The position numbers and the translations under genes are program-made. Below are positions 1 to 64,000 of a DNA stretch of 64,000 nt, piece after piece (within the stretch, counting starts at the first letter, position 1; each line of letters starts with the position of its first letter). This DNA is from Aphanocapsa lilacina HA4352-LM1 (GTDB lineage: Bacteria; Cyanobacteriota; Cyanobacteriia; Gloeobacterales; Gloeobacteraceae): the NCBI GenBank assembly GCA_019359725.1, contig JAHHGR010000002.1, positions 1 through 64,000 on the forward strand. The letters are read 5' to 3'. The notes beneath the pieces are model-generated. The model was not told where the DNA came from. It worked only from the letters and a program-made list of their open reading frames with translations, and did not search any database.

Positions 1-1811
1 TCCAGCCGATGGCCTTCACGGTGATTCTGGCCCTGGTGGCCTCGCTGGTGCTGACGCTGTCGCTGGTGCCGCTGGCTTGCTACTTTGCGTTTTCCAAAAA
101 GCTTCCCGAGGAGCGCGAGACGCTGGTTATCCAGTGGCTGCGCCCGGGCTACGAAAAGGGTGTCACCTGGCTGATGGGCAAGTGGCTGCCGGTCTCGGCC
201 GTCTGCACGGCCATCTTTGTCGCCTCGCTGACGCTGGTGCCGCTGTTGGGTTCGGAGTTCGTCCCCAACCTCTCGGAGGGGTCGATGGTGATCAACATGC
301 GCCGCCCGCCCGCCGCCTCCCTGGATGAAGGTGCCCGCCAGACCAAAATTATCGAGAAGGCGGTTCAGGAGTTTCCCGAGGTGGTGACCGCCGTCTCCTT
401 CACCGGCCACCCGGAACTGGCCACCGACACCAACAAATCCGAAAACTCCGACATTCTGGTCATCCTCAAACCCCAAAAGGAGTGGAAAACCGCCAAGACC
501 CAGCCCGAGCTAGTCAAGAAGATTGAAAAGCGGCTCACCGGCATCGTGCCGGGGGTGACGGTCGCCTACACCCAACCCATCCAGCAGCGCGTCAACGAAC
601 TGCTCTCCGGCGACCGCCTCGACATTGCGCTTCGCATCTACGGCCCTGAGATCAACGAACTCGATCGCCTGGCAAACCAGGCCGCCGGGGTGATCAAAAA
701 GGTTCAAGGGGCGGCGGACGTGCGCGCCGAGACCGTGCGCGGCCTGCCGGTCTTCAATATCAAAGTCGATCGCCAGAGGCTCGCCCAGTACGGCATCAAC
801 GTGCGCGAGGTGCTCGACACCATCGAAGCGACCCGCGCCGGCAAGGTAGTAGGCACGATCTACGAAGGGCGCCAGCGCTTCAGTCTGGCGGTCAAGTTCG
901 ACGAGGACGCCGTGCGCGATCTGGAGGAAACCCGGCGCCTGCCGGTCTCCACCGAGGACGGCCGCATCGTGCCGTTGGGAGCGGTGGTCGACATCACCAC
1001 CAGCGACGGCATCGCCCAGATTTCGCACCGCGAGGGCGAGCGGGTGATCACCGTCGGTATGAACGTGCGCGACCGCGACCTGGGCTCCTTCGTTGCCGCC
1101 GCCCAGCAGGCGGTCGAGTCGCAAATCAGCGCCCCCAAGGGCTATCGGTTGGTCTGGGGCGGCCAGTTCGAAAATTACCAATCGGCCCTCTCGCGGTTGC
1201 AGATTCTCGTGCCCCTGGCGCTGGCTCTGATCTTTTTGCTGCTCTATAGCTCCTTCGGCAACCTGCGGCCGGGCATCTTGATCTTCCTCAATGTGCCCTT
1301 CTCGCTGGTGGGCGGTCTGGTGGCGCTTTACCTCAGGGGCATGCCGCTGTCGGTCTCGGCGGGGGTAGGCTTTATTACGCTCTTTGGCGTCGCGGTGCTC
1401 AACGGCATCGTGCTGGTCTCCACCATCCGCACCATGCAGGAGGCCGAGGGTCTGTCTGCTGAAAAGGCGGCCCTCAAAGGCGCCAAAGAGCGCCTGCGTC
1501 CGATTCTCTCGGCGGCCTTGCTCGCGTCGATCGGTTTTATTCCGATGGCCACCGCCACCAGTGCCGGGGCGGAAGTGCAGCAGCCGCTCGCCTCCGTCGT
1601 CATCGGCGGTCTCATCACCTGCACGTTCTTTACGCTGTTTGCCCTACCGGTGCTCTACCCAGTGATCTGCGGCGGTTCTTCTCCGGGCGGCAGCGTCCGC
1701 AAGAATTCCTCGCCGTGGGAGCGCCTGCAGAAGTTGTTCGGGCAGTACAGCGCCGCCCCGAAGCCGCGCCCCGGGATCGAGCCTGCCCGGGTGGAACCAC
1801 CCCCTGCTTGA
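1..1811 (+). CDS. Heavy-metal efflux RND pump, CzcA/CusA family, C-terminal part
   Basis: This is the last roughly 600 residues of an inner-membrane proton-driven cation exporter. The gene enters from the left edge in frame 3, so the methionine at base 9 is internal and the true start lies outside the window. Visible are transmembrane helices at the start (around residues 3-28 and 55-77), a periplasmic pore/docking domain (about 80-395) beginning with the HME-RND motif GSEFVPNLSEGS, and a closing block of five helices (about 398-555). The reading frame is intact to a TGA stop. It faces, tail to tail with a 3-bp gap, a TolC-like channel gene, so the two probably form parts of one tripartite pump. 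The adaptor protein would be expected upstream. The metal cannot be read from the sequence. Confidence 0.93.
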   Translation, partial: QPMAFTVILALVASLVLTLSLVPLACYFAFSKKLPEERETLVIQWLRPGYEKGVTWLMGKWLPVSAVCTAIFVASLTLVPLLGSEFVPNLSEGSMVINMRRPPAASLDEGARQTKIIEKAVQEFPEVVTAVSFTGHPELATDTNKSENSDILVILKPQKEWKTAKTQPELVKKIEKRLTGIVPGVTVAYTQPIQQRVNELLSGDRLDIALRIYGPEINELDRLANQAAGVIKKVQGAADVRAETVRGLPVFNIKVDRQRLAQYGINVREVLDTIEATRAGKVVGTIYEGRQRFSLAVKFDEDAVRDLEETRRLPVSTEDGRIVPLGAVVDITTSDGIAQISHREGERVITVGMNVRDRDLGSFVAAAQQAVESQISAPKGYRLVWGGQFENYQSALSRLQILVPLALALIFLLLYSSFGNLRPGILIFLNVPFSLVGGLVALYLRGMPLSVSAGVGFITLFGVAVLNGIVLVSTIRTMQEAEGLSAEKAALKGAKERLRPILSAALLASIGFIPMATATSAGAEVQQPLASVVIGGLITCTFFTLFALPVLYPVICGGSSPGGSVRKNSSPWERLQKLFGQYSAAPKPRPGIEPARVEPPPA

Positions 1812-1814
1812 GGT

Positions 1815-3122
1815 CTAGACATCGAGCGGTTCACCCACCGCCTTTTCGAGATTCGCCCAGGCCCCCTGGTAGGCCACCACCGCCTCCAGGTAGCTGTCGA
1901 GCACCTCCTGGGCCGCCTGCTGGGCAAGGACTACCTCGCCTAGGTCGCGCTTGCCCAGTTCGTAACTCAGTTGGGTCAGCTGTACCACGTCCTGGGCGGC
2001 GGGCAACAGCTGGTTGCGGTGGCGGCGCAGGCTCTCGCGGGCGTTGAGCAGCGCCCGGTAGGCCGTGCGCACCTCCACGGCGATCTGCAGCTTGAGCGCG
2101 TCGATCTGCAAGCTGCTCTGTTCGCCGACCAGTTCCGCCAGTTGCACTTCGCCTTGGTTGTTGTAGAAGACCGGCAGATCGATCCCCAGGCCCAGGTAGA
2201 CCCCCTGGGCCTGGGGATCGCTGTTGGTGCGCGTGGTAAACAGATACCCGGCCGCCACATCCACATCCGGGACGCGCTGGGCGCGGGCCAGATCCAGCCG
2301 GCGGCGGGCCACCTCCCGCTGTTGCTCGGCCGCCTGCAGATCTAAGCGGGCGCGGTAAGCCCGCTCCAGGAAGGTGGCCACCAGCGGCACGGGGGCGCCC
2401 GGCAAAGGAACCAGGGCAGTTTTTTCGAGCGACAGCTCAAATAGACCCAGATCGTCGATATCGAGCGTTTCTTCCGGATCGCGTCCCAAAAGACCACTCA
2501 GGGCAATCTGCGCCTGCTCGACGCGGCCGAGGGCCTCGGTCTGTTGGGTTTTGAGCCGGTTGACCTCCAGTTGGGTCTGCAGGGCGTCGGTTTTGGGCGA
2601 TTCGCCCGCTGCGCTGCGCTTGCGGGCCACTTCGAGCAGCCTTTGGGCGAGGCGCTCCTGCACTTCGAGGGCGCGGCCGCCGGCCTGGGCCGCGGCGAAC
2701 TGGGCGTAGGCTTTGCGCACCTGCGAGCGGATTTCAAAGCGTGTGGCGTTGTACTGTAAAAGGGCGAGGCGGTACTGGGCGTCAGCCAGGGCAAGGCGGG
2801 CCGACTGCTTGCCTCCTGTCTCGATTTTCTGAGAAAGCCCTACCGTCTGGGGGCTGCCGTCCTCGGTGTAGGCCGTGCCGACCCCCCAGTAGACGGTCAG
2901 TTGCGGGTTCGGAGCAGCCCCAGCGGCGGTGATCCCGGCCAGCCCAATGCCCAGGTTGCGCTGGGCAACCACCAGCTGCGGGTTGCGCAGTTCTGCCTGG
3001 CTGAGCGCCTGTCTGAGCCCAAGGGGTCCGCCCGCGGGCAGGACGCCCTGGGCAGCGGCGGGTAGGGCGTTTATCCCGGCCCACAGCAAAGCGATGCTGC
3101 TCAAATACAGACGGTGATGCAT
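1815..3122 (-). CDS. TolC-family outer membrane efflux protein (CzcC-like)
   Basis: The 435-residue product starts with a cleavable signal peptide ending near LPAAAQG (about residue 25). The body is long amphipathic helices with two homologous halves, each rich in Ala, Gln, Leu and Arg, as in OEP/TolC proteins. Phrases such as LRQALSQAELRNPQLVVA near residue 37 and AELVGEQSSLQIDALKLQ in the second half are typical of the family. It should form the trimeric outer-membrane exit duct for the RND pump encoded convergently next door. Length is normal for CzcC-like members. The start ATG is the only one that keeps the signal peptide. Confidence 0.9.
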   Translation of the reverse strand: MHHRLYLSSIALLWAGINALPAAAQGVLPAGGPLGLRQALSQAELRNPQLVVAQRNLGIGLAGITAAGAAPNPQLTVYWGVGTAYTEDGSPQTVGLSQKIETGGKQSARLALADAQYRLALLQYNATRFEIRSQVRKAYAQFAAAQAGGRALEVQERLAQRLLEVARKRSAAGESPKTDALQTQLEVNRLKTQQTEALGRVEQAQIALSGLLGRDPEETLDIDDLGLFELSLEKTALVPLPGAPVPLVATFLERAYRARLDLQAAEQQREVARRRLDLARAQRVPDVDVAAGYLFTTRTNSDPQAQGVYLGLGIDLPVFYNNQGEVQLAELVGEQSSLQIDALKLQIAVEVRTAYRALLNARESLRRHRNQLLPAAQDVVQLTQLSYELGKRDLGEVVLAQQAAQEVLDSYLEAVVAYQGAWANLEKAVGEPLDV

Positions 3123-3253
3123 CTTGATTGTCCCTGCTGAAGTGATTGAGGTTCATCTTCTCCGCACAGCCTGGTTGGGAAGCGTCGCATGGACGACTGC
3201 TGTGGCGGTTGTGCGGCTGATATCGTGTGGCCATCGGGCGCAGGCGGACGGCG

Positions 3254-4483
3254 ATGGAGCGATACCGGCAAGACAGGCGACTGTGGGTGGCCCTCGGTGC
3301 TCTCAGTCTGCTGATCGCCTTGCAGGCGACCGCCCGTGCCCAACTGGCGACGCTCTACCAGTTCGATGGACGGGGCGGCTCCTCCCCGTATGCGGGCATC
3401 GTCCAGGGCCGGGAGGGGCATCTCTACGGCAGCGCCACCACCGGCGGGGCCTACGGCAAGGGCACGCTGTATCGCCTGTCGGCTGCAGGCGAGTTCAAAG
3501 TCCTGCACAGCTTTCGCGGTAAGGAAGGCGCCCACCCAGTCGCCCGGCCGGCCATCACCCCCGACGGCTCCCTTTACGGCACCACCAGCGCCGGGGGAGT
3601 CGCCGGGCGCGGCACGCTCTACCGCAAAGCCCCGAATGGAGCGCTCACCACCCTGCACAGTTTTGAGAGCGACGACGGCGGCAATCCCTTCGCCAGTCTG
3701 CTTTTGGCCCGCGACGGCCACTTCTACGGCACCACCAGTTGCGTCGCTTCCCCGGGCCTGGGCACGATCTTCCGCCTCGCAGCGGACGGCCGCTTCAAGA
3801 CATTGCACACCTTCAAGCTCCAGGAAGGTTCCGACCCGTTCACCGGCCTGGTGGAAGGCAGTGACGGCCAGTTGTACGGCACAACGGTCTACGACGGACC
3901 CAACAACGGCGGCACGGTCTACCGCTTTTCGGCCGCGGCTGGCTTCTCAATGCTCCATGCCTTTCAAGACAGCGACAGCAGCACCGGCACAAGTCCCCGG
4001 GCTGCGCTGATGCTCGCGGGCGACGGCCATTTCTACGGCACCACCGTCGCCGGGGGCAGCTACGGCCTGGGCACGGTCTTCAAGTTGTCCCCGGAAGGGG
4101 AGATGACGACTCTGCACAGCTTCCGGGGCGTGGACGGCTCGCGGCCCTACGGCTCGCTCATCCAGGGCAAAGACGGCAGGCTCTACGGCACGACCGTCAA
4201 CGGCGGCAAGCCGTCGCTGATGGGCGGCAGCGCGGGCAAACTGTCGATCTTCGAGGACGGCGACGGCACGCTTTTTGCTCTCACCCTGGAGGGTCGCCTC
4301 AAGACGCTCCATGTCTTTGGTGGCGAGGACGGCTCCCACCCGGTCAGCACCCTGGTGCAGGGCACGGACGGTCACCTGTACGGCACCACCGCCCACGGCG
4401 GCCGGTCCAATCAAGGCACCGTCTTCAAGTTCGTCTTGCCGGGGGAGCGCTTTCCGGCCGCTTCCCGGGACAATCCGCCCTAG
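3254..4483 (+). CDS. GloVer-type tandem-repeat secreted protein
   Basis: After a signal peptide (hydrophobic stretch LWVALGALSLLIALQ, cleavage after RAQ) the protein is almost entirely seven copies of a roughly 45-residue repeat. Each copy has the pattern LYGTT..GG...GT.F.l...G...tLh.F.g.dG..P. This is the repeat used in proteins called choice-of-anchor tandem repeat GloVer-containing; the fold is probably a beta-propeller. The sixth copy carries an insert of about 15 residues. Function is unknown; surface or periplasmic location is inferred. I prefer the ATG at 3254 over the in-frame GTG at 3227 because it places the basic n-region directly before the hydrophobic core. It stands alone, with a porin gene 30 bp downstream on the same strand. 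Confidence 0.85.
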   Translation: MERYRQDRRLWVALGALSLLIALQATARAQLATLYQFDGRGGSSPYAGIVQGREGHLYGSATTGGAYGKGTLYRLSAAGEFKVLHSFRGKEGAHPVARPAITPDGSLYGTTSAGGVAGRGTLYRKAPNGALTTLHSFESDDGGNPFASLLLARDGHFYGTTSCVASPGLGTIFRLAADGRFKTLHTFKLQEGSDPFTGLVEGSDGQLYGTTVYDGPNNGGTVYRFSAAAGFSMLHAFQDSDSSTGTSPRAALMLAGDGHFYGTTVAGGSYGLGTVFKLSPEGEMTTLHSFRGVDGSRPYGSLIQGKDGRLYGTTVNGGKPSLMGGSAGKLSIFEDGDGTLFALTLEGRLKTLHVFGGEDGSHPVSTLVQGTDGHLYGTTAHGGRSNQGTVFKFVLPGERFPAASRDNPP

Positions 4484-4513
4484 AGTGGCTTCTGGCTTTC
4501 GGAGTGACCCGCT

Positions 4514-6244
4514 GTGCCGACCGGTGCGACAGCCCGATGGTGGGTTTGGTTGTGGCTGTTGGGCCTGTCCTGGTGGTGCCGGCCGGCCCACGCCCAGGCC
4601 TGGCCGGAGAGCGAACTGCGCGCTCCCAATGCCGTCTGGTCCCTGGCGGACGTGCCCCCCGGCGCCTGGAGCCGCACAAAACTGACCCAAATCGCCCAGC
4701 GGCTCGACCTGGCGCAGCCGCCGCGCTTCGAAGGCGACCGCCCCCTCAACCGGCTCGAATTTGCCGACTGGTTGCAGCGGATCCTGGCGGGGCTCGAAGC
4801 GCGTATCGCCTCCGAGGGCGCGGCACTCCCCGAGCCTGCCGATCTGGCGGTCCTTGAGCGCCTGCGCGTGGAATTTCAAGACGAACTGGGGGGAGCCGCC
4901 GATCGCCTGGGAAGCCTCGAAACGCGCCTCGGTGCAATCGAAGCCAATCTCTTGAGCCCCGTCACCAAGATGGACGGCTCGGTGGTGATGGGCATCTCCG
5001 GCGGCGTCGGTTGTCCCGGCTGTACGATTTTCTCGGGGACCGCCGAGGCAACTTACCCCTCCGCCGCCGCCCTGGGGGATGCGCTCGGCGCGGTGAGCAT
5101 TCCTATCCGGGCGGCCAACACCACGTTTGTTTCGCGCACCACCCTCAACCTGCGCACCACCTTCACCGGCCAGGACGAACTGCGGCTGCGGATGCGGGGG
5201 GTCACGGGCCAGGACATCAGCGCCGCGCTCGCAGGGATCGCGAGCGGCATCGGCGTGCTCATCTTCAGCGGTGGCCCCGACGCTACTTCCTTCGACGGCT
5301 CGACAGTGGGCATCAACACCAACGGCACCTCCAGTTTCACCATCGACGAAATTCGTTATATCTTTCCGCTGTTCAGCAACAATTTTCGGGTCTTCTTCGG
5401 TCCCCGACTGGAGATTTCCGAGTACCTCGACGCCAACAGCTTCGCCAACAGCGAAGAACTCGACTTCACCGGCGGGCTTACCACCAACAGCCCGCTGTTG
5501 ACCTTTGTTTTTTTTGGCCCCGGTGCGGGCTTCGACTGGGACATCTCCGAGACGTTCAGTTTGCGGGGCATCTATTTATCCACCAACGCCGGGGCGGCCA
5601 CCGGCGACGCCCGCCGCGACGTGAACCCCTTTGGAGCCCCCTACGGCAGCTACGGTGCGGGCGGGTTATTCGGCGGTGAATCGTCGCTGTTGGGCGAGTT
5701 CGAGGTGCGCCCCGGCCCTGCCGCCTCGGTGAAATTGCAGTTCGGACAACTCAACGAGCAAGGCGGCATCGTCGATACCCTGACGCTGCCCGAGACCATC
5801 CAGAACACCGTCACCCAGTCGCTGGGGGTGAACTTCGAATGGTCGATCATCCCGGCTTTCGCAATTTTCGGCCGCTACGGCTGGGGGACCACCGTGGTCT
5901 ATCCGGTGGCCGGCATCGACGAGCAGTTCACGGCGATCAGCCTCAACACCTGGCAGTTGGGCTTTACCCTGCCCAATCTCGGGGGCGACGGCAACGCCCT
6001 CGGCTTCACCATCGCCCAGCCGCTGCGCGTCTTTTCGGGCAGTGCCGTCGGTCTGGTGGGGCCAGGGGTGACGAGTTCGCTGGTGCCGAGCGGCACCGAG
6101 CGCGACTACGTGGTGTACTACCGCCACATGCTCACCGACCGCCTCAGCCTCACACCGATACTGCAATTTATCGAGCAGCCGGTCCATTCCAGCCGCAGCA
6201 ACGGCCTGGCGGTCGGTATCCTGCGGGCGGTCTTCAGTTTTTGA
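4514..6244 (+). CDS. SLH-domain porin, OprB/iron-uptake porin type
   Basis: The 576-residue product begins with a Trp-rich signal peptide ending AHAQ. A degenerate S-layer-homology segment follows (about residues 38-90, with the RPLNRLEFADWL motif), then a short coiled coil (about 100-150) and a long beta-barrel region rich in alternating aromatic residues. It ends in a C-terminal phenylalanine (AVFSF), the usual outer-membrane-protein signature. This is the architecture of cyanobacterial outer-membrane porins, in which the SLH part binds the cell wall. A second family member is at 40133-41968. Translation starts at a GTG; no in-frame ATG precedes the signal peptide. Substrate is unknown; iron uptake is only the family label. 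Confidence 0.88.
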   Translation: MPTGATARWWVWLWLLGLSWWCRPAHAQAWPESELRAPNAVWSLADVPPGAWSRTKLTQIAQRLDLAQPPRFEGDRPLNRLEFADWLQRILAGLEARIASEGAALPEPADLAVLERLRVEFQDELGGAADRLGSLETRLGAIEANLLSPVTKMDGSVVMGISGGVGCPGCTIFSGTAEATYPSAAALGDALGAVSIPIRAANTTFVSRTTLNLRTTFTGQDELRLRMRGVTGQDISAALAGIASGIGVLIFSGGPDATSFDGSTVGINTNGTSSFTIDEIRYIFPLFSNNFRVFFGPRLEISEYLDANSFANSEELDFTGGLTTNSPLLTFVFFGPGAGFDWDISETFSLRGIYLSTNAGAATGDARRDVNPFGAPYGSYGAGGLFGGESSLLGEFEVRPGPAASVKLQFGQLNEQGGIVDTLTLPETIQNTVTQSLGVNFEWSIIPAFAIFGRYGWGTTVVYPVAGIDEQFTAISLNTWQLGFTLPNLGGDGNALGFTIAQPLRVFSGSAVGLVGPGVTSSLVPSGTERDYVVYYRHMLTDRLSLTPILQFIEQPVHSSRSNGLAVGILRAVFSF

Positions 6245-6278
6245 CAACTGCAGAGTGCACTCCATTTCCCCCTGATAG

Positions 6279-6821
6279 CTATTCTTTGAACACATCGTCG
6301 AGCGGGATTTCGAGAGCGTCGATGAATTTTGTCCAGAAGTTGAGGGTGCTGATTACCGCCGTCAGTTCGACGATGTCCCCTTCGCCGTAGTGGGCTTTGA
6401 GCCGCTCGAACAGTGGCTCGGTGACCATTGTGGACGGCACGGTGATCCGCTCGGCGTATTCGAGGGCGACTTTTTCGGCCTCCGAGTACAGGTCACTGGT
6501 GGCGTAGCGGGGGAGGACGTGGATTTTTTCCTCGGCGGTGCCCTGTTTGTGGAGCATGTACGTATGCATTGGCACGCAGTAGTTGCGGCAGCTGTTGATC
6601 TGGGCGATGCGCAGGCTGATCAGTTCTTTGAGTTCGTCAGAAATCGTGTCGCTGTGGGTGTGGATCGCTCCATACAGATTCATCACCGCCCGCATCACCT
6701 GGGGCCGGTGGGCCAGCACTTTGAGCGGGTTCAGCTCGGTGCCGTACTGCTTTTTGAGGGCGTCGTAGACAGTCTTCAGTTGCTTGTCGGCGCTTTCCGG
6801 CTCGATGGGTGAAATCCGCAT
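6279..6821 (-). CDS. Carboxymuconolactone decarboxylase / AhpD-like protein
   Basis: A 180-residue helical protein of the CMD/AhpD superfamily. The signature lies around residues 80-105: an [11 protein letters not shown] helix followed by [10 protein letters not shown]. In typical AhpD-like peroxidase-coupled enzymes the two cysteines are spaced C-x2-C; here I read C-x3-C before the histidine, and the DNA confirms the extra codon. The protein could still act in peroxide or thiol chemistry, but this is uncertain. The ATG at 6821 is chosen because the longer frame upstream gives a Pro/Arg-rich, unlikely N-terminus overlapping the divergent TatD promoter region. It is convergent with the porin gene. 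Confidence 0.8.
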
Positions 6822-6936
6822 GGCTAAATGTACTTCCAGAACAAAAAGCTTCCTCATCGTACCGTGCCCCCGGCGCGGCGGTCGCGGCGGGGCGGGCGGC
6901 AAAGTTAGGATTGTGAAGAACGGTCAAGGGCAAACC

Positions 6937-7728
6937 ATGGCGACGCTGAGCGGCCTGATCGACACCCACGTCCATATCAACTACGAAAATTTTGCCGCCG
7001 ACCTGGAGGCGGTCGCCCACAACTGGCGCGCGGCGGGGGTCGTGCAATTGGTACACGCCTGCGTCAAACCGGAGGATTTTCCGGGCATGCAGGCTTTGGC
7101 CGACCGCTACCCGGAGGTGTTCCTGGCGGTGGGGCTCCACCCGCTCGATGTCGAGCGGCGCTGGGACGAGGCCCTCTGCGACCGCATCCGCGAGCATGCC
7201 CGTTCAGATAAACGGGTGGTAGCCATCGGCGAGACCGGCCTCGATTTTTTTAAAGCCGACAATGCCGAGGAGCAGGAGCGGGCCTTTCGCGATCAGATCG
7301 CCATCGCCCAGGAGCTGGACCTGCCGGTGATCATCCACTGTCGCGATGCGGCGATGGCCACCCGGCGCCTTCTCGAAGCGGTCGGGCCGGTGCGGGGAGT
7401 GATGCACTGCTGGGGCGGCACGCCCGAGGAGACCCGCTGGTTTGTCGAACTGGGCATGTTTGTCAGCTTCAGTGGCATCGTCACCTTCAAAAACGCCGCC
7501 CTGCTGCAGCAGGCGGTGGGGGTGGTGCCCGACGAACTATTGCTGGTGGAGACCGATTGTCCTTTCCTGGCACCGGTGCCTAAGCGCGGTAAGCGCAACG
7601 AGCCTGCCTACGTCGCCCACGTCGCTGAGAAAGTGGCCGAGTTGCGCAGCAAAACTCCAGAAGCAATTGCCCGGTTGACCGCTGCCAACGCCCGGCGTCT
7701 ATTTCGCCTGCCGGTGCCTGCGGTTTAA
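6937..7728 (+). CDS. tatD: TatD-family metal-dependent deoxyribonuclease
   Basis: A 263-residue TIM-barrel hydrolase. All metal-ligand motifs are present: DTHVHIN at the N-terminus (the HxH pair), GETGLDF, IHCRDA, MHCWGG and TDCPFLAP near the C-terminus. It is a 3'-5' exonuclease family with two metal ions, linked to DNA quality control. The ATG at 6937 begins directly before the first beta strand, so the longer in-frame extension upstream is not used. The last four bases overlap the end of the convergent coiled-coil gene at 7725. Confidence 0.92.
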
Positions 7729-8105
7729 CTTGCAGGAGGACGCTCGCTGCCGGCCTGCCGCTTGAGCTGTTCGCGTGCGTCGTCGATTTCTTCAAATTCG
7801 GCGTCGGTGACCCCGTCGTCTTTTTGAACCTGCCGCTTAAGGGCCGCCAGTGCGTCGTCGATCTCCAGTTCGGCGAAACGTTCCTCGGTGAGCAGTTCGT
7901 CGCGCTGCTTCCAGAGGGCGCGCGCCCGCTCGGTCAGCTCAGCAATGCGCTGCTCGGCCTGGCTCGCCATATCCGGGCGACTTTGCTGCTTGGCCAGCTG
8001 CACGTAACCCTGCCACTTCTGCATTTCCTTGGACAGTTCGGTGAGCTGCTGTTTGATGCGGATGGCGAGGGCGCGGCGCGCGACCTGTTCTTCGCTGAGG
8101 GCCAT
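7725..8105 (-). CDS. Coiled-coil hypothetical protein (TIGR04376-like)
   Basis: A 126-residue, highly charged, almost wholly helical protein with heptad patterning and no membrane segment or signal peptide. The segment around residues 27-75 ([20 protein letters not shown] and following) resembles the cyanobacterial TIGR04376 coiled-coil family as I remember it; this resemblance is from memory. It overlaps the tatD stop by four bases tail to tail and is followed, in the sense of its own transcription, by no gene. The DUF2470 gene lies 11 bp upstream of its start on the same strand, so the two are probably co-transcribed. Function unknown. Confidence 0.75.
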
Positions 8106-8116
8106 GGCGCGCTACC

Positions 8117-8413
8117 TCAGATAGGTTGGCCGGCAAGACGGGCGCGGCCCGTCTTGACCATGGCAATCAGCGTCTGATGCGCGTCCTCGGCGTCTTTGAG
8201 GGGCCGCTCGAAGGTGACGCGAACCGGTACCTGGGCATCTTTGTCACTCACCAGCAAATTCATGCCCTCCGCGTCGATCGACAGCATCCGGGCTGCTTCA
8301 CAGTCGGCAGCACCGCCGAAAACCCGGGCATAGAGGGCGACGGCGTCGCCGTGATCTTCGTTCATGTGCCTGCAGATCCGTTCGCTAATCTGGGCGCTGA
8401 AAGCATCGGACAT
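8117..8413 (-). CDS. DUF2470-domain protein
   Basis: A 98-residue protein matching the DUF2470 fold found at the C-terminus of HugZ-like heme-utilisation and pyridoxamine-oxidase-like proteins, here free-standing. The recognisable parts are ICRHMNEDHGDAVALYAR near the start and the hydrophobic SIDAEGMNLLV strand in the middle. The start at 8413 has a GGGAG box about seven bases upstream; an ATG four codons earlier (8425) is also possible. In cyanobacteria and plants stand-alone DUF2470 proteins are tied to tetrapyrrole handling, but nothing here proves this. Confidence 0.8.
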   Translation of the reverse strand: MSDAFSAQISERICRHMNEDHGDAVALYARVFGGAADCEAARMLSIDAEGMNLLVSDKDAQVPVRVTFERPLKDAEDAHQTLIAMVKTGRARLAGQPI

Positions 8414-8531
8414 GGCGGCTCCCATCGAGGCGTTTTTATCGTAGCGTCTTGCCGGGGCAGTGGTTTGCCCAAAAACACGGCAACAGGCGGACAGGTTGAT
8501 ATGATCTCGGCATTCACTTGCCAGGTGCTCT

Positions 8532-8978
8532 ATGGTAGCCAGTGGAACCTCTTCCCCCGGCGAGCAGATCGTCGTACAGCTCGCCGCCCGCCTCGGTATT
8601 CCCCAACCGGTGGCCGTCGCCGCCGCCGGGTCGGCCTTTCAATTTCTGGGCCAGCAACTGGAGGCAGGAACGTTTGACGCGCTGATCGATCGTTTTCCGG
8701 CGGCCCGCGGTTGGATCGAGCAGGCCCTGCTCGTCGAAAGGCAAAAAGAAGAATCGTCCTTCCTGGGCGGCGTGGTGGGCAAAGTGGCGGGGGCCGTCGG
8801 CGGCCTGGGAGGGGTCGGGGCTGCCGCCCAACTGTTTGCCCGCCTTGCTCAGGTGGGTGTGCCCGCCGACAAACTCGACGACTTTGTGCCCACCTTCAGC
8901 AACGTACTCGAGGAGAACCTGCCTGCGGATCTTTTTCAAGTGATCAAAGGCAAACTACCCGGCCTGCCCGGCAGTTGA
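8532..8978 (+). CDS. DUF2780-like hypothetical protein
   Basis: A 148-residue soluble protein. It has a helical N-terminal half, a glycine-rich stretch in the middle (GGVVGKVAGAVGGLGGVG, about residues 78-96) and a C-terminal helix with PADKLDDFVPTFSNVL. This resembles the VcgC/VcgE-type DUF2780 family, where a helical bundle ends in a similar LxxFVPxxxxxL motif. No signal peptide is visible. It stands alone between a divergent DUF2470 gene and a convergent CAP-domain lipoprotein. The family call is tentative. Confidence 0.65.
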   Translation: MVASGTSSPGEQIVVQLAARLGIPQPVAVAAAGSAFQFLGQQLEAGTFDALIDRFPAARGWIEQALLVERQKEESSFLGGVVGKVAGAVGGLGGVGAAAQLFARLAQVGVPADKLDDFVPTFSNVLEENLPADLFQVIKGKLPGLPGS

Positions 8979-8986
8979 AACCGTCT

Positions 8987-9577
8987 TTAGTGGTTTCTAA
9001 TCGACACCTGGGTCAGAAACACCTGGGTGAAGTAGATCCGGTTGCCCTTTTTCCAGCCACCCACCCCTGTCTCCATGTAGACCGGCCGCAGGATGTTCTC
9101 GCGGTGACCGGGGCTTTTCATCCAGCCTCGCACTGCAATTTCGACCGGTCGCTTTGAGCCGCCGACGTAGGCCAGGTTCTCGCCCACCACCAGATAAAAA
9201 ACCCCCGCCGAGCGCACCCGGTCGGCGACGCTGTCGCCCTTGGGACCGGTATGGCTAAAAAAGTTCTGCTCGGCCATCAATCGACTGTAGCTGCGGGCTA
9301 CCTGGGCGAGCTTGGCGTTGGGCTTGAGGGGGGCAAGGTTGCCACGCCCGCGGATCGCGTTGATGTCGCGCACGATGCGCTCCTCCATTTGACCCAGTGC
9401 GGCCGTCTGGGATTTCTCGGTCCCCGGGGCGGGCGGCTGGGAAGGCGGTGCCACCCGTTCGACAAAGGCCTTTGCCTCGGTGGTCAGATCTGCGAGGGTC
9501 TGACAGCCGACCAGGGCGAGGCACGCACAGAGTGCTGCGGCCATCCACAGCAGAGTGTTGCGGCTAAGCAAGTGCAT
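8987..9577 (-). CDS. CAP/SCP-domain lipoprotein
   Basis: The 196-residue product starts with a lipoprotein signal peptide with lipobox LVGC (Cys about residue 25), so it should be anchored to a membrane. A Pro-rich linker follows and then a CAP (PR-1/SCP) domain from about residue 70. Conserved features are the NAIRGRGNLAPL start, the NFFSHTGPKGDS His motif, VVGENLAY and the WMKSPGHRENIL motif with the second His and Glu. All cavity residues of the family appear present. Bacterial CAP proteins are secreted and of mostly unknown function. It converges on the DUF2780-like gene with an 8-bp gap. Confidence 0.87.
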   Translation of the reverse strand: MHLLSRNTLLWMAAALCACLALVGCQTLADLTTEAKAFVERVAPPSQPPAPGTEKSQTAALGQMEERIVRDINAIRGRGNLAPLKPNAKLAQVARSYSRLMAEQNFFSHTGPKGDSVADRVRSAGVFYLVVGENLAYVGGSKRPVEIAVRGWMKSPGHRENILRPVYMETGVGGWKKGNRIYFTQVFLTQVSIRNH

Positions 9578-9680
9578 GAAAATACCTTTCCCACCGCGCG
9601 CACCGGGGCGGAAGATCCCTACAATTTACATGCTATGAGATAAATGTCTGCTTTAGCTTCTGCCGCCTGGAATAGTTGCA

Positions 9681-10868
9681 ATGCCTGCATTTATCAGCCA
9701 TCTGATTTGCCCGCGCTGTGGTAGCCGCTTCGACCCCCACAAAGCCCACAACCTTTGCACTGCCTGCGCTTCGCCTTTGCTGGTCGAGTACGACCTTGCA
9801 AGGGTGCAATCGGCGGTGGATAAAGCAACGCTCGCCCGGCGCGGCGAGTCGATGTGGCGCTACTTGGAACTGCTGCCCGTGGTGGACCCGACCCACATCG
9901 TGAGCTTCGGCGAAGGGTTCACACCGCTCCTACCCATCGACGCGCTTACCCGGGCCTGGGGACTGGAGGCGGTCTGGGTTAAAGACGACGGGCTCAATCC
10001 TACCGGCTCGTTCAAAGCACGGGGTGCTTCCTGCGGCATCTCAAAGGCCAGAGAACTCGATATCCGGGAGGTGGCTCTGCCCACGGCGGGCAACGCGGGC
10101 GGCGCCTGGGCCTGCTACGGGGCCGCTGCCGGTTTGCGCGTGCACGTGGCGATGCCCAGGGACGCTCCTGCCATCAACCAGCTCGAATGCCGGCTGTACG
10201 GCGCGGATCTGACGCTGGTGGACGGGTTGATTTCGGATGCGGGCAAATGGATTGCCCAGGGGGTGCGCGAGCATGGCTGGTTCGATGTCTCGACCCTCAA
10301 GGAGCCTTATCGCATCGAGGGCAAGAAGACCCTGGGTCTTGAAATCGCCGAGCAAATGGACTGGCAGTTGCCCGAGGCAATCATCTACCCGGCCGGGGGC
10401 GGGGTCGGGATCATCGGCATCTGGCGAGGGTTGCAGCAACTCAAGGCGATGGGTTGGGTGACGGGAAGTCTGCCCCGACTCATCGTCGTGCAGGCCGAAG
10501 GCTGCGCTCCGCTGGTAAAAGCGTTCGAGAAGAGCCGCACCGAGTCCGAATTCTGGCCGGATGCCCGGACTTTTGCCTCCGGTTTGCGCGTACCCAAGGC
10601 CCTGGGTGATTTCCTGGTGCTGCAGGCAGTACGGCAGAGCGGCGGTACCGCCATCGCCGTGAGCGACGCCCAGTGCGGCGAGATGATGAAGCTTTTAGCT
10701 GGTCGCACCGGGATATTTGCAGCACCGGAAGGAGCCGCTACCCTGGCTGCCGCCAGGATCCTGCGCGAGCGCGGCGATCTGGCTTCCCGCGACCGGGTGG
10801 TGCTCATCAACACCGGCTCCGCCCTCAAGTACCCGGAGGCGATGACCGAGGTGCTGGCGATGCAGTGA
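9681..10868 (+). CDS. thrC: Threonine synthase
   Basis: A 395-residue PLP enzyme that converts O-phosphohomoserine to threonine. The N-terminus carries a small CPRC...CTAC zinc-ribbon-like module (residues 10-30), as in bacterial threonine synthases of this branch. The PLP lysine is in NPTGSFKARG (about residue 112), the phosphate loop is GGGVGIIG (about 237-244), and the end contains INTGSALKYPEAM. It stands alone, with no other thr genes next to it. The 670 bp downstream hold only relics. Confidence 0.92.
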   Translation: MPAFISHLICPRCGSRFDPHKAHNLCTACASPLLVEYDLARVQSAVDKATLARRGESMWRYLELLPVVDPTHIVSFGEGFTPLLPIDALTRAWGLEAVWVKDDGLNPTGSFKARGASCGISKARELDIREVALPTAGNAGGAWACYGAAAGLRVHVAMPRDAPAINQLECRLYGADLTLVDGLISDAGKWIAQGVREHGWFDVSTLKEPYRIEGKKTLGLEIAEQMDWQLPEAIIYPAGGGVGIIGIWRGLQQLKAMGWVTGSLPRLIVVQAEGCAPLVKAFEKSRTESEFWPDARTFASGLRVPKALGDFLVLQAVRQSGGTAIAVSDAQCGEMMKLLAGRTGIFAAPEGAATLAAARILRERGDLASRDRVVLINTGSALKYPEAMTEVLAMQ

Positions 10869-11040
10869 TGGCGAATCTGGGTGAAATGGCGTGGTTCAAA
10901 TCGGGCCGGGTCCTTTTGGCCGCTCTTTACCGGGGTCTGGGTGGATTCGCTTTGCACGAGAGCCTGGGTCGCGAGCGGCGGAACCCCCTTCGCACTTTCC
11001 CTCTCGCGCTCTCCAGCCTCCCCGCGTCCGGGGGGTGCCA

Positions 11041-11056
11041 GCCCTGACTTCAGGGC
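11041..11056. terminator. Short perfect hairpin downstream of thrC
   Basis: Bases 11041-11056 form GCCCTG-ACTT-CAGGGC, a perfect six-base-pair stem with a four-base loop, about 170 bp after the thrC stop. There is no U-run after it on either strand, so termination is doubtful. The 10869-11138 interval otherwise holds no convincing gene; its short frames have shadow-like composition. Confidence 0.25.
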
Positions 11057-11138
11057 ACGGTGGTGGGCCTGGCCGACGTTTCTGGAGTCGGCACGCTTTA
11101 CATGACGCCTGCATTTGTGATGTCTGGCTCCATACAAC

Positions 11139-11223
11139 GTTTCAATCCCTTAGCAGGGATGTTCGAAGTTTCAGCTTGCAGGCCGCCGGTGCCTCGAAAG
11201 CTCACGGCTTCACGGTTTCAATC
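11139..11223. CRISPR. CRISPR relic: one repeat, one spacer, part of a second repeat
   Basis: Bases 11139-11174 read as a 36-base unit that starts GTTTCAATCCCTTAGCAGGG. Read on the minus strand it ends GGGATTGAAAC, the typical 3' end of many cyanobacterial CRISPR repeats, and it contains the usual small palindrome ATCCCT-TAGC-AGGGAT. Forty bases later (11215) the first nine bases GTTTCAATC recur and then diverge. The 36+40 spacing is normal for a CRISPR array. No further repeats and no cas genes are in the window, so this can only be a decayed remnant, or chance similarity of one hairpin. Confidence 0.35.
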
Positions 11224-11279
11224 GGCCCATTTTCAAGGGAACGGGCCGACCCAGAAGTGTTGAATGTCAAGAAATGAGG

Positions 11280-11431
11280 GTGCAAAAATCAGGGCTGTTT
11301 CATTCTAGCTTTGCATTGGATGCAAATGAGAATCGAGAGCGGCAAAAGCCTTATTGCTTGTTGAGCAGGTCAAGCTTATTGACATGGCCGAATGGGGTTT
11401 TTGGAGAATGAAACAGCCCTGGTGCAAAAAT
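11280..11431. mobile_element. MITE copy 1 with 10-bp target duplication
   Basis: The element is 11290-11421 (132 bp). It begins CAGGGCTGTTTCATTCT and ends with the exact reverse complement, giving 17-bp perfect terminal inverted repeats. It is flanked by a perfect 10-bp direct repeat GTGCAAAAAT (11280-11289 and 11422-11431). It has no coding capacity. A base-for-base identical copy lies at 63660-63791 with a different 10-bp duplication, which proves transposition. A 10-bp duplication would suit a transposase of the IS4 group, but no such transposase is in the window and the parent element is unknown. Confidence 0.93.
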
Positions 11432-11432
11432 A

Positions 11433-11459
11433 AGCCCAAAATCCTGTAGACTTTGGGCT
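11433..11459. terminator. Hairpin next to MITE copy 1
   Basis: AGCCCAAA (11433-11440) pairs with TTTGGGCT (11452-11459), an eight-base-pair stem with an 11-base loop. No T-run follows. It may be a leftover terminator of the degraded region, or part of an older mobile element bounded by the 15-base inverted motif at 11251-11265 and 11557-11571. Confidence 0.3.
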
Positions 11460-11527
11460 AAGCACTACTATTAATGTTAGACCGATGCTGCTACTCGATT
11501 TTCCGCAGCTTGTCAAAACCTTTCTGT

Positions 11528-11985
11528 TCACCTTGCCCGTGTGCGAGTGTCCATTAATTCAACACTTCTGGTCGCCGAGGGAATCCAGATGTCCGCCGTC
11601 CGGCTGAGCATCGCCGCAAATTCGAAGCGATCGGGCATGACGCCCACAATGGTGTGATTTTTGCCGTCGAGCTTCATCGGCTTGCCGAGCACTGCCGGGC
11701 TGGCGTCGAAGCGGCGGCGCCAGTAGCTCTCTCTCGCTCAATACGACCACCTGGTTTTTGCCTTCGATCTCCTCTTCTTGGCTGAAGGGTCGGCCGATGA
11801 GCGGCCGGATTCGCGCCAGTTCCATCAAGGCGGGCGAGACCAGCCCCGCGCGCAGCCGCTCCGGCGCCCGCGCGCTCACGTAATTGCGCGGGTAGCCGCG
11901 CAACAGCGACAGATGCGAAAAGACCCGGTTGCGCTCGCGCCAGTCGACAAAGTTGGCCCCTAAGGCAGCGGGCTGGGGCATCGTC
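11528..11985 (-). pseudogene. ADOP/MacB-type ABC permease fragment, frameshifted
   Basis: On the minus strand the frame from about 11985 reads ANFVDWRERNRVFSHLS, then APERLRAGLVSPALMEL, IRPLIGRPFSQEEE and NQVVVLSERE. This is the extracytoplasmic MacB-PCD segment of acidobacterial-type orphan permeases (ADOP). At about 11728 the frame breaks. The match continues in another frame as YWRRRFDASPAVLGKPMKL, then HTIVGVMPDRFEF and ADIWIPSATRSV before a stop at 11528. Both ends of the family (the first membrane helix and the FtsX repeats) are missing. It is therefore a dead remnant of about 150 codons. Similarity stops close to 11571, where a 15-base motif shared with two other junctions begins. Confidence 0.75.
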
Positions 11986-12164
11986 AGTTTCTGCCGAGGG
12001 GCGTTGCGGCAGGCTGCCGGTCGCCCTGGCTGCAAGCCCCCGCCTGTGGCCCGCAGCCAGGGCGAGAGTCGCCTAAGCACAACATTGATTTATCCACTAT
12101 GGATGTATCTGATGTGGACAAACTGGCGCTGTCCCGTCGGTCTGTCAAGGGCGATGACCAGGGG

Positions 12165-12302
12165 CTAGGGCGGGCCGAAAAGACGCACCAGCCACCCCCG
12201 AAACTCGGCAAGGGCTGCTTCGGGTTCGACGCGCCGCTCGAGGGTCATCGCGATTCCCAGACCTTCGATGCCTGTCGCAGGCAGAAACAATCTGGGTGTC
12301 AC
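12165..12302 (-). CDS. Possible small ORF coupled to livM
   Basis: A GTG at 12302 overlaps the livM stop as GTGTGA and opens a 45-codon frame. The product begins VTPRLFLPATGIEGLGIAM and ends in a helix with WLVRLFGPP. The overlap has the form used for translational coupling, and the acidic-helix composition is plausible for a protein. It could equally be the end of a decayed gene, because this interval adjoins a pseudogene zone. I do not recognise a family. Confidence 0.3.
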   Translation of the reverse strand: MTPRLFLPATGIEGLGIAMTLERRVEPEAALAEFRGWLVRLFGPP

Positions 12303-13408
12303 ACCGGCAGGTCGCGCTTTTCGACCTCAAAGGGCGTTTCGTCTTCAAGCCCCGCTCCGGTGGGCCGGGGCGGCACGCCCTGCCGCTCACCCAATAATCC
12401 CTGGGGACGGATGAGCATCACCAAGATCATCGCTGCGCCAAACAGCAACAGCCGGTACTCGGAAAAGCCCCGCAGCGCCTCCGGCAGGACAATCAGGATC
12501 AAAGCCCCGAGGGCCACCCCCGGCACCGATCCCATCCCTCCCAGGACCACCATCGAGACGACCATCACCGATTCGATCAAGGTGAAGCTGTCGGGGGAGA
12601 CATAGGTGAGCTGCACGGCAAAGAGCACCCCAACCATGCCGGCTAGGGCCGCCCCGGTGGCGAAGGCCAGGAGCTTGAGCTTGACGGTGTCGATGCCCAT
12701 GGCGGCGGCGGCAATTTCATCCTCGCGGATGGCCACCCAGGCGCGGCCGACGCGCGATTGCTTCAGGCGGCTGGTCGTCCAGTAGACAAAGGCGACGAAG
12801 GCCAGCGCGATGAAATAGAGTTGCAGCGGCTGATAGAGCGTGAGCCAGGTAAAACCTTTGGGGCCTATCCAGGGAATGACCGGTGCCGGTACGCCGCTGA
12901 TGCCCGCCGGGCCGCGGGTGAGCCAATCGAGGTTGTTGAGCGAGATGCGGATGATTTCGCCGAAGCCGAGGGTGACGATGGCCAGGTAGTCGCCGCGCAG
13001 CGGCAACGTCGGCGCCCCCAGCAGCACCCCGAAACCGGCGGCAAGCAGGGCGGCCACCGGCAGAGCGAGCCAGAAACTGAGGCCATGGGGCGCCCCGATG
13101 GCGTAGGTATAGGCGCCCACCGCAAAAAAGGCGATGTAGCCCAGATCCAGCAGGCCCGCCAGACCGACCACGATGTTGAGCCCCATGGCCAGCACCATGT
13201 AAACCGCCACGGTCACCGCGACATTGGCCAGGTAGCTCGGCTGGGAAGTGAGCAGCATCAATGCCGGGATGAGCAGGCCCACACCCAAAAGCCCGTAGCG
13301 CCTGAGCGGTGCTGGCAGGCGTTCGCTCCACTGAAATAGCGTTTGCCGAATGGGAAGCTGTGCCACTGAGCCTGTCGGACCCCGTTGAAATTGGCTGGAT
13401 TTTAGCAT
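12299..13408 (-). CDS. livM: Branched-chain amino acid ABC transporter permease LivM
   Basis: A 369-residue inner-membrane permease with eight to ten hydrophobic helices. The LivM/UrtC signature is clear: MGLNIVVGLAGLLDLGYIAF near residue 76, then APTLPLRGDYLAIVTLGFGE at about 130-150, and the coupling helix region GRAWVAIREDEIAAAAMGI at about 225-245. It imports branched-chain or neutral amino acids with LivH and two ATPases, none of which lie nearby, so it is an orphan or its partners are elsewhere. The first 25 residues are polar and the true start may be a later codon. The next gene upstream on the same strand ends 18 bp away. Confidence 0.88.
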   Translation of the reverse strand: MLKSSQFQRGPTGSVAQLPIRQTLFQWSERLPAPLRRYGLLGVGLLIPALMLLTSQPSYLANVAVTVAVYMVLAMGLNIVVGLAGLLDLGYIAFFAVGAYTYAIGAPHGLSFWLALPVAALLAAGFGVLLGAPTLPLRGDYLAIVTLGFGEIIRISLNNLDWLTRGPAGISGVPAPVIPWIGPKGFTWLTLYQPLQLYFIALAFVAFVYWTTSRLKQSRVGRAWVAIREDEIAAAAMGIDTVKLKLLAFATGAALAGMVGVLFAVQLTYVSPDSFTLIESVMVVSMVVLGGMGSVPGVALGALILIVLPEALRGFSEYRLLLFGAAMILVMLIRPQGLLGERQGVPPRPTGAGLEDETPFEVEKRDLPV

Positions 13409-13426
13409 TCTCAGCAGCCGGGACGT

Positions 13427-16249
13427 TCAAGCCGTAGGCTTTTCCCCTACTTGAGGATCCGCATTGAGGATTTCGACGGTGCCCGCACCGCCGTCGACGC
13501 GCACCCGCTGGCCGTCGGCGAGCAGTGCCGTCGCTCCGATGACGTTCATCACCGCAGGCAGGCCGTACTCGCGGGCGACGATGGCGCCGTGGGAGAGCCT
13601 GCCGCCCGCCTCGCAGACGATGGCCTTTGCCTGGGCGAGCACCGGTGCCCAACCGGCGTCGGTGTAAGGGACCACCAGCACCGTGTCGGCATCGAGGCGC
13701 ACCGTGGCGCTCACCGATTTGAGCACCCGCACCACCCCTTCGACCCGGCCGCAGCTCGCGGCGATTCCTTTGAGGCGTCCGGTGGCGGCGGTGGTCTCGG
13801 GTTCGGCCGTCTGCTCGGGGATCTGCATACCGTAGACCACCTGGGGCACCCGGCGGTGGCGCTGACGCTCGTAATCGGCCCGTCGAGCACTCACCAGGGT
13901 TTGCGGCTCGTCCGCAAATGTGCCCCGCACCAGGGCCAGGATTTCCTCCTGGGTCAAAAAGAAGATGTCGCCATCAAATTCGAGCAGCCCGCTTGCTCGC
14001 CACTGTTGCTCCAGGGCTAAAAATGTCCAGCGCAGATGAGCAAGCAGCCGATCGTAAATTTCTGAGACGCGCGCCCGGGTGCGGGCGCGCGGGCGGCACA
14101 GGGCGCTGCGCGCATAGTCCCAGGGCAGGCGGGGCCTGGAGCGTTCGACCGACTTTCGGGGAATCTGGACCATGGCGAAGAATAGATCGCGGAGCGTCTC
14201 GGGATGCTCGCTCCAGGTGGGCACGGCGATATCGGTGCCCACCTCGCTCAGATAACCGAAGTGTTCGATAAATGCGTCGAGTTGGGCGGGGAGCGTGGTG
14301 GCCTTCAGGACTGTTTCCACCTGGGTGCGATCACCGCCATCGGCCAGGGAACCGAGGGGGAATCTGGCTTGCGTGGCCAGATCCCCCAGTTCTCTGACGG
14401 CGCGCACTTCGGCGGTTGCCTCCGCCCCTAGCCAGTCCTCGTTCACCCCCAGGACGGCGCGCCGCAGCGACAGTCCCAGAGGCGCCAGGATGTTGAAGTA
14501 AGTGACCAGTCGGAGGCCCACCTGGATGCGCTCGGCCCGGCCGACCAGTTGTTTGGCACTCAGGCGATCGACGCTTTCCTCCGCCAGGGTCGCCATGAGC
14601 GGTCCGAGCAGATCTGTGTCGGTGCGGCGAAAGTCGCCCTCCAGGCTCAGATCCCGGCCCAGAAGGCGCAGTAACCCCGGTAGGTTGGCAAGGACGCTCC
14701 CCAGGGGCGGGCGGGAGAAGCGGCTGCCGCGGTAGAGAAAATCGAGGCTCTCCGGGGGCAGGCCTATGCGCAGAAAAATCTCTCCCAACAGCGTCGCGTT
14801 GAAGTAGGCCCAACCGTCCAACAGCGTTGCCGTCTCATTGAAGTCGATGCCCGCTGCCCGTTTGCCCAGCACAATCGTGAAAATCTCGCCCCAGACGCCG
14901 CAGGTGAGGGGTCGGTTGATCGACCAGGTGAGCGGGCGAATGGTGCCGGGGATTACCTCAGCTGCAATTGTGCGGGTCCAGACCGGCTGCAAAGCGGTGA
15001 TCGGCCGCGCCTGCAACAGCCACAAACGCTCGCCGTCCCAGGTCCACTCGATATCCTGGGGGATACCCTCAAAGCGTTCCTCGACCTTCACAGCCAGCAC
15101 CTGGAGCGCTGCGAGGATAGGCTCGGGAATAGCGCTCGATTCGACCGCACCGCTTGCCCGGTCGATGGTGGCCCGCTCGGGGGTGCGTTGCCCGCCCACC
15201 ACCGCCGCCGCTCCGCCGGGAAGCGCCTCGACGACGAGGGCCTCGCCACCGTCCACCGGATCGCGGGTGAAGACCACCCCCGACCAGACTCCCCGGATCT
15301 GCGGCTGCACCAGCACCGCCATGCGACCGTCGGCAATCTTGCGGTCGCGGCGGTAGGCCGTAGCAGCGGGGGTGTCGTAGCTCGCGCGCACCCGGGCCGT
15401 CGCTTCGATGAACCCGGCTGGGTCCGTCACATCCGCCACGCTCAGGTACTGGCCCGCCGCGGAATTGGCGGCGGTGTCCTCGCCGGTGGCCGAGGAACGC
15501 ACGATCCAGGGTGCTTCAGGGTTGGGAGCGGCGATGGCGAGCAACTGCTCGGGGGTGTTTTCGGGCAATAGCACCCAGCCGCCGGGCACCGGCAATCCGG
15601 CTTTTTTGAGCTTGCTGAGGTTGGCGGCTTTGGGACCCACCGCGCCGGGGGCGAGGTCGAGATCGAGGCTCGGCAGTTTGCCGGATTGCCGGGGAAGTTC
15701 CATGTCGTCGGGCACGCGCAACAGCGCGTATCCCAGCCATAGCGAGAGCAAGGCCGCCGCCCCGGCAGTGAGGATTTGCCCGCTTTGCAAATAAAACGCC
15801 ACCGGCAAAGCTGCCAGGGCGGCCAACTGGCCGCGGCGGCGGCCGGTGCGTCCACGGTTGATGATCCAGGGTATCAACCCGACCAGCGTCACCAGATAGG
15901 TGAGCACCGGAGCGAAAAAGACCAGACCCCACCAGGCGTTGGTGGCCCCCGCCGAGCGGCCGATCCAGAAGCGGCCGGCCACCAGGGCGCTCAGGGCCAA
16001 TAGCGGCCACTCCGGTGCGCTCGAAAACGTCTGAGCCGCCAACACCGCAGCGATCCCCCGCACCGCTTCTAGGAGGGCGGCAAATATCCCAACCACCCGC
16101 CCACCGTGCAAAAAGGCTGCCGCCACGCTGACGTTGCCGGTGCCCAGATCTTTGAGATCCTTGCCCGTGGCGAGCCGGAAAAGCCAGCCGCTCAGGGGTA
16201 CTCCCCCCAAAACAAAACTAGCGATGAGCACCAGGACGGAAGGCAGCAT
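13427..16249 (-). CDS. PlsY-like membrane domain fused to PEP-synthase/rifampin-phosphotransferase-like enzyme
   Basis: A 940-residue fusion. Residues 1-190 are hydrophobic and follow the PlsY glycerol-3-phosphate acyltransferase pattern (GGVPLSGWLF, then LKDLGTGNVSVAAAF). However, the GATN and GKGVAT-type motifs are altered, so acyltransferase activity is doubtful. From about 200 it becomes a PPDK-type ATP-grasp domain: VGPKAANLSKLKKAGLPVP, IVRSSATGEDTA, GVVFTRDPV and LLQARPIT (about 420). A long helical middle follows. The C-terminal swivelling domain has GGRLSHGAIVAREYGLPAV with catalytic His about residue 887. There is no PEP-binding TIM barrel. That order (ATP-grasp, middle, His domain) is that of rifampin phosphotransferase, so it probably phosphorylates an unknown acceptor at the membrane. 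The reading frame is intact. Confidence 0.85.
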   Translation of the reverse strand: MLPSVLVLIASFVLGGVPLSGWLFRLATGKDLKDLGTGNVSVAAAFLHGGRVVGIFAALLEAVRGIAAVLAAQTFSSAPEWPLLALSALVAGRFWIGRSAGATNAWWGLVFFAPVLTYLVTLVGLIPWIINRGRTGRRRGQLAALAALPVAFYLQSGQILTAGAAALLSLWLGYALLRVPDDMELPRQSGKLPSLDLDLAPGAVGPKAANLSKLKKAGLPVPGGWVLLPENTPEQLLAIAAPNPEAPWIVRSSATGEDTAANSAAGQYLSVADVTDPAGFIEATARVRASYDTPAATAYRRDRKIADGRMAVLVQPQIRGVWSGVVFTRDPVDGGEALVVEALPGGAAAVVGGQRTPERATIDRASGAVESSAIPEPILAALQVLAVKVEERFEGIPQDIEWTWDGERLWLLQARPITALQPVWTRTIAAEVIPGTIRPLTWSINRPLTCGVWGEIFTIVLGKRAAGIDFNETATLLDGWAYFNATLLGEIFLRIGLPPESLDFLYRGSRFSRPPLGSVLANLPGLLRLLGRDLSLEGDFRRTDTDLLGPLMATLAEESVDRLSAKQLVGRAERIQVGLRLVTYFNILAPLGLSLRRAVLGVNEDWLGAEATAEVRAVRELGDLATQARFPLGSLADGGDRTQVETVLKATTLPAQLDAFIEHFGYLSEVGTDIAVPTWSEHPETLRDLFFAMVQIPRKSVERSRPRLPWDYARSALCRPRARTRARVSEIYDRLLAHLRWTFLALEQQWRASGLLEFDGDIFFLTQEEILALVRGTFADEPQTLVSARRADYERQRHRRVPQVVYGMQIPEQTAEPETTAATGRLKGIAASCGRVEGVVRVLKSVSATVRLDADTVLVVPYTDAGWAPVLAQAKAIVCEAGGRLSHGAIVAREYGLPAVMNVIGATALLADGQRVRVDGGAGTVEILNADPQVGEKPTA

Positions 16250-16372
16250 GGGCGCGCGACAGCAGGCGGGTTTGCCCTCAGGTTAACAGTCCGCAAGAAC
16301 CGCCGTATCCGCCGCTCCCGCCCGCGTAAGATGATCGAATCTACCCAGCCCGCGACAAGACGCGGTTATTCC

Positions 16373-16822
16373 ATGAAATTTCTGGTTGCCATCGACGGTT
16401 CGGAGACGGGCCTGAGCGCCCTGGCCAAGGCGCTCGAACTGGCCAAACCCACCGGGGCGTCGCTGCTGTTGCTCACGGTGGCCGAGCAGGCCAACCCCAC
16501 GTTCTGGCCGGGGATGCTCCCGACCGGCGAACCGCTCTACCAGGGGCCGCCGCTTGCCGAACTCGAACAAATCGCCCGCTCCGTCGGCGAGGCCGCCCTC
16601 GAAAAAGGCGCCAAACTCTGCGAGGCGGCGGGGGTCGATTATCAGACCCGCCTGGAATTCGGCCACGCCCGCGACACGATCTGCGAAGTGGCCGAGCAAG
16701 AAAAACCCGACATCCTGGTCATCGGCTCGCGGGGCCTGGGCAGCGTCCAGCGCCTGATGCTGGGCTCCGTCAGCGACCACGTCATCCACCACGCCCACTG
16801 CCCGGTGCTGGTTGTCCGGTAA
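16373..16822 (+). CDS. Universal stress protein (UspA family)
   Basis: A 149-residue Usp domain. It starts MKFLVAIDGSETG and ends with the ATP-binding signature GSRGLGSVQRLMLGSVS followed by HCPVLVVR. The G-x2-G-x9-G-S pattern suggests the ATP-binding type. The ATG at 16373 puts the first beta strand at residue 2, as in the family; an ATG at 16331 would only add an unstructured tail. It is a single gene, divergent from the PlsY-like fusion. Confidence 0.9.
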   Translation: MKFLVAIDGSETGLSALAKALELAKPTGASLLLLTVAEQANPTFWPGMLPTGEPLYQGPPLAELEQIARSVGEAALEKGAKLCEAAGVDYQTRLEFGHARDTICEVAEQEKPDILVIGSRGLGSVQRLMLGSVSDHVIHHAHCPVLVVR

Positions 16823-16996
16823 TCATTTAGATTCCTTGACGAAGTATTTGAGGGTATTCCTTGCATCAAGGAAACCTTGGTCGTACCAATCGACAAATTG
16901 CTCTGGAGTAGTTGGGCCGTCATCTAAATCTGCGCAATCGTACCACCACTTGGAATCCCCGTCGGTATAGATGCTTCTGACATGCAACCGTGAAAG
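16823..16996 (-). pseudogene. 3' end of a small hypothetical gene cut by an IS3-type element
   Basis: The frame reading DGDSKWWYDCADLDDGPTTP and then FVDWYDQGFLDARN to the stop at 16823 looks like genuine coding sequence, with acidic and aromatic residues. Its upstream part runs into the left end of the IS3-family remnant (TGAACCGCC at 16997). The N-terminus is therefore lost, and any start codon now lies inside IS sequence. No family recognised. Confidence 0.5.
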
Positions 16997-17909
16997 TGAA
17001 CCGCCTAGAATGTGAGTCTTCCAGCCGACCACACCGAGAGGAAGACCATGAAGAAAAGTCGGTTCACCACCGAGCAGATGATGGTGCTCCGCACCGCTTT
17101 GCGAACGCCATCCTCAACGAAGGACAGGCCGGAGCCACGGTGACGGAATTGTGCCGTAGGCACGGTATCAGCGAACAGACCGACTATCGCTGGAAGGCCA
17201 AGTACGGCGGGATGGAACTCTCCGAGGCTCAACGCCTGAAGGACCTCGAAGATGAAAACCGCAAACTCAAGCAGCTCGTCGCCAATCAGGCCCTGGATAT
17301 CCATGCCCTGGGGGCGGTGCTGTCAAAAAAATTCTGACCCCAGCGGTCAAGCGTCAGGCCGCCGCCTTTGTGCAGACTGACCTGCAGATGGCACAAAGGC
17401 GTGCCTGTCGGAGTCAAGGGGTTGCACCGCTCCACCGCCCGTCTGCTCAGCCGTCGTCGCGAGGATCCGGCCTTGCTTGCCCGCCTCAAGCAGTTGGCGA
17501 GCGAGCGCCCGCGCTTGGGCTATCGAAGGCTGACGGCTCTATTGCGGCGCGAAGGTACACTCGTCAATGCCAAGAAGGTCTATCGGCTGTGCATCAAGGC
17601 GGGCCTGCTGGTGCGCCCAAAAAGACGCAAGCCCCGCACCCGGCCGTCCTCTCGGCCGGAGGTGCCCGCCTTGGAACGTCCCAATCGGCTATGGAGCCTG
17701 GATTTCGCCCTTGGCTGCCCTGGCCGATGGACGCAAAGTGCGGACCTGGACAATCGTGGGGGCCGTTGGGTCAACGGCCCTGGACGTCTACAGCCGGGAG
17801 TGCCCGCACATCGAGGTGGACACCTCAGTTATGTGCATTGGCTGGGAAAATTGCTGGGCAGCTGGAGGCGCAGGGTCTGGCCGCTCGAACTGTGTGCAAG
17901 CGTTCACTG
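16997..17909 (+). mobile_element. Decayed IS3-family (IS407-like) insertion sequence
   Basis: The left end TGAACCGCC is typical of this group. OrfA begins at 17048 (MKKSRFTTEQM) and, after a frameshift near 17090, continues as ATVTELCRRHGISEQ, RWKAKYGGMELSEAQRLK and a leucine-zipper-like helix to the stop at 17337. OrfB pieces follow in at least two frames: RACRSQG, then ERPRLGYRRLTALLRREG and KKVYRLCIKAGLLVRPKRR, RPNRLWSLDFAL, and finally ADGRKVRTW and YSRECPHIEVDTS. These include the start of the integrase core, but the DDE residues beyond it are missing. The right end is gone; IS similarity stops about 17909, where the shared 15-base motif begins. Inactive. Confidence 0.85.
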
Positions 17910-17956
17910 ATTCAACACTTCTGGAAGAAAGGTATGCAATCAGACGCCCAATACAG

Positions 17957-18790
17957 CTATCCAACGTCTATCTGGGCTTCAATGACATTCTGGATGCTTG
18001 TCGAGACGTTCGACAGCAGGTTGTAACCGGTGTAGTACTCGATGTGATCGACACTCACGCGATACCAGCGCCAGTCGTCACCGCGAATTCCCTGCACATT
18101 GGGCATCTCGACTGCGATTACCCGCGTATTTGTATTAACGCCGACCACGCCTTGGCCTGAATAATCGAGCACGACGATCACCTTCCAGACGTAGGAAGGA
18201 ACCGAGATGTACTGCCCGGAGTAGCTGCTCTGGAAGTAGTTGTCGTTGTCGTCGCCCCCGGCGATTATATACAGTTCTTTGCCCTGGTCGACTAGCTCCC
18301 GGCAGTATGCTTCGAGATCCGCCCATGGCCCCTGGTTGTTGTCCGGTGCCTGCGCAAGGATGTTGGTCATCAAAAACGTGGCGGAGTTGTTCTGCGTCGA
18401 ACTGGTGCGATCGGCCGAAGGGGCCATGTGTCCACGGTCGTAGCCGCTGTTGGTGTAATCGTCGCTCGCCACCCGGTACCAACTGCTGGGCAGAGCCGAG
18501 TCGGGCCGAAAATCGTTCTGGCGCGAAGCACTGCCCAGCCAGCTGCTGTTGAGCTGCCAGCTCACCCAGTTGGGAATTTTGTCGTAATCGCTGTAGGAGA
18601 GGGCATACTGCGATTTGATCATCAGATAGTTATACGGATAGCTGGTACTTGTCACGGCACCGCTCGGATTACCAAGGGTGAGATGCACACTCGAAGTCTG
18701 GGCGTTTGAAGTTTTAGGAGCCAACAAAAGCAGCGTTGAGAGCACTGCGCCGACGATGCCCGTGCGCTTCAAAAAAATGTTGCGAAACAT
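17957..18790 (-). CDS. Secreted DNA/RNA non-specific endonuclease (NucA type)
   Basis: A 277-residue protein with an N-terminal signal peptide (FLKRTGIVGAVLSTLLLLA, cleavage after SNAQ). It carries the beta-beta-alpha-metal nuclease core. The key motif DRGHMAPSADRT contains the general-base His, followed by the metal-binding Asn in FLMTNILAQAPDNN. ATG 18790 is preferred over 18826 because it places the basic n-region directly before the hydrophobic core. Base use is less GC-rich than in neighbouring genes, and an IS relic sits just downstream, so acquisition by transfer is plausible. It should degrade nucleic acid outside the cytoplasm; no immunity gene is visible next to it. Confidence 0.9.
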   Translation of the reverse strand: MFRNIFLKRTGIVGAVLSTLLLLAPKTSNAQTSSVHLTLGNPSGAVTSTSYPYNYLMIKSQYALSYSDYDKIPNWVSWQLNSSWLGSASRQNDFRPDSALPSSWYRVASDDYTNSGYDRGHMAPSADRTSSTQNNSATFLMTNILAQAPDNNQGPWADLEAYCRELVDQGKELYIIAGGDDNDNYFQSSYSGQYISVPSYVWKVIVVLDYSGQGVVGVNTNTRVIAVEMPNVQGIRGDDWRWYRVSVDHIEYYTGYNLLSNVSTSIQNVIEAQIDVG

Positions 18791-18922
18791 AGAGCAAAAA
18801 CCACTTGTAAAAGTCCACATGACCATAAAGTTGAATTCGATGGGATGTCAATGGCGCAATCTTTACCCATTCCTACTGCGCCCTTAACCAGGCCGGGCAC
18901 CGTGGTTTCGGCGGTGGAGCAC

Positions 18923-19855
18923 TCAACAAGTGCGCCTGCGCAGCGCGTCGAGCAGTTTGACCATCTCGGCGGGCATTGGGGACTCGAAGGTGAGCCGCTC
19001 GCTGGTCACCGGGTGCTCGAAACCCAGGCGAAAAGCGTGCAGCGCCTGGCCGTTCAGGGTCACCGGCACTTTGACCGAGCCGTAGAGCGGATCGCCCGCG
19101 ATGGGCCAGCCCTTGTGCAGGCAGTGGACGCGGATCTGGTGGGTGCGGCCGGTCTGCAGGCTGAATTGGACTAGCGTGAAGTTGCCCAGGCGCTCCAGCA
19201 CGCGCCAGTGGGTCTGCGCCGGGCGGCCTTTGGGGTGGACGGCCATCTTCTGGCGGTGGACCGGGTGGCGGCCGATGGGCGCGTCGATCGTGCCGACAGC
19301 CTCGGCGGGAGCACCGGCGACGACGGCCAGGTAGTCGCGCCGGGCGGTCTTCGCCTGGATCTGAGCCTGCAGGTGTTGATGGGCGCGGTCGGTCTTGGCG
19401 ACTACCAGCAGACCGGTGGTGTCCTTGTCCAGGCGGTGGACGATGCCGGGGCGCAGCACGCCGTTGATCCCCGAGAGGTTCCGGCAGTGGGCGAGCAGGG
19501 CGTTGACCAGTGTGTCGTCGCTGTGGCCGGGGGCCGGGTGAACGACCAGGCCCCTGGGCTTGTCGATGACGATGAGTTCTTCGTCCTCGTAGACGATATC
19601 GAGGGCGATGGGCCGCGCTTCGATGGCGAGCGGCTCGGGAGCGGGGATCGTGAGGGCTACCGCGTCACCGGGATGCACCAGGTCGCGGGGGCGGCAGGGC
19701 TGGTTGTTGAGCAGTACCAATCCCTGGTCGATGAGCGCCTGGATGCGGGCGCGCGAAAGGTCCGCCACCTGCTCGGCCAGCCAGCGATCGAGGCGCATCG
19801 CCGACTGGTCCGGCTGCACGGCGAGCCTCAGCCAGGTCGCATCGGCGGCGGACAC
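18923..19855 (-). CDS. RluA/RluD-family rRNA pseudouridine synthase
   Basis: A 310-residue enzyme with an N-terminal S4 RNA-binding domain (RLDRWLAEQVADLSRARIQ at about 18-40) and the pseudouridine synthase core. The catalytic aspartate is in HRLDKDTTGLLVVAKT, and QTGRTHQIRVH follows about 85 residues later. RluD modifies U1911/1915/1917 of 23S rRNA; exact specificity here is not provable. The GTG at 19855 lies four bases after the lspA stop and starts right before the S4 domain; the longer frame upstream is lspA sequence read in a shadow frame. Probably co-transcribed with lspA. Confidence 0.9.
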   Translation of the reverse strand: MSAADATWLRLAVQPDQSAMRLDRWLAEQVADLSRARIQALIDQGLVLLNNQPCRPRDLVHPGDAVALTIPAPEPLAIEARPIALDIVYEDEELIVIDKPRGLVVHPAPGHSDDTLVNALLAHCRNLSGINGVLRPGIVHRLDKDTTGLLVVAKTDRAHQHLQAQIQAKTARRDYLAVVAGAPAEAVGTIDAPIGRHPVHRQKMAVHPKGRPAQTHWRVLERLGNFTLVQFSLQTGRTHQIRVHCLHKGWPIAGDPLYGSVKVPVTLNGQALHAFRLGFEHPVTSERLTFESPMPAEMVKLLDALRRRTC

Positions 19856-19859
19856 GGGT

Positions 19860-20381
19860 TTACCCTCCGGTGGTGTCGGTGGGTTCGCGGATCTGCTTGG
19901 AGGCCGGGCGCGCGGGGGCTGGGGTGCGACTTTCGGAACGCAGTGTGCCGATGAGCAGACAGGCCAGTCCCAGGTTGATGGCGATGTCGGCGCCGTTGAA
20001 GACCGGAAACTGAATAAGCCTGAAGTCCAGAAAATCGGTGACCTCGCCAAAGGCGAAGCGGTCGAAACCGTTGCCGACAGCCCCGCCCAACAGCAGACCG
20101 AAGCCCATTTGCTCCCAGGAGCCCAGGTGCGGACCGACCAGCGCGTAGACGCACAAGCCGATGCTCACCAACAGCGAGATCCACTTGAGCCAGTCGCTGC
20201 CCCCGGCAAACAGGCTGAAGGCGGCGCCGCTGTTTTTGACCAGCGTCAGGTGAAAGACCCCCGGCCACAGAGCGATGCTCTCCCCAGGTGCCAGCTGGGC
20301 GACCGCCCAGACCTTGGTGAGCCGGTCGAGGGCGACAGCTGCGGTGGCCACCAGCCAGAACCAGGGATTTTTCGCTCTCAC
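19860..20381 (-). CDS. lspA: Lipoprotein signal peptidase (signal peptidase II)
   Basis: A 173-residue inner-membrane aspartyl protease with four hydrophobic helices. Conserved blocks are DRLTK near the N-terminus, VKNSGAAFSLF, GGAVGNGFDRFAFGEVTDF with one catalytic Asp, and FNGADIAINLGL with the other. It removes signal peptides from prolipoproteins, of which this window encodes several (8987, 23806, 28484, 51588). It starts at GTG with an AGGAG box nine bases upstream. The rluD-like gene follows in the same operon. Confidence 0.93.
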   Translation of the reverse strand: MRAKNPWFWLVATAAVALDRLTKVWAVAQLAPGESIALWPGVFHLTLVKNSGAAFSLFAGGSDWLKWISLLVSIGLCVYALVGPHLGSWEQMGFGLLLGGAVGNGFDRFAFGEVTDFLDFRLIQFPVFNGADIAINLGLACLLIGTLRSESRTPAPARPASKQIREPTDTTGG

Positions 20382-20435
20382 GAGGTGCCGCTCCTGCGGG
20401 TCATAAAATCACCATCAGCCTAACCGCAAAACGCG

Positions 20436-21734
20436 CTAGAGCGCAGCGAGGACGGTGCGGGCGGCGGCGACGGTGTAGTCGATGTCCTCCTCGGTGTGGG
20501 CGAGGGACATGAACCCTGCTTCGAACTGCGAGGGGGCCAGGTAGACGCCGCGCTCCAGCATGCCCCGGTGGAAGCGGGCAAATTTTTGCAAGTCCGAGCG
20601 CTTGGCGTCGGCGAAGTTGCGCACCGGCCCCTCGGTAAAGAACAAAGTGAACATCGCCCCCACCCGGTTACCGGTAGCGGCGTGCCCCGCCTCGCGGGCA
20701 GCGGCCAAAAGACCATCCGCCAGGCGCGCCGAGAGTTCTTCGAGCCGCTCGTAGGTGCCGGGGCGCTGGAGAATCTCGAGGGTCTTAATCCCGGCTGTCA
20801 TCGCAAGCGGGTTGCCGCTCAGGGTGCCGGCCTGGTACATCGGCCCGGCCGGGGCGACCATCTCCATGATGTCGCGGCGACCGGCGTAGGCGCCCACCGG
20901 CAGTCCACCGCCGATAATCTTGCCCAGGCAGGTGAGATCCGGTTCGATGCCATAGCGGGCCTGGGCGCCGCCGTAGGACAGCCGAAAGCCGCTCATCACC
21001 TCGTCGAAAATCAGCACTGTTCCATGGGCGCGGGTGAGATCGCGCAACCCTTCGAGAAATCCGATTTCGGGCACCAGGCAGCCGGCGTTGCCCACCACCG
21101 GTTCGAGGATGAGCCCTGCGACGTCGCTTGGGTGCTGCTTAAAGAGCGCTTCGACGGCGGCCAGGTCGTTGTAGGGAGCGGTGAGGGTGGCGGCGGTGGT
21201 CGATTTGGGTACGCCGGGCGAGTCGGGCAATCCGAGGGTGGCCACCCCCGAACCCGCCTGGACCAGCAGCATGTCGGCGTGGCCGTGGTAGCAACCTTCG
21301 AACTTGATAATCTTCTCGCGGCCGGTGAAGGCGCGCGCCAGGCGCAGAGCCGACATCGTCGCTTCGGTGCCGGAGTTGACGAAGCGCACCATCTCGACGG
21401 CGGGGATGGCGTCGATCACCCTGCGGGCCATCTGGTTTTCGAGGCGGGTTGGCGCGCCGTAGCTGGTGCCTTTGGGCAACGCTTCGCGCAGAGCTGAGAC
21501 TACCTCCGGGTGGGAGTGTCCGACGATCGACGGTCCCCAGGTGTTGATGTATTCTATGTAGCGGTTGCCGTCGACGTCCCACAGGTAGGCGCCCTCGGCC
21601 CGTTCGATGAAGACAGGCTCGGAGCCCACGGATTTGAAGGCGCGCACGGGGGAGTTGACCCCGCCGGGCATCAGCTGCTGGGCCTCGGCAAAGAGCCGGT
21701 GGGACTGGGCAGTTTGAAAAGCGCTGGTGACCAT
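20436..21734 (-). CDS. hemL: Glutamate-1-semialdehyde 2,1-aminomutase
   Basis: A 432-residue PLP enzyme making 5-aminolevulinate in the C5 tetrapyrrole pathway, in the cytoplasm. It begins with a family-typical region ([20 protein letters not shown]) and includes [32 protein letters not shown] and the PLP lysine in [15 protein letters not shown]. Length and motifs are canonical. Stand-alone gene, divergent from the hypothetical gene at 21842. Confidence 0.96.
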
Positions 21735-21841
21735 CGTTCTCCCGCTACTTTACTAGACACACGATTTTGCTCAACCAGATTAACCTACCGCACCCGGCCC
21801 CCGGCAAAGCGTACAATGCACTCGCCCGCCCCATTGCGACG

Positions 21842-22177
21842 ATGATCCCGAGTCTCACCCTCAATTTTTCCGGCGGCAGCGTCGCCGTTGCGCTGCCCGC
21901 CGCCGCCGTGCGCTCCCTGGATGCCGAGATGCAGACGCTGCTTGAACATCTGCGCGCCGCCTCAGCCCAAACCGGCAAAAAGACGCCCCGGCCGCCCACC
22001 GAGTACCGCTACAGCGGTGAAGTGTTTCTGGAAGTCTTCTGCAACCCCAACCTCTGGCCCTCGCCCTTTGCCGCCCGGGTGCTGGTCACCCTCAAGACCA
22101 GCCAGGTGCGCCTGTCGGTCGAAGTGGACTTGAACCAGTTGCGCGAAGACATTCAGGTATTTCTGCAGGCGGTGTAG
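21842..22177 (+). CDS. Conserved hypothetical protein upstream of proB
   Basis: A 111-residue soluble protein starting MIPSLTLNFSGG. It has alternating hydrophobic strands (SVAVALP; FLEVFCNPNLWPSPFAARV; QVRLSVEVDL) and a helical LDAEMQTLLEHL segment. It ends 11 bp before proB on the same strand, so the two are likely co-transcribed. I recognise the style of a small conserved cyanobacterial protein but cannot name a function. Confidence 0.7.
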   Translation: MIPSLTLNFSGGSVAVALPAAAVRSLDAEMQTLLEHLRAASAQTGKKTPRPPTEYRYSGEVFLEVFCNPNLWPSPFAARVLVTLKTSQVRLSVEVDLNQLREDIQVFLQAV

Positions 22178-22188
22178 GGGAAGGCGGC

Positions 22189-23298
22189 ATGGTCGCGCTG
22201 GTGGTCAAAATCGGCACATCGAGTCTGAGCGACCCGAGCACGGGGGATTTGCGCCTGGCCACCCTCGGGGGGCTCGCCGAGACGCTCACGCGGCTGCGGC
22301 GCGCGGGCCACCGGATCATCCTAGTTAGCTCTGGGGCGGTGGGGGTCGGCTGCGCACGGCTCGGCCTCAAGGAGCGCCCCGCCACCGTGGCGGGCAAGCA
22401 GGCCGCCGCCGCCGTCGGGCAGGGGCTGCTGATGAGCATGTACGATCGCCTCTTCGGAGCCCTCGGCCAGCCGGTGGCCCAGGTATTGCTCACCCGCCAG
22501 GATCTGATGGACCGCGCCCGCTACCTCAACGCCCGCGAAACGTTGAGCGAATTGTGGCGACTTGGGACGGTGCCCATCGTCAACGAAAACGACACAGTAG
22601 CCACCGACGAGTTGCGCTTCGGGGACAACGACGCCCTCTCGGCGCTGGTGGCGGGGCTGGTCGAGGCGCAGTGGCTGGTGCTGTTGACCGACGTGGCCGG
22701 GCTCTACTCGGCCAACCCGCGCCTCGATCCGCAGGCACGGCTTTTGTCCGAGGTGACCGAGATTTCTGAAGAACTGCTGCACTCGGCCCGCGGGCGCAGC
22801 CTCTGGGGCAGCGGCGGCATGGCGAGCAAACTGGAGGCGGCGCGCATCGCCGCGAGCGCCGGGGTGACCACCGTGATTACCGAGGGAAGCACCCCGCAAA
22901 ATATCGAGCGCATCCTGGCGGGTGAAGCAATCGGCACCCGATTTGTCCTGACGCGGCCCGGGGGGCGTCTGTCGCTGCGCAAGCGCTGGATCGGCTACGG
23001 TCTGGTGCCCGCCGGGGCACTTCACCTCGACGAGGGGGCGGTCCTGGCGGTGCGCGAAGGGGGCAAATCGCTGCTGCCGGCCGGGGTGAGCGGTGTGGAA
23101 GGCCACTTTGAGACGGGAGCGCTGGTGCGGCTCATCGACGGGCAGGGCCTCGAATTTGCCCGGGGGCTTGTGAACTACTCCAGCGAAGAACTCGAAAAAA
23201 TCCGCGGCCGCAAAAGCTGTGAGATTGCCGCGCTGTTGGGTCTTGAAGGACAACCGCCCACGGCTGTGCACCGCGACAATCTGATCACCCTTTCTTGA
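22189..23298 (+). CDS. proB: Glutamate 5-kinase
   Basis: A 369-residue enzyme catalysing the first step of proline synthesis, ATP-dependent phosphorylation of glutamate. The amino-acid-kinase fold covers about residues 1-255 (VVKIGTSSL; LVSSGAVGVG; VNENDTVATDELRFGDND; LTDVAGLY; GGMASKLEAA). A C-terminal PUA domain follows (about 270-355, LHLDEGAVLAVREGGKSLLP and so on). All motifs are canonical. A GGGGAAGG purine stretch lies just before the ATG. proA is not adjacent. Confidence 0.96.
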   Translation: MVALVVKIGTSSLSDPSTGDLRLATLGGLAETLTRLRRAGHRIILVSSGAVGVGCARLGLKERPATVAGKQAAAAVGQGLLMSMYDRLFGALGQPVAQVLLTRQDLMDRARYLNARETLSELWRLGTVPIVNENDTVATDELRFGDNDALSALVAGLVEAQWLVLLTDVAGLYSANPRLDPQARLLSEVTEISEELLHSARGRSLWGSGGMASKLEAARIAASAGVTTVITEGSTPQNIERILAGEAIGTRFVLTRPGGRLSLRKRWIGYGLVPAGALHLDEGAVLAVREGGKSLLPAGVSGVEGHFETGALVRLIDGQGLEFARGLVNYSSEELEKIRGRKSCEIAALLGLEGQPPTAVHRDNLITLS

Positions 23299-23369
23299 AA
23301 AAGCGCTATATTTAATGCCTGACTCCAAAACGATGGGGATTGGCCCCGCTTCTATCCACTTGTAGGCAC

Positions 23370-23759
23370 ATGCATAAGATGATGTCCTTTCAGCCCCCAG
23401 AAAAGCTCACCGGTGTCGTCGAGCTTGAACACCTGCAGAAGCTCTGCGAGGACGATCCGGCCTTTGAGCTTGAATTGCTGCAAACGTTCATCAGGGATGC
23501 CGAGGAACGACTGCAACAGGCCTGTCTGGCGGTGGCCCGAGGCGATTGCCTGGCGCTGCAGCAGCAGGCCCACCAGTTGAGCGGCGCCAGCGCCAGCGTC
23601 GGCGCACCGGCGATTTTGTTTTTGGCCCGCCGCCTCGAAAGCGGGTGCTGCAGCGGCGGATTTGCCGAGGCGCCCGAGTTATGCCGCCGCATTGGCGAGC
23701 ATCTCGAAGCGGTGCGCGCCTTTGCCGCCCAGCGCCGCTGCAGCCTCCAGGCGGGCTAG
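23370..23759 (+). CDS. Hpt (histidine phosphotransfer) domain protein
   Basis: A 129-residue single-domain protein, a four-helix bundle with the phospho-accepting motif HQLSGASASVGA around residue 66, equivalent to HxLKGxSxxxGA. The preceding helices (DDPAFELELLQTFIRDAEERL) match Hpt helix 2. It would relay phosphate between a hybrid kinase and a response regulator; neither is adjacent, so its partners are unknown. ATG 23370 is chosen over an in-frame TTG at 23340; an internal ATG pair at 23379/23382 is also possible. Cys-rich C-terminal third (GCC, RRC) is unusual. Confidence 0.85.
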   Translation: MHKMMSFQPPEKLTGVVELEHLQKLCEDDPAFELELLQTFIRDAEERLQQACLAVARGDCLALQQQAHQLSGASASVGAPAILFLARRLESGCCSGGFAEAPELCRRIGEHLEAVRAFAAQRRCSLQAG

Positions 23760-23790
23760 CTGGCACCCCGGCCCCTGCGCATTAAGATGG

Positions 23791-23808
23791 TCTGGAGGGG
23801 TACCAGTG
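23791..23808 (+). promoter_or_regulatory. Shine-Dalgarno deciding the GTG start of the C-terminal protease
   Basis: TCTGGAGGGG (23791-23800) lies seven bases before the GTG at 23806. This strong ribosome site fixes the start and removes a 48-codon in-frame extension that would overlap the Hpt gene. Confidence 0.75.
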
Positions 23809-25080
23809 GAGGCCAACTTGGACAAACCGAACGATGCAAGGCCTGTCCGGTTGCGGCGGCACGCCGTCTGGGCGGCAGCGGCACTCGCAAGCGCAGCGCT
23901 TGTCGGTTGCTCGGCCGAGGTGCTCTCCAGCACCGCCGGTCCCGCCTCCAAAGAGGTTCTCACCGAGACCTGGGCTTACATCAACAACGAGTACGTCGAT
24001 TCCAAATTCAACGGCCAGGACTGGTGGAGTGTGCGCCAGGCCTATCTCGAAAAACCTGCCGAGACCATCGAGCAAGTTTACGAGCAAATTGCCTCGATGC
24101 TCAAGACCCTCGACGATCCGTACACCCGTTTTTTGAATCCCAAGCAGTTCAAGAGCCTGCAGACGACCACCAGCGGTGAACTCTCCGGGGTGGGTCTGCA
24201 GATTACCGTCGACACCGAGAGCGAACTACCCGTCGTCATTGCCGCCGTCGAAGGGTCGCCCGCTTTTCGAGGCGGCGTCAAAGCCCGCGATTTGATCGTC
24301 GAGATCGACGGCCAACCGACCAAAGGTCAGGCCCTCGACGACGTGGCCGACCGGCTGCGCGGCAGAATCGGCTCCCAGGTGAATGTTGGCTTGCGCCGCG
24401 GCGATCGCACCTTCGATATCACCCTCACCCGCGAGACCATCCAGGTCAACCCGGTCACCAGCCAACTGAAGCGCCTCGACGGCCGGCCCATCGGTTATAT
24501 CCGCCTCTCCCAGTTCAACGGCAACGCCGCCCAACAGGTCCGCCAGGCGATCGAGAAGCTCGAAGCCCAGGGCGCGGCGGGCTACATCCTCGACCTGCGC
24601 AGCAACCCCGGCGGTCTATTAGAAGCGGGGGTCGAAATCGCCCGTTATTGGCTGACGCCGGGTCAGACCATCGTCTACACCGTCAACCGCCAGGGCGAGC
24701 GCGACCAGGCCCGCGCTCAACGCGCTCCACTCACCGCCCGGCCTCTGGTGGTGCTCATCGACGGCGGCAGTGCCTCGGCAAGCGAAATCCTGGCTGGCGC
24801 CCTGCAGGATAACCGCCGCGCCCAACTGGTGGGCACCAAATCCTTCGGCAAAGGGCTCATCCAGGCCATTCACCCCCTCAAGGACGGCTCCGGTCTGGCC
24901 GTCTCGATCGCCCGCTACCAGACCCCGTCGCGGCGGGACATCCATAAACAAGGCATCGAGCCCGACGTGAAAGTGGAACTGCCCAAGAGCTTCTCGCTGG
25001 AGCAGTTGGCCACCGACGCCGACAGCCAGTACCAGGCCGGGGCGAAGGCGCTCTCCCGCGCCCTGGCCTCAAGCCAGTAA
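23806..25080 (+). CDS. Carboxyl-terminal processing protease (S41, CtpA/B type)
   Basis: A 424-residue exported serine protease. An Arg-rich start is followed by a hydrophobic stretch and a lipobox-like LVGCS, so it may be a lipoprotein. A PDZ domain sits at about 130-215 (GVGLQITVDTESELPVV; GGVKARDLIVEIDG). The S41 domain has the catalytic Ser in GGSASASEILAGALQDN and the Lys in TKSFGKGLIQ. Cyanobacterial relatives process the D1 protein or other periplasmic targets; which of these this one serves is unknown. A GTG start with GGAGGGG seven bases upstream is used. holA follows after 5 bp. Confidence 0.92.
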   Translation: MEANLDKPNDARPVRLRRHAVWAAAALASAALVGCSAEVLSSTAGPASKEVLTETWAYINNEYVDSKFNGQDWWSVRQAYLEKPAETIEQVYEQIASMLKTLDDPYTRFLNPKQFKSLQTTTSGELSGVGLQITVDTESELPVVIAAVEGSPAFRGGVKARDLIVEIDGQPTKGQALDDVADRLRGRIGSQVNVGLRRGDRTFDITLTRETIQVNPVTSQLKRLDGRPIGYIRLSQFNGNAAQQVRQAIEKLEAQGAAGYILDLRSNPGGLLEAGVEIARYWLTPGQTIVYTVNRQGERDQARAQRAPLTARPLVVLIDGGSASASEILAGALQDNRRAQLVGTKSFGKGLIQAIHPLKDGSGLAVSIARYQTPSRRDIHKQGIEPDVKVELPKSFSLEQLATDADSQYQAGAKALSRALASSQ

Positions 25081-25085
25081 TCACC

Positions 25086-26051
25086 ATGCCGGTGCACCTC
25101 TATTGGGGGGAGGATGCCTACCGCCGAGGGCAGGCCGTCGAGCAACTGCGTGCCGCCGTGGTCGATCCGGCCTGGGAGGCGTTCAACTTCGGGCGCTACG
25201 CGGGCGAGGCGCTCATCGATGCGCTCAACCAGGCGGCAAGTGCTCCGTTCGGCGGCGGCGGGCGCCTGGTGTGGGTCGAAGAAGCGAGAATCTTCAGCCA
25301 CTGCCCCGAGGGGGAGTTGGCCGAACTGGCCCGCACCTTGCCGCACCTGCATCCTAACGGCCATTTGCTGTTTACTTTGCAGGGCAAGCCCGATGGCCGC
25401 CTCAAATCGACCAAGCTCGTGGCCAAAGTGGGCGAGGTGCGCGAATTTTCGCTCATTTCTCTCTGGCAGGAGGCGAAGCTCAAAGCCCAGGTGCAGCAGA
25501 TGGCCCAGGAGCGCAAAGTCACCCTGAGCGCCCCGGCTTTGCAACTACTCACCGAGGCGGTCGGCAACGATGCGCGTCGCCTCGACAACGAACTGGAGAA
25601 GCTCGCCCTTTTTGCCCAGGGCCGCTCCGTCGACGCCGAGGCGGTGGGTGCGCTGGTGGCCACCACCGCCCACACCAGTTTTCAATTGGCCGCCGCTTTG
25701 CTGGCCGGGGAAGCCGCCACTGCCCTGCGTGTACTCGACGAACTGCTGCGGCGCAACGAACCGGCCCTGCGCATCCAGGCGGTGCTGGTCAACCAGTTTC
25801 GAACCTGGTTGTGGGTGCGGGTTCTCATCGAAGCGGGCGAGCGCGACGCCCAGGCGATCGCCGCCGCCGCCGAGATCGCCAATCCGGGGCGGGTCTATTT
25901 TTTGCAAAAAGAAGTGGAGCGCACCTCCGCCCTGCGCCTCGGACGGGTCCTGCCGATTTTGCTTGGACTGGAGGTGGCGCTCAAGGGCGGTCGCCCCGAG
26001 CGCGCCGCCCTCGAATCGGCGGTGCTGCACATCGTGAATGCCCTGCGCTAG
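25086..26051 (+). CDS. holA: DNA polymerase III subunit delta
   Basis: A 321-residue clamp-loader subunit. The N-terminus MPVHLYWGEDAYRRGQAVEQ is the typical HolA start, with the AAA+-like fold lacking catalytic Walker motifs. Later blocks LLTEAVGNDARRLDNELEKL and RRNEPALRIQAVLVNQFRTW are characteristic of domains II and III. The start is five bases after the protease stop, suggesting co-transcription. Confidence 0.92.
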   Translation: MPVHLYWGEDAYRRGQAVEQLRAAVVDPAWEAFNFGRYAGEALIDALNQAASAPFGGGGRLVWVEEARIFSHCPEGELAELARTLPHLHPNGHLLFTLQGKPDGRLKSTKLVAKVGEVREFSLISLWQEAKLKAQVQQMAQERKVTLSAPALQLLTEAVGNDARRLDNELEKLALFAQGRSVDAEAVGALVATTAHTSFQLAAALLAGEAATALRVLDELLRRNEPALRIQAVLVNQFRTWLWVRVLIEAGERDAQAIAAAAEIANPGRVYFLQKEVERTSALRLGRVLPILLGLEVALKGGRPERAALESAVLHIVNALR

Positions 26052-26129
26052 CCCCCAAACAGGGGGGATTGAAACTCCCGGCGGCAGCTCCCCCATTATG
26101 ATGAGGGCGCAGTTCCATCCCTCTGCCCC

Positions 26130-26567
26130 ATGTTTCGAAAAAAGTCTTCCGTTGTCCCGGTGGCTGTTTTTCGCCGCCTCTGCGCCCGCCTCGACGAAGT
26201 CGAGCAGACCCTCGACGAACTACTCAGCCGCAATGAGCGTCTCGAACGCCAGAACCAGGCCCTCGAGCTGCAGGTGCGCCGGTTGAGTCTGAAACTTTCA
26301 GAATCGCCGCTTTCCGCTGCGCCGGTGGTCGCCGAATCCGCTTCCCATCGCGCCGCTGCCGCCCCGGCCGCCCGGCCCCTGATGTTCACCAAATGGACCG
26401 AGCCTGCCCATGAGGAAGAAGGCCCCCCGGCCCCCCGGTTCGCCGCAGAAAAATCCGCATCGCCGGAAGGACCGGGCTGGTTGTTTTGGGTGCTGACCCT
26501 GCTGGTGGCCGCCGCCGCCGGGGTCGGGACGTTTTATTTGGTCCGGCCGCTCACTTTCGGATTGTAA
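26130..26567 (+). CDS. Coiled-coil protein with C-terminal membrane anchor
   Basis: A 145-residue protein. Residues 15-55 form a heptad-patterned coiled coil (LDEVEQTLDELLSRNERLER), 60-110 are Ala/Pro-rich and disordered, and about 118-138 form one transmembrane helix (WLFWVLTLLVAAAAGVGTFY). It would sit in the inner membrane with the coiled coil in the cytoplasm. No family recognised. It lies between holA and the DUF3155 gene on the same strand. Confidence 0.7.
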   Translation: MFRKKSSVVPVAVFRRLCARLDEVEQTLDELLSRNERLERQNQALELQVRRLSLKLSESPLSAAPVVAESASHRAAAAPAARPLMFTKWTEPAHEEEGPPAPRFAAEKSASPEGPGWLFWVLTLLVAAAAGVGTFYLVRPLTFGL

Positions 26568-26652
26568 AGTCCGCTTTGTTTGCCGGGCCTCAACCGCTAT
26601 ACTCATACCTGCTTTCCTCCCCGACCTGTCTACCCATTCAGGAGATCAAAGC

Positions 26653-26967
26653 TTGGCCAGACGCAAGCGCGTGAATCCCCGCCGCCTGGAGGGCAAGCGG
26701 ATTCTCGATCTAGTTCCCCGGTTCGGGCTCGAATGCTGCGAAGAAAAATCGGTGACCGCCGCCCGGCGCTTCATCGAAGCCAACCGCATCCAACCACCGG
26801 CTATCGTGATCGTCCACCGCTCCGAGCGCATCCAGGAGCGGTATTTTTGGGGTTTTAAGGGCCTATTTAGCGCCCAGTACGTCGAGGAAAATCATTTCAC
26901 CTTTCCTTCGCTGGCGCTGTTGCGCGCTCAACTGAGCGGCGAAGCCCAGGGCGACTCGGTCGCCTGA
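26653..26967 (+). CDS. DUF3155-like cyanobacterial protein
   Basis: A 104-residue basic protein starting LARRKRVNPRRLEGKRIL. The pattern VTAARRFIEANRIQPPAIV, then RYFWGFKGLFSAQYVEENHF and FPSLALL, matches the DUF3155 family that I know from cyanobacteria. It starts at TTG with CAGGAG ten bases upstream and a 9-bp gap to upp downstream, so it is likely in an operon with it. Function unknown. Confidence 0.8.
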   Translation: MARRKRVNPRRLEGKRILDLVPRFGLECCEEKSVTAARRFIEANRIQPPAIVIVHRSERIQERYFWGFKGLFSAQYVEENHFTFPSLALLRAQLSGEAQGDSVA

Positions 26968-26976
26968 AGAGCACCG

Positions 26977-27645
26977 ATGGCCCTCAAAATCCACGTTCCA
27001 CCCCATCCGTTCGTGACCAATCTGCTCGCCGTCTGCCGCAGCGAGGCCACGCCCACCCCGGTCTTTCGCGCCGCAGTGGCCGATCTGGGCCGCTGGCTCA
27101 CCTACGAATGCGTGCGCGATTGGCTGCCGGTGCTCGAAGTCGGTGTGAAAACACCCCTCGATGTGATCACCGCCGCCCGCATCGTCGATAGCAGTGTACC
27201 GGTGGCGATCGTGCCGGTGCTGCGCGCCGGGCTCGCGTTGCTCGACGGGGTGCTGCCGCTGTTGCCGGCCGCCTCGGTCTACCACCTGGGCTACGCCCGC
27301 GACGAGCGCACCCTCGAAGCCGCCTGCTACCTCGATCGTTTGCCGCCCCACTTCGCCCCCGAGACGCGGGTGCTGGTACTCGAACCGATGCTTGCCACCG
27401 GCGGCACCGCCACTGCCGTCGTCGCCAAGCTCGTCGAGCGCGGCGCCGACCCGGCCCTGGTGCGGATCATTTCGGTGATCTGTGCGCCCCCGGCGCTGCA
27501 GCGTTTGGGGCTAAGCTACCCGAGCCTCGCCATCTACACCGCCATGATCGACGAGCGGCTCGACGAGCGCGGATTTATCGTGCCGGGTCTCGGCGACGCT
27601 GGGGATAGGGCCTTCGGCACCGGGCATCCCCCAGGCGTAGGATGA
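26977..27645 (+). CDS. upp: Uracil phosphoribosyltransferase
   Basis: A 222-residue salvage enzyme converting uracil and PRPP to UMP. The PRPP loop is LEPMLATGGTATA (about 128-140). The family-specific C-terminal uracil-binding segment GLGDAGDRAFGT is present. The N-terminal HPFVTNLLAVCRSEATPTPV is also typical. It stands nine bases after the DUF3155 gene. Confidence 0.94.
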   Translation: MALKIHVPPHPFVTNLLAVCRSEATPTPVFRAAVADLGRWLTYECVRDWLPVLEVGVKTPLDVITAARIVDSSVPVAIVPVLRAGLALLDGVLPLLPAASVYHLGYARDERTLEAACYLDRLPPHFAPETRVLVLEPMLATGGTATAVVAKLVERGADPALVRIISVICAPPALQRLGLSYPSLAIYTAMIDERLDERGFIVPGLGDAGDRAFGTGHPPGVG

Positions 27646-27694
27646 CATGGTGCGCCTGCTAACATAGGCGCAAACAATTGCATTCGGTGATGTG

Positions 27695-28399
27695 ATGTCC
27701 ATCCGCGTTGTCGTTGTCGATGATCACCCGGATGTGCTGCTCGGTGCATCCACCTATCTGGGCAATTGCCCCGACATCCGCCTGGTGGCCCAGGCCCAGA
27801 CGATTGCAGAAGCCCTCGTGGTGATCCGCGATCACCAGCCCCAGGTCGCCCTGGTCGACCTCGAACTGCCCCGCGCCGCCGGCGAATCGGCGGAGTACCT
27901 GGGGGGACTGGCGATCGGCCGGGCCATCCGGGCGGGCGGCTGGCCCACCCGGCTCATCATCATGACCGGTCACCAGGATCGCTCCGGACTGGTGGCCGCC
28001 CAGCCCTTCGTCGACTGTAAGCCCCGGGTGGTCTACGACTATCTGCTCAAGACCGCCACACCCCAGGAGCGCATCGAGGCGATCCGCCAGGCCGCCCAGG
28101 GCGTCGGCCGCCCCCTCAAGCTCGATGTGCCCAAGCTCACGCCCCGCGAGCGCATCGTGCTGCGCTATATGGCCCTAGGGCTCGAAAACGGTGAGATTGC
28201 CCAGAAGCTGGTGGTGGCGCCTTCGACGGTCGCTTCCCATGTCAAGTCGCTGATGGCGAAGATTCTTTCGGAGCCCGGTGTCGAGGACGGCCAACTGCGC
28301 CGCACCCGGACGCTGTGCGTGCGCCGTGCCCTGGAGTACGGCATCTTGCGGCCCGATCAAATCAACCGCAACCACCTCGGGCGCGACCCGGTGCGCTGA
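27695..28399 (+). CDS. NarL/LuxR-type response regulator
   Basis: A 234-residue two-domain regulator. The receiver domain (about 1-130) has the acidic pair DDH at the start, the phosphorylation Asp in VALVDLELP (about 54) and the Lys in LLKTATPQE. The LuxR-type HTH is at about 148-215 (LTPRERIVLRYMALGLENGEI and VAPSTVASHVKSLMAKI). An insertion in the receiver (GESAEYLGGLAIGRAIRAGG) makes it longer than usual. No sensor kinase is adjacent. The ATG at 27695 follows a GTG at 27692; either could be used. Confidence 0.88.
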   Translation: MSIRVVVVDDHPDVLLGASTYLGNCPDIRLVAQAQTIAEALVVIRDHQPQVALVDLELPRAAGESAEYLGGLAIGRAIRAGGWPTRLIIMTGHQDRSGLVAAQPFVDCKPRVVYDYLLKTATPQERIEAIRQAAQGVGRPLKLDVPKLTPRERIVLRYMALGLENGEIAQKLVVAPSTVASHVKSLMAKILSEPGVEDGQLRRTRTLCVRRALEYGILRPDQINRNHLGRDPVR

Positions 28400-28440
28400 G
28401 GCTTGCTGTCTGCCCGCTGGAACCCGCCCGGCGGGCGCGA

Positions 28441-28460
28441 GTCTACAATAAAAATTACGA
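28441..28460 (+). promoter_or_regulatory. Possible -10 element upstream of the glycine-zipper lipoprotein
   Basis: TACAAT at 28444-28449, inside an AT-rich patch that stands out from the GC-rich surroundings, lies about 35 bp before the ATG at 28484. No good -35 is visible. Low confidence. Confidence 0.3.
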
Positions 28461-28483
28461 ACCATTTGCAGGCGAGGCGGGCG

Positions 28484-29623
28484 ATGGGTGTCAGCAAGAT
28501 CCGGCGAGGCGGTGTTGCCGTGGCGTTGAGCATGGTGCTGTTGGCTTGCCAGGGTGTGCCTTTGCTCGCGGCGTCGGTGCAGCAGCTTGAGCAGACCGTG
28601 TCCGGCTCGGGTCTGGTGGGCTCTCAATTTACGCTCAAGCGCGACAAGGCCAAGCTCAACATCCAATCTGAGCAAATTTTTCCTAACCGCGACGAACTCA
28701 AACTCGCCTTGATCCAGCTGGCGAGTTTGCTCGAAGGCGCCGACCCGGCCATCAAAACCGTCAGCCTGCGCGCTTATTTGCTGGGCAGCCCCACACCGCT
28801 CGAAGGCTCGATCGCCCCAGGTACGGCCACCCAACTGCAGCGCTCGGGTGACCCCGAGATGCTCGAAAAAATCCGCCTCGCCTCGGTCGCTGCCCCAGCG
28901 GGAAAAAAACCGGGCAAGCTCATCGCCGCTTCCAAACCCACCTCCGAGGAGCCGGGCGGTATCCCGGTGCTGGGAGATCCGATCGATCCGCCCGCGGGCA
29001 AGGGAAACCTGCCGGTCTTGGGTGAGCCACTCTACCCCGGCCAGGCAGTGGCCGACCCGGCCACCGGCGGCGGGCCTTCCGACAGCGAGCGACCCTTTCG
29101 GACTGGCGTGAGCGTGCTGCGCGCCGGCAGCCCGATCCCGGTGTTGCTGGAGCGCGAGGTGGTAGTTGAGGGCGAATCGCCCGTGCCCATCCAGGCGGTG
29201 GTCCTGCAGGATATCCTCAGCGACGATGGCGATCTGATGATCCCCGGCGGCAGCCAGGTGCGCGGCACGGTCGAACCCACGCCGAGCGGCGCGCGCCTGA
29301 CGCTGCGCGAACTCTACGTCAACGACCGCCAGTACACAATTCGGGCGGTCTCCCAGGTCTATCCTTCGCAGACCACCCGCTCCGGCGGAAATCAGGGCAC
29401 CGGTATGATGATCGGCGGTGTGGCCGGGGGGGTGGGCGGCTCGCTTTTGGGCCGCTCGGTGGATAGGCGGTGGGGAGGGTTGTGGGGTGGCTTGCTGGGT
29501 GGTTTGCTGGGTTCTTTCCTAGGCGGTTCGATGTCCCAGCCCCAAACTCGCACCACCGTCGCCATCCCGGCGGGCACCGCCAATCCACAGTTGCTTGAAG
29601 ATCTGACCATCGGCAACAACTGA
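28484..29623 (+). CDS. Lipoprotein with TrbI/VirB10-like domain and glycine zipper
   Basis: A 379-residue exported protein with lipobox LLACQ. Residues 30-120 form a mixed helix/strand domain and 140-215 a Pro/Gly-rich linker. About 220-310 is a beta-rich domain (GSPIPVLLEREVVVEGE, LMIPGGSQVRGTV, LRELYVNDRQYTIRAV) reminiscent of the TrbI/VirB10 C-terminal barrel. It is followed by a glycine-zipper membrane segment (GGVAGGVGGSLLG, then WGGLWGGLLGGLLGSFLGG). It may be an outer-membrane-inserted structural lipoprotein. The TrbI similarity is judged by eye. No other conjugation genes are near. Confidence 0.7.
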   Translation: MGVSKIRRGGVAVALSMVLLACQGVPLLAASVQQLEQTVSGSGLVGSQFTLKRDKAKLNIQSEQIFPNRDELKLALIQLASLLEGADPAIKTVSLRAYLLGSPTPLEGSIAPGTATQLQRSGDPEMLEKIRLASVAAPAGKKPGKLIAASKPTSEEPGGIPVLGDPIDPPAGKGNLPVLGEPLYPGQAVADPATGGGPSDSERPFRTGVSVLRAGSPIPVLLEREVVVEGESPVPIQAVVLQDILSDDGDLMIPGGSQVRGTVEPTPSGARLTLRELYVNDRQYTIRAVSQVYPSQTTRSGGNQGTGMMIGGVAGGVGGSLLGRSVDRRWGGLWGGLLGGLLGSFLGGSMSQPQTRTTVAIPAGTANPQLLEDLTIGNN

Positions 29624-29880
29624 AGCTTGCGATTAATCGAGAATGCCCTGCAAGTCGAGCACGAATTCCGGCAGGACGGCTTCTCCCGACAAATTGGTGG
29701 GTGCCAGAAGGATCTCAACATCGCCATTGGCTCGATAGATTTCTACCTGCCGGGTCTGGGGATCGATGAGCCAGCCGAGCGCCACTCCGTTGTCCAGATA
29801 CTCCTGCATCTTCATTTGCAAAGGTTTCAGCTCGTCGGTGGCCGAGCGCAATTCGACAACAAAATCAGGACACAGCGGCA
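29623..29880. repeat. 258-bp perfect direct repeat, unit 1 (partner 30322-30579)
   Basis: Bases 29623-29880 are identical to 30322-30579, an offset of 699 bp, covering the 3' ends of both Uma2 genes and about 10 bp beyond the stops. The identity ends sharply with an A/G difference followed by others. Recombination between the units would delete or duplicate one gene. Confidence 0.92.
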
Positions 29881-30211
29881 AAAATTTCTCTTGCTCGCAG
29901 GTATCAAACGTGCTCAAACGCTCGCGCTTGACCCAGGCGGCGTCTGGTGAGCGAATCGCTCCACTGGGCAGCACAAATCCGCCGGAAGAATCGCAGACGA
30001 CGCCACTACCGTCCAGGTCTGCCCAGTTGAGCAGTCGTTGCGTCAAGCGAGCATTGCGCGCACTGCCCCCAAAGCCCACAGGCGACATAATAACCAGCTT
30101 CCTTTCCACTGTGCGTTCAAGTCGCAATTCCCGGTTAGTCCGGCACAGTTCGTAAAATTGCTTGTCGCCGAGAGGCGCAAGCGCATCGAGGTTGAGGATC
30201 AAGGCCGTCAT
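29633..30211 (-). CDS. Uma2-family (DUF820) putative endonuclease, copy A
   Basis: A 192-residue PD-(D/E)xK-type protein common in cyanobacteria. Likely catalytic residues are the Asp in IRSPDAAWV, the Glu in DFVVELRS and the Lys in LKPLQMKMQEYL. The C-terminal 80 codons are identical, base for base, to copy B next door; the first 25 residues are near-identical and the middle differs. The start MTALILNLDALAP is shared with copy B and lies downstream of a shared leader sequence. Function in vivo is unknown; the family is often linked to mobile DNA. Confidence 0.88.
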   Translation of the reverse strand: MTALILNLDALAPLGDKQFYELCRTNRELRLERTVERKLVIMSPVGFGGSARNARLTQRLLNWADLDGSGVVCDSSGGFVLPSGAIRSPDAAWVKRERLSTFDTCEQEKFLPLCPDFVVELRSATDELKPLQMKMQEYLDNGVALGWLIDPQTRQVEIYRANGDVEILLAPTNLSGEAVLPEFVLDLQGILD

Positions 30212-30321
30212 TGCACACCTAAAACAGGGATAGCCACCGCTTCTATTATCCTCATATGCCCAGACACTTGCCGATGGCTGGAAATCAGGTGGACAACGGT
30301 TTTTACCCTGACACCTGCTCA

Positions 30322-30579
30322 AAGCTTGCGATTAATCGAGAATGCCCTGCAAGTCGAGCACGAATTCCGGCAGGACGGCTTCTCCCGACAAATTGGTGGG
30401 TGCCAGAAGGATCTCAACATCGCCATTGGCTCGATAGATTTCTACCTGCCGGGTCTGGGGATCGATGAGCCAGCCGAGCGCCACTCCGTTGTCCAGATAC
30501 TCCTGCATCTTCATTTGCAAAGGTTTCAGCTCGTCGGTGGCCGAGCGCAATTCGACAACAAAATCAGGACACAGCGGCA
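30322..30579. repeat. 258-bp perfect direct repeat, unit 2 (partner 29623-29880)
   Basis: This second unit encodes the last part of Uma2 copy B. A second, less exact shared block is the common leader plus first codons (about 30180-30248 against 30880-30948), with two or three differences. Confidence 0.92.
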
Positions 30580-30910
30580 GAAATTTCTCCTGCTCATCAC
30601 TTGACAGAACTTCCCAACTCTCCTGAGATACCCACGCGGCATCCGGGGAACGAATCGCCCCATTAGCTAGGACGAATCCGGTTGAAGAGTCAAAACCGAT
30701 TCCTAATCCGGTATATTCCACCCAGGCGTAAAGCTGTCCGATCAAACGGAAATTGCGGTTTCCACTTTTGCCACCGGCTGGGGGCATGGCGATCAGCTCT
30801 CCATGGGAGGTCCGTTCAAGCCGCAGTTCCCGATTAGCCCGACAGAGTTCGTAAAATCGCTTATCGCTGAGGGGTGCAAGCGCATCGAGGTTGAGGATCA
30901 AGGCCGTCAT
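30332..30910 (-). CDS. Uma2-family (DUF820) putative endonuclease, copy B
   Basis: The 192-residue paralogue of copy A, in tandem on the same strand 120 bp upstream of it. It has the same candidate catalytic residues (SPDAAWV, FVVELRS, LQMKMQEYL). The segment between about residues 25 and 115 differs clearly from copy A (for example GKSGNRNFRLIGQLYAWVE here), while both flanks are nearly or fully identical. This mosaic pattern suggests gene conversion between the pair. Confidence 0.88.
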   Translation of the reverse strand: MTALILNLDALAPLSDKRFYELCRANRELRLERTSHGELIAMPPAGGKSGNRNFRLIGQLYAWVEYTGLGIGFDSSTGFVLANGAIRSPDAAWVSQESWEVLSSDEQEKFLPLCPDFVVELRSATDELKPLQMKMQEYLDNGVALGWLIDPQTRQVEIYRANGDVEILLAPTNLSGEAVLPEFVLDLQGILD

Positions 30911-30950
30911 CGCACACCTAAAACAGGGATAGCCGCCGCTTCTATTATCG

Positions 30951-31535
30951 TTAGCCGGGAAGCTTGATGTTTGGGCGATGCCGCTTTTCGCGCGCGTAGG
31001 CCGCTACCTGCACGGTGAGCACGTAGGCAATCAGCAGACCGCCGAAGGCGGCAGGCCAGAGGTTTTCAGCGATGTGGCTGTGCAGGTAAGTTTCGGAGAC
31101 TGTATACGGCACGAACAACAGCCCCGCTGCGGTGAGCGCGAAGGCCGGCAGGCTCACCGTCAGCACGTTTAAAGGAGCGCTCATCAGCCTGAGCACCAGG
31201 ATCAGCGCCCCGTTGGCGGCGGCGACGGTCGCTGCGACCCGCAAGCTCGCCGACATAGAATACATCGAAACGATCGAGAAAGCCCAGTGATTGAGGCTGG
31301 TGACTTGCAGCAAGAGCGTGCAGGCCAACCAAGTGATCAGAAAATCTCCTCCCGGTGAACCTATCCGCGGAAGGCTGGACTGGCCGAGAATCCAGATAAG
31401 AAACAGCAGTGGAAAGAAGAAGATGGCGCTGCTGATCAACACCACATAGAAATTATTAGCCGCCCATGTATCCAAGTGGCAGGCGGTTGCCGCCAGGATT
31501 ACGGCCGCACCCAGTATGTAGGAGGCCCTTTGCAT
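30951..31535 (-). CDS. Integral membrane protein of unknown function
   Basis: A 194-residue protein with five or six hydrophobic helices (about 5-25, 30-52, 65-85, 95-118, 125-147, 160-182), short loops and a basic tail (REKRHRPNIKLPG), which suggests a cytoplasmic C-terminus. No motif identifies a family. It lies between the Uma2 pair and the kinase gene, all on the minus strand. Confidence 0.65.
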   Translation of the reverse strand: MQRASYILGAAVILAATACHLDTWAANNFYVVLISSAIFFFPLLFLIWILGQSSLPRIGSPGGDFLITWLACTLLLQVTSLNHWAFSIVSMYSMSASLRVAATVAAANGALILVLRLMSAPLNVLTVSLPAFALTAAGLLFVPYTVSETYLHSHIAENLWPAAFGGLLIAYVLTVQVAAYAREKRHRPNIKLPG

Positions 31536-31601
31536 GGCTGGATCTCCAGCGGTAGATACTGATCGGATTCAACTGTACCATCGCTACAACGGTCCTTGGA
31601 T

Positions 31602-32867
31602 TCAACTCAACCAGTGCCGCAGGTGGGTCACGATGAAGTCGTGCTCGGCGGTGGTCGTATTGAAGCTTAGGCGCTCCTTGCCGAGCAAGGCCGTGAGCGG
31701 ACCGGATTTGGCGTGAATGCGCCTACCGGCGATCCAGTGGCTGAGGGTGAACGTGCCGTGATCGATTTCAAGGCACGTGCAGCACATCAGCCGGAGCAGC
31801 GTGTTACCGGCGACTAAGGCCAGAACCGTCCAGAAGCCGAAGGCCAACAGCAGCGCGAACATCCACACGGCAAAGCCGTCACTGGCCGGAAGCGTTTTGA
31901 GGGTTTTGGTGGTGACAAGTGCCACCACCGCCAGAATGAAGCAGGCGAAACCGGTCAGAATATCGTCAAAAGCCGGTTCGCGAGCGGCGATCTCGACGCG
32001 AAATCTTTCCGGTTCGGCACGCAGGGCGACCCGGCCCTCCCAGACGATGCCTGACCAGGAAACGGCCGTGTCTTTGCACCGCAAACCCGAAATCGCCTCG
32101 CGGGCACTGTTAAAGCGCCGCTGCGGGTCGGGATCGACGAGTTTTTCCAGCCAGCGCGCCAGCCCCGGGCTCAGAGCGGTCTGCTCCGGTAGACGAATGC
32201 CAAAGCGAGCGTCCACGAGGTCGGCGGGGTTGATCCCCGCGGCTAGGTGCACGAGGGTGGCTCCCAGGCTGTAGAGATCGGAACCCGGGACTGCTCTACC
32301 GCCGAATTGTTCGGGTGCCATGTAGCCGTAGGTGCCCACCACAGTTACCGTTCGTCCGCTCACCTGCTCCGCCTGGACCGAACCGAAATCCACCAGATAC
32401 AGACGCCCGTCCTCGCCGCAGATCACGTTGCTCGGTTTGATGTCGCGGTGGATGACCGGAGGAGACAGGCTGTGCAGATAATCGAGGGTGTGCAGAATTT
32501 CGAGGGCGGCTTGCTCGATTTGCGCCTCGCTCCAGCGCTTGCCGCTGTGTACCTGCTCGGCGAGAGACACGCCGGGAATAAAATCTTGAACCAGACAAAA
32601 GTAGTCCCCTTCCGGTTGCTGCCACTGAAAGAATTCGTGGTAGCGCGGGATGCGCGGGTGATCGAGACTTTTGAGGGTCCGGGCTTCGCGCTCAAACAGC
32701 GCCAGGTTCTGCCAGTCCATTCCAGTGCCGAAGTACAGGGCTTTGAGCGTCAGCGCTTGGCCAGTATCTGAGTTTTGAACCAGCCAGGTCTGCCGGGCTC
32801 CCGTCGAGCCCAACTGGCGTTCGAGAAGGTAGCGAGCTTGAACCAGGACTCCGGGTGTGAAAGGCAT
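31602..32867 (-). CDS. Hanks-type Ser/Thr protein kinase with C-terminal membrane segment
   Basis: A 421-residue eukaryotic-like kinase. Residues 10-265 form the kinase domain: a somewhat degenerate glycine loop (QLGSTGARQTWLV), the lysine in ALTLKALYFG, the catalytic loop HRDIKPSNVI, DFGS and the APEQF segment. From about 310 two hydrophobic helices follow (ILTGFACFILAVVALVTT and WMFALLLAFGFWTVLALVAG), then a short cytoplasmic tail. It has no PASTA or other sensor repeat. It may sense membrane state or a partner. No cognate phosphatase nearby. Confidence 0.9.
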   Translation of the reverse strand: MPFTPGVLVQARYLLERQLGSTGARQTWLVQNSDTGQALTLKALYFGTGMDWQNLALFEREARTLKSLDHPRIPRYHEFFQWQQPEGDYFCLVQDFIPGVSLAEQVHSGKRWSEAQIEQAALEILHTLDYLHSLSPPVIHRDIKPSNVICGEDGRLYLVDFGSVQAEQVSGRTVTVVGTYGYMAPEQFGGRAVPGSDLYSLGATLVHLAAGINPADLVDARFGIRLPEQTALSPGLARWLEKLVDPDPQRRFNSAREAISGLRCKDTAVSWSGIVWEGRVALRAEPERFRVEIAAREPAFDDILTGFACFILAVVALVTTKTLKTLPASDGFAVWMFALLLAFGFWTVLALVAGNTLLRLMCCTCLEIDHGTFTLSHWIAGRRIHAKSGPLTALLGKERLSFNTTTAEHDFIVTHLRHWLS

Positions 32868-33019
32868 AGACAGTGTATAGCGTCGGCCAACAGAGTTTAC
32901 TGTAGCTCAAACTGAGAAACACCTTATTTGACCAGTATTGCAGAGTGAGGTCTCCCACTGGATGCGCAACGGCAGCGGTGAGAGCATGCCACACTAGAAG
33001 ACCCACGGGAGAATGGCCG

Positions 33020-33328
33020 ATGGAAGAGCGAATCGATCGAGCTGAGCAGCGCCTGGACCAGCATGGGGAGTTAATAGCCGAACTGCGCGCCTCCCAACTC
33101 GCGACCAATCAGAGCCTGCAGATGACCAATCAAAACCTGGATCGACTGGCCCATATCGGCGAACGGTTCATCACCGTTGCCACCGACATGATCGTCCGGC
33201 TGGAGCAGAACATTGTCAGACTGGACGAGGTAGTAGACGAATTGCGGGCCTTCAATCGCCGCCAAGAAGCGATCAACGACTATCTGATTCGCCGCGACCA
33301 GGAACGCCGCAACGGCGATCGGGGCTGA
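33020..33328 (+). CDS. Small coiled-coil protein
   Basis: A 102-residue protein, nearly all heptad-patterned helix (MEERIDRAEQRLDQHGELI; NLDRLAHIGERFITVATDM; VVDELRAFNRRQEAINDYL) with a charged tail. The ATG at 33020 begins the coiled coil and has GGGAG eleven bases upstream. No membrane segment. Function unknown; such short coiled-coil genes are frequent in cyanobacteria. Confidence 0.65.
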   Translation: MEERIDRAEQRLDQHGELIAELRASQLATNQSLQMTNQNLDRLAHIGERFITVATDMIVRLEQNIVRLDEVVDELRAFNRRQEAINDYLIRRDQERRNGDRG

Positions 33329-33457
33329 AGCCCCTGCGCAAGCATTTTGCGATTTGACTCAGGACGTGCGAATCAAGTTTGCACGGAATTTCAATAACAG
33401 TAACGTAGGATACTTGAGAGACTCTATACTGAAGTCCCGCACCGCCGGACTGAGCCA

Positions 33458-35018
33458 GTGGAACGCATCTATCTGTACGACACGACATTGCGCGATGGCG
33501 CCCAGCGCGAGGGGATGAGCCTCTCGGTCGAGGACAAATTGCGCATCGCCCACAAACTCGACGAACTGGGGGTGCCTTTTATCGAAGGCGGCTGGCCGGG
33601 GGCCAATCCCAAGGACGATCAGTTTTTCGAGCGCCTGCACAGTACCCGTTTTAAGCACAGTGTGGTGGTTCCTTTTTGCTCGACCCGGCGACCGCAGGTG
33701 CGCGCGTCGGACGATGCCGGATTGCTAAAAATTCTGGCCGCAGGGAGCGAATGGGTCACCACCTTCGGCAAGTGCTGGGATCTGCACGTGCACGAAGGTC
33801 TGCGCACCAGTCTCGAAGAAAATTTGGCCATGATCGAAGATACCGTCGCCTTCTTTCGCGCCCAGGACCGGCGGGTAATCTTTGACTGCGAACACTGGTT
33901 CGACGGTTATTACAAAAACCCCGAATACGCCCTGACCGCCCTGCGCGTCGCCGCCGATGCCGGAGCGCAGTGGGTGGTGCTGTGCGACACCAACGGCGGC
34001 ATGCTGCCCCAGCAGATCCGAACGAGCGTCGAAGCAGTCCGGGATTACTGCCGGGAGCACAACCTCGAAGTAGAACTTGGTATCCACACCCACAACGATT
34101 CAGAAACCGCCGTGGCCAATGCCCTGGTTGCCGTCGAAGCGGGGGCGCGCATGGTGCACGGTACTGTCAACGGTTACGGCGAGCGCTGCGGCAACGCCAA
34201 TCTCTGCGCGCTCATCCCGAATTTGCAACTCAAGATGAACTACGCGCTCATCGCCCCCGAGCAGTTGGCCCGGTTGACGGAAGTCTCCCATTTCGTGAGC
34301 GAAGTGGCGAATCTCGCCCCCAACGACCATGCCGCCTACGTCGGGGCGAGCGCCTTTGCCCACAAAGGGGGCATCCACGTGAGCGCCGTGCAGCGCAATC
34401 CCCAGACCTACGAGCACATCGTGCCGCAGAGCGTCGGCAACCGCCGCCGTATCGTCATCTCCGACCAGGCGGGTCTTAGCAATGTGCTGACCAAACTGAC
34501 CGAGATGGGCTTTCATTTCGACCGCCACGACCCGGCGGTAGGCCGCATCCTCCAGCAAATTAAGCTGCTGGAAGCCGAGGGTTACCAGTTCGAGGCGGCG
34601 GAGGCCAGTTTCGAGTTGCTCGTGCGCGAATGTCTGGAGGTCCGAAAACCCTTATTTTCTCTTGAAGGGCTCTACACCGCCTGTCAGACCTTCCCGGACG
34701 GTACAGTGCGCTCGGAGGCCACCGTGCGCGTGCGTGTCGGCGAAGCGCTCCAGCACACCGCCGCCGATGGCAACGGACCGGTTTCAGCCCTCGATGCCGC
34801 CCTGCGCAAGGCGCTGGTCGGCTGCTATCCACAGGTTGCAACCATGCACCTGGTCGACTACAAAGTGCGCATCCTGGATAGCGCCCACGGCACCTCTGCC
34901 CGCACCCGGGTTCTGGTCGAATCGAGCGACGGTCTGGGCCGCTGGACGACCATTGGGGTGTCGGCCAACATTATCGAGGCCAGTTGCCGGGCGGTCATTG
35001 AAGGGATTGAGTACGGCC

Positions 35019-35029
<11 letters not shown>
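33458..35029 (+). CDS. cimA: Citramalate synthase
   Basis: A 523-residue HMGL-type enzyme that condenses acetyl-CoA and pyruvate to (R)-citramalate, the threonine-independent route to isoleucine. The N-terminus LYDTTLRDGAQREGMSLSVE carries the catalytic Arg-Asp pair and metal Asp, and GVPFIEGGWPGANPKD is typical of CimA rather than LeuA. Metal-binding HTHND is at about 212. A C-terminal LeuA-type regulatory domain (about 385-523) suggests allosteric control. It starts at GTG. The last 11 bases overlap the end of the convergent SDR gene. Confidence 0.92.
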
Positions 35030-35879
<850 letters not shown>

Positions 35880-35902
35880 GAAGACAACCTCAGTAAATAG
35901 AT

Positions 35903-36289
35903 TTAGATGGTGGCGCCCAGAGACGAATCGGCATAAGTCATCTTCTGGCACGACTCCCCCGCCCGGCGGCAGGCCTCGGCGCAGGCTTGGAACTGCGAGT
36001 CGCCGCCCGCCATCTCGTTGTGGGTCGCCACTTGCTCGCAAACGGCGGCACAAATGGGGCTCAGGCGGGCGTGATACTCGGAGCGGCGGCTCATCAGATT
36101 CGCGTGGGTCTGACAGAGTTCTGCGCAGTCGAATAGCAGGCGCACCGGCACCAGACCGGCCGTCTCGCCTCCGAGTTCGATGCGGCGCATCGCCGAAGCC
36201 AGGCAGAGATCGTGGGCCTTCAGGCACAGATCGATGCACTGCTGCATCTGGTCGTGGACATTGCTCTCGGCGCTGTAAGAACCATCCAT
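35903..36289 (-). CDS. DUF326-type four-helix Cys-rich protein
   Basis: A 128-residue protein with regularly spaced Cys and His residues on helices: MQQCIDLCLKAHDLCLA, FDCAELCQTHANLMS, ICAAVCEQVATH, ACAEACRRAGESCQKM. This is the DUF326/Csp-like four-helix bundle, whose best-studied members bind copper(I) or guard against metal stress. ATG 36289 is taken because the upstream extension is Arg/Pro-rich and lacks cysteines. It precedes the SDR gene by 23 bp and probably shares its transcript. Confidence 0.85.
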   Translation of the reverse strand: MDGSYSAESNVHDQMQQCIDLCLKAHDLCLASAMRRIELGGETAGLVPVRLLFDCAELCQTHANLMSRRSEYHARLSPICAAVCEQVATHNEMAGGDSQFQACAEACRRAGESCQKMTYADSSLGATI

Positions 36290-36402
36290 GGGCGTCCTTT
36301 CGGGTAGATTTGGCTTCCGCTTCAATCTAGGCTAAGTTGGTCACCCAACCCGGCAGCTCTTCAAATCAGTCGAACATCGCCTACGCCCCAAGGCAGATAG
36401 TT

Positions 36403-37560
36403 TCAGCGGACGGTGGCGGTGGGCACCGTCCGCACCGGTAGCCGCACGCTCAGCCAGGCACCGCCGGTCTCGGGGTGGTTATCGGCTTTGACCATGCCCT
36501 GGTGCGCTTCGACAATCTGGCGGACGATGGCGAGTCCCAGGCCGGTACCGCCGGTCTGGCGGGCGCGGGCCGGATCGGCGCGGTAAAAGCGCTCGAACAC
36601 CCGATCGAGATCCTGGCGCGGAAAACCGGGGCCGCCATCGATAATCTCGATGGTTACCCAATCGGGCTGGGTGCGCATGCGCACCCAGAACGCTTCGCCC
36701 TTGGGGCTGTAGCGCACGGCGTTGTCGAGCAGGTTGAGCAAGGCCCGGTAGAGGCGCTCTTCGTCGGCACAGACGTTCACGCTTGCGGGGCTGTCGATCT
36801 CTATGCGCACCTGGCGGCGCTCGGCGAGCGGCTCAAGGGTGGTCCAGGTCTGCTCGACAAGTTGCACCAGATCCACCCCTTCTTTGAAATTCAACTGGGT
36901 GCGGCCCGCCTGCCAGCGGCTGAATTCGAGCAGATCCTGCACCAACAGATTGAGGCGCTGCACCTCGCCCAGTAGCCGCTCGAGCCAGCGCTGCTGATCC
37001 GGACCCACCCGCGGCAGGACCATCTCGGCCACCAGCCGGATGGAGGTGAGCGGAGTCTTCAGTTCGTGGGCGGCATCTCCCACCCAGCGGTCGCGCTGCT
37101 GAAGGAGTTGGGCCACTGCACTTTGATCGTCGATGTAGAGTCCCACCCGCAGACCCGGCAGCGGCACCGCCAGCGCACCCACCGTCCAATCGCCGCGGAC
37201 GGTTTTGAGGCCGACGTTGCGCTGCTGTACCCGCATGCCCCGGCGCGCCTGCAGCACCAGGCCCATCAAGGTGGCGTCCAGTTCGACCAGGGGTAGACCG
37301 ATAGCCGGCAATTCCAGGTAGCGACTGGCCAGGCAGCTGGCGGCGATGAGCCGGTTTTGGCTATCGAGCAGAACGTAGGCGATGGGGGCAGCTTCCAGCA
37401 GAGCGCGATAGACTGCGATCGGCCCGCGCAGAGCGAGCCAGGTGCCCAGAGCGCCCAGCAGTACTCCCAAGGCCATACCCACAGCCAGCCAGGGCCACAC
37501 GGCACCTTCTCCCCTCGCGTGCCTTCCGTCCCTATTGTGGCAACGCTCCCCTTGGGACAC
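36403..37560 (-). CDS. Sensor histidine kinase (PhoR/SphS-like)
   Basis: A 385-residue membrane kinase. One hydrophobic helix at about 23-46 (WLAVGMALGVLLGALGTWLA) is followed by a PAS-like domain (about 50-140; ALLEAAPIAYVLLDSQNRLI). The HisKA box is DAAHELKTPLTSIRLVAEM with the phospho-His about residue 165, and the HATPase domain has NLLDNAVRY, DGGPGFP and GTGLGLAIVRQ. The layout resembles phosphate sensors such as SphS. No response regulator is adjacent. GTG start at 37560 without a clear ribosome site; start uncertain. Confidence 0.88.
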   Translation of the reverse strand: MSQGERCHNRDGRHARGEGAVWPWLAVGMALGVLLGALGTWLALRGPIAVYRALLEAAPIAYVLLDSQNRLIAASCLASRYLELPAIGLPLVELDATLMGLVLQARRGMRVQQRNVGLKTVRGDWTVGALAVPLPGLRVGLYIDDQSAVAQLLQQRDRWVGDAAHELKTPLTSIRLVAEMVLPRVGPDQQRWLERLLGEVQRLNLLVQDLLEFSRWQAGRTQLNFKEGVDLVQLVEQTWTTLEPLAERRQVRIEIDSPASVNVCADEERLYRALLNLLDNAVRYSPKGEAFWVRMRTQPDWVTIEIIDGGPGFPRQDLDRVFERFYRADPARARQTGGTGLGLAIVRQIVEAHQGMVKADNHPETGGAWLSVRLPVRTVPTATVR

Positions 37561-37593
37561 AATCGTTGAGCCGTCGATGGGTTGCAGGTCGCA

Positions 37594-39129
37594 ATGGCTA
37601 ATTTACCGCGCGCCGCACAACTGAACTTAAAAGAAGCGATCGGTCAGTTGCTGGTGCCGCGCATCTCCGGGTTTTTGCTGGATCACCAGCGGCTCTATCC
37701 ACAGTGGGAACTGGCTGCAGTCCGCCTCGAAGCAGCGATAGTCACCCACGGCGTCGGTGGTGTGCTCGTCTACGGCGGCAGCCTGGGCGACACGTTCCTC
37801 AAAATTCAGGCGCTGCAGCAGCAGGCGGCCCTGCCGCTCCTGATCGCCGCCGATCTGGAGGCCGGCTGCGGCCAGCACATCCGCGGCGCCACCGTGCTGC
37901 CGGTGGCCCGCGCCCTGGGGGCGGCGGCCGAAGCCGACTACGCCTACCACTGCGGGGCGATCACCGCCCGGGAGGCGCGCTCGGTGGGCATCAACTGGGT
38001 GCTCGCTCCCTGCCTCGATGTGATGAGCAATCCCCGCAACCCGGTCATTGGTCTGCGCTCCTTCGGCGAAGACCCACGCGAGGTAGCCCGCCTGGGGGTG
38101 GCCTTTGCCGCCGGATTGCGCGACGGCGGGGTGCTCTCGGCTATCAAACATTTTCCTGGCCACGGCGATGTCGAGGTCGATTCGCACCTGGCGCTGCCGG
38201 TGCTCGGACGCGAGCGCGCCAGGCTCGAAGCGGAGGACTGGCTGCCCTTTCGGGCGGTCCTTGCGGCGGGGGCCGACAGCCTGATGAGCGCCCACCTGCG
38301 CGTCCCCGCCCTCGATCCTGAGTGGCCCGCCACGCTCTCGCGGCGGATCCTCACTGAGATCGTCCGCGAAGCGTGGGGCTACACGGGCATCATCGTTACC
38401 GACGCCCTCAACATGGGGGCGATCGCAAGCTGGCCCGCCCCGGCGGTGCGTGCCCTGCAGGCCGGTGTGGACGTGATCATGATGCCTGAGAGCGTGCCCG
38501 ACACAGTCGATCTCATCGTCTCGGCGGTGCGGCGCGGGTTGCTCAGCGAAGAGCGGCTCTACGCTTCGGTGGAGCGGGTGCTCGCCGCCAAGGCGCGCCT
38601 GGCACCCCCGTCCGCTGCGCCCCTCGCCGTCGAGCAGCGTTCCGGCCAGGCCCTGGAGCGGATGATCGCCAAGGCGGCCGTGACCGTCGAGCGCGACCGG
38701 GCCGGGCTGTTGCCCGTTCCCTGTCTGAAGCCGACCCTCAACATCCTGGTGGTCGACCGGTGCCTGGACGGCACGGTCGCCGCCGATTCGCCCATCCTTG
38801 AGCGCCGCGAACTGGGGCCGCACTACGAGACCCACTGGCTGGAGGCAGCCGCGGGTGAGGAGTACCTGGCGTTTTTGGGCGGGCGCGCCGCTGCCCATGA
38901 GCGCACGCTGGTGCAGGTGCTCACACCGGTGCGCGCCTACCGGGGAACGGCCGGGGTGCACCCGGCCGCGGAGCACTTTTTGCGCAGCCTTGCGGGGGAG
39001 CGCACGATCCTGGTGAGCTACACCAATCCCTACCTCGGGCGGCAGTTCGAGCAGCTCTCGACGGTGCTCAACGCCTTCAACAACGGCCCCGCCAGCCACG
39101 CGGCGGCGCTGGAGCGCTTGGAGAGCTAG
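37594..39129 (+). CDS. Glycoside hydrolase family 3, NagZ-like
   Basis: A 511-residue protein. The N-terminal GH3 barrel (about 1-340) has the family signature KHFPGHGDVEVDSHLALPVL with the catalytic His/Asp dyad loop of beta-N-acetylglucosaminidases. It also has NPVIGLRSFGEDP and the nucleophile Asp in IIVTDALNMGAI. A second domain of about 170 residues follows with no catalytic motif. It probably trims N-acetylglucosamine from peptidoglycan fragments; no signal peptide, so cytoplasmic. ATG 37594 preferred over TTG 37582. Divergent from the kinase gene with a 33-bp gap. Confidence 0.88.
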   Translation: MANLPRAAQLNLKEAIGQLLVPRISGFLLDHQRLYPQWELAAVRLEAAIVTHGVGGVLVYGGSLGDTFLKIQALQQQAALPLLIAADLEAGCGQHIRGATVLPVARALGAAAEADYAYHCGAITAREARSVGINWVLAPCLDVMSNPRNPVIGLRSFGEDPREVARLGVAFAAGLRDGGVLSAIKHFPGHGDVEVDSHLALPVLGRERARLEAEDWLPFRAVLAAGADSLMSAHLRVPALDPEWPATLSRRILTEIVREAWGYTGIIVTDALNMGAIASWPAPAVRALQAGVDVIMMPESVPDTVDLIVSAVRRGLLSEERLYASVERVLAAKARLAPPSAAPLAVEQRSGQALERMIAKAAVTVERDRAGLLPVPCLKPTLNILVVDRCLDGTVAADSPILERRELGPHYETHWLEAAAGEEYLAFLGGRAAAHERTLVQVLTPVRAYRGTAGVHPAAEHFLRSLAGERTILVSYTNPYLGRQFEQLSTVLNAFNNGPASHAAALERLES

Positions 39130-39165
39130 GGTCCGGTACAATTTCTGTGCAGCAAACCGCAAGCC

Positions 39166-40053
39166 ATGTCACAGTTCGACCTCGACGCTTACCTGCGCCA
39201 GTGCCGCTCGCAGGTGGAAACCGCCCTCGATCGCTATCTACCTCAGCAGTACCCGGACAAGCTCTACGAAGCGATGCGCTATTCGCTTCTGGCGGGAGGC
39301 AAGCGCCTGCGGCCGATTTTGTGCCTGACCAGCTGCCGGATGTGCGGCGGCAGCGCGGATCTGGCGATGCCCACCGCCTGCGCCCTGGAGATGGTGCACA
39401 CCATGTCGCTCATCCACGACGACTTGCCCGCCATGGACGACGACGACTACCGCCGGGGCAAGCTCACCAACCACAAAGTCTACGGCGAGGACATGGCCAT
39501 CCTGGCGGGCGATGCCCTGCTCGCCTACGCCTTTCAACTGATTGCCGAGAAAACCGTGGGGGCGCAGCCTGAGCGCGTCGTCGAGGTGCTCGGCCGTCTG
39601 GGCAAAGCGGCGAGCGGCGCTGGTCTGGTGGGGGGCCAGGTGGTCGATCTCGAATCGGAAGGCCGGACAATCACCCTCGAAACCCTCGAATACATTCATA
39701 CCCACAAGACCGGCGCTCTGCTCGAGGTCTCGGTGATCTCCGGGGCCATCCTGGCCGGGGCCGACGGCGGGGTCGTCGAGCGGCTGACCCGCTACAGCCG
39801 CTGCATCGGACTGGCCTTTCAAATCCGCGACGATCTGCTCGACATCACCGCCACCCAGGCGGAACTGGGCAAGACCGCCGGCAAGGACCTGCGCGACCGC
39901 AAGGCGACCTACCCGAGCCTGCTGGGCTACGACGGCGCGCGCGACCGCGCCGAGCAGTTGCGCAGGCAAGCGGTGGCGGAACTGGCGGATTTTGGCGAAT
40001 CGGCCCGGCCGCTGACCGCCCTTGCCGAATTTATCGTGCAACGGCGCCATTAA
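39166..40053 (+). CDS. crtE: Geranylgeranyl diphosphate synthase
   Basis: A 295-residue short-chain trans-prenyltransferase supplying C20 precursors for carotenoids, chlorophyll and quinones. The first aspartate-rich motif [14 protein letters not shown] and the second [10 protein letters not shown] are intact, as is GGKRLRP. The extra residues in the first motif (DDxxxxD form) fit bacterial type-II GGPP/FPP synthases. No other carotenoid gene is next to it. Confidence 0.93.
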
Positions 40054-40120
40054 AAAACTGTGCCCGGCGCGAAATCGTATGCGATTATGATTCTGGACCA
40101 CGTGTGCGCTGATTGGTTGA

Positions 40121-40135
40121 GGAGTGTTAACAATG
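40121..40135 (+). promoter_or_regulatory. Ribosome site deciding the major porin start
   Basis: GGAG at 40121-40124 stands eight bases before ATG 40133. An in-frame GTG at 40124 would have no such spacing. Confidence 0.6.
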
Positions 40136-41968
40136 CGACATGCCTACGTAAGCTTGGGGCTGGCCGGCGCGCTGGGCCTTCTTGCTGTGGTCGCGCTGCC
40201 GGCTGTGGCCGAGGTGCCGACGACGAGCGTCAACGATCTTAGTAGTCCATCGATGTTCGGGCAACGGGGCGCCACCGCCCAAGTCAACTCGGTCTCCGAA
40301 CTGACCGACGTCGATCCCAATTCCTGGGCCTTCCAGGCGTTGAAGTCCGTCGTCGAGCGCTATGGCTGCCTGGAGGGTTACCCCGATAAGACCTATCGAG
40401 GCAACCGGCCACTGTCGCGCTACGAATTTGCCGCCGGTTTGAATGCCTGTCTTGAAAAAGTCAACGAACTGATTACCGCCTCCACCGCCAACCTGGCCAC
40501 CAAAGAAGACCTGGCCACGTTGCAGCGGCTGCAGGAAGAGTTCCGCAACGAGCTGGCGGCCCTGCGCGGCCGCGTGGACGCCCTCGAAGCGAAGACCAAA
40601 GAAATCGAGTCGAAGCTCTTCTCGACGACCGCCAAGCTCGACGCGGAAGTGCTCATGGCCGCCAACATCCAGGGCGGCGACGTCAATTACAACTACGTCG
40701 ACGGCGCAGGCAACTCCCAAGGCTTCGGCGGCCAGGCCAACGCCAACTTCATCACCCGCACCCGCCTCAATATCCGGGCCAACTCGCTGATTACCAGGGG
40801 CGACCAGTTGCGCGTCCGCCTCAACGGCCGCGCCGGCGAATCGACCCCCTTCACCTCCAGCCAGGGCCGCGTCGGCCGGGTCGACTACACCGAAGCGACC
40901 GGCGGACGGCTCGATGGCGCGGCTGCGATCGACTTCGACAAGGTCTACTACGACTTTCCGATTTCGCTATTTGGTGGCGTCAACAACCTGCGCATCCGCT
41001 TCGGCCCGCGCGTCGAAAACATCGACCTGCTCGGCCGCAACAAATTCACCCAGAACGAAGGCCAGCAGTTCTCCTTCCGCAACTTCCGCAAAGACCCGCT
41101 GCTCATTCAGATCCAAGAAAGCTCTCACCCCGGCGCCCACATCGACCTGCGCTTCTCGCGGCAGTTTGCCCTGCGCATCTTCTACGCAGCGCGCGACGGC
41201 GGTTCGGCCGGCGGCATTCCCGACACGATTGGCAACGTGCCCTTCGGCGGTTCGGGCCTGTTTGGCGGCAGCACCCAGATCGCTGCTGAAATCGGCTTCC
41301 AGCCCACCCCGTCGATTGACATCGGCCTGGGCTTTAGCTACGTCAACGTCTCCTCGGCGGGCGGCAGTTCCGGCTTCATCTACGGCGATGCCTCCGGTGC
41401 CGGCGGCGGCGACGGTCGTCTGCGCTACAACGCCGCCAACGTCAGCAACGTCGGCCACTCGATCTTCAATGCCCACGTCGATTGGGACATCCTGCCGCAG
41501 GTTGCCATCTTCGGCCGCTACACTTTCGCCAACTCCAACTTCTTCGGCTATGGCGGCGGCGACTTCAACGTCGGCGGCTCGCTCGATTCCAACACCTGGA
41601 TGGCCGGTCTCGCCTTCCCCGACTTGTTCGGCCGCGGCAACGCCCTGCAGCTAGCCTATCTGCAGCCCATCCAAATCTCCAACAACGGTGTCATCGCCTT
41701 TCCAGCCAGCGGCAGCAACCCGTCCACCGACCCGCGCGGCGCTGAGAACGTCTTTGTGGGCAACATCGATCCGGCAACCGGCACCGTCAGCGCCAGCGGT
41801 CTGCCCTTCAACCGCACCGGCACCGAGGGCAACGTTGCGGTGGCTTACCGCTACCGGATCTCCGACCGGCTGTCGCTCACTCCGGAGGTGCTCTTTGTGA
41901 TCAACCCCAACAACGTCAACCAGAACGGTCTGACAATCGGCAACGTCCGGGCCACCTTCGAGTTCTAG
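40133..41968 (+). CDS. SLH-domain porin, OprB/iron-uptake porin type (second copy)
   Basis: A 611-residue outer-membrane porin. A signal peptide (to about residue 28, AVAE) is followed by a well-kept SLH domain: ELTDVDPNSWAFQALKSVV, YGCLEGYPDKTYRGNRPLSR and YEFAAGLNACLEKV. Then comes a coiled coil (about 125-165) and a beta-barrel of about 440 residues ending in Phe (RATFEF). Compared with the paralogue at 4514 the SLH part is far better conserved, so this is the likelier major cell-wall-anchored porin. A strong terminator follows 20 bp after the stop. Confidence 0.92.
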   Translation: MRHAYVSLGLAGALGLLAVVALPAVAEVPTTSVNDLSSPSMFGQRGATAQVNSVSELTDVDPNSWAFQALKSVVERYGCLEGYPDKTYRGNRPLSRYEFAAGLNACLEKVNELITASTANLATKEDLATLQRLQEEFRNELAALRGRVDALEAKTKEIESKLFSTTAKLDAEVLMAANIQGGDVNYNYVDGAGNSQGFGGQANANFITRTRLNIRANSLITRGDQLRVRLNGRAGESTPFTSSQGRVGRVDYTEATGGRLDGAAAIDFDKVYYDFPISLFGGVNNLRIRFGPRVENIDLLGRNKFTQNEGQQFSFRNFRKDPLLIQIQESSHPGAHIDLRFSRQFALRIFYAARDGGSAGGIPDTIGNVPFGGSGLFGGSTQIAAEIGFQPTPSIDIGLGFSYVNVSSAGGSSGFIYGDASGAGGGDGRLRYNAANVSNVGHSIFNAHVDWDILPQVAIFGRYTFANSNFFGYGGGDFNVGGSLDSNTWMAGLAFPDLFGRGNALQLAYLQPIQISNNGVIAFPASGSNPSTDPRGAENVFVGNIDPATGTVSASGLPFNRTGTEGNVAVAYRYRISDRLSLTPEVLFVINPNNVNQNGLTIGNVRATFEF

Positions 41969-41988
41969 GCTGATAGCCGCCCGATTGA

Positions 41989-42034
41989 AGAGCGCCCCCA
42001 AGCTTAGGGGTCAAGCTTGGGGGCGCTCTTTTGT
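41989..42034. terminator. Bidirectional terminator between porin and epimerase genes
   Basis: A perfect 17-bp stem (AGAGCGCCCCCAAGCTT at 41989-42005 with its complement at 42013-42029) encloses a seven-base loop and ends in TTTT. It serves both convergent genes. The epimerase stop codon (42004-42006) lies at the top of this hairpin, so the last codons of that gene form one arm. Confidence 0.9.
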
Positions 42035-43164
42035 GGGGCGCATAGCAGTCCCCGGCGGTGCAATTCCTGGTTGGCTATGTCTAGGGTATCGTCGCTTTGC
42101 GGCTGGGAAAGCACCCACTGGGCGAAACGTCTTAACCCTTCTTCCAGGCGGATCATCGCTTCAAAACCGAGGACGCGACCGATGGCGCTCAAGTCTGCGC
42201 AGCAGTGGCGGACGTCTCCCCGCCGGTACTGGCCGGTAATTTCGATGGAAACCGACTGTGCGAACGCCAGGCATAGCTCCTCGGCCACCGAACGCAGCGG
42301 TACCGCAACACCGGAGCCGACGTTGAAAATCTGGTTGTGTGCGTTCTGTGAAGTAAGAACCAATGTGAAGGCGCGTACGACATCATCGACGTGCACAAAA
42401 TCCCGGCACATCAAGCCGTCCTCAAAGAGCAGCAGCGGCTTGCCCCAGCGGATGCGGTTGGCGAATACAGACAGCAAACCCGAGTAGGCGTTGCGCAGCG
42501 ACTGGCCCTCGCCGTACACGTTCTGCAGGCGCAAGATGGTGTAAGCGATACCGCTGGCCGGGCAGGCGAGCTTGACCAGTTCCTCCTGGCTCCATTTGGT
42601 CAGTGCGTAGATCGAAGCCGGTCTGAGCGGTGCTCCCTCCGGGGTCGGCAAAGGCAGCAGCGGCCGGCCCTGCTCGTCGGCCGGTTCCCAGCGTCCCCGC
42701 TCAAGGGCGGCTAGATTGCGCGGCGGCGGGTAGACCGTTTGACCGACGGCGGTGGCGTAGCACCCCTCGCCGTAGACGGCCCGAGACGACGCGAGCACCA
42801 GCTGTTTGACCCTGTGCCGGCTTTCGCTCAGGATATCGAGCAGCAGTGCGGTGGCCTGGCAGTTGACGGCGTGGTAATGGGCAATCCGGTACATCGATTG
42901 GGCCGTGCCGGTTTCAGCCGCCAGGTGCACCACGCGCTCGATACCGCACAACGCCCGATACAGCGTTTCACGGCTGGTCACATCGCCCATCACCACTTCG
43001 ATCCGCCCGTCGAGGCGCCCCAGGAGCGGTGTATCGCCGTGCACCTGGGGATGGAAGTTGTCGAGTACCCGTACCGAGCAGCCTGCGCTCGCCAGGGCGT
43101 TAGCCAGCTGGGCGCCGATAAAACCGGCGCCGCCCGTGATCAAAATCGGTGTTGCAAAAGCCAT
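42004..43164 (-). CDS. NAD-dependent sugar epimerase/dehydratase (GalE-like SDR)
   Basis: A 386-residue extended SDR. The Rossmann start ILITGGAGFIGAQLANAL, the NAD contact VLDNFHP, HLAAETGTAQS, and the catalytic YALTKWSQEE (YxxxK) are all visible. The MYRIAHYHAVN region and TILRLQNVYGEGQS point to UDP-sugar 4-epimerases or related enzymes of surface polysaccharide synthesis. ATG 43164 begins right before the Rossmann strand; the longer frame is upstream noise. It is divergent from the O-GlcNAc-transferase-like gene across 120 bp. Confidence 0.88.
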   Translation of the reverse strand: MAFATPILITGGAGFIGAQLANALASAGCSVRVLDNFHPQVHGDTPLLGRLDGRIEVVMGDVTSRETLYRALCGIERVVHLAAETGTAQSMYRIAHYHAVNCQATALLLDILSESRHRVKQLVLASSRAVYGEGCYATAVGQTVYPPPRNLAALERGRWEPADEQGRPLLPLPTPEGAPLRPASIYALTKWSQEELVKLACPASGIAYTILRLQNVYGEGQSLRNAYSGLLSVFANRIRWGKPLLLFEDGLMCRDFVHVDDVVRAFTLVLTSQNAHNQIFNVGSGVAVPLRSVAEELCLAFAQSVSIEITGQYRRGDVRHCCADLSAIGRVLGFEAMIRLEEGLRRFAQWVLSQPQSDDTLDIANQELHRRGLLCAPQKSAPKLDP

Positions 43165-43284
43165 AATTTTGGCGGGGCTGGCCCGCTGAACTACCCAGAG
43201 CAGTATCGGGCGAGTCCTCACTCGGTGCAACTGCGAGGGCGAGCTTGGGGCAACAATCTGCTCCATTCGACAGGAAAATGCTGC

Positions 43285-45480
43285 ATGGGTAAGCCGCGCG
43301 GATTCGGCAAAGGACACAAATCGCCCTCGAATGATGAGCACCATGGTGCGCAGTTGCTGCAGCAGGCGCTGGCCATAGCGCGGCAGAATTTTGAGGTCGG
43401 TCGTTATTCGCAAGCAGCAGGCGTCTATCAGCACCTATTACTCAGGTGGCCGCAACAAGCCGAGGCGCTGCACGGGCTGGGGATGGCGCTGCACTTGCTG
43501 GGAGAAACCGGCGAGCGGGCCGCCCGCCTGGTGGGCCAGGCCACCCGGCTCAAACCCGACTTCGCGCAGGCCCACTATCACCTGGGACTCATCCTGGCCT
43601 CACAGCAGCGCTTCGCCGAGGCCGTGCCCTCCTACCGGCGGGCCATCGCTTTGCAAGACGATCACACCGAAGCGCACCTGTCTTTGGGCTATGCGCTCGA
43701 AGCCCTGCAGCAATTGGCGCAAGCGGCCGAGTGCTACCGGCGGGCCATCGCCCTCGATCCGCGCTTTGCCGAAGCGCACTACAACCTGGGCAACGTTTTG
43801 CGCGTACAGGGCGCCTGGAAGGAAGCGATCGCCAGTTACCACACAGCGCTGGCCGTGCGGCCGGATCATGTCGGTGCCTGGAATAATCTGGCCCATCTCT
43901 TCGACAACCAGGGCGAAGCGCAGCAGGCCGTGGCGTGCTTTCGCCAGGCCCTGGCCCTGGCCCCAAATCTGGCGCGCCTGCACACCAATCTGGGCACGGT
44001 GCTCGAGGACCAAGGTCAAACCGAAGAGGCACTCGCCTGCTTCGAGCGCGCCTTGCAACTCGAACCGCACTGCGCCCCGGCGCTGTGGCAGATGCAGCTG
44101 TGCCTGCCGGTGCTCTACTGCGACCCGGCGGAGATCCCCGTGTGGCATGCCCGTTTTTCCCGCAACCTCGAAGCACTGATTGGCCGCACCCGTTTCGATA
44201 CGTCCGAGGGGCGCGAAGCGGCCCTCGCAGGGGCAAGCTGCCAGGTCAACTTTTATCTGCAATACCAGGGTATCGACGACACGGCTCTGCAGCGGCGCTA
44301 TGGCGAATTTGTGCACCGGGTGATGGTTGCCAATTTCCCGCAGTGGGCGCACTGCGGGGAGCGTCCCCGGCGGCCCGGTGCAAAGATTCGCCTGGGCTAT
44401 GTATCTTCCTATATCCTGAGCCACAGCGGCACCCGCTGGGTACTCGGCTGGCTAAAAAACCACGACCGCTCAAAATTTGAGATCTATTGCTATCACACCG
44501 GCCAGGAGGTGGACGGAGCCACCGAGCAATTCGACCGCACCAGCGACATCTTCCGGCACATCCCCGAGAGTCTGGAAGCTGCTTGCAGACAGATCCGCGA
44601 CGACGGCCTCGATGTACTGATTTATCCGGACATCGGCATGGAACCGAAGACGACGCTGATGGCCGCTTTGCGCCTGGCGCCAGTGCAGTGCGGCGCCTGG
44701 GGCCATCCGGTCACCACCGGATTGCCGACTATCGATTACTTTTTTTCTGGAGAGGCGATGGAGCCGGACCATCCCCAGCGCTACTACACCGAGAAACTGG
44801 TCCTGCTGCCGCGCATCGGTGTCTGCTACACCAGGCCGCCGCTACCGGCCGAGCCGGCTGCGCGCGAGCACTTCGCGCTTGAAGCGGAGCAAGTCGTCTA
44901 CTTATCCTGCCAATCGCTGTTTAAATATTTGCCCCAGTATGACTATATCTTCGCGGCCATCGCCCGACAGGTTCCCCGGGCAGTCTTTGTATTTGTCGCC
45001 CACCCGAGCCCGCATGTGAGTGGACTATTTGAACAACGCCTGCAGCGCGCCTTCGCAGCGTCCGGTCTCGATAGTCGGAACCACTGCCGGTTGCTGCCCC
45101 GGCAAAGCTATACCGGCTATCTCCACCTACTGCAAGTGAGCGATGTGTTTTTGGACACGTTCGATTTTTCCGGCGGCAACACCAGCCTGGAAGCCCTGGC
45201 GTTCGCCTTGCCCACCGTCACCTGTCCCAAAGCGTTCATGCGGGGACGACTTACGTACGCGATGCTGAAGGTGGCGGGTATCGAGCAGACGATTGCCCGC
45301 GATGAGGCCGAGTACATTGCGATTGCCGCGCGCCTCGGTCGGCAACCGGACTGGCGCCGGCAGATAGCGCAGATGCTCGCTGAGCGCAGCGGCGGCCTGT
45401 TTGAGGATCGCAGCTGTGTTGGGGCGCTTGAACAATTTTTGGTGGAGGTGACAAGCGCGGGGTGGAGCCCTCCGGCTTGA
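43285..45480 (+). CDS. TPR protein with O-GlcNAc transferase (SPINDLY-type) domain
   Basis: A 731-residue protein. Residues about 20-290 contain seven or more TPR units (for example HYHLGLILASQQRFAEAVPS, YRRAIALDPRFAEAHYNLGN, FRQALALAPNLARLHTNLGT). From about 355 comes the GT41 catalytic region: RLGYVSSYILSHSG, YHTGQEVDGATEQF, YPDIGMEPKTTLMAALRLAP, QCGAWGHPVTTGL, then FLDTFDFSGGNTSLEALAFA and LPTVTCPKAFMRGRLTYAML. It should add a sugar to proteins; the donor is uncertain because SPINDLY relatives use GDP-fucose and OGT uses UDP-GlcNAc. ATG 43285 has an AGGAAAA box; the longer frame overlaps the divergent epimerase. Confidence 0.9.
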   Translation: MGKPRGFGKGHKSPSNDEHHGAQLLQQALAIARQNFEVGRYSQAAGVYQHLLLRWPQQAEALHGLGMALHLLGETGERAARLVGQATRLKPDFAQAHYHLGLILASQQRFAEAVPSYRRAIALQDDHTEAHLSLGYALEALQQLAQAAECYRRAIALDPRFAEAHYNLGNVLRVQGAWKEAIASYHTALAVRPDHVGAWNNLAHLFDNQGEAQQAVACFRQALALAPNLARLHTNLGTVLEDQGQTEEALACFERALQLEPHCAPALWQMQLCLPVLYCDPAEIPVWHARFSRNLEALIGRTRFDTSEGREAALAGASCQVNFYLQYQGIDDTALQRRYGEFVHRVMVANFPQWAHCGERPRRPGAKIRLGYVSSYILSHSGTRWVLGWLKNHDRSKFEIYCYHTGQEVDGATEQFDRTSDIFRHIPESLEAACRQIRDDGLDVLIYPDIGMEPKTTLMAALRLAPVQCGAWGHPVTTGLPTIDYFFSGEAMEPDHPQRYYTEKLVLLPRIGVCYTRPPLPAEPAAREHFALEAEQVVYLSCQSLFKYLPQYDYIFAAIARQVPRAVFVFVAHPSPHVSGLFEQRLQRAFAASGLDSRNHCRLLPRQSYTGYLHLLQVSDVFLDTFDFSGGNTSLEALAFALPTVTCPKAFMRGRLTYAMLKVAGIEQTIARDEAEYIAIAARLGRQPDWRRQIAQMLAERSGGLFEDRSCVGALEQFLVEVTSAGWSPPA

Positions 45481-45606
45481 ACCAGTTTTTGTGCCGCACA
45501 GACGGGTTGCGGTCCGTTTTTTTGTATTATGCAGAAGTCTTTCTATAACCCCCCCCCCGGCGGTGGTGCTTCATAGAATGGCGGTACTTTCGCAAGAGGC
45601 CAAGAC
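45481..45606 (+). promoter_or_regulatory. ppc leader: T-rich terminator-like stretch and C10 tract
   Basis: Just after the glycosyltransferase stop, ACGG...CCGT followed by seven Ts (about 45503-45524) resembles a weak intrinsic terminator. Next, TATTAT at 45526-45531 could be a -10 box. A run of ten C residues (45549-45558) then lies 49 bp before the ppc GTG start. The C-tract could slip during replication and alter leader spacing. Confidence 0.45.
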
Positions 45607-48426
45607 GTGAACTGGGACACTCCGATCGACCTTGCCGCCGCCGGTTCCCCCTCGGCGCTCTCGCACCAGTCGCTGCGCGAAAACATCGAACTGGTAGAGC
45701 AACTCCTGCGGCAGGTGGCTTCCCAGGAAGGGGGCGGCGATCTGGTCGAACTGCTCGACAGGCTCTGGGCTTCCCACCAAGATCACACCGGCGAGGGTCT
45801 GGCGCTCATCCGCGAGCTTTCGCTCGAAAAATCGGTGCTCGCCATCCGGGCCTTTTCGATTTACTTCCAGCTCATCAACATCGTCGAGCAGCACCACGAG
45901 CGCAAGCGACTGCGGCTGCAGGCCAGTTTCAGTGCCGACACCGCCCAGCCGGGCTCGTTTTGCTGGCTATTCGACGAGATGAGAAGCCTCGGCGTCTCCA
46001 CCCCCGAGATCGAGCGGGTGCTGCAGCAACTCGATGTCCGCCTGGTCTTCACCGCTCACCCCACCGAGATCGTTCGGCGCACCATCCGCACCAAGCACCG
46101 CCGCATCGTGCATTTGCTCGACGATCTCGACAACGCCCTCAGCGAATGGCAGCAGCGGGAGGTCCATACCAGTTTGCTCGAAGAAATCCGCCTCTGGTGG
46201 CGCACCGACGAGTTGCACCAGGTCCGCCCGACCGTGCTCGACGAGGTTGCCCACACCGTTCATTACTTTGAGGAAGTGCTCTTCGAGGCGATGCCCAGGG
46301 TACGCAGCGAACTGATCCGCTGCCTTGAGATGTTCCATCCGTCGCTCACCCGTTCGTTGGGCACCTTCTGCCGCTTTGGCTCGTGGGTGGGGGCCGATCG
46401 CGACGGCAACCCCTCGGTGAACGCCCTGGTCACCTGGAGGACCGCCTGCCACCAGCGCGGCCGGGTACTCGCCAAGTACATCAAAAGCGTCGAGCGCCTG
46501 CGCGACTTACTGAGCCTCGCTGAGGGCAACCCGCCCCAGGATCTGCTGCTCGCTCTGGAGCAGGACCAGCGCGATTTGGGCGGGGTCTACGAACGTTATT
46601 CGGTCATCTATCTGCAGGAGCCCTACAGGCTGAGGCTGTCCTATATGCTCGAACGGCTGGAGCGCACCCGCGAGCGCAACACCTGGCTGGAGGTGCACGG
46701 TCCCCAGCGCCTCAGCCAGCCCGACGAACCGGGCTGGCACCATCACTACCGCCACGCCCACGAACTGTTGGCCGAACTGCACCTGCTCCGGCAGTGCCTG
46801 CGCACCACCGGGATCGGCTGCCGACCTCTGGAGACCCTAATCGACCAGGTGGAGGTGTTCGGCTTCCACCTGGCCGGTCTCGATGTGCGCCAGGACAGCG
46901 CCCGCCACGAGGAAACCCTCTCGGAGGTGAGCGCCAAATTGCGCCTCATGGCCACCCCGTATTCGGAACTCGACGAGCAGGCGCGCCTCGAGTGGCTGGT
47001 GCGCGAACTGCAGACCCTCAGGCCCCTCATCCCGGCGGAGTTGCCCTTCTCGGCCCGCACCGAGGAGAACATCCAGACATTTCGGATGATCCGCAGGCTG
47101 CAAAAAGAGTTCGGCCCCGAAATTTGCCACACCTACATCATCTCGATGAGCAAGCAGGCCAGCGATCTACTCGAAGTACTCCTGCTTGCCGAGGAAGCGG
47201 GCTTGTTCGACCCGGCCACCGGCACCGGCACGCTGATGGTGGTGCCGCTGTTTGAGACGGTCGAAGACCTGCGCAGCGCCCCGCACGTGTTGGAGCAGCT
47301 ATTCTCGCTGCCTTTGTACCGCTGCTATCTCACCTGCCACCAGAATCTGCAGGAGGTGATGCTGGGCTACTCCGACTCGAATAAAGATTCGGGCTTTCTT
47401 TCGAGCAGCTGGGAGATTTTCCTGGCCCAACAGCACATCCAGCAGGTGGCCCGCCGCCACGGCGTGCAGTTGCGCCTCTTCCACGGCCGCGGCGGCACCG
47501 TCGGGCGCGGCGGCGGTCCTTCCTACCAGGCCATCCTCGCCCAGCCCGACGGCACGGTGAGCGGCCGCATCAAGATTACAGAGCAGGGCGAAGTGCTCGC
47601 CTCGAAGTATTCGCTCTCCGAACTGGCCGCATTTAATATCGAGACGGTGAGCGCGGCGGTCATCCAGGCGAGCGTGCTGCCCACCAGCCCCCCCGGCAGC
47701 CGCAACTGGGAACTGCGGTTGCAGGAACTATCGGATGTGGCTCGACGCACCTACCGGCAACTGGTCTACGAGCAGGAGGGTTTCATCGACTTTTTCTGCC
47801 ACGTCACCCCTATCGACGAAATCTCCCAGCTGCAAATCAGCTCCCGGCCTTCACGCCGGGAGGGACGGCGCGATCTTGCCAGCCTGCGGGCGATTCCGTG
47901 GGTGTTCTCCTGGACCCAGAGCCGCTTTTTGCTGCAGGCCTGGTACGGCCTTGGTACCGCCCTCGATGGGTTCATCCGCTGTAATCGCGAGCGCAATCTG
48001 GCTGAATTGCGCTCGATGTACCGGCAGTGGCCGTTTTTTCGCACGTTGATCTCTAAAGTCGAAATGACCCTGGCCAAAGTCGATCTGCAGGTGGCCGCCA
48101 ACTACGTGCTGGAGTTGTTGCCGACGGAGCACCAGCGAATCGGCGAGCACATCTTCGCGTTGATTACCGACGAACTGGAGCGCACCTGCGAGTGCGTGCT
48201 GGCGATTACCGAGCACCGGCAATTGCTCGAAGACAACCCGCCCCTGCAGCGCTCGATCGCGCTTCGCAACGCGACGATTGCACCGCTGGGTTACCTACAG
48301 GCCACCTTGCTCAAATACCTGCGCTACGAAAACCGACAGCCTCGATCCTATTCGCGCAATGAGCTGTTGCGGGGGGCGCTGCTCACCATCAACGGCATCG
48401 CCGCCGGTATGCGAAACACCGGCTAA
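45607..48426 (+). CDS. ppc: Phosphoenolpyruvate carboxylase
   Basis: A 939-residue enzyme that fixes bicarbonate onto PEP to form oxaloacetate. Catalytic blocks are complete: VFTAHPTEIVRR with His151, the GSWVGADRDGNPSV motif, GYSDSNKDSGFLSSSWE, the FHGRGGTVGRGGGPSY loop with the second catalytic His, and the C-terminal MRNTG. Length is typical of cyanobacterial PEPC. It starts at GTG with no upstream in-frame ATG. It is convergent with infA, sharing an 18-bp-stem terminator. Confidence 0.97.
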   Translation: MNWDTPIDLAAAGSPSALSHQSLRENIELVEQLLRQVASQEGGGDLVELLDRLWASHQDHTGEGLALIRELSLEKSVLAIRAFSIYFQLINIVEQHHERKRLRLQASFSADTAQPGSFCWLFDEMRSLGVSTPEIERVLQQLDVRLVFTAHPTEIVRRTIRTKHRRIVHLLDDLDNALSEWQQREVHTSLLEEIRLWWRTDELHQVRPTVLDEVAHTVHYFEEVLFEAMPRVRSELIRCLEMFHPSLTRSLGTFCRFGSWVGADRDGNPSVNALVTWRTACHQRGRVLAKYIKSVERLRDLLSLAEGNPPQDLLLALEQDQRDLGGVYERYSVIYLQEPYRLRLSYMLERLERTRERNTWLEVHGPQRLSQPDEPGWHHHYRHAHELLAELHLLRQCLRTTGIGCRPLETLIDQVEVFGFHLAGLDVRQDSARHEETLSEVSAKLRLMATPYSELDEQARLEWLVRELQTLRPLIPAELPFSARTEENIQTFRMIRRLQKEFGPEICHTYIISMSKQASDLLEVLLLAEEAGLFDPATGTGTLMVVPLFETVEDLRSAPHVLEQLFSLPLYRCYLTCHQNLQEVMLGYSDSNKDSGFLSSSWEIFLAQQHIQQVARRHGVQLRLFHGRGGTVGRGGGPSYQAILAQPDGTVSGRIKITEQGEVLASKYSLSELAAFNIETVSAAVIQASVLPTSPPGSRNWELRLQELSDVARRTYRQLVYEQEGFIDFFCHVTPIDEISQLQISSRPSRREGRRDLASLRAIPWVFSWTQSRFLLQAWYGLGTALDGFIRCNRERNLAELRSMYRQWPFFRTLISKVEMTLAKVDLQVAANYVLELLPTEHQRIGEHIFALITDELERTCECVLAITEHRQLLEDNPPLQRSIALRNATIAPLGYLQATLLKYLRYENRQPRSYSRNELLRGALLTINGIAAGMRNTG

Positions 48427-48475
48427 GCGGATCACCTACCGCCTACTTGCGCAGGCGGTAGGTGATCCGCCCTTT
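48427..48475. terminator. Perfect 18-bp-stem terminator inside the infA 3' end
   Basis: GCGGATCACCTACCGCCT (48427-48444) pairs perfectly with 48453-48470 across an eight-base loop; CCTTT follows on the plus strand. One arm is the coding sequence of the last infA residues (ITYRLRK), and the infA stop falls at the loop. It starts directly after the ppc stop (TAA, 48424-48426) and can end ppc transcription; on the other side it could end infA. Confidence 0.85.
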
Positions 48476-48670
48476 GGTGAGATCGTAGGGGGTCAATTCA
48501 ACTTTGACGCGGTCGCCGGGCAGGATCTTGATGTAGTTGCGGCGAATCTTGCCGGAGATATGGGCGAGGATATTGAAACTGTTGTCAAGCTCGACCCGAA
48601 ACATCGCGTTCGGGAGCGACTCGACGACGGTTCCTTCCATTTCGATGACGTCTTGCTTTGCCAAGGACAA
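48443..48670 (-). CDS. infA: Translation initiation factor IF-1
   Basis: A 75-residue OB-fold protein with the standard sequence features: [40 protein letters not shown] and the [12 protein letters not shown] end. It binds the ribosomal A site during initiation. It lies 14 bp after map on the same strand, the usual bacterial map-infA order, although the rest of the ribosomal-protein operon is absent here. Confidence 0.97.
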
Positions 48671-48684
48671 CTCCTGAATAAAGG

Positions 48685-49452
48685 TCAGACCTTCGAACGG
48701 TCGGTGAGAATTTCGAAGCCGTCTCGGGTGACCAGGACCGTGTGTTCGAACTGGGCTGAGAGCGAATTGTCAAGGGTGACCACCGTCCAGCGATCGGCCA
48801 GTGTGCGCGTGGCGTGGTGGCCGAGGTTGACCATCGGTTCGATGGCCAGGGTCATACCCGACTTGAGCTTGGGATCGGGAATCTCCCGGGTGCGAAAGTT
48901 GGGCACCTGGGGCTCCTCGTGCAGGTTGCGCCCGACGCCGTGGCCGACGTACTGGCGAACCACCGAGAAGCCGTAGCCTTCGACGTAGTCCTGGATGGCC
49001 CCGGAGATCTGCTGCAGATGCACGCCCTGGCGCACCTCGCGGATGCCCTTGAGTAGGGCCTCCTCAGCTACCCGGATCAACGTGCGGGCCTCCTCGGCCA
49101 GCGGCTCAAGGCCGATGGTCACGCACGAATCGCCGTGCCAGCCGTCGTAGATGGCCCCGAAGTCAACTTTGAGGACATCGCCGGGTTTGAGCCGACGCTT
49201 GGCGCTCGGAATGCCGTGGACGACCTCGTGGTTGATCGACGTGCAGATGCAGGCGGGAAAACCGTGGTAACCCTTGAAGGCGGGGATGACGCCAAAATCG
49301 GCGCAGCGGCGCTCGGCGTGGGCGTCGAGATCGCCGGTGGTCAGGCCCGGTTCGGCCAGGGCCATGATTTCTTTGAGAACCGTTGCCACAATCCGGCCAG
49401 CTTCGCGCATCTTGGCGATCTCGCGGGTGGACTTGATCTCAAGCAGGGCCAT
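48685..49452 (-). CDS. map: Methionine aminopeptidase, type I
   Basis: A 255-residue metalloprotease removing N-terminal Met. It has [20 protein letters not shown], the metal-ligand Asp pair in [35 protein letters not shown] with His, and the Glu residues in [13 protein letters not shown] and near QFEHTVLVT. No N-terminal zinc-finger extension, so a class Ia enzyme. Operon with infA. Confidence 0.96.
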
Positions 49453-49574
49453 GGCTTTCCTTCATCGACTGTAAACACAGCGTCGCTATCATTAATATTA
49501 TTGCAGAACTTCGCACCTAGCCGCCGCCCGCCGCCCGCTCCGGTAGAGCGCTTGGCGGCGGCAGCCGATCCTAG

Positions 49575-49958
49575 CTACTCAATCGGCGACCCATCGGTAT
49601 CGACCTGGACCAGCTTGATGTGCTTGCGGCCGATTTGAATCTCGAACGTCGTGCCGGGTGTCAGACCCATTTGACGGGTATAGGCAGCACCGATGAGCAG
49701 ATTGCCGTTCTGTTGAACCTGGATGCGATAGGTCGCCTTGCGCCCGCCGCGCACACCGTTGGTCTCCTCTTCTTCGACGGGTCTGAGGTTGATGTTGTTG
49801 GCCTGGAGCACCGCGTTTTGAAAGGCGAGCATCTTGACGCGCTGCTGACCGGTCTTGGTGGTGGTAGTATAGCCGGCCATTTCAGCAAGCTGCTTGGCAC
49901 TCCGTCCGGGATTCTGTTTGATAAGCTGCAGCAATTCCTTGCCTGCGACTGCCCCCAT
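49575..49958 (-). CDS. cyAbrB-type transcriptional regulator
   Basis: A 127-residue protein of the cyanobacterial AbrB kind. An N-terminal helical part (KELLQLIKQNPGRSAKQLAE and AGYTTTTKTGQQRVKM) is followed by a C-terminal AbrB-like swapped-hairpin DNA-binding domain (IGAAYTRQMGLTPGTTFEIQIGR and so on). These regulators act on carbon/nitrogen balance and stress genes in cyanobacteria. ATG 49958 has AGGAG eight bases upstream, better than the longer frame. It is divergent from heme oxygenase, sharing a 287-bp control region. Confidence 0.9.
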   Translation of the reverse strand: MGAVAGKELLQLIKQNPGRSAKQLAEMAGYTTTTKTGQQRVKMLAFQNAVLQANNINLRPVEEEETNGVRGGRKATYRIQVQQNGNLLIGAAYTRQMGLTPGTTFEIQIGRKHIKLVQVDTDGSPIE

Positions 49959-50007
49959 GACAACTCCTGTGGAAATGAATCTATCTGCTGATTCTAGAGT
50001 ATTTTGG

Positions 50008-50020
50008 TTGTTGATAACAA
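50008..50020. promoter_or_regulatory. Dyad operator candidate between cyAbrB and heme oxygenase genes
   Basis: TTGTT-GAT-AACAA is a perfect five-base dyad in an AT-rich stretch 50 bp upstream of the cyAbrB start and about 225 bp before the heme oxygenase start. It could be a repressor site; no known consensus is claimed. Confidence 0.3.
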
Positions 50021-50189
50021 CAAGATCAAGATCGGATTCGACTTTTGCTGTCGGCAACCCGGGCGATATGCGCTCCTATACAGCCGTGTTCTGCGACGCT
50101 TCCCGGCCGTCGTAGCACTGCGGGCACTGGGAGTTGCCGGGGTGCGGGCAATCGCTTCAGAATTCTTAATGGCCTTCACCGGACTGCCC

Positions 50190-50219
50190 TTGTGCTCCCG
50201 CCGGGAGGGTAAGGCACAA
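50190..50219 (+). promoter_or_regulatory. Stem-loop in the heme oxygenase leader
   Basis: TTGTGC (50190-50195) pairs with GCACAA (50214-50219), and within it CTCCC pairs with GGGAG (50203-50207). The structure ends 26 bp before the ATG and leaves the GGGAGA ribosome site at about 50235 free. Could affect mRNA stability or translation. Confidence 0.35.
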
Positions 50220-50245
50220 TTCATAGGGAGTGTAGGGAGAAAAGA

Positions 50246-50962
50246 ATGGAGCCATTGTCCGTCATGTTGCGTGAGGGCACGCGCCAGGCCCACACGATGG
50301 CAGAGAACGTCGGTTTTGTGAAATGTTTTTTGAAAGGTACGGTCGAGCGCAGCTCCTACCGTCAGTTGATGGCCAACTTCTATTTTATCTATGGCGCACT
50401 GGAGGATGCTCTGGAGGCGCACCGCGATCATCCGGTACTGCGGGGGCTTTATTACCCCGAACTGTATCGGCGCGCATCGATCGAGACGGATTTGCGCTAT
50501 TACTACGGTCCCGGCTGGGCCGATCAGGTGCGTCCCTCGGCGGCGGCCGAGCGCTACGTCGAGCGCATCCGCACCGTGGCGCGCACCGAGCCCGCTCTGC
50601 TGGTCTCCCATTCCTACACCCGCTATCTGGGCGATCTGTCCGGCGGTCAGGTGCTCAAGGAAATCGCCCAGCGGGCGATGGGACTGGGTGACGGCACCGG
50701 CACCGCGTTCTATGATTTTGAGACGATTGCCGATGCCCGTGCCTTCAAAGCCGGATACCGGGCGGCCCTCGACACCTTGCCGGTCGACGGGCCGCTGGCC
50801 GGCCGGATCACCGAAGAGGCGATCGAGGCGTTCCGCTACAACATGCGCCTGTTCGAAGAACTCGAAGGCAGCCTGATTCGCGCCATCGGCCAGATGGTCT
50901 TCAACTCGCTGACCCGGCGGCGTTCCCGCCAGAGCCGCGAGGTGGTCACCGCCTCCGAGTAG
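50246..50962 (+). CDS. ho1: Heme oxygenase (biliverdin-producing)
   Basis: A 238-residue helical enzyme opening heme to biliverdin IXalpha, CO and iron with ferredoxin, the first step toward phycobilins. The proximal heme ligand is His16 (REGTRQAHTMAENVGF). The flexible distal-helix motif LGDLSGGQVLKEIAQRA is intact, as are FYFIYGALEDALE and YYGPGWADQV. Next to it on the same strand are a ferric-reductase-like membrane protein and a lipoprotein. Confidence 0.95.
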   Translation: MEPLSVMLREGTRQAHTMAENVGFVKCFLKGTVERSSYRQLMANFYFIYGALEDALEAHRDHPVLRGLYYPELYRRASIETDLRYYYGPGWADQVRPSAAAERYVERIRTVARTEPALLVSHSYTRYLGDLSGGQVLKEIAQRAMGLGDGTGTAFYDFETIADARAFKAGYRAALDTLPVDGPLAGRITEEAIEAFRYNMRLFEELEGSLIRAIGQMVFNSLTRRRSRQSREVVTASE

Positions 50963-50989
50963 GGCGCCCTCGCCCCCTACACTGGAAGC

Positions 50990-51598
50990 ATGGTCCGCGC
51001 CAACACCCCCTGGCTCACCACCCTCGCTGTGCTGGTGGCCGCCTATATCGCGGCCGCTCTTCTGGAGACGGTCACGCTCATCCTGTTCAGGGGCCATCTG
51101 CAGGGCCAGCGCCTGGGCGAGTACTACGGTTATGCCTCCCTCGCCTGCCTGGGTTTGGTGCTTAGCGCTCCGGCCCTCGGCCGGCAGCGGTTGCTTCGCT
51201 GGCGGCGCGGGCTGGGGCTTTCCGCCCTGGGCTTCGCCGCCGCCCATACCTACTTGACCTTTGAGCATGTGCTGGGTGGGCACTGGGAAGCTCTCGATTT
51301 TTTGGGTGGCGAGGAGCGGTTGGGCGCCTGGCTCGGTGTGGTTGCCCTCGGCCTGATGCTGCCGCTGGCGCTCACCAGCACCAACGGCTGGCTCCGGCGG
51401 TTGGGTCGGCACTGGCGGACGCTGCATCTGCTGGTCTTTCCGGTGGCCGGGCTGGCGCTGGTGCATGCTGTGTGGTTGGGGGCGTCGGGCTGGCCGCTCA
51501 AAATGCTGACGGTCCTGGCCGCAGCGGCCGTGCTTTTGCTGCGGATCCGTCCCCGGCCCAAACACCGTGCGCGCAAGGAGCACATCGATGCCTCGTAA
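50990..51598 (+). CDS. Ferric-reductase-like / MsrQ-like heme membrane protein
   Basis: A 202-residue protein with about six transmembrane helices. Histidines sit in membrane helices at AAAHTYLTFEH (about 84-94), WRTLHLLVFP (about 141) and GLALVHAVW (about 155), the arrangement of bis-heme b-type transmembrane electron carriers of the ferric reductase/MsrQ superfamily. It has no flavin or NAD(P)H domain, so it would need a partner. It lies 27 bp after heme oxygenase and overlaps the next gene by 11 bp; co-transcription is likely. Confidence 0.8.
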   Translation: MVRANTPWLTTLAVLVAAYIAAALLETVTLILFRGHLQGQRLGEYYGYASLACLGLVLSAPALGRQRLLRWRRGLGLSALGFAAAHTYLTFEHVLGGHWEALDFLGGEERLGAWLGVVALGLMLPLALTSTNGWLRRLGRHWRTLHLLVFPVAGLALVHAVWLGASGWPLKMLTVLAAAAVLLLRIRPRPKHRARKEHIDAS

Positions 51599-52046
51599 GT
51601 GGTTTGCAACGGCCGCCCTGGCGGCCGCCGTCCTGGCCGGCTGCCAGTCCAGCGCCGACGGTCCGGCTGCCACCCTCGGCAACCAGAACATCGGCACGCC
51701 CATGGCGCCGGGCGGCGAGCGCCGCCTGACACTGCCGCCCACCCAGTACGAGCGGGTGCACTTTCTGGGCCAGGCGGGCCAGAAGGTCCAGGTCGTAGTC
51801 GAGGGACCGGGGGCCGCACCGCTGTCGCTGTCGATCTTTCCGGTGGTTGCCACCGGTGAAGCCGGCCGCTTCACCAACGCCCCCAAAGATTTTGCGCTCA
51901 AACCCTTTCAGCGCACGGCCCCCCTGCCTCTGAGCGCCGAGGTGGTCCTGCCTGCGGACTGGAAGAGCACCGATGCCGTCGTTGTCGAATTGAAAAACAT
52001 CGGCGGGGCGGTGGCGGAGCCCACCCTCAAGCTGGAGGGCGAGTAG
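51588..52046 (+). CDS. Small lipoprotein downstream of ferric-reductase-like gene
   Basis: A 152-residue exported lipoprotein. Lipobox LAGCQ is at about residue 19. A beta-rich domain follows (RRLTLPPTQYERVHFLGQ; KVQVVVEGPGAAPLSLSIFP) with PPC-like or cohesin-like strand spacing. ATG 51588 has AAGGAG eight bases upstream and lies inside the end of the preceding gene (11-bp overlap), indicating translational coupling. No family recognised. It converges on hisH with a 1-bp gap. Confidence 0.75.
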   Translation: MPRKWFATAALAAAVLAGCQSSADGPAATLGNQNIGTPMAPGGERRLTLPPTQYERVHFLGQAGQKVQVVVEGPGAAPLSLSIFPVVATGEAGRFTNAPKDFALKPFQRTAPLPLSAEVVLPADWKSTDAVVVELKNIGGAVAEPTLKLEGE

Positions 52047-52047
52047 C

Positions 52048-52707
52048 TCAGCGGGCCGCTACTTCGGCGGCGCTGCGGGAAGCGGCCCGCTCGACAAAGT
52101 TCTTGAGGATGCGCAGTCCCGTGTCGGCCGACTTTTCCGGGTGAAATTGCACCGCCATCAGATTGTCCCGGCACACGGCGGCGGTGAAGTGCTGGCTGCC
52201 ATGCACGGCGGAAGCGGCGCGGTCTTCGGTGCGGGCAGGATCGACGTAATAAGAATGCACAAAGTAAACCCAACCGCCCTCCGCCAGATCCCGCCACAGC
52301 GGGCAATCGGCATTGTCAAAGTGCAGTTGGTTCCAGCCCACGTGGGGAATGGTGAGGCCGGGTTCGCTCCGGAAGCGCCGCACCCGACCGGGCAGCAGCG
52401 CCAGGCCCGGCAGCCGTCCTTCTTCAGAGGATTCAAAGAGCACCTGCAGCCCCAGACAGATGCCCAGCATCGGCTGTCCTGCGCGCACCAGTTGGATAAT
52501 CGCATCTCCCAACCCCCGGTCGTTGAGCCGGGCAATCGCCGTGTCAAAGGAGCCCACCCCCGGCAGCACGACGCCGTCAGCGGCGGTCAGGGTCAGGGGC
52601 TGGCCGCTGAGTGTCACCCGCGCTCCCATCGCCTCCAGGCCCTTGCGGGCCGAGTGCAGGTTACCGACGCCGTAGTCCACCAGGGCAATGTTCGGGGTGC
52701 GCGCCAT
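52048..52707 (-). CDS. hisH: Imidazole glycerol phosphate synthase subunit HisH
   Basis: A 219-residue class-I glutamine amidotransferase that feeds ammonia to HisF in histidine synthesis. It has DYGVGNLHSARKGLE, LPGVGSFD, the nucleophile Cys84 in GICLGLQ, the GWNQLHF loop and the His-Glu pair in VQFHPEKSADTG. ATG 52707 has GGAGGA nine bases upstream. It follows tyrA by 28 bp on the same strand. Confidence 0.95.
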   Translation of the reverse strand: MARTPNIALVDYGVGNLHSARKGLEAMGARVTLSGQPLTLTAADGVVLPGVGSFDTAIARLNDRGLGDAIIQLVRAGQPMLGICLGLQVLFESSEEGRLPGLALLPGRVRRFRSEPGLTIPHVGWNQLHFDNADCPLWRDLAEGGWVYFVHSYYVDPARTEDRAASAVHGSQHFTAAVCRDNLMAVQFHPEKSADTGLRILKNFVERAASRSAAEVAAR

Positions 52708-52735
52708 CGCCGGGTCCTCCAGAATTGTTCCCATC

Positions 52736-53569
52736 TTAAATCCCGTCCTTGAAGACCTCGCGGCGGGTCTTGCGGCACTCGCCGAGCCGTTGCTCCACCC
52801 CCTGCCAGTCACCTGCATCGATTGCCTGCTCCAACCGGCCCAGATGGTCGCGGTAGGAGCGCAACTCCGCAAGCAGTGCCGCGCGGTTCCATTCGGCCAT
52901 CGCCGCCCCCAACTGCGGGTTGCCGCCGCCGACCCGGGTGGTGTCAAAAAAACCGCTGCTCGCCAGAGTCGATGCGGTCGGATCGCCGCTCGCAGCCAGG
53001 TTCAACAGCAAAGCGGCACCGACAAACACCGGCAGATGACTGATGCGCGCCACCGCCCGGTCGTGGGTTTCCGGGTCGGTGCGCACCAACCGGGCGCCCA
53101 ACTCCCCCACCAGGTCTTCGAGGGCTGTGCAGGCGGCGGCCGGGGTGCGCGGCGTCGGGGTAAGCACATAGGGCCGTCCGCGAAACAGCCCCGCCCGGGC
53201 GGCCGAGAGTCCCTGCGCTTCACCGCCCGCCATCGGGTGGCCGCCTACAAAATTCGGCCACAGCGCCTCCGCCGCCGGGACGATGGCGGCTTTGACCGAG
53301 GCCACGTCGGTAAGAATGGTCTCGGGCGGCAGAACCGCCGCGAGCGCGCGGATCGTCTCTAGCGTGAGGCCAATGGGTGTACACACAAAGACCAGTTCAC
53401 AGCTTCCGAGCAACCCGAGGGACTCGCCGCCCCGGCGGATGAGGCCCTGGGACAGCGCCTCAGCGACGGTGGCGCTCGAGCACGAGACGCCTGTGATTTC
53501 GTGGTGTCGGCCCAAATCGTGGGCGAGCGACCCCCCGATCAGACCCAGGCCGACGATCCCGATTTGCAT
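52736..53569 (-). CDS. tyrA: Prephenate/arogenate dehydrogenase
   Basis: A 277-residue NAD(P)-dependent enzyme of tyrosine synthesis. The N-terminal Rossmann motif GIVGLGLIGGSLAHDL, VFVCTPIG, LTDVASVK, GGHPMAGGEAQGL and the conserved HDRAVARISHLP helix are all present. Cyanobacterial homologues generally act on arogenate with NADP. ATG 53569 with GGAGGG six bases before it is the clear start. hisH follows in the same operon. Confidence 0.94.
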   Translation of the reverse strand: MQIGIVGLGLIGGSLAHDLGRHHEITGVSCSSATVAEALSQGLIRRGGESLGLLGSCELVFVCTPIGLTLETIRALAAVLPPETILTDVASVKAAIVPAAEALWPNFVGGHPMAGGEAQGLSAARAGLFRGRPYVLTPTPRTPAAACTALEDLVGELGARLVRTDPETHDRAVARISHLPVFVGAALLLNLAASGDPTASTLASSGFFDTTRVGGGNPQLGAAMAEWNRAALLAELRSYRDHLGRLEQAIDAGDWQGVEQRLGECRKTRREVFKDGI

Positions 53570-53601
53570 GGTCCCTCCAGCAACAATTGATAGGAATCCC
53601 G

Positions 53602-53686
53602 GAGCGATTCTCTCTGGAAATCCCCGGGCTAAGCCGTGGGTTTTCTTTAGAAAACAAGGCCAAATCGCTCTCCAGCGGCCTTTTTT
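53602..53686 (+). ncRNA. Possible leader RNA or small RNA with intrinsic terminator
   Basis: Between tyrA and the gene at 53791 the plus strand can form two competing structures. GAGCGATT (53602-53609) pairs with AATCGCTC (53663-53670), while AAGGCC (53656-53661) pairs with GGCCTT (53677-53682) and runs into six Ts, a terminator. The second hairpin uses AATCGCTC as its loop. A further hairpin GTTTTC-TTTA-GAAAAC sits at 53640-53655. The layout suggests attenuation of the 53791 gene or a terminated small RNA. Confidence 0.4.
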
Positions 53687-53790
53687 GCCTTTGATGCCCA
53701 CCGCCCACAAGCTTAAAACAAACCAAAAATCGCGGGGCCATAGAGCCGAAGCTTTCTAAAATATAGGTATCTTTTGCGGGTTCGGCCAGC

Positions 53791-54087
53791 ATGGAAAGTT
53801 TACAAGAAAAGGTAGATGGGTTGTACGACAGATTAGAGCAGCTGCAAGCCGCCCTAGAAACGCTTCCAGAGCAAATGATCATTGCTTTGAAATCTAACAG
53901 TACTCCCGGTCCGGTCGCGATCAAAGACGTGCTTCCCGAAGAGGAAATGACTCCACGGCCGCCGTCGGCAAATGGTAAGACGCTTTCGCCTGAGGCCCAG
54001 ATCCAGCGGTTGACGGCCCAACTCACCGCCGCCTACAACCGCATCGCCGCCCTCGAAGACCAGTTGATGGCGCGCCGCAGTCTCTAG
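53791..54087 (+). CDS. Short coiled-coil conserved hypothetical protein
   Basis: A 98-residue protein. An N-terminal amphipathic helix (MESLQEKVDGLYDRLEQLQA) and a C-terminal coiled coil (IQRLTAQLTAAYNRIAALED) are joined by a Pro/Glu-rich linker. No membrane segment. It stands alone with its own strong terminator (54111-54148). Function unknown; coiled-coil dimer likely. Confidence 0.7.
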   Translation: MESLQEKVDGLYDRLEQLQAALETLPEQMIIALKSNSTPGPVAIKDVLPEEEMTPRPPSANGKTLSPEAQIQRLTAQLTAAYNRIAALEDQLMARRSL

Positions 54088-54110
54088 CGACGCCACTCGC
54101 GATATCTCCA

Positions 54111-54150
54111 AAAGAGGGAGGGAAGAAGCCATTCTTCCCTCCCTCTTTGT
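54111..54150. terminator. Perfect 17-bp-stem bidirectional terminator
   Basis: AAAGAGGGAGGGAAGAA (54111-54127) pairs perfectly with 54132-54148 over the loop GCCA. A-rich and T-rich ends give terminator character on both strands, serving the convergent genes at 53791 and 54161. Confidence 0.9.
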
Positions 54151-54160
54151 CCGCACCAGC

Positions 54161-55909
54161 TCAACCGGGCTGGTTCACCGGGACCAGAATGGCTCGAAAC
54201 CCTTTGTCTGAGAGCGTCTGCACCAGTCGGTTGGCGTTGTCTTCGGAGGAGAAGACGCCCACCTGGAGGACCGGTTTGCCCTCGTACATTTGCTGGATCA
54301 CCCTGGCCACCAGCTCTTTGAGCAAATCGAGATCGGCGCTGCCGCTGTCTGTGACCAATACCCGGTAGGTCAGACCGGTGGCAGGTTTGGCAGCTACGGT
54401 CTCACCCGGCGTTGCGGTAGTCGGTCCCGCTGCGGCGGCGGTATCGGCAGCGGGTTGAGCGGCGGGTGCTCCAGAGGAGAGCGGGCCTGTCTTCGTGATG
54501 GGAGTCTCGGGAGGGGTTGTTGGGCTCGCCTTGGCAGCGACGACCGCCGGGGCGGCAGGCTTCGCGGTGACTTGCGGTGCACCTGCCGGTTTGGCGGCAG
54601 TGGCGGCAGCCGCCAGTTGTTTGGCGGGAGCCTGGCTGATGGTGGGTTGGGTGGGTTTGCTGGTGGCCAGGTTGCTGCCGGTGGGTTGGCTGGCCGGGAC
54701 AGCGATGGCGTTGAAGCCTTTTTTGCTCAATTGCTCGACCAGCTTATCGGCGCTCGCCTGGGAGCCGAAGGTGCCTACCTGTTGGTATGGCTTGCCTTCG
54801 TAGGTATGGGATTTGGGCTTGAGCGCAAGCCCTTTGATGGCGCGCAGTTGCGCCGGTTTGGTGTTGCTGACCAGCACCCAGAAGCCGGCGTCGGGGACAA
54901 CGTTGCGGGCCGCCAGGGCGATGATTTCCGCTTCGGCGGTCACCTGTCCCTCGAGGCGCGGTTTGTCCCACTTGTTGCCCATCGCCACCAGCGGCAGGGC
55001 AGGGCGGGTGACGTTGTTGACATCGGCCCGGCCGTTGGCGGCGAAGGTGTTGTTGCCCGCTTCGCTCTCGGTGCCCATATCGGCGGAGGCGAGCAGTACG
55101 ACAACCACGCCGCTGCGGCGGTTGCCGGTGATCGTGTTGTTTCGCAGCTTCGGGAAGGACCGGCCTTCGACGACGATGCCGTCGACATTGTCGCGAACGG
55201 TATTACCCACAATCTGCGGTCGGGAGCGGCCGGTGACGTTGATGGCGAATCCCGTCTTCTCGAAGATGTTGTTTTCGATGACCGGCGTGGACTGGTCCGC
55301 GGCCGTCAATCCGTCGGCGATGTTGCCCGAGAAGTAGTTGTCGGCCACCTTGGCGCTGCTGGCACCGGTGATGAAGAGGCCGTCGTGCAGGCTGCCGATA
55401 AAAGAATTGTGGGCGATCACGGGGCTGACCGATTCGATCCAGAGGCCCTTGCCCCGATTGCGCGGGTTGGTGATCGTCACGCCGCGGATGGTCACCTCTT
55501 TGCCGACGACGATCGTCGCATCCTGGCTTGCGAAGGTGGGGCTGACGTGCTTGCCGCCGCCGACGATTTTGATGCCCTGGCCTTTGGTCGCTTCATTGCC
55601 CACCAGGTTGCGCATGGCCAGTTGGATGGGAAACTGTTCGCCGGTGGCCTCGGAGTATTCGCCCTCGGCCAACTGCAAAGTCATCCCGGGAGGCGAGGCA
55701 GTGATGGCCCGGGTGATCGTTTTGAACGGTTTTTGTTTGCTGCCATCGGCGGTGCTGTCGTCGCCGTTGACTGCGTCGACATAGGTCATGCTCAAGTCGC
55801 GCTCCAGATCTGACTGGGCTTGAACGACACTTGTTGAAGCTGTTCCCAAAAGTGACAGAGCAAGCGTCCAGCCCATCAGGCGACGCACCACGGTATCGGA
55901 GAACTTCAT
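54161..55909 (-). CDS. Secreted right-handed beta-helix (DUF1565-like) protein with two SPOR-like repeats
   Basis: A 582-residue exported protein. The signal peptide ends VVQAQ (about residue 32). A DUF1565/parallel beta-helix domain covers about 40-330, starting with TYVDAVNGDDSTADGSKQKP and running through repeats such as NSFIGSLHDGLFITGASSAK and NVTGRSRPQIVGNTVRDNVD. The C-terminal third has two related SPOR-like units (YQQVGTFGSQASADKLVEQL and VLQVGVFSSEDNANRLVQTL), separated by a long Ala/Pro/Thr linker. SPOR domains bind denuded peptidoglycan, so it may sit at the septum. ATG 55909 preferred over 55915. Confidence 0.85.
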   Translation of the reverse strand: MKFSDTVVRRLMGWTLALSLLGTASTSVVQAQSDLERDLSMTYVDAVNGDDSTADGSKQKPFKTITRAITASPPGMTLQLAEGEYSEATGEQFPIQLAMRNLVGNEATKGQGIKIVGGGKHVSPTFASQDATIVVGKEVTIRGVTITNPRNRGKGLWIESVSPVIAHNSFIGSLHDGLFITGASSAKVADNYFSGNIADGLTAADQSTPVIENNIFEKTGFAINVTGRSRPQIVGNTVRDNVDGIVVEGRSFPKLRNNTITGNRRSGVVVVLLASADMGTESEAGNNTFAANGRADVNNVTRPALPLVAMGNKWDKPRLEGQVTAEAEIIALAARNVVPDAGFWVLVSNTKPAQLRAIKGLALKPKSHTYEGKPYQQVGTFGSQASADKLVEQLSKKGFNAIAVPASQPTGSNLATSKPTQPTISQAPAKQLAAAATAAKPAGAPQVTAKPAAPAVVAAKASPTTPPETPITKTGPLSSGAPAAQPAADTAAAAGPTTATPGETVAAKPATGLTYRVLVTDSGSADLDLLKELVARVIQQMYEGKPVLQVGVFSSEDNANRLVQTLSDKGFRAILVPVNQPG

Positions 55910-56110
55910 CGTCACTCCTCAAAAATTCGGCCTGGATAAAAGCTTATCGGCGACACCACATTAACATGGCAAAACCCTGAATTGCGGGTATGATCCACAA
56001 CATTTAGCGCTTTCTCCCCCGCGCAAAGCAACAGAATGGCGCCCCCCGCGATGCGGTGGCAGGGAGTCGTTTTTGGTGGGCCTGGGCAGGGGAGCATCGG
56101 CGGTGCTTCA

Positions 56111-57136
56111 ATGGCGGTTGTGGAAGAGCAAGTGATACTGAGAATTCTCGATGCCAACCTCGATCGCGCCCGCGAAGGCGTGCGGGTTGTGGAGGAATGG
56201 CTGCGCTTCGGCGGCGGTCCGGGCGCATCCCTCGCCGAGTGCAAAGCCTTGCGCCAGCAACTGGGCCGCTTTCACACCGACCGGCTGCGCGCCGCCCGCG
56301 ACACGCCCCACGACCCGGGCACCGGGCTGGATCACCCCGACGAAGGGATGCGCAGCAGCACTCTGGATGTGGTGCGGGTCAATTTTGCCCGCATCCAAGA
56401 AGCCCTGCGCGTCCTAGAAGAGTACGCCAAGCTCGCCGAGCCGGATCTGGCCGCGGCGGCCAAGGCATGGCGCTACCGGGTCTATACCCTCGAGAGTGCC
56501 GCCACCGGCAGCGATCTGCGCGCCAGGCTTGCGGCGGCCCGGCTCTATCTGGTCACCTCGCCGCACCCCGAACTGGTCGAGATCGTGGAGCGCTCCCTGG
56601 CTGCGGGGTTGCCGCTGGTGCAACTGCGCGAAAAAGAAGCGCCCGCCCGCGCCGTACTCGATATCGCTTTAAGGTTGCGGGATGTCACCCTGCGCCACGG
56701 AGCGCTGTTGATCGTCAACGACCGGGTGGATCTGGCCCTGGCCTGCGGAGCCGACGGGGTGCACCTCGGCCAGGAGGATCTGCCCCTCCCTCGGGCGCGG
56801 GCCTTGATGGGACCGCGTTTGCTCATTGGCCAATCGACCCACGCTCCGGCCGAGGCGCAACAAGCCGTTGCAGACGGGGCCGATTACCTGGGCGTCGGTC
56901 CGGTCTACGCCACTCCCACCAAAGAGGGGCGCACACCCGTGGGCCTGGCGTACGTGCGCTACTGCCGCGAACATAGCGAGCGGCCGGGTTTTGCCATTGG
57001 CGGCATCGACCGGAGCAATCTGGAGGCGGTGATTGCCGCCGGAGCCGAGCGCGTCGCGGTGGTGCGTGCGATCATGGCAGCAGAAGATCCGGGCCGCACG
57101 ACCGCCTGGTTTCTGGAGAGGTTGAACCGTGGTTGA
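56111..57136 (+). CDS. thiE: Thiamine-phosphate synthase with cyanobacterial N-terminal domain
   Basis: A 341-residue enzyme. An N-terminal helical domain of about 130 residues (ILDANLDRAREGVRVVEEWL and so on) precedes the ThiE TIM barrel, as is typical of cyanobacteria. Barrel motifs are PLVQLREKE, LLIVNDRVDLALACGADGVH, GQEDLP, GQSTHAPAEAQQA, YLGVGPVYATPTK and FAIGGIDRSN. It joins HMP-PP and thiazole phosphate into thiamine phosphate. The stop region overlaps thiS by 8 bp, indicating coupling. Confidence 0.93.
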   Translation: MAVVEEQVILRILDANLDRAREGVRVVEEWLRFGGGPGASLAECKALRQQLGRFHTDRLRAARDTPHDPGTGLDHPDEGMRSSTLDVVRVNFARIQEALRVLEEYAKLAEPDLAAAAKAWRYRVYTLESAATGSDLRARLAAARLYLVTSPHPELVEIVERSLAAGLPLVQLREKEAPARAVLDIALRLRDVTLRHGALLIVNDRVDLALACGADGVHLGQEDLPLPRARALMGPRLLIGQSTHAPAEAQQAVADGADYLGVGPVYATPTKEGRTPVGLAYVRYCREHSERPGFAIGGIDRSNLEAVIAAGAERVAVVRAIMAAEDPGRTTAWFLERLNRG

Positions 57137-57335
57137 AACGGTGTGCGTCAACGGTGAAGAGCGGACGTTCGCCCCCGGCACAACGGTAAGCGCGATGCTC
57201 GCCCAACTGGCCCTCGAACCGCGGCTGCTGGTCATCGAGCGCAACGGCGACATTCTACACCGTCAGGACTGGCAGAAAACGACCGTCGCTCCCGGCGATC
57301 GCTTCGAGATTGTGACGGTGGTGGGCGGCGGTTAG
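57129..57335 (+). CDS. thiS: Sulfur carrier protein ThiS
   Basis: A 68-residue ubiquitin-like protein ending in the obligatory Gly-Gly (TVVGGG), which is thiocarboxylated to deliver sulfur for the thiazole ring. It starts at GTG inside the end of thiE. VNGEERTFAPGTTVSAMLAQ and APGDRFEIVTVVGGG are typical. Confidence 0.93.
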   Translation: MVETVCVNGEERTFAPGTTVSAMLAQLALEPRLLVIERNGDILHRQDWQKTTVAPGDRFEIVTVVGGG

Positions 57336-57339
57336 CGAC

Positions 57340-58287
57340 TTGTCACTGGGGAGTCGACTGCGTCCGGTTCTTGGCCTGCTGCCGCCGGGCAGCGGCTTGC
57401 TGGTGGCGGTCTCCGGCGGTCAGGATTCACTGTGTCTATTGAAGCTGCTGGTGGATCTGGTCCCTGAGCGCGGCTGGCGTCTGCACGGCGGTCACCTCGA
57501 CCACCGCTGGCGGCCCGGATCCGAGCGGGATGCCCGGCGGGTGGCAGCACTGTGCAATGTCTGGGGGGTACCGTTTCACCTGGGGATTGCCCGCACCCCG
57601 CCTGCGGGTGAGGCGGCGGCCCGCGCCTGGCGCTACTGCTGGCTTGAGCAGATCGCCCGCGGTCTGGCGCTGGAGCGGGTGGTGACCGGCCATACACTGA
57701 GTGATCGGGCCGAGACGGTTTTGTTCAATCTGCTGCGCGGCAGCGGCGCCGCCGGTCTGGGAAGCCTCGATTGGGATCGGTCCCTGGGTGGGGGGGTGCG
57801 GCTGGTCAGGCCACTATTGGGGATCAGCCGCGCTGAGACCGGGGCATTTTGTCTTGCCCACGACCTACCGGTCTGCATCGATGAGAGCAACGCCAATGTG
57901 ACTTTCCGCCGCAACCGCATCCGTTTGGAGTTGATGCCGTATCTGCGCGAGCACTTTAATCCACTGGTGGAGCAGACTCTGGCCCGAACCGGCGAAATTT
58001 TGCACGCTGAGTCGGAGTTGCTCGAAAGCTTGCTCGATGGTCACTGGCACAGTCTGGTGCAGGACGGACGACTGCACAGGAATACGCTGGCTGCTTTGCC
58101 GCTGGCACTGCAACGGCGGGCTGTGCGCCGTTGGTTGAGCGTGGAGCTGGGGAAGCAACCCAGTTTTGAGCACATCGCCGCTGTCCTTGGTTGCTTGAGC
58201 GCCCCCAACCGCACCCGCACATCACCTTTGGCCCATGGTCTGCTGGTGGAGGTGCAGGGTGAGTGGCTGGGGCTGGTCGGCGGGTAG
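57340..58287 (+). CDS. tilS: tRNA(Ile)-lysidine synthase
   Basis: A 315-residue enzyme of the N-type PP-loop family modifying C34 of the AUA-reading tRNA-Ile. PP-loop motif AVSGGQDSLCLLKLL (about 24-38), the HLDHRWRPGSERDA segment, GHTLSDRAETVLFNLLRGSG and DESNANVTFRRNRIR are diagnostic. It is short, lacking the C-terminal domains of E. coli TilS, as usual in cyanobacteria. The only reasonable start is a TTG at 57340, four bases after the thiS stop. Confidence 0.92.
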   Translation: MSLGSRLRPVLGLLPPGSGLLVAVSGGQDSLCLLKLLVDLVPERGWRLHGGHLDHRWRPGSERDARRVAALCNVWGVPFHLGIARTPPAGEAAARAWRYCWLEQIARGLALERVVTGHTLSDRAETVLFNLLRGSGAAGLGSLDWDRSLGGGVRLVRPLLGISRAETGAFCLAHDLPVCIDESNANVTFRRNRIRLELMPYLREHFNPLVEQTLARTGEILHAESELLESLLDGHWHSLVQDGRLHRNTLAALPLALQRRAVRRWLSVELGKQPSFEHIAAVLGCLSAPNRTRTSPLAHGLLVEVQGEWLGLVGG

Positions 58288-58299
58288 GCGCCTTTTCCC

Positions 58300-58650
58300 T
58301 CAAAAGTTCCGCAGATCGTCCCCGCCAGTGAGCCGCACCGCCCAGATCACCTCGCGGCCCTCCGTGGGTTCGTGCTTTTTTTGAAAGTCTTTTTTGAGCC
58401 GCTTGAGATCTTCTTCCATTTGCACGATGGGAGGGCTGTATTCCCAGCGGCCGGCAGTGAAGCGACGGCTGATCGTGGCCCGGGGAGTCTCGATTTTGTC
58501 GTCGCTGATGGCGGTGCAGGCCAGGTAAAACTCCGGTTGCACCGCTTGGATCTCCGATTCGATGGCAGCCAGCCGCAATCTGAGATCGATCATTTTGTCG
58601 ATGATTTCTAAATGTTTCTCAACGTCGGTGGCGGTTGTTTCTGTTTCCAT
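58300..58650 (-). CDS. Hypothetical protein, 116 residues
   Basis: A soluble charged protein. Helical segments METETTATDVEKHLEIIDKM and IQAVQPEFYLACTAISDD precede a central basic, aromatic stretch (RRFTAGRWEYSPPI) and a coiled-coil-like end (MEEDLKRLKKDFQKKHEP). No family recognised. It converges on tilS with a 12-bp gap. ATG 58650 chosen because the longer frame upstream is low-complexity. Confidence 0.6.
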   Translation of the reverse strand: METETTATDVEKHLEIIDKMIDLRLRLAAIESEIQAVQPEFYLACTAISDDKIETPRATISRRFTAGRWEYSPPIVQMEEDLKRLKKDFQKKHEPTEGREVIWAVRLTGGDDLRNF

Positions 58651-58835
58651 GGTGGCCCGCTTGTCGCTGGAGCCAATGTAGCGGAAAGGTTGTAGGGCTA
58701 TCAAGTGCGGCCCATCGCACCACCTGCCCCATCGCACCAATAGATCGCCAGAACTTGCAACCCAGGGAGGAAGCGAAGAGCGCGTGCAGTAGGCAACCAT
58801 TACCATAGAGAGCTCTGTCCCTGAAGGAATTTCCC

Positions 58836-59471
58836 ATGACGATACAACTGACGCTCAAACAACGGGCCACGGGTGCCCAGCCGCGGGCGATGCGCCGCGC
58901 AGGCCGCATTCCGGTGGTGCTCTATGGTCATCGGGGAACCCAGTCGCTGGCGCTGGAACTTGAACAACGCACCGCTGAAGACCTGCTCAAGCGTGTCACC
59001 ATCAACAACACCATTTTGCCTCTGAAGGTGGAGCGGGGCTGGTCGGGCGATGTGCTTCTGCGCGAAGTGCAGCACGATGCGGTGGGCGGCAAGCTGTTGC
59101 ACTTGAGCTTTTTTGCGGTCGCGGGCCACGGCAGCATTACCCTCGATTTGCCTTTGGTGTTTACCGGCGAAGCGATGGGTGTCAAGGTGGATGGCGGTCT
59201 GCTCGAAAAGGTAATCACCCAACTGACCGTCCACACTGCTCCCACGGAGGTGCCCGAAGCGATCGAGGTTGATATTTCGACCATGCAAGTAGGCGACATG
59301 CTCTACGTCAGAGATCTGGTTTTGCCCCCCGGCATCGAGGTTGTCAACACCCCGGATCTGGTAGTGGCGCACCTGACCCCCTCGCCGACCGGCCGCGCCC
59401 TCGAATCGATGCAAGCGGCAGAATCGGCGACCGAGCAACCCGGCGAGCAACCGGCGACGGCCGCCGGGTAA
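58836..59471 (+). CDS. rplY: 50S ribosomal protein L25/general stress protein Ctc
   Basis: A 211-residue protein: an L25 domain binding 5S rRNA (about 1-95; RRAGRIPVVLYGHRGTQSLA) and a CTC/TL5 beta domain (about 100-190; DLPLVFTGEAMGVKVDGG; PEAIEVDISTMQVGD), then an Ala/Thr/Gln tail. It ends one base before the stop of the convergent M23 gene. Confidence 0.94.
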   Translation: MTIQLTLKQRATGAQPRAMRRAGRIPVVLYGHRGTQSLALELEQRTAEDLLKRVTINNTILPLKVERGWSGDVLLREVQHDAVGGKLLHLSFFAVAGHGSITLDLPLVFTGEAMGVKVDGGLLEKVITQLTVHTAPTEVPEAIEVDISTMQVGDMLYVRDLVLPPGIEVVNTPDLVVAHLTPSPTGRALESMQAAESATEQPGEQPATAAG

Positions 59472-60227
59472 TCACTCCGGCTGGTGCTCCAGAGCTTGTG
59501 GTCGGGGGCGGTCTGGAACCGCGAGCGGCACCCGGCTGGGTTGCCGCTCCGGTGCAGGTGGTGCCAACAGCCGACGCCGGACCTCGCCGAGGATAGTCGC
59601 GTCACGGGCTGTCACCCGATCGGTGAGCACTCGTCCACCGTCGACTTCGAGAATCGCCCCCCGGCCGCCAGGCTCGCTTACCGTTAATCGGGAACCCTCT
59701 TTATCGAAGTTGTAGCTGTGGCCACGGTAGGAACGTGTGCCCTGTGCGTCGGTGTACCCACGGCGCTCGAGAATCGTCTTGGCGGCGGCGGCAACCGACG
59801 CGGCGCGGTTGGGCTTTGCGGCGGCTTGCAAGTAAGGCATCGGGTCGATCGGGCGGCCGTTGTGCAGCAGTTCGAAGTGGAGATGGGGGCCTTTCGATAG
59901 ACCGGTGTTTCCTGCGCGGCCAATCGGCTTGCCCGCTGCGACGGGTGCGCCTGCCTGCACCCGGACGCTGTCGAGGTGGGCGTAGCGGGTCTTCCAACCG
60001 CCGCCGTGATCGATGAGGACGGCATTGCCGTAGCCGCCCTGCCGCCCGGCGGCCTCCACCGCACCATCGGCGGCGGCGTACACTGGGGTTCCGGTCGGGG
60101 CGCGCAGGTCGACTCCCTTGTGCAGCCGCCGGGTCCGCCGGATGGGGTGTATGCGCATGCCGAAGCGGCTGGTAATCCGCAGATGTTTGAGCGGTGAGTG
60201 CAAATCGGGTTGTTGGGAGGGTGCCAT
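59472..60227 (-). CDS. M23-family metallopeptidase (LytM-like)
   Basis: A 251-residue protein with an intact zinc peptidase domain at about 10-120. The first His and the Asp are in RRLHKGVDLRAPTGTPVYAA and the second His pair is in GPHLHFELLHNG. A beta-rich C-terminal region (about 150-225) of unknown type and a Pro/Arg-rich tail follow. No signal peptide follows the chosen ATG, which is odd for a cell-wall hydrolase; an upstream extension of 87 residues also lacks a clear signal. Either export is unusual or the start is mis-set. Confidence 0.85.
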   Translation of the reverse strand: MAPSQQPDLHSPLKHLRITSRFGMRIHPIRRTRRLHKGVDLRAPTGTPVYAAADGAVEAAGRQGGYGNAVLIDHGGGWKTRYAHLDSVRVQAGAPVAAGKPIGRAGNTGLSKGPHLHFELLHNGRPIDPMPYLQAAAKPNRAASVAAAAKTILERRGYTDAQGTRSYRGHSYNFDKEGSRLTVSEPGGRGAILEVDGGRVLTDRVTARDATILGEVRRRLLAPPAPERQPSRVPLAVPDRPRPQALEHQPE

Positions 60228-60349
60228 GGTGGTTACGGGGTGCTTTGGGGTGAATAAGCTCTCGCACTCTAAGTCGCAAGTCCCCCTGACCGAAAGCGCA
60301 GGCCAGGCGCCGTCCACCGCCGGACATCTGCAAGTCGGGGTAAGGGAGC

Positions 60350-61516
60350 GTGAGTGATCCTTACGGATGGATCCGGGCGGATCTTGAGAGCTTGCACCGG
60401 GTGGGCTGGTACCGGACGACGCGAACCCACAATGGATTGGCCGGACCGCAAATGGATGTGGACGGCAAGCCGGTGCTTCAGTTTGCAAGCAACGACTATC
60501 TGGGCCTCAGCGGCGATAGGCGGCTCATCGAGGCGGCTTGCCGGGCCGTTCGGCTCTACGGCGCCGGGGCGACCGGCTCGCGGCTTCTCAGTGGTGAGCG
60601 CGAGGTGCACCGCGAGTTGGAACGAGCCCTGGCCGGGTGGAAAGGCTGCGAAGATTGCCTGGTCTTTTCGTCGGGGTATCTAGCCAATCTCGGGACGATC
60701 CCGGCGCTGGTGGGCAAGCGCGATCTGGTGGTGGGCGACGCGTATAACCACGCCTGCCTGCGCGGGGGGGCCGAACTGAGCGGTGCTACCCACCGGCTTT
60801 ATCCCCACGGCGATTGCAGCGCCCTGGAACGCTTACTGATCGAGCAGCGCGACCGCCACCGCCGCTGCTTGATCTGCACCGACTCGGTCTTCAGCATGGA
60901 CGGCGATCTAGTCGATCTGGCCCGCATCGCGGATCTGGCCCGCCGCTACGGGTGCATGCTCTTGGTGGACGAAGCCCACGCCACCGGCGTGCTCGGCCCT
61001 ACCGGTGCCGGGGCGGTCGAGCAACTGGGCCTCACCCGATCCCTGGTGCAGATGGGAACGCTCTCGAAGGCCTTGGGAAGCCAGGGCGGCTACGTCTGCG
61101 GCAGTGCTGAACTTGTCGACTATCTGCGCAACCGGGCACGCGGCTTCGTCTACACGACCGGCCTGGCCCCGGCTACGGCAGCTGCGGCCCTGGAGGCGGT
61201 GCATATTGCCCGCACGGAGACTTCTCGCCGCGCCCTGCTCCGACAAAACATCGCTCGCCTGCGCGCGGGTATCGATAAAATCGGCATTGCACAGCTGCCG
61301 AGCGCTGCGGCCATCCTTTGTCTGCGGGTGGGCGATATCGAAGCCACCCGCCGCTTTGCCGGCGAGCTGTTCGACGCAGGCATTTTTGCCCCTTCCATCC
61401 GGCCTCCCACCGTACCGACCAGCCGCATTCGCCTCTCTTTGATGGCGACTCACAGCGAGGCGATGATCGACTCGCTGATCGCGGCCCTGACTAAGGTCTC
61501 GTCGCGCTTCTCCTGA
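60350..61516 (+). CDS. bioF: 8-amino-7-oxononanoate synthase
   Basis: A 388-residue PLP enzyme of biotin synthesis condensing pimeloyl thioester and alanine. LQFASNDYLGLSGDRRLIEA, ATGSRLLSGEREVHRELE, LVDEAHATGVLGPTGAG and the PLP Lys in TLSKALGSQGGY are canonical. GTG start at 60350 with a GGGAG box. No other bio gene nearby. Confidence 0.93.
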   Translation: MSDPYGWIRADLESLHRVGWYRTTRTHNGLAGPQMDVDGKPVLQFASNDYLGLSGDRRLIEAACRAVRLYGAGATGSRLLSGEREVHRELERALAGWKGCEDCLVFSSGYLANLGTIPALVGKRDLVVGDAYNHACLRGGAELSGATHRLYPHGDCSALERLLIEQRDRHRRCLICTDSVFSMDGDLVDLARIADLARRYGCMLLVDEAHATGVLGPTGAGAVEQLGLTRSLVQMGTLSKALGSQGGYVCGSAELVDYLRNRARGFVYTTGLAPATAAAALEAVHIARTETSRRALLRQNIARLRAGIDKIGIAQLPSAAAILCLRVGDIEATRRFAGELFDAGIFAPSIRPPTVPTSRIRLSLMATHSEAMIDSLIAALTKVSSRFS

Positions 61517-61582
61517 ATGGCATGCCCCCCTCGCTAAGGAGAAATCAGGCAAGTGCAGCCCCTGGTATCTTAGGCTACAACT

Positions 61583-61834
61583 TTGAACCCACCCAGCGGC
61601 CGACCGGGTGGCCGACCGTTCATCAACGTGATCGCGCCGCTGCTGCCCTATTTCCCACTCATCATCGTCTTTGCGCGAAAATCCGGTTCGTACTTGCGCC
61701 TGGGATCGCTGCTCGCCGCGATGCTGCCCTATTCGGTCGCCTTCGGTCTCGGCTGGTCCGGGCTATTCGTGCTGTGGTATTTGCTCGACTTACCGCTCGG
61801 GCCAGGAGCACCACTGCTATATACCCATAGTTGA
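61583..61834 (+). pseudogene. 3' remnant of an AbgT-type transporter gene
   Basis: The frame reading INVIAPLLPYFPLIIVFAR, then LGSLLAAMLPYSVAFGLGWS, LFVLWYLLDLPLGPGAPLLY to a stop matches, from memory, the C-terminal end of the AbgT (p-aminobenzoyl-glutamate) transporter family, which ends in the same LPLGPGAPL phrase. Only about 70 of some 500 residues remain and there is no proper start. It probably was truncated when the adjacent AT-rich cassette entered. Confidence 0.7.
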
Positions 61835-61863
61835 ACCGGGTAGCTCAGTGGTAACTACCACAG

Positions 61864-61893
61864 TTGGAAAGCCAGGAATATGACGCCTATAAT
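61864..61893 (+). promoter_or_regulatory. Sigma-70-type promoter of the GTPase cassette
   Basis: TTGGAA (61864-61869) and a perfect TATAAT (61888-61893) are spaced 18 bp and lie 30 bp before the GTPase ATG. This is the best consensus-like promoter seen in the window and suggests the cassette carries its own transcription signal. Confidence 0.6.
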
Positions 61894-61922
61894 ACTTAGC
61901 ATGGTAGCTACTGGAATTGACT

Positions 61923-62726
61923 ATGCCTGACCAGACTGGTGATGTCGTCAAGGTTACCAAAACAGCAATTGAATTTTCTGAAGCTGTACTTCAGATCCTT
62001 AAAGAACGTGGAGTACTCGATAAGGTTTTCGATGTTTTCTTGGGGAAAGAACATGTCGATATCCTTGTACTTGGAGCAACGGGAGTAGGTAAATCAGCAT
62101 TTATCAATGCTTTGCGCGGCCAAAGCTCACTTGCTATAGCAAGTACTAGAGAAAATCAAGACATACAAGGAATTCTTCGAGGAGTTGTGTTCAACATTGT
62201 TGACACTCCTGGACAAGTAGCTGATAAAGAGATTCGCGCCAGAGCAATTAGAGAAGCAACGAGAAAAAAATACGTTGGAATCATTAATATTGTCTGCAAT
62301 GGTTACCACGAATCGGAAGCTCCAGATTTAAAAAGTCGAAATGTTGCTGAAGCCCTCGTTGACGGAGAGCCGTCACCTGAGTATCTCCGCAGTTGTCGCA
62401 AAAGAGAAATTGATGCTCTTGAGGAGTGGACAATCTTGCTTGGTGGTTATGAAGGTGCAAAGTGGTTGGTGACAGTTGTTACGAAAGCCGATCTCTGGCT
62501 GGCACCTAGTACAAAGCAAGACGTACTCAATCACTACGCGCAAGGTCCTTACGAACAAGCGTTAGGAGAGGCAAAAGCATTGCGTCGTATTGTGTGCTCG
62601 TACTCGTCTACTAATAGGCTTTTCTTTCAAAGAGCAGCTATGAGTGGCTTTTACACGGATGAGCAACGCTTCGCAGATCACAATGCATTGGTTGCTACAA
62701 TTTTGGCTTACTGCGCTAATAGATGA
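61923..62726 (+). CDS. P-loop GTPase of the AT-rich cassette
   Basis: A 267-residue predicted TRAFAC-class GTPase. An N-terminal helical stretch of about 40 residues precedes the Walker A motif GATGVGKSAFINAL (about 52-65), a switch region with STRENQD, the G3 motif DTPGQ and the G4 motif TKAD (about 190). It resembles AIG1/IRG-like or Era-like GTPases, but no close family is claimed. The gene is clearly AT-richer than its surroundings (25 of 60 G/C at 62101-62160 against 38 of 60 at 61021-61080). Its stop overlaps the next start as ATGA, so the two proteins are made together. Confidence 0.8.
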   Translation: MPDQTGDVVKVTKTAIEFSEAVLQILKERGVLDKVFDVFLGKEHVDILVLGATGVGKSAFINALRGQSSLAIASTRENQDIQGILRGVVFNIVDTPGQVADKEIRARAIREATRKKYVGIINIVCNGYHESEAPDLKSRNVAEALVDGEPSPEYLRSCRKREIDALEEWTILLGGYEGAKWLVTVVTKADLWLAPSTKQDVLNHYAQGPYEQALGEAKALRRIVCSYSSTNRLFFQRAAMSGFYTDEQRFADHNALVATILAYCANR

Positions 62727-63514
62727 GCACACACATGGACAATGAAGACACTGCCAAAAGATTACCTGACAATAACGAAATACCATTTCCCTGTAAAGAT
62801 TTACCTTTCTTTTTGCGTCTTGAACTGCAAAACAGGCTTGAAGAAGCTATTACATGGAAAGCTTTGGGTGATTTAGAGAAGCAAAATCATAACCTCAAAG
62901 AAGCACATGAGTATTATGTGAAAGCATTGGCGCACTACAAAGAAAATAGCTACCAGATTGAAGATTTCAAGAAACGGCAACTTTTGGAAAACTTCCACAG
63001 CGATGAAGTAGATATCATATCTAGGTACAAACTGGTTACAAACATAAGCGAATTAAAAGGTCGCTCAAGAAGCCTTAGAATATTGTCTTTAATGGTGCTA
63101 TTGCTAACAATTATTCATGCTTTTTTCCCTCTGCTTGCTGCGAGTTCATCGCTGAATATAGGTTGGTCTGCCTCTACAATGCTATTTTACGAGGTGTATG
63201 TTTTGACTCTTGTCCTTCTAACAATATTTTTACATCGAGGAGAATCAAGACGAGGAAAAAAGCAATATCAAAGCATTAGCGATGGCCTTGAATACTATGC
63301 TTCCCGGATGCATACGAAAGATAGCAACAGTTTGTTGTTGGAATCAGAGTCCAGTAAAGAAAAGTACTCCCTGGCAGATGTGCAGTCTATCCTTCGCGAA
63401 TACTTAGAGTCCACCTCTCTGCTACTTTTGCCCGAAGGCTACGGTGCAGCCGTTTACTTTTTTGCGAACTTACTCATGATTGTTCTCAATGTCTACTTCG
63501 TGTTTCGATGGTAG
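62723..63514 (+). CDS. Helical membrane protein partner of the GTPase
   Basis: A 263-residue protein. The cytoplasmic N-terminal part (about 30-110) is a TPR/MIT-like helical hairpin (EEAITWKALGDLEKQNHNLK and AHEYYVKALAHYKENSYQ). Two or three transmembrane helices follow at about 115-170 (LRILSLMVLLLTIIHAFFPL; LFYEVYVLTLVLLTIFLH), then a charged region and a final hydrophobic helix (AVYFFANLLMIVLNVYFVF). It begins within the GTPase stop (ATGA overlap) and shares its low GC. It may recruit the GTPase to the membrane. No known family recognised. Confidence 0.75.
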   Translation: MSTHMDNEDTAKRLPDNNEIPFPCKDLPFFLRLELQNRLEEAITWKALGDLEKQNHNLKEAHEYYVKALAHYKENSYQIEDFKKRQLLENFHSDEVDIISRYKLVTNISELKGRSRSLRILSLMVLLLTIIHAFFPLLAASSSLNIGWSASTMLFYEVYVLTLVLLTIFLHRGESRRGKKQYQSISDGLEYYASRMHTKDSNSLLLESESSKEKYSLADVQSILREYLESTSLLLLPEGYGAAVYFFANLLMIVLNVYFVFRW

Positions 63515-63542
63515 TGTTCCATCCTCATAAAATTTTGGATGC

Positions 63543-64000
63543 TCAGGCTGTACTTCGATCCTCAAGAGATTGAAAACTCTGGCAGCTAACACCTGCCGGG
63601 TCCAGCCACAGCACCAGGTTGCGCACGTAGATTTTGGTGTCTTCTAAAGCGTGCGGATGCAGGGCTGTTTCATTCTAGCTTTGCATTGGATGCAAATGAG
63701 AATCGAGAGCGGCAAAAGCCTTATTGCTTGTTGAGCAGGTCAAGCTTATTGACATGGCCGAATGGGGTTTTTGGAGAATGAAACAGCCCTGCGTGCGGAT
63801 GGGTCTGCATCGTGTCGCCGGGCAGTTCGCACACGAAGCTTGGACAGGGATAGCGGCCGTCCCAGTTGACATCGCTGAAGTGGTGAAAAGTCGATTCGGC
63901 CACCGCCCGGCCGGAGTGGGCCGTGCGCTCAATGGCCACCGCCAGGTTGAACAGGCGACCCGAGACCAGGCTCGCGCCGCGGGCCACCACCCGCGCATCG
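63543..64000 (-). pseudogene. Host gene interrupted by MITE copy 2, 3' part
   Basis: On the minus strand a gene enters from the right edge (ARVVARGASLVSGRLFNLAV; AESTFHHFSDVNWDGRYPCP; FVCELPGDTMQTHPHA). At 63791 the MITE interrupts it. If the element plus one 10-bp duplication is removed, the frame continues perfectly as LEDTKIYVRNLVLWLDP to a stop at 63543. With the insertion, the reading frame runs 22 codons into the MITE and stops. The intact product looks like the C-terminal domain of a larger enzyme or carbohydrate-related protein, but I cannot name it. Confidence 0.8.
63650..63801. mobile_element. MITE copy 2 with 10-bp target duplication
   Basis: The element is 63660-63791 (132 bp), identical in every base to 11290-11421. 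It carries the same 17-bp terminal inverted repeats and is flanked by the direct repeat CGTGCGGATG (63650-63659 and 63792-63801). The differing duplications at the two sites show two independent insertion events. Confidence 0.93.

Follow-up and report, generated by a model that had tools for sequence, protein, structure and literature searches.

GTPase-controlled immunity is a theme of the animal IRG and GIMAP proteins and of complex bacterial conflict systems, and it is seldom seen as a minimal pair. A P-loop GTPase with a dedicated membrane partner is also known from YcjX/YcjF of the Psp network. In the DO-GTPase/GAP1 conflict systems (Kaur et al. 2020, PMC7159879), a TRAFAC GTPase switch is tightly linked to a second protein, TM components are frequent, and the layout is one in which the switch is constant and the effector variable. 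In Eleos (LeoA/LeoBC) and in bacterial dynamins such as DynA (PMC8844932), the GTPase acts at the membrane.

Here we analyzed a stretch of 64,000 nucleotides from Aphanocapsa lilacina HA4352-LM1 (termed the window), in which a preliminary description had singled out two AT-rich, coupled genes, a GTPase and a membrane protein, as a candidate for an undescribed system. The pair matches no described family, and we found no description of such a GTPase-membrane-protein pair in the open-access literature or the family databases searched, in keeping with that candidacy. The module is real, widespread yet rare, and horizontally moving, and it is not a housekeeping GTPase with a transporter.

The two proteins and described GTPase systems

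The first gene (positions 61923 to 62726, plus strand, with ATG at 61923 or TTG at 61917 as the start and the stop ending at 62726) encodes a GTPase of 267 aa. Its motifs comprise the P-loop GATGVGKS, DTPGQ, the family motif GYHE, and TKADLW; the presence of G1, G3, and G4, together with a Pfam MMR_HSR1 match above the curated cut-off (32.9 bits versus 21.9), places the protein in the TRAFAC class. No NCBIfam housekeeping equivalog (Era, Der, YsxC, MnmE, RsgA, or HydF) was matched at its cut-off (for instance, Era gave 22 versus 237 bits). These cut-offs rule out a housekeeping GTPase accompanied by a transporter, the orthology that the preliminary description had named as a refutation of its proposal, and the sole transporter sequence is a scrap lying outside the pair. 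AlphaFold2 gave a good GTPase model (pLDDT 78, pTM 0.82), and a structure search returned EngB (4dhe), Toc34 (3bb1), and Irgb6 (7ves) as the closest solved structures. The P-loop, DTPGQ, [TN]KxD, and the fold are indeed common to the window family and to MMR_HSR1 (Era/EngB-like), Toc34, and IRG G domains, whereas the window family is distinguished by a paired membrane gene and by GYH, a motif specific to it that follows the fourth strand. GYH(E), at window positions 62301 to 62309 (GTPase residues 127 to 129), is nearly invariant across the family; it would lie on the nucleotide-facing side of the sheet and may contact the partner or a second GTPase in a dimer.

The second gene (positions 62723 to 63514, plus strand) is an ORF for a membrane partner of 263 aa with three predicted TM helices (residues 120 to 138, 152 to 170, and 243 to 261), and its start overlaps the end of the GTPase ORF by ATGA. 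The AlphaFold2 model, of moderate confidence (pLDDT 70), runs from a helical hairpin through a long helix into TM1; TM2 then continues as a cytoplasmic helix, after which come an amphipathic helix and TM3. A charged segment, SRRGKK, after TM2 points to a cytoplasmic location for the long helices. The partner had been called a TPR/MIT-like membrane protein, and the N-terminal hairpin (residues 29 to 75) is real; the family label did not hold, as the TPR_2 match is subthreshold (19.5 bits versus a cut-off of 27, E = 0.001), no TPR or MIT match exceeds its cut-off, and the hairpin is confined to the Gloeobacter copies and missing from the other partners. The conserved core, which starts after residue ∼95, is the membrane part. 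None of the partners tested reached the threshold of a Pfam, PADLOC, or PHROGs family, and a structure search with the window partner gave nothing below E = 0.001 in the PDB or among viral models, with no pore-like fold recognized.

The partners fall into several types. Type A (the window, L006, L020 to L026, and L028) has three TM helices and a core of roughly FEEISDELEW ... RxxLRxF ... LPLxPGxxGAAxY before TM3. Type B, found mostly in cyanobacteria and also in Bradyrhizobium, Armatimonadota, and others, has two TM helices and ends in LDLRLADAE. Homology between the two types was considered and rejected, since hhalign found none, and their likeness is therefore treated as one of layout only. 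A third, distant type occurs in L042, within the genome of a Gloeobacter relative, and in an alphaproteobacterium (L058:383-2199) the GTPase is followed by two small membrane proteins, a three-gene version.

We compared the module with the systems introduced above. Like the DO-GTPase/GAP1 systems, it combines a constant GTPase with changing partners (3-TM, 2-TM, doubled, or soluble), but it has two genes only, and Pfam scans of the window proteins (E ≤ 1) and of their relatives (E ≤ 0.5) contained neither the DO-GTPase nor the GAP1 domain. The small 2-TM effectors of the SLATT group share with the type B partner a helix-TM-TM-helix, cytoplasm-facing layout, whereas in type A the motif LPLxPGxxGxxxY precedes a third TM helix; neither the window partner nor nine other partners scanned gave a SLATT match. 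Compared with YcjX/YcjF, the module is of different size and is patchy and mobile in distribution, and DUF463 and DUF697 were not among the Pfam matches at E ≤ 1. With Eleos and the dynamins it would share a GTPase acting at the membrane, but the window GTPase, at 267 aa, has no dynamin stalk, and its LeoA match is weak (E = 8e-5) and limited to residues 32 to 103, the P-loop region. The GIMAP/AIG1 match likewise stays under its cut-off (24.5 versus 27 bits) and covers residues 46 to 111 only. In this comparison, the module appears to work most like a minimal GTPase plus membrane-effector system while being a member of none of the systems compared.

Composition and site of the pair in Gloeobacter

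The pair stands apart from its surroundings, as the preliminary description had noted. Its GC content is 0.418, versus 0.633 in the flanks, none of the 302 other stretches of the same size within the 64 kb is as AT-rich, and GC3 is 0.34 for the GTPase and 0.41 for the partner, versus 0.77 in bioF. A promoter-like site, TTGGAA-18-TATAAT (positions 61864 to 61893, plus strand), scores 10/12, and its hexamers and spacing are identical in the relative G001. The proposal that the pair has its own consensus-like promoter is thus upheld for this site, although weaker sites of the kind are frequent by chance (7 found versus 2.9 expected).

Both neighboring features described earlier were recovered. 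Upstream lies the C-terminal scrap of an AbgT-type transporter (positions 61583 to 61834, plus strand; last 68 aa, E = 3e-19), which is outside the conserved two-gene unit and belongs to a segment missing from the relative G003. Downstream, a MITE-like insertion (positions 63652 to 63797) has 23-nt inverted arms at 63654-63676 and 63775-63797, is bounded by an 11-nt target duplication (gcgtgcggatg), and has displaced the 3′ end of a minus-strand gene. This element is missing in G001 and is a separate, later insertion outside the module. Only the cassette, the AbgT scrap, and this one MITE were seen at the site, which does not sustain its description as an integration hotspot. A tRNA-like string at ∼61837 to 61852 was also considered as an att site and discarded, as there is no tRNA and no credible Rfam match there. 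Elsewhere in the window, ARAGORN reported a tRNA with an odd anticodon, its type undetermined (positions 39845 to 39937, minus strand).

Searches of relatives' genomes showed the pair at the same place in G001, where it is 91% identical, and gave no match in G002 or G003. Genome comparison delimited a segment (positions 61516 to 63587) common to the window and G001 and missing at the same site in G003, where about 60 bp of other sequence separate bioF from the downstream gene. The dN/dS ratios between the window and G001 (0.23 for the GTPase and 0.16 for the partner) are near that of bioF (0.26), and, judged by these ratios, purifying selection keeps both genes. G001 also has a second, distant pair of a GTPase and an overlapping membrane protein (L042:726-2190; G001:C1 at about 4,564,500, minus strand), with a GC content of 44% versus 60%.

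Pairing and spread across genomes

Scanning genome contigs with one protein gave no match. tblastn identified a GTPase on a Rhodococcus plasmid, followed immediately by a membrane protein, and a profile scan added 18 further loci. With whole-genome searches included, the set came to 24 distinct GTPase loci, which belong to nine phyla: Cyanobacteriota, Pseudomonadota, Thermodesulfobacteriota, Acidobacteriota, Hydrogenedentes, Planctomycetota, Bacteroidota, Actinomycetota (plasmid), and Armatimonadota. A membrane protein of 150 to 265 aa lies directly downstream in 20 of the 24 loci (counted when the two genes share a strand and either overlap or lie no more than some 30 bp apart). Among 203 background genes of these stretches, 2 have a small protein with at least two TM helices behind them in this way (∼1%). 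The preliminary description had proposed a profile search for co-occurring pairs in other genomes and had named their lack as a refutation; the co-occurrence is clear, and that refutation fails. Two Planctomycete loci (L030 and L037) have a small soluble protein in the partner position, and no partner was found beside the GTPase in L027 and L035.

Searching eight genomes with a partner profile, we found the partner match adjoining the GTPase in seven; in the genome of L026 (G637) the match was split in two within a single ORF, and the L027 genome had no partner anywhere. Among 386 cyanobacterial genomes, there was no intact partner without the GTPase, the only intact partner match being that of the window itself. 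GTPase and partner distances are correlated in a mirror-tree analysis (r = 0.74 for type A and 0.84 for type B), with 0 of 5,000 permutations as high. One might suppose, as both genes are AT-rich and lie within one insertion, that they are unrelated passengers sitting together by chance; the frequency of pairing (20 of 24 loci, versus a background of ∼1%) and the mirror-tree correlation refute this and leave a chance neighborhood virtually no probability. The two genes almost certainly form a dedicated module.

Among the type A GTPases, L027:6001-6732 alone has no partner anywhere in its genome; it shows no AT bias and lies directly upstream of a pheT-like gene.

The module is AT-richer than its flanks in 22 of 24 loci, the lone GTPase of L027 being one of the two exceptions, and the module is the most AT-rich stretch of its locus in 20 of 24. 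The GTPase tree departs from that of the species: Gloeobacter branches with two Alphaproteobacteria (support 99/99), and the nearest relatives of the Rhodococcus plasmid copy are those of Desulfobacterales and Acidobacteria. On that plasmid, pDK4 (L006), the pair has the mobF side on one flank and the DUF4913/TraM transfer genes on the other, and the same slot of the related plasmid pCP135 holds about 12 kb of other cargo. Such a cargo position adjoining transfer genes would suit a toxin-antitoxin-like or plasmid-maintenance pair, in which a harmful membrane protein is held inactive by the GTPase and the stability of the element is served, as would the tight overlap, the co-inheritance, and the small size of the membrane partner. 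Usual antitoxins are smaller and less conserved than the window-type GTPase, however, and the GTPase of L027 stands alone; we consider this explanation quite improbable.

The module is rare, being found in 3 of 386 cyanobacterial genomes, in 2 of 289 in one Alphaproteobacteria sample, and in 1/199, 2/118, and 1/119 genomes in other phyla, seed genomes included. Viral contigs and phage-record proteins that we searched gave no match. This distribution bears on another explanation, an envelope-stress or membrane-maintenance module in which the GTPase would assemble a partner scaffold that reshapes or stabilizes the inner membrane, like YcjX/YcjF or bacterial dynamins, with no anti-phage role. A soluble P-loop GTPase with a dedicated small membrane partner, the predicted long cytoplasmic helices on that partner, purifying selection like that of a normal gene, and neighbors that are mostly housekeeping genes (about 18 loci inspected) are all consistent with it. 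Yet neither protein rises above threshold for the YcjX, YcjF, or dynamin families, and the very patchy occurrence in the cyanobacterial and alphaproteobacterial samples, the strong AT bias, the copies on a plasmid and in a phage remnant, and the clean presence or absence fit an accessory module better. A stress role therefore appears unlikely, if less so than a toxin-antitoxin pair.

Possible role in inter-genomic conflict

The preliminary description had likened the pair to accessory systems such as membrane-acting defense or stress modules. The accessory part is borne out: the module is dedicated, co-inherited, mobile, and matches no described family. The proposed role finds less backing in the gene neighborhoods, which yielded one clear defense neighbor and are otherwise mostly housekeeping. 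In a Desulfobacterales-type MAG, an RT-Toprim defense reverse transcriptase (L023:4077-5762, E = 1e-221) lies directly upstream of the pair; a single clear defense neighbor among about 18 inspected loci may be due to chance. The other mobile contexts are the plasmid L006 and the cyanobacterial locus L009, a phage remnant in which phage portal and scaffold genes adjoin the pair. A PD-Lambda-2_B match is probably explained by a HigA/ImmA-like regulator downstream in L009. We also considered an IetA neighbor in L028 and set it aside, because this 647-aa AAA protein seems better read as FtsH from its Peptidase_M41 and AAA tallies. Just downstream of two Planctomycete GTPases lies a Trypsin_2 gene for a secreted-looking trypsin-like protease (L030:7224-8198 and L035:7311-8234).

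Defense is nonetheless our first choice of purpose, because a constant switch with a variable membrane effector, in patchy, AT-rich, and mobile form, is typical of conflict systems (PMC7159879) and because L023 adjoins a defense reverse transcriptase. We propose that GTPase and partner are made together by translational coupling and that the GTPase would bind the partner's cytoplasmic helices and serve as a nucleotide-dependent switch. A trigger would change its nucleotide state and thereby drive the partner, probably oligomeric, which would alter or permeabilize the inner membrane or be assembled into a membrane platform; GTP hydrolysis would then return the system. The most likely purpose would be inter-genomic conflict, that is, restriction of phages or plasmids via membrane damage or growth arrest. 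Within this proposal, control of the membrane protein by a GTP switch is probable. The explanation taken as a whole, a mobile GTPase-switch/membrane-protein module most likely serving inter-genomic conflict, is the best that we can offer, at a confidence just short of even. A defense role as such we hold more cautiously: the pair makes a good candidate for a membrane-acting defense or stress system, though an unproven one. More tentatively still, the family might represent a new superfamily of conflict systems, horizontally spread over at least nine phyla, in which small membrane effectors of interchangeable kinds (3-TM, 2-TM, doubled, and, in Planctomycetes, soluble) are gated by a small GYH-signature GTPase.

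If the switch-plus-membrane-effector reading is true, the pair would be a simple two-protein version of GTPase-controlled immunity. It consists of two small, clonable genes with conserved motifs to mutate (K57, GYH, and LPLxPGxxGxxxY) and with relatives for comparison, and even without a defense role, protein families that are unnamed in current databases become defined.
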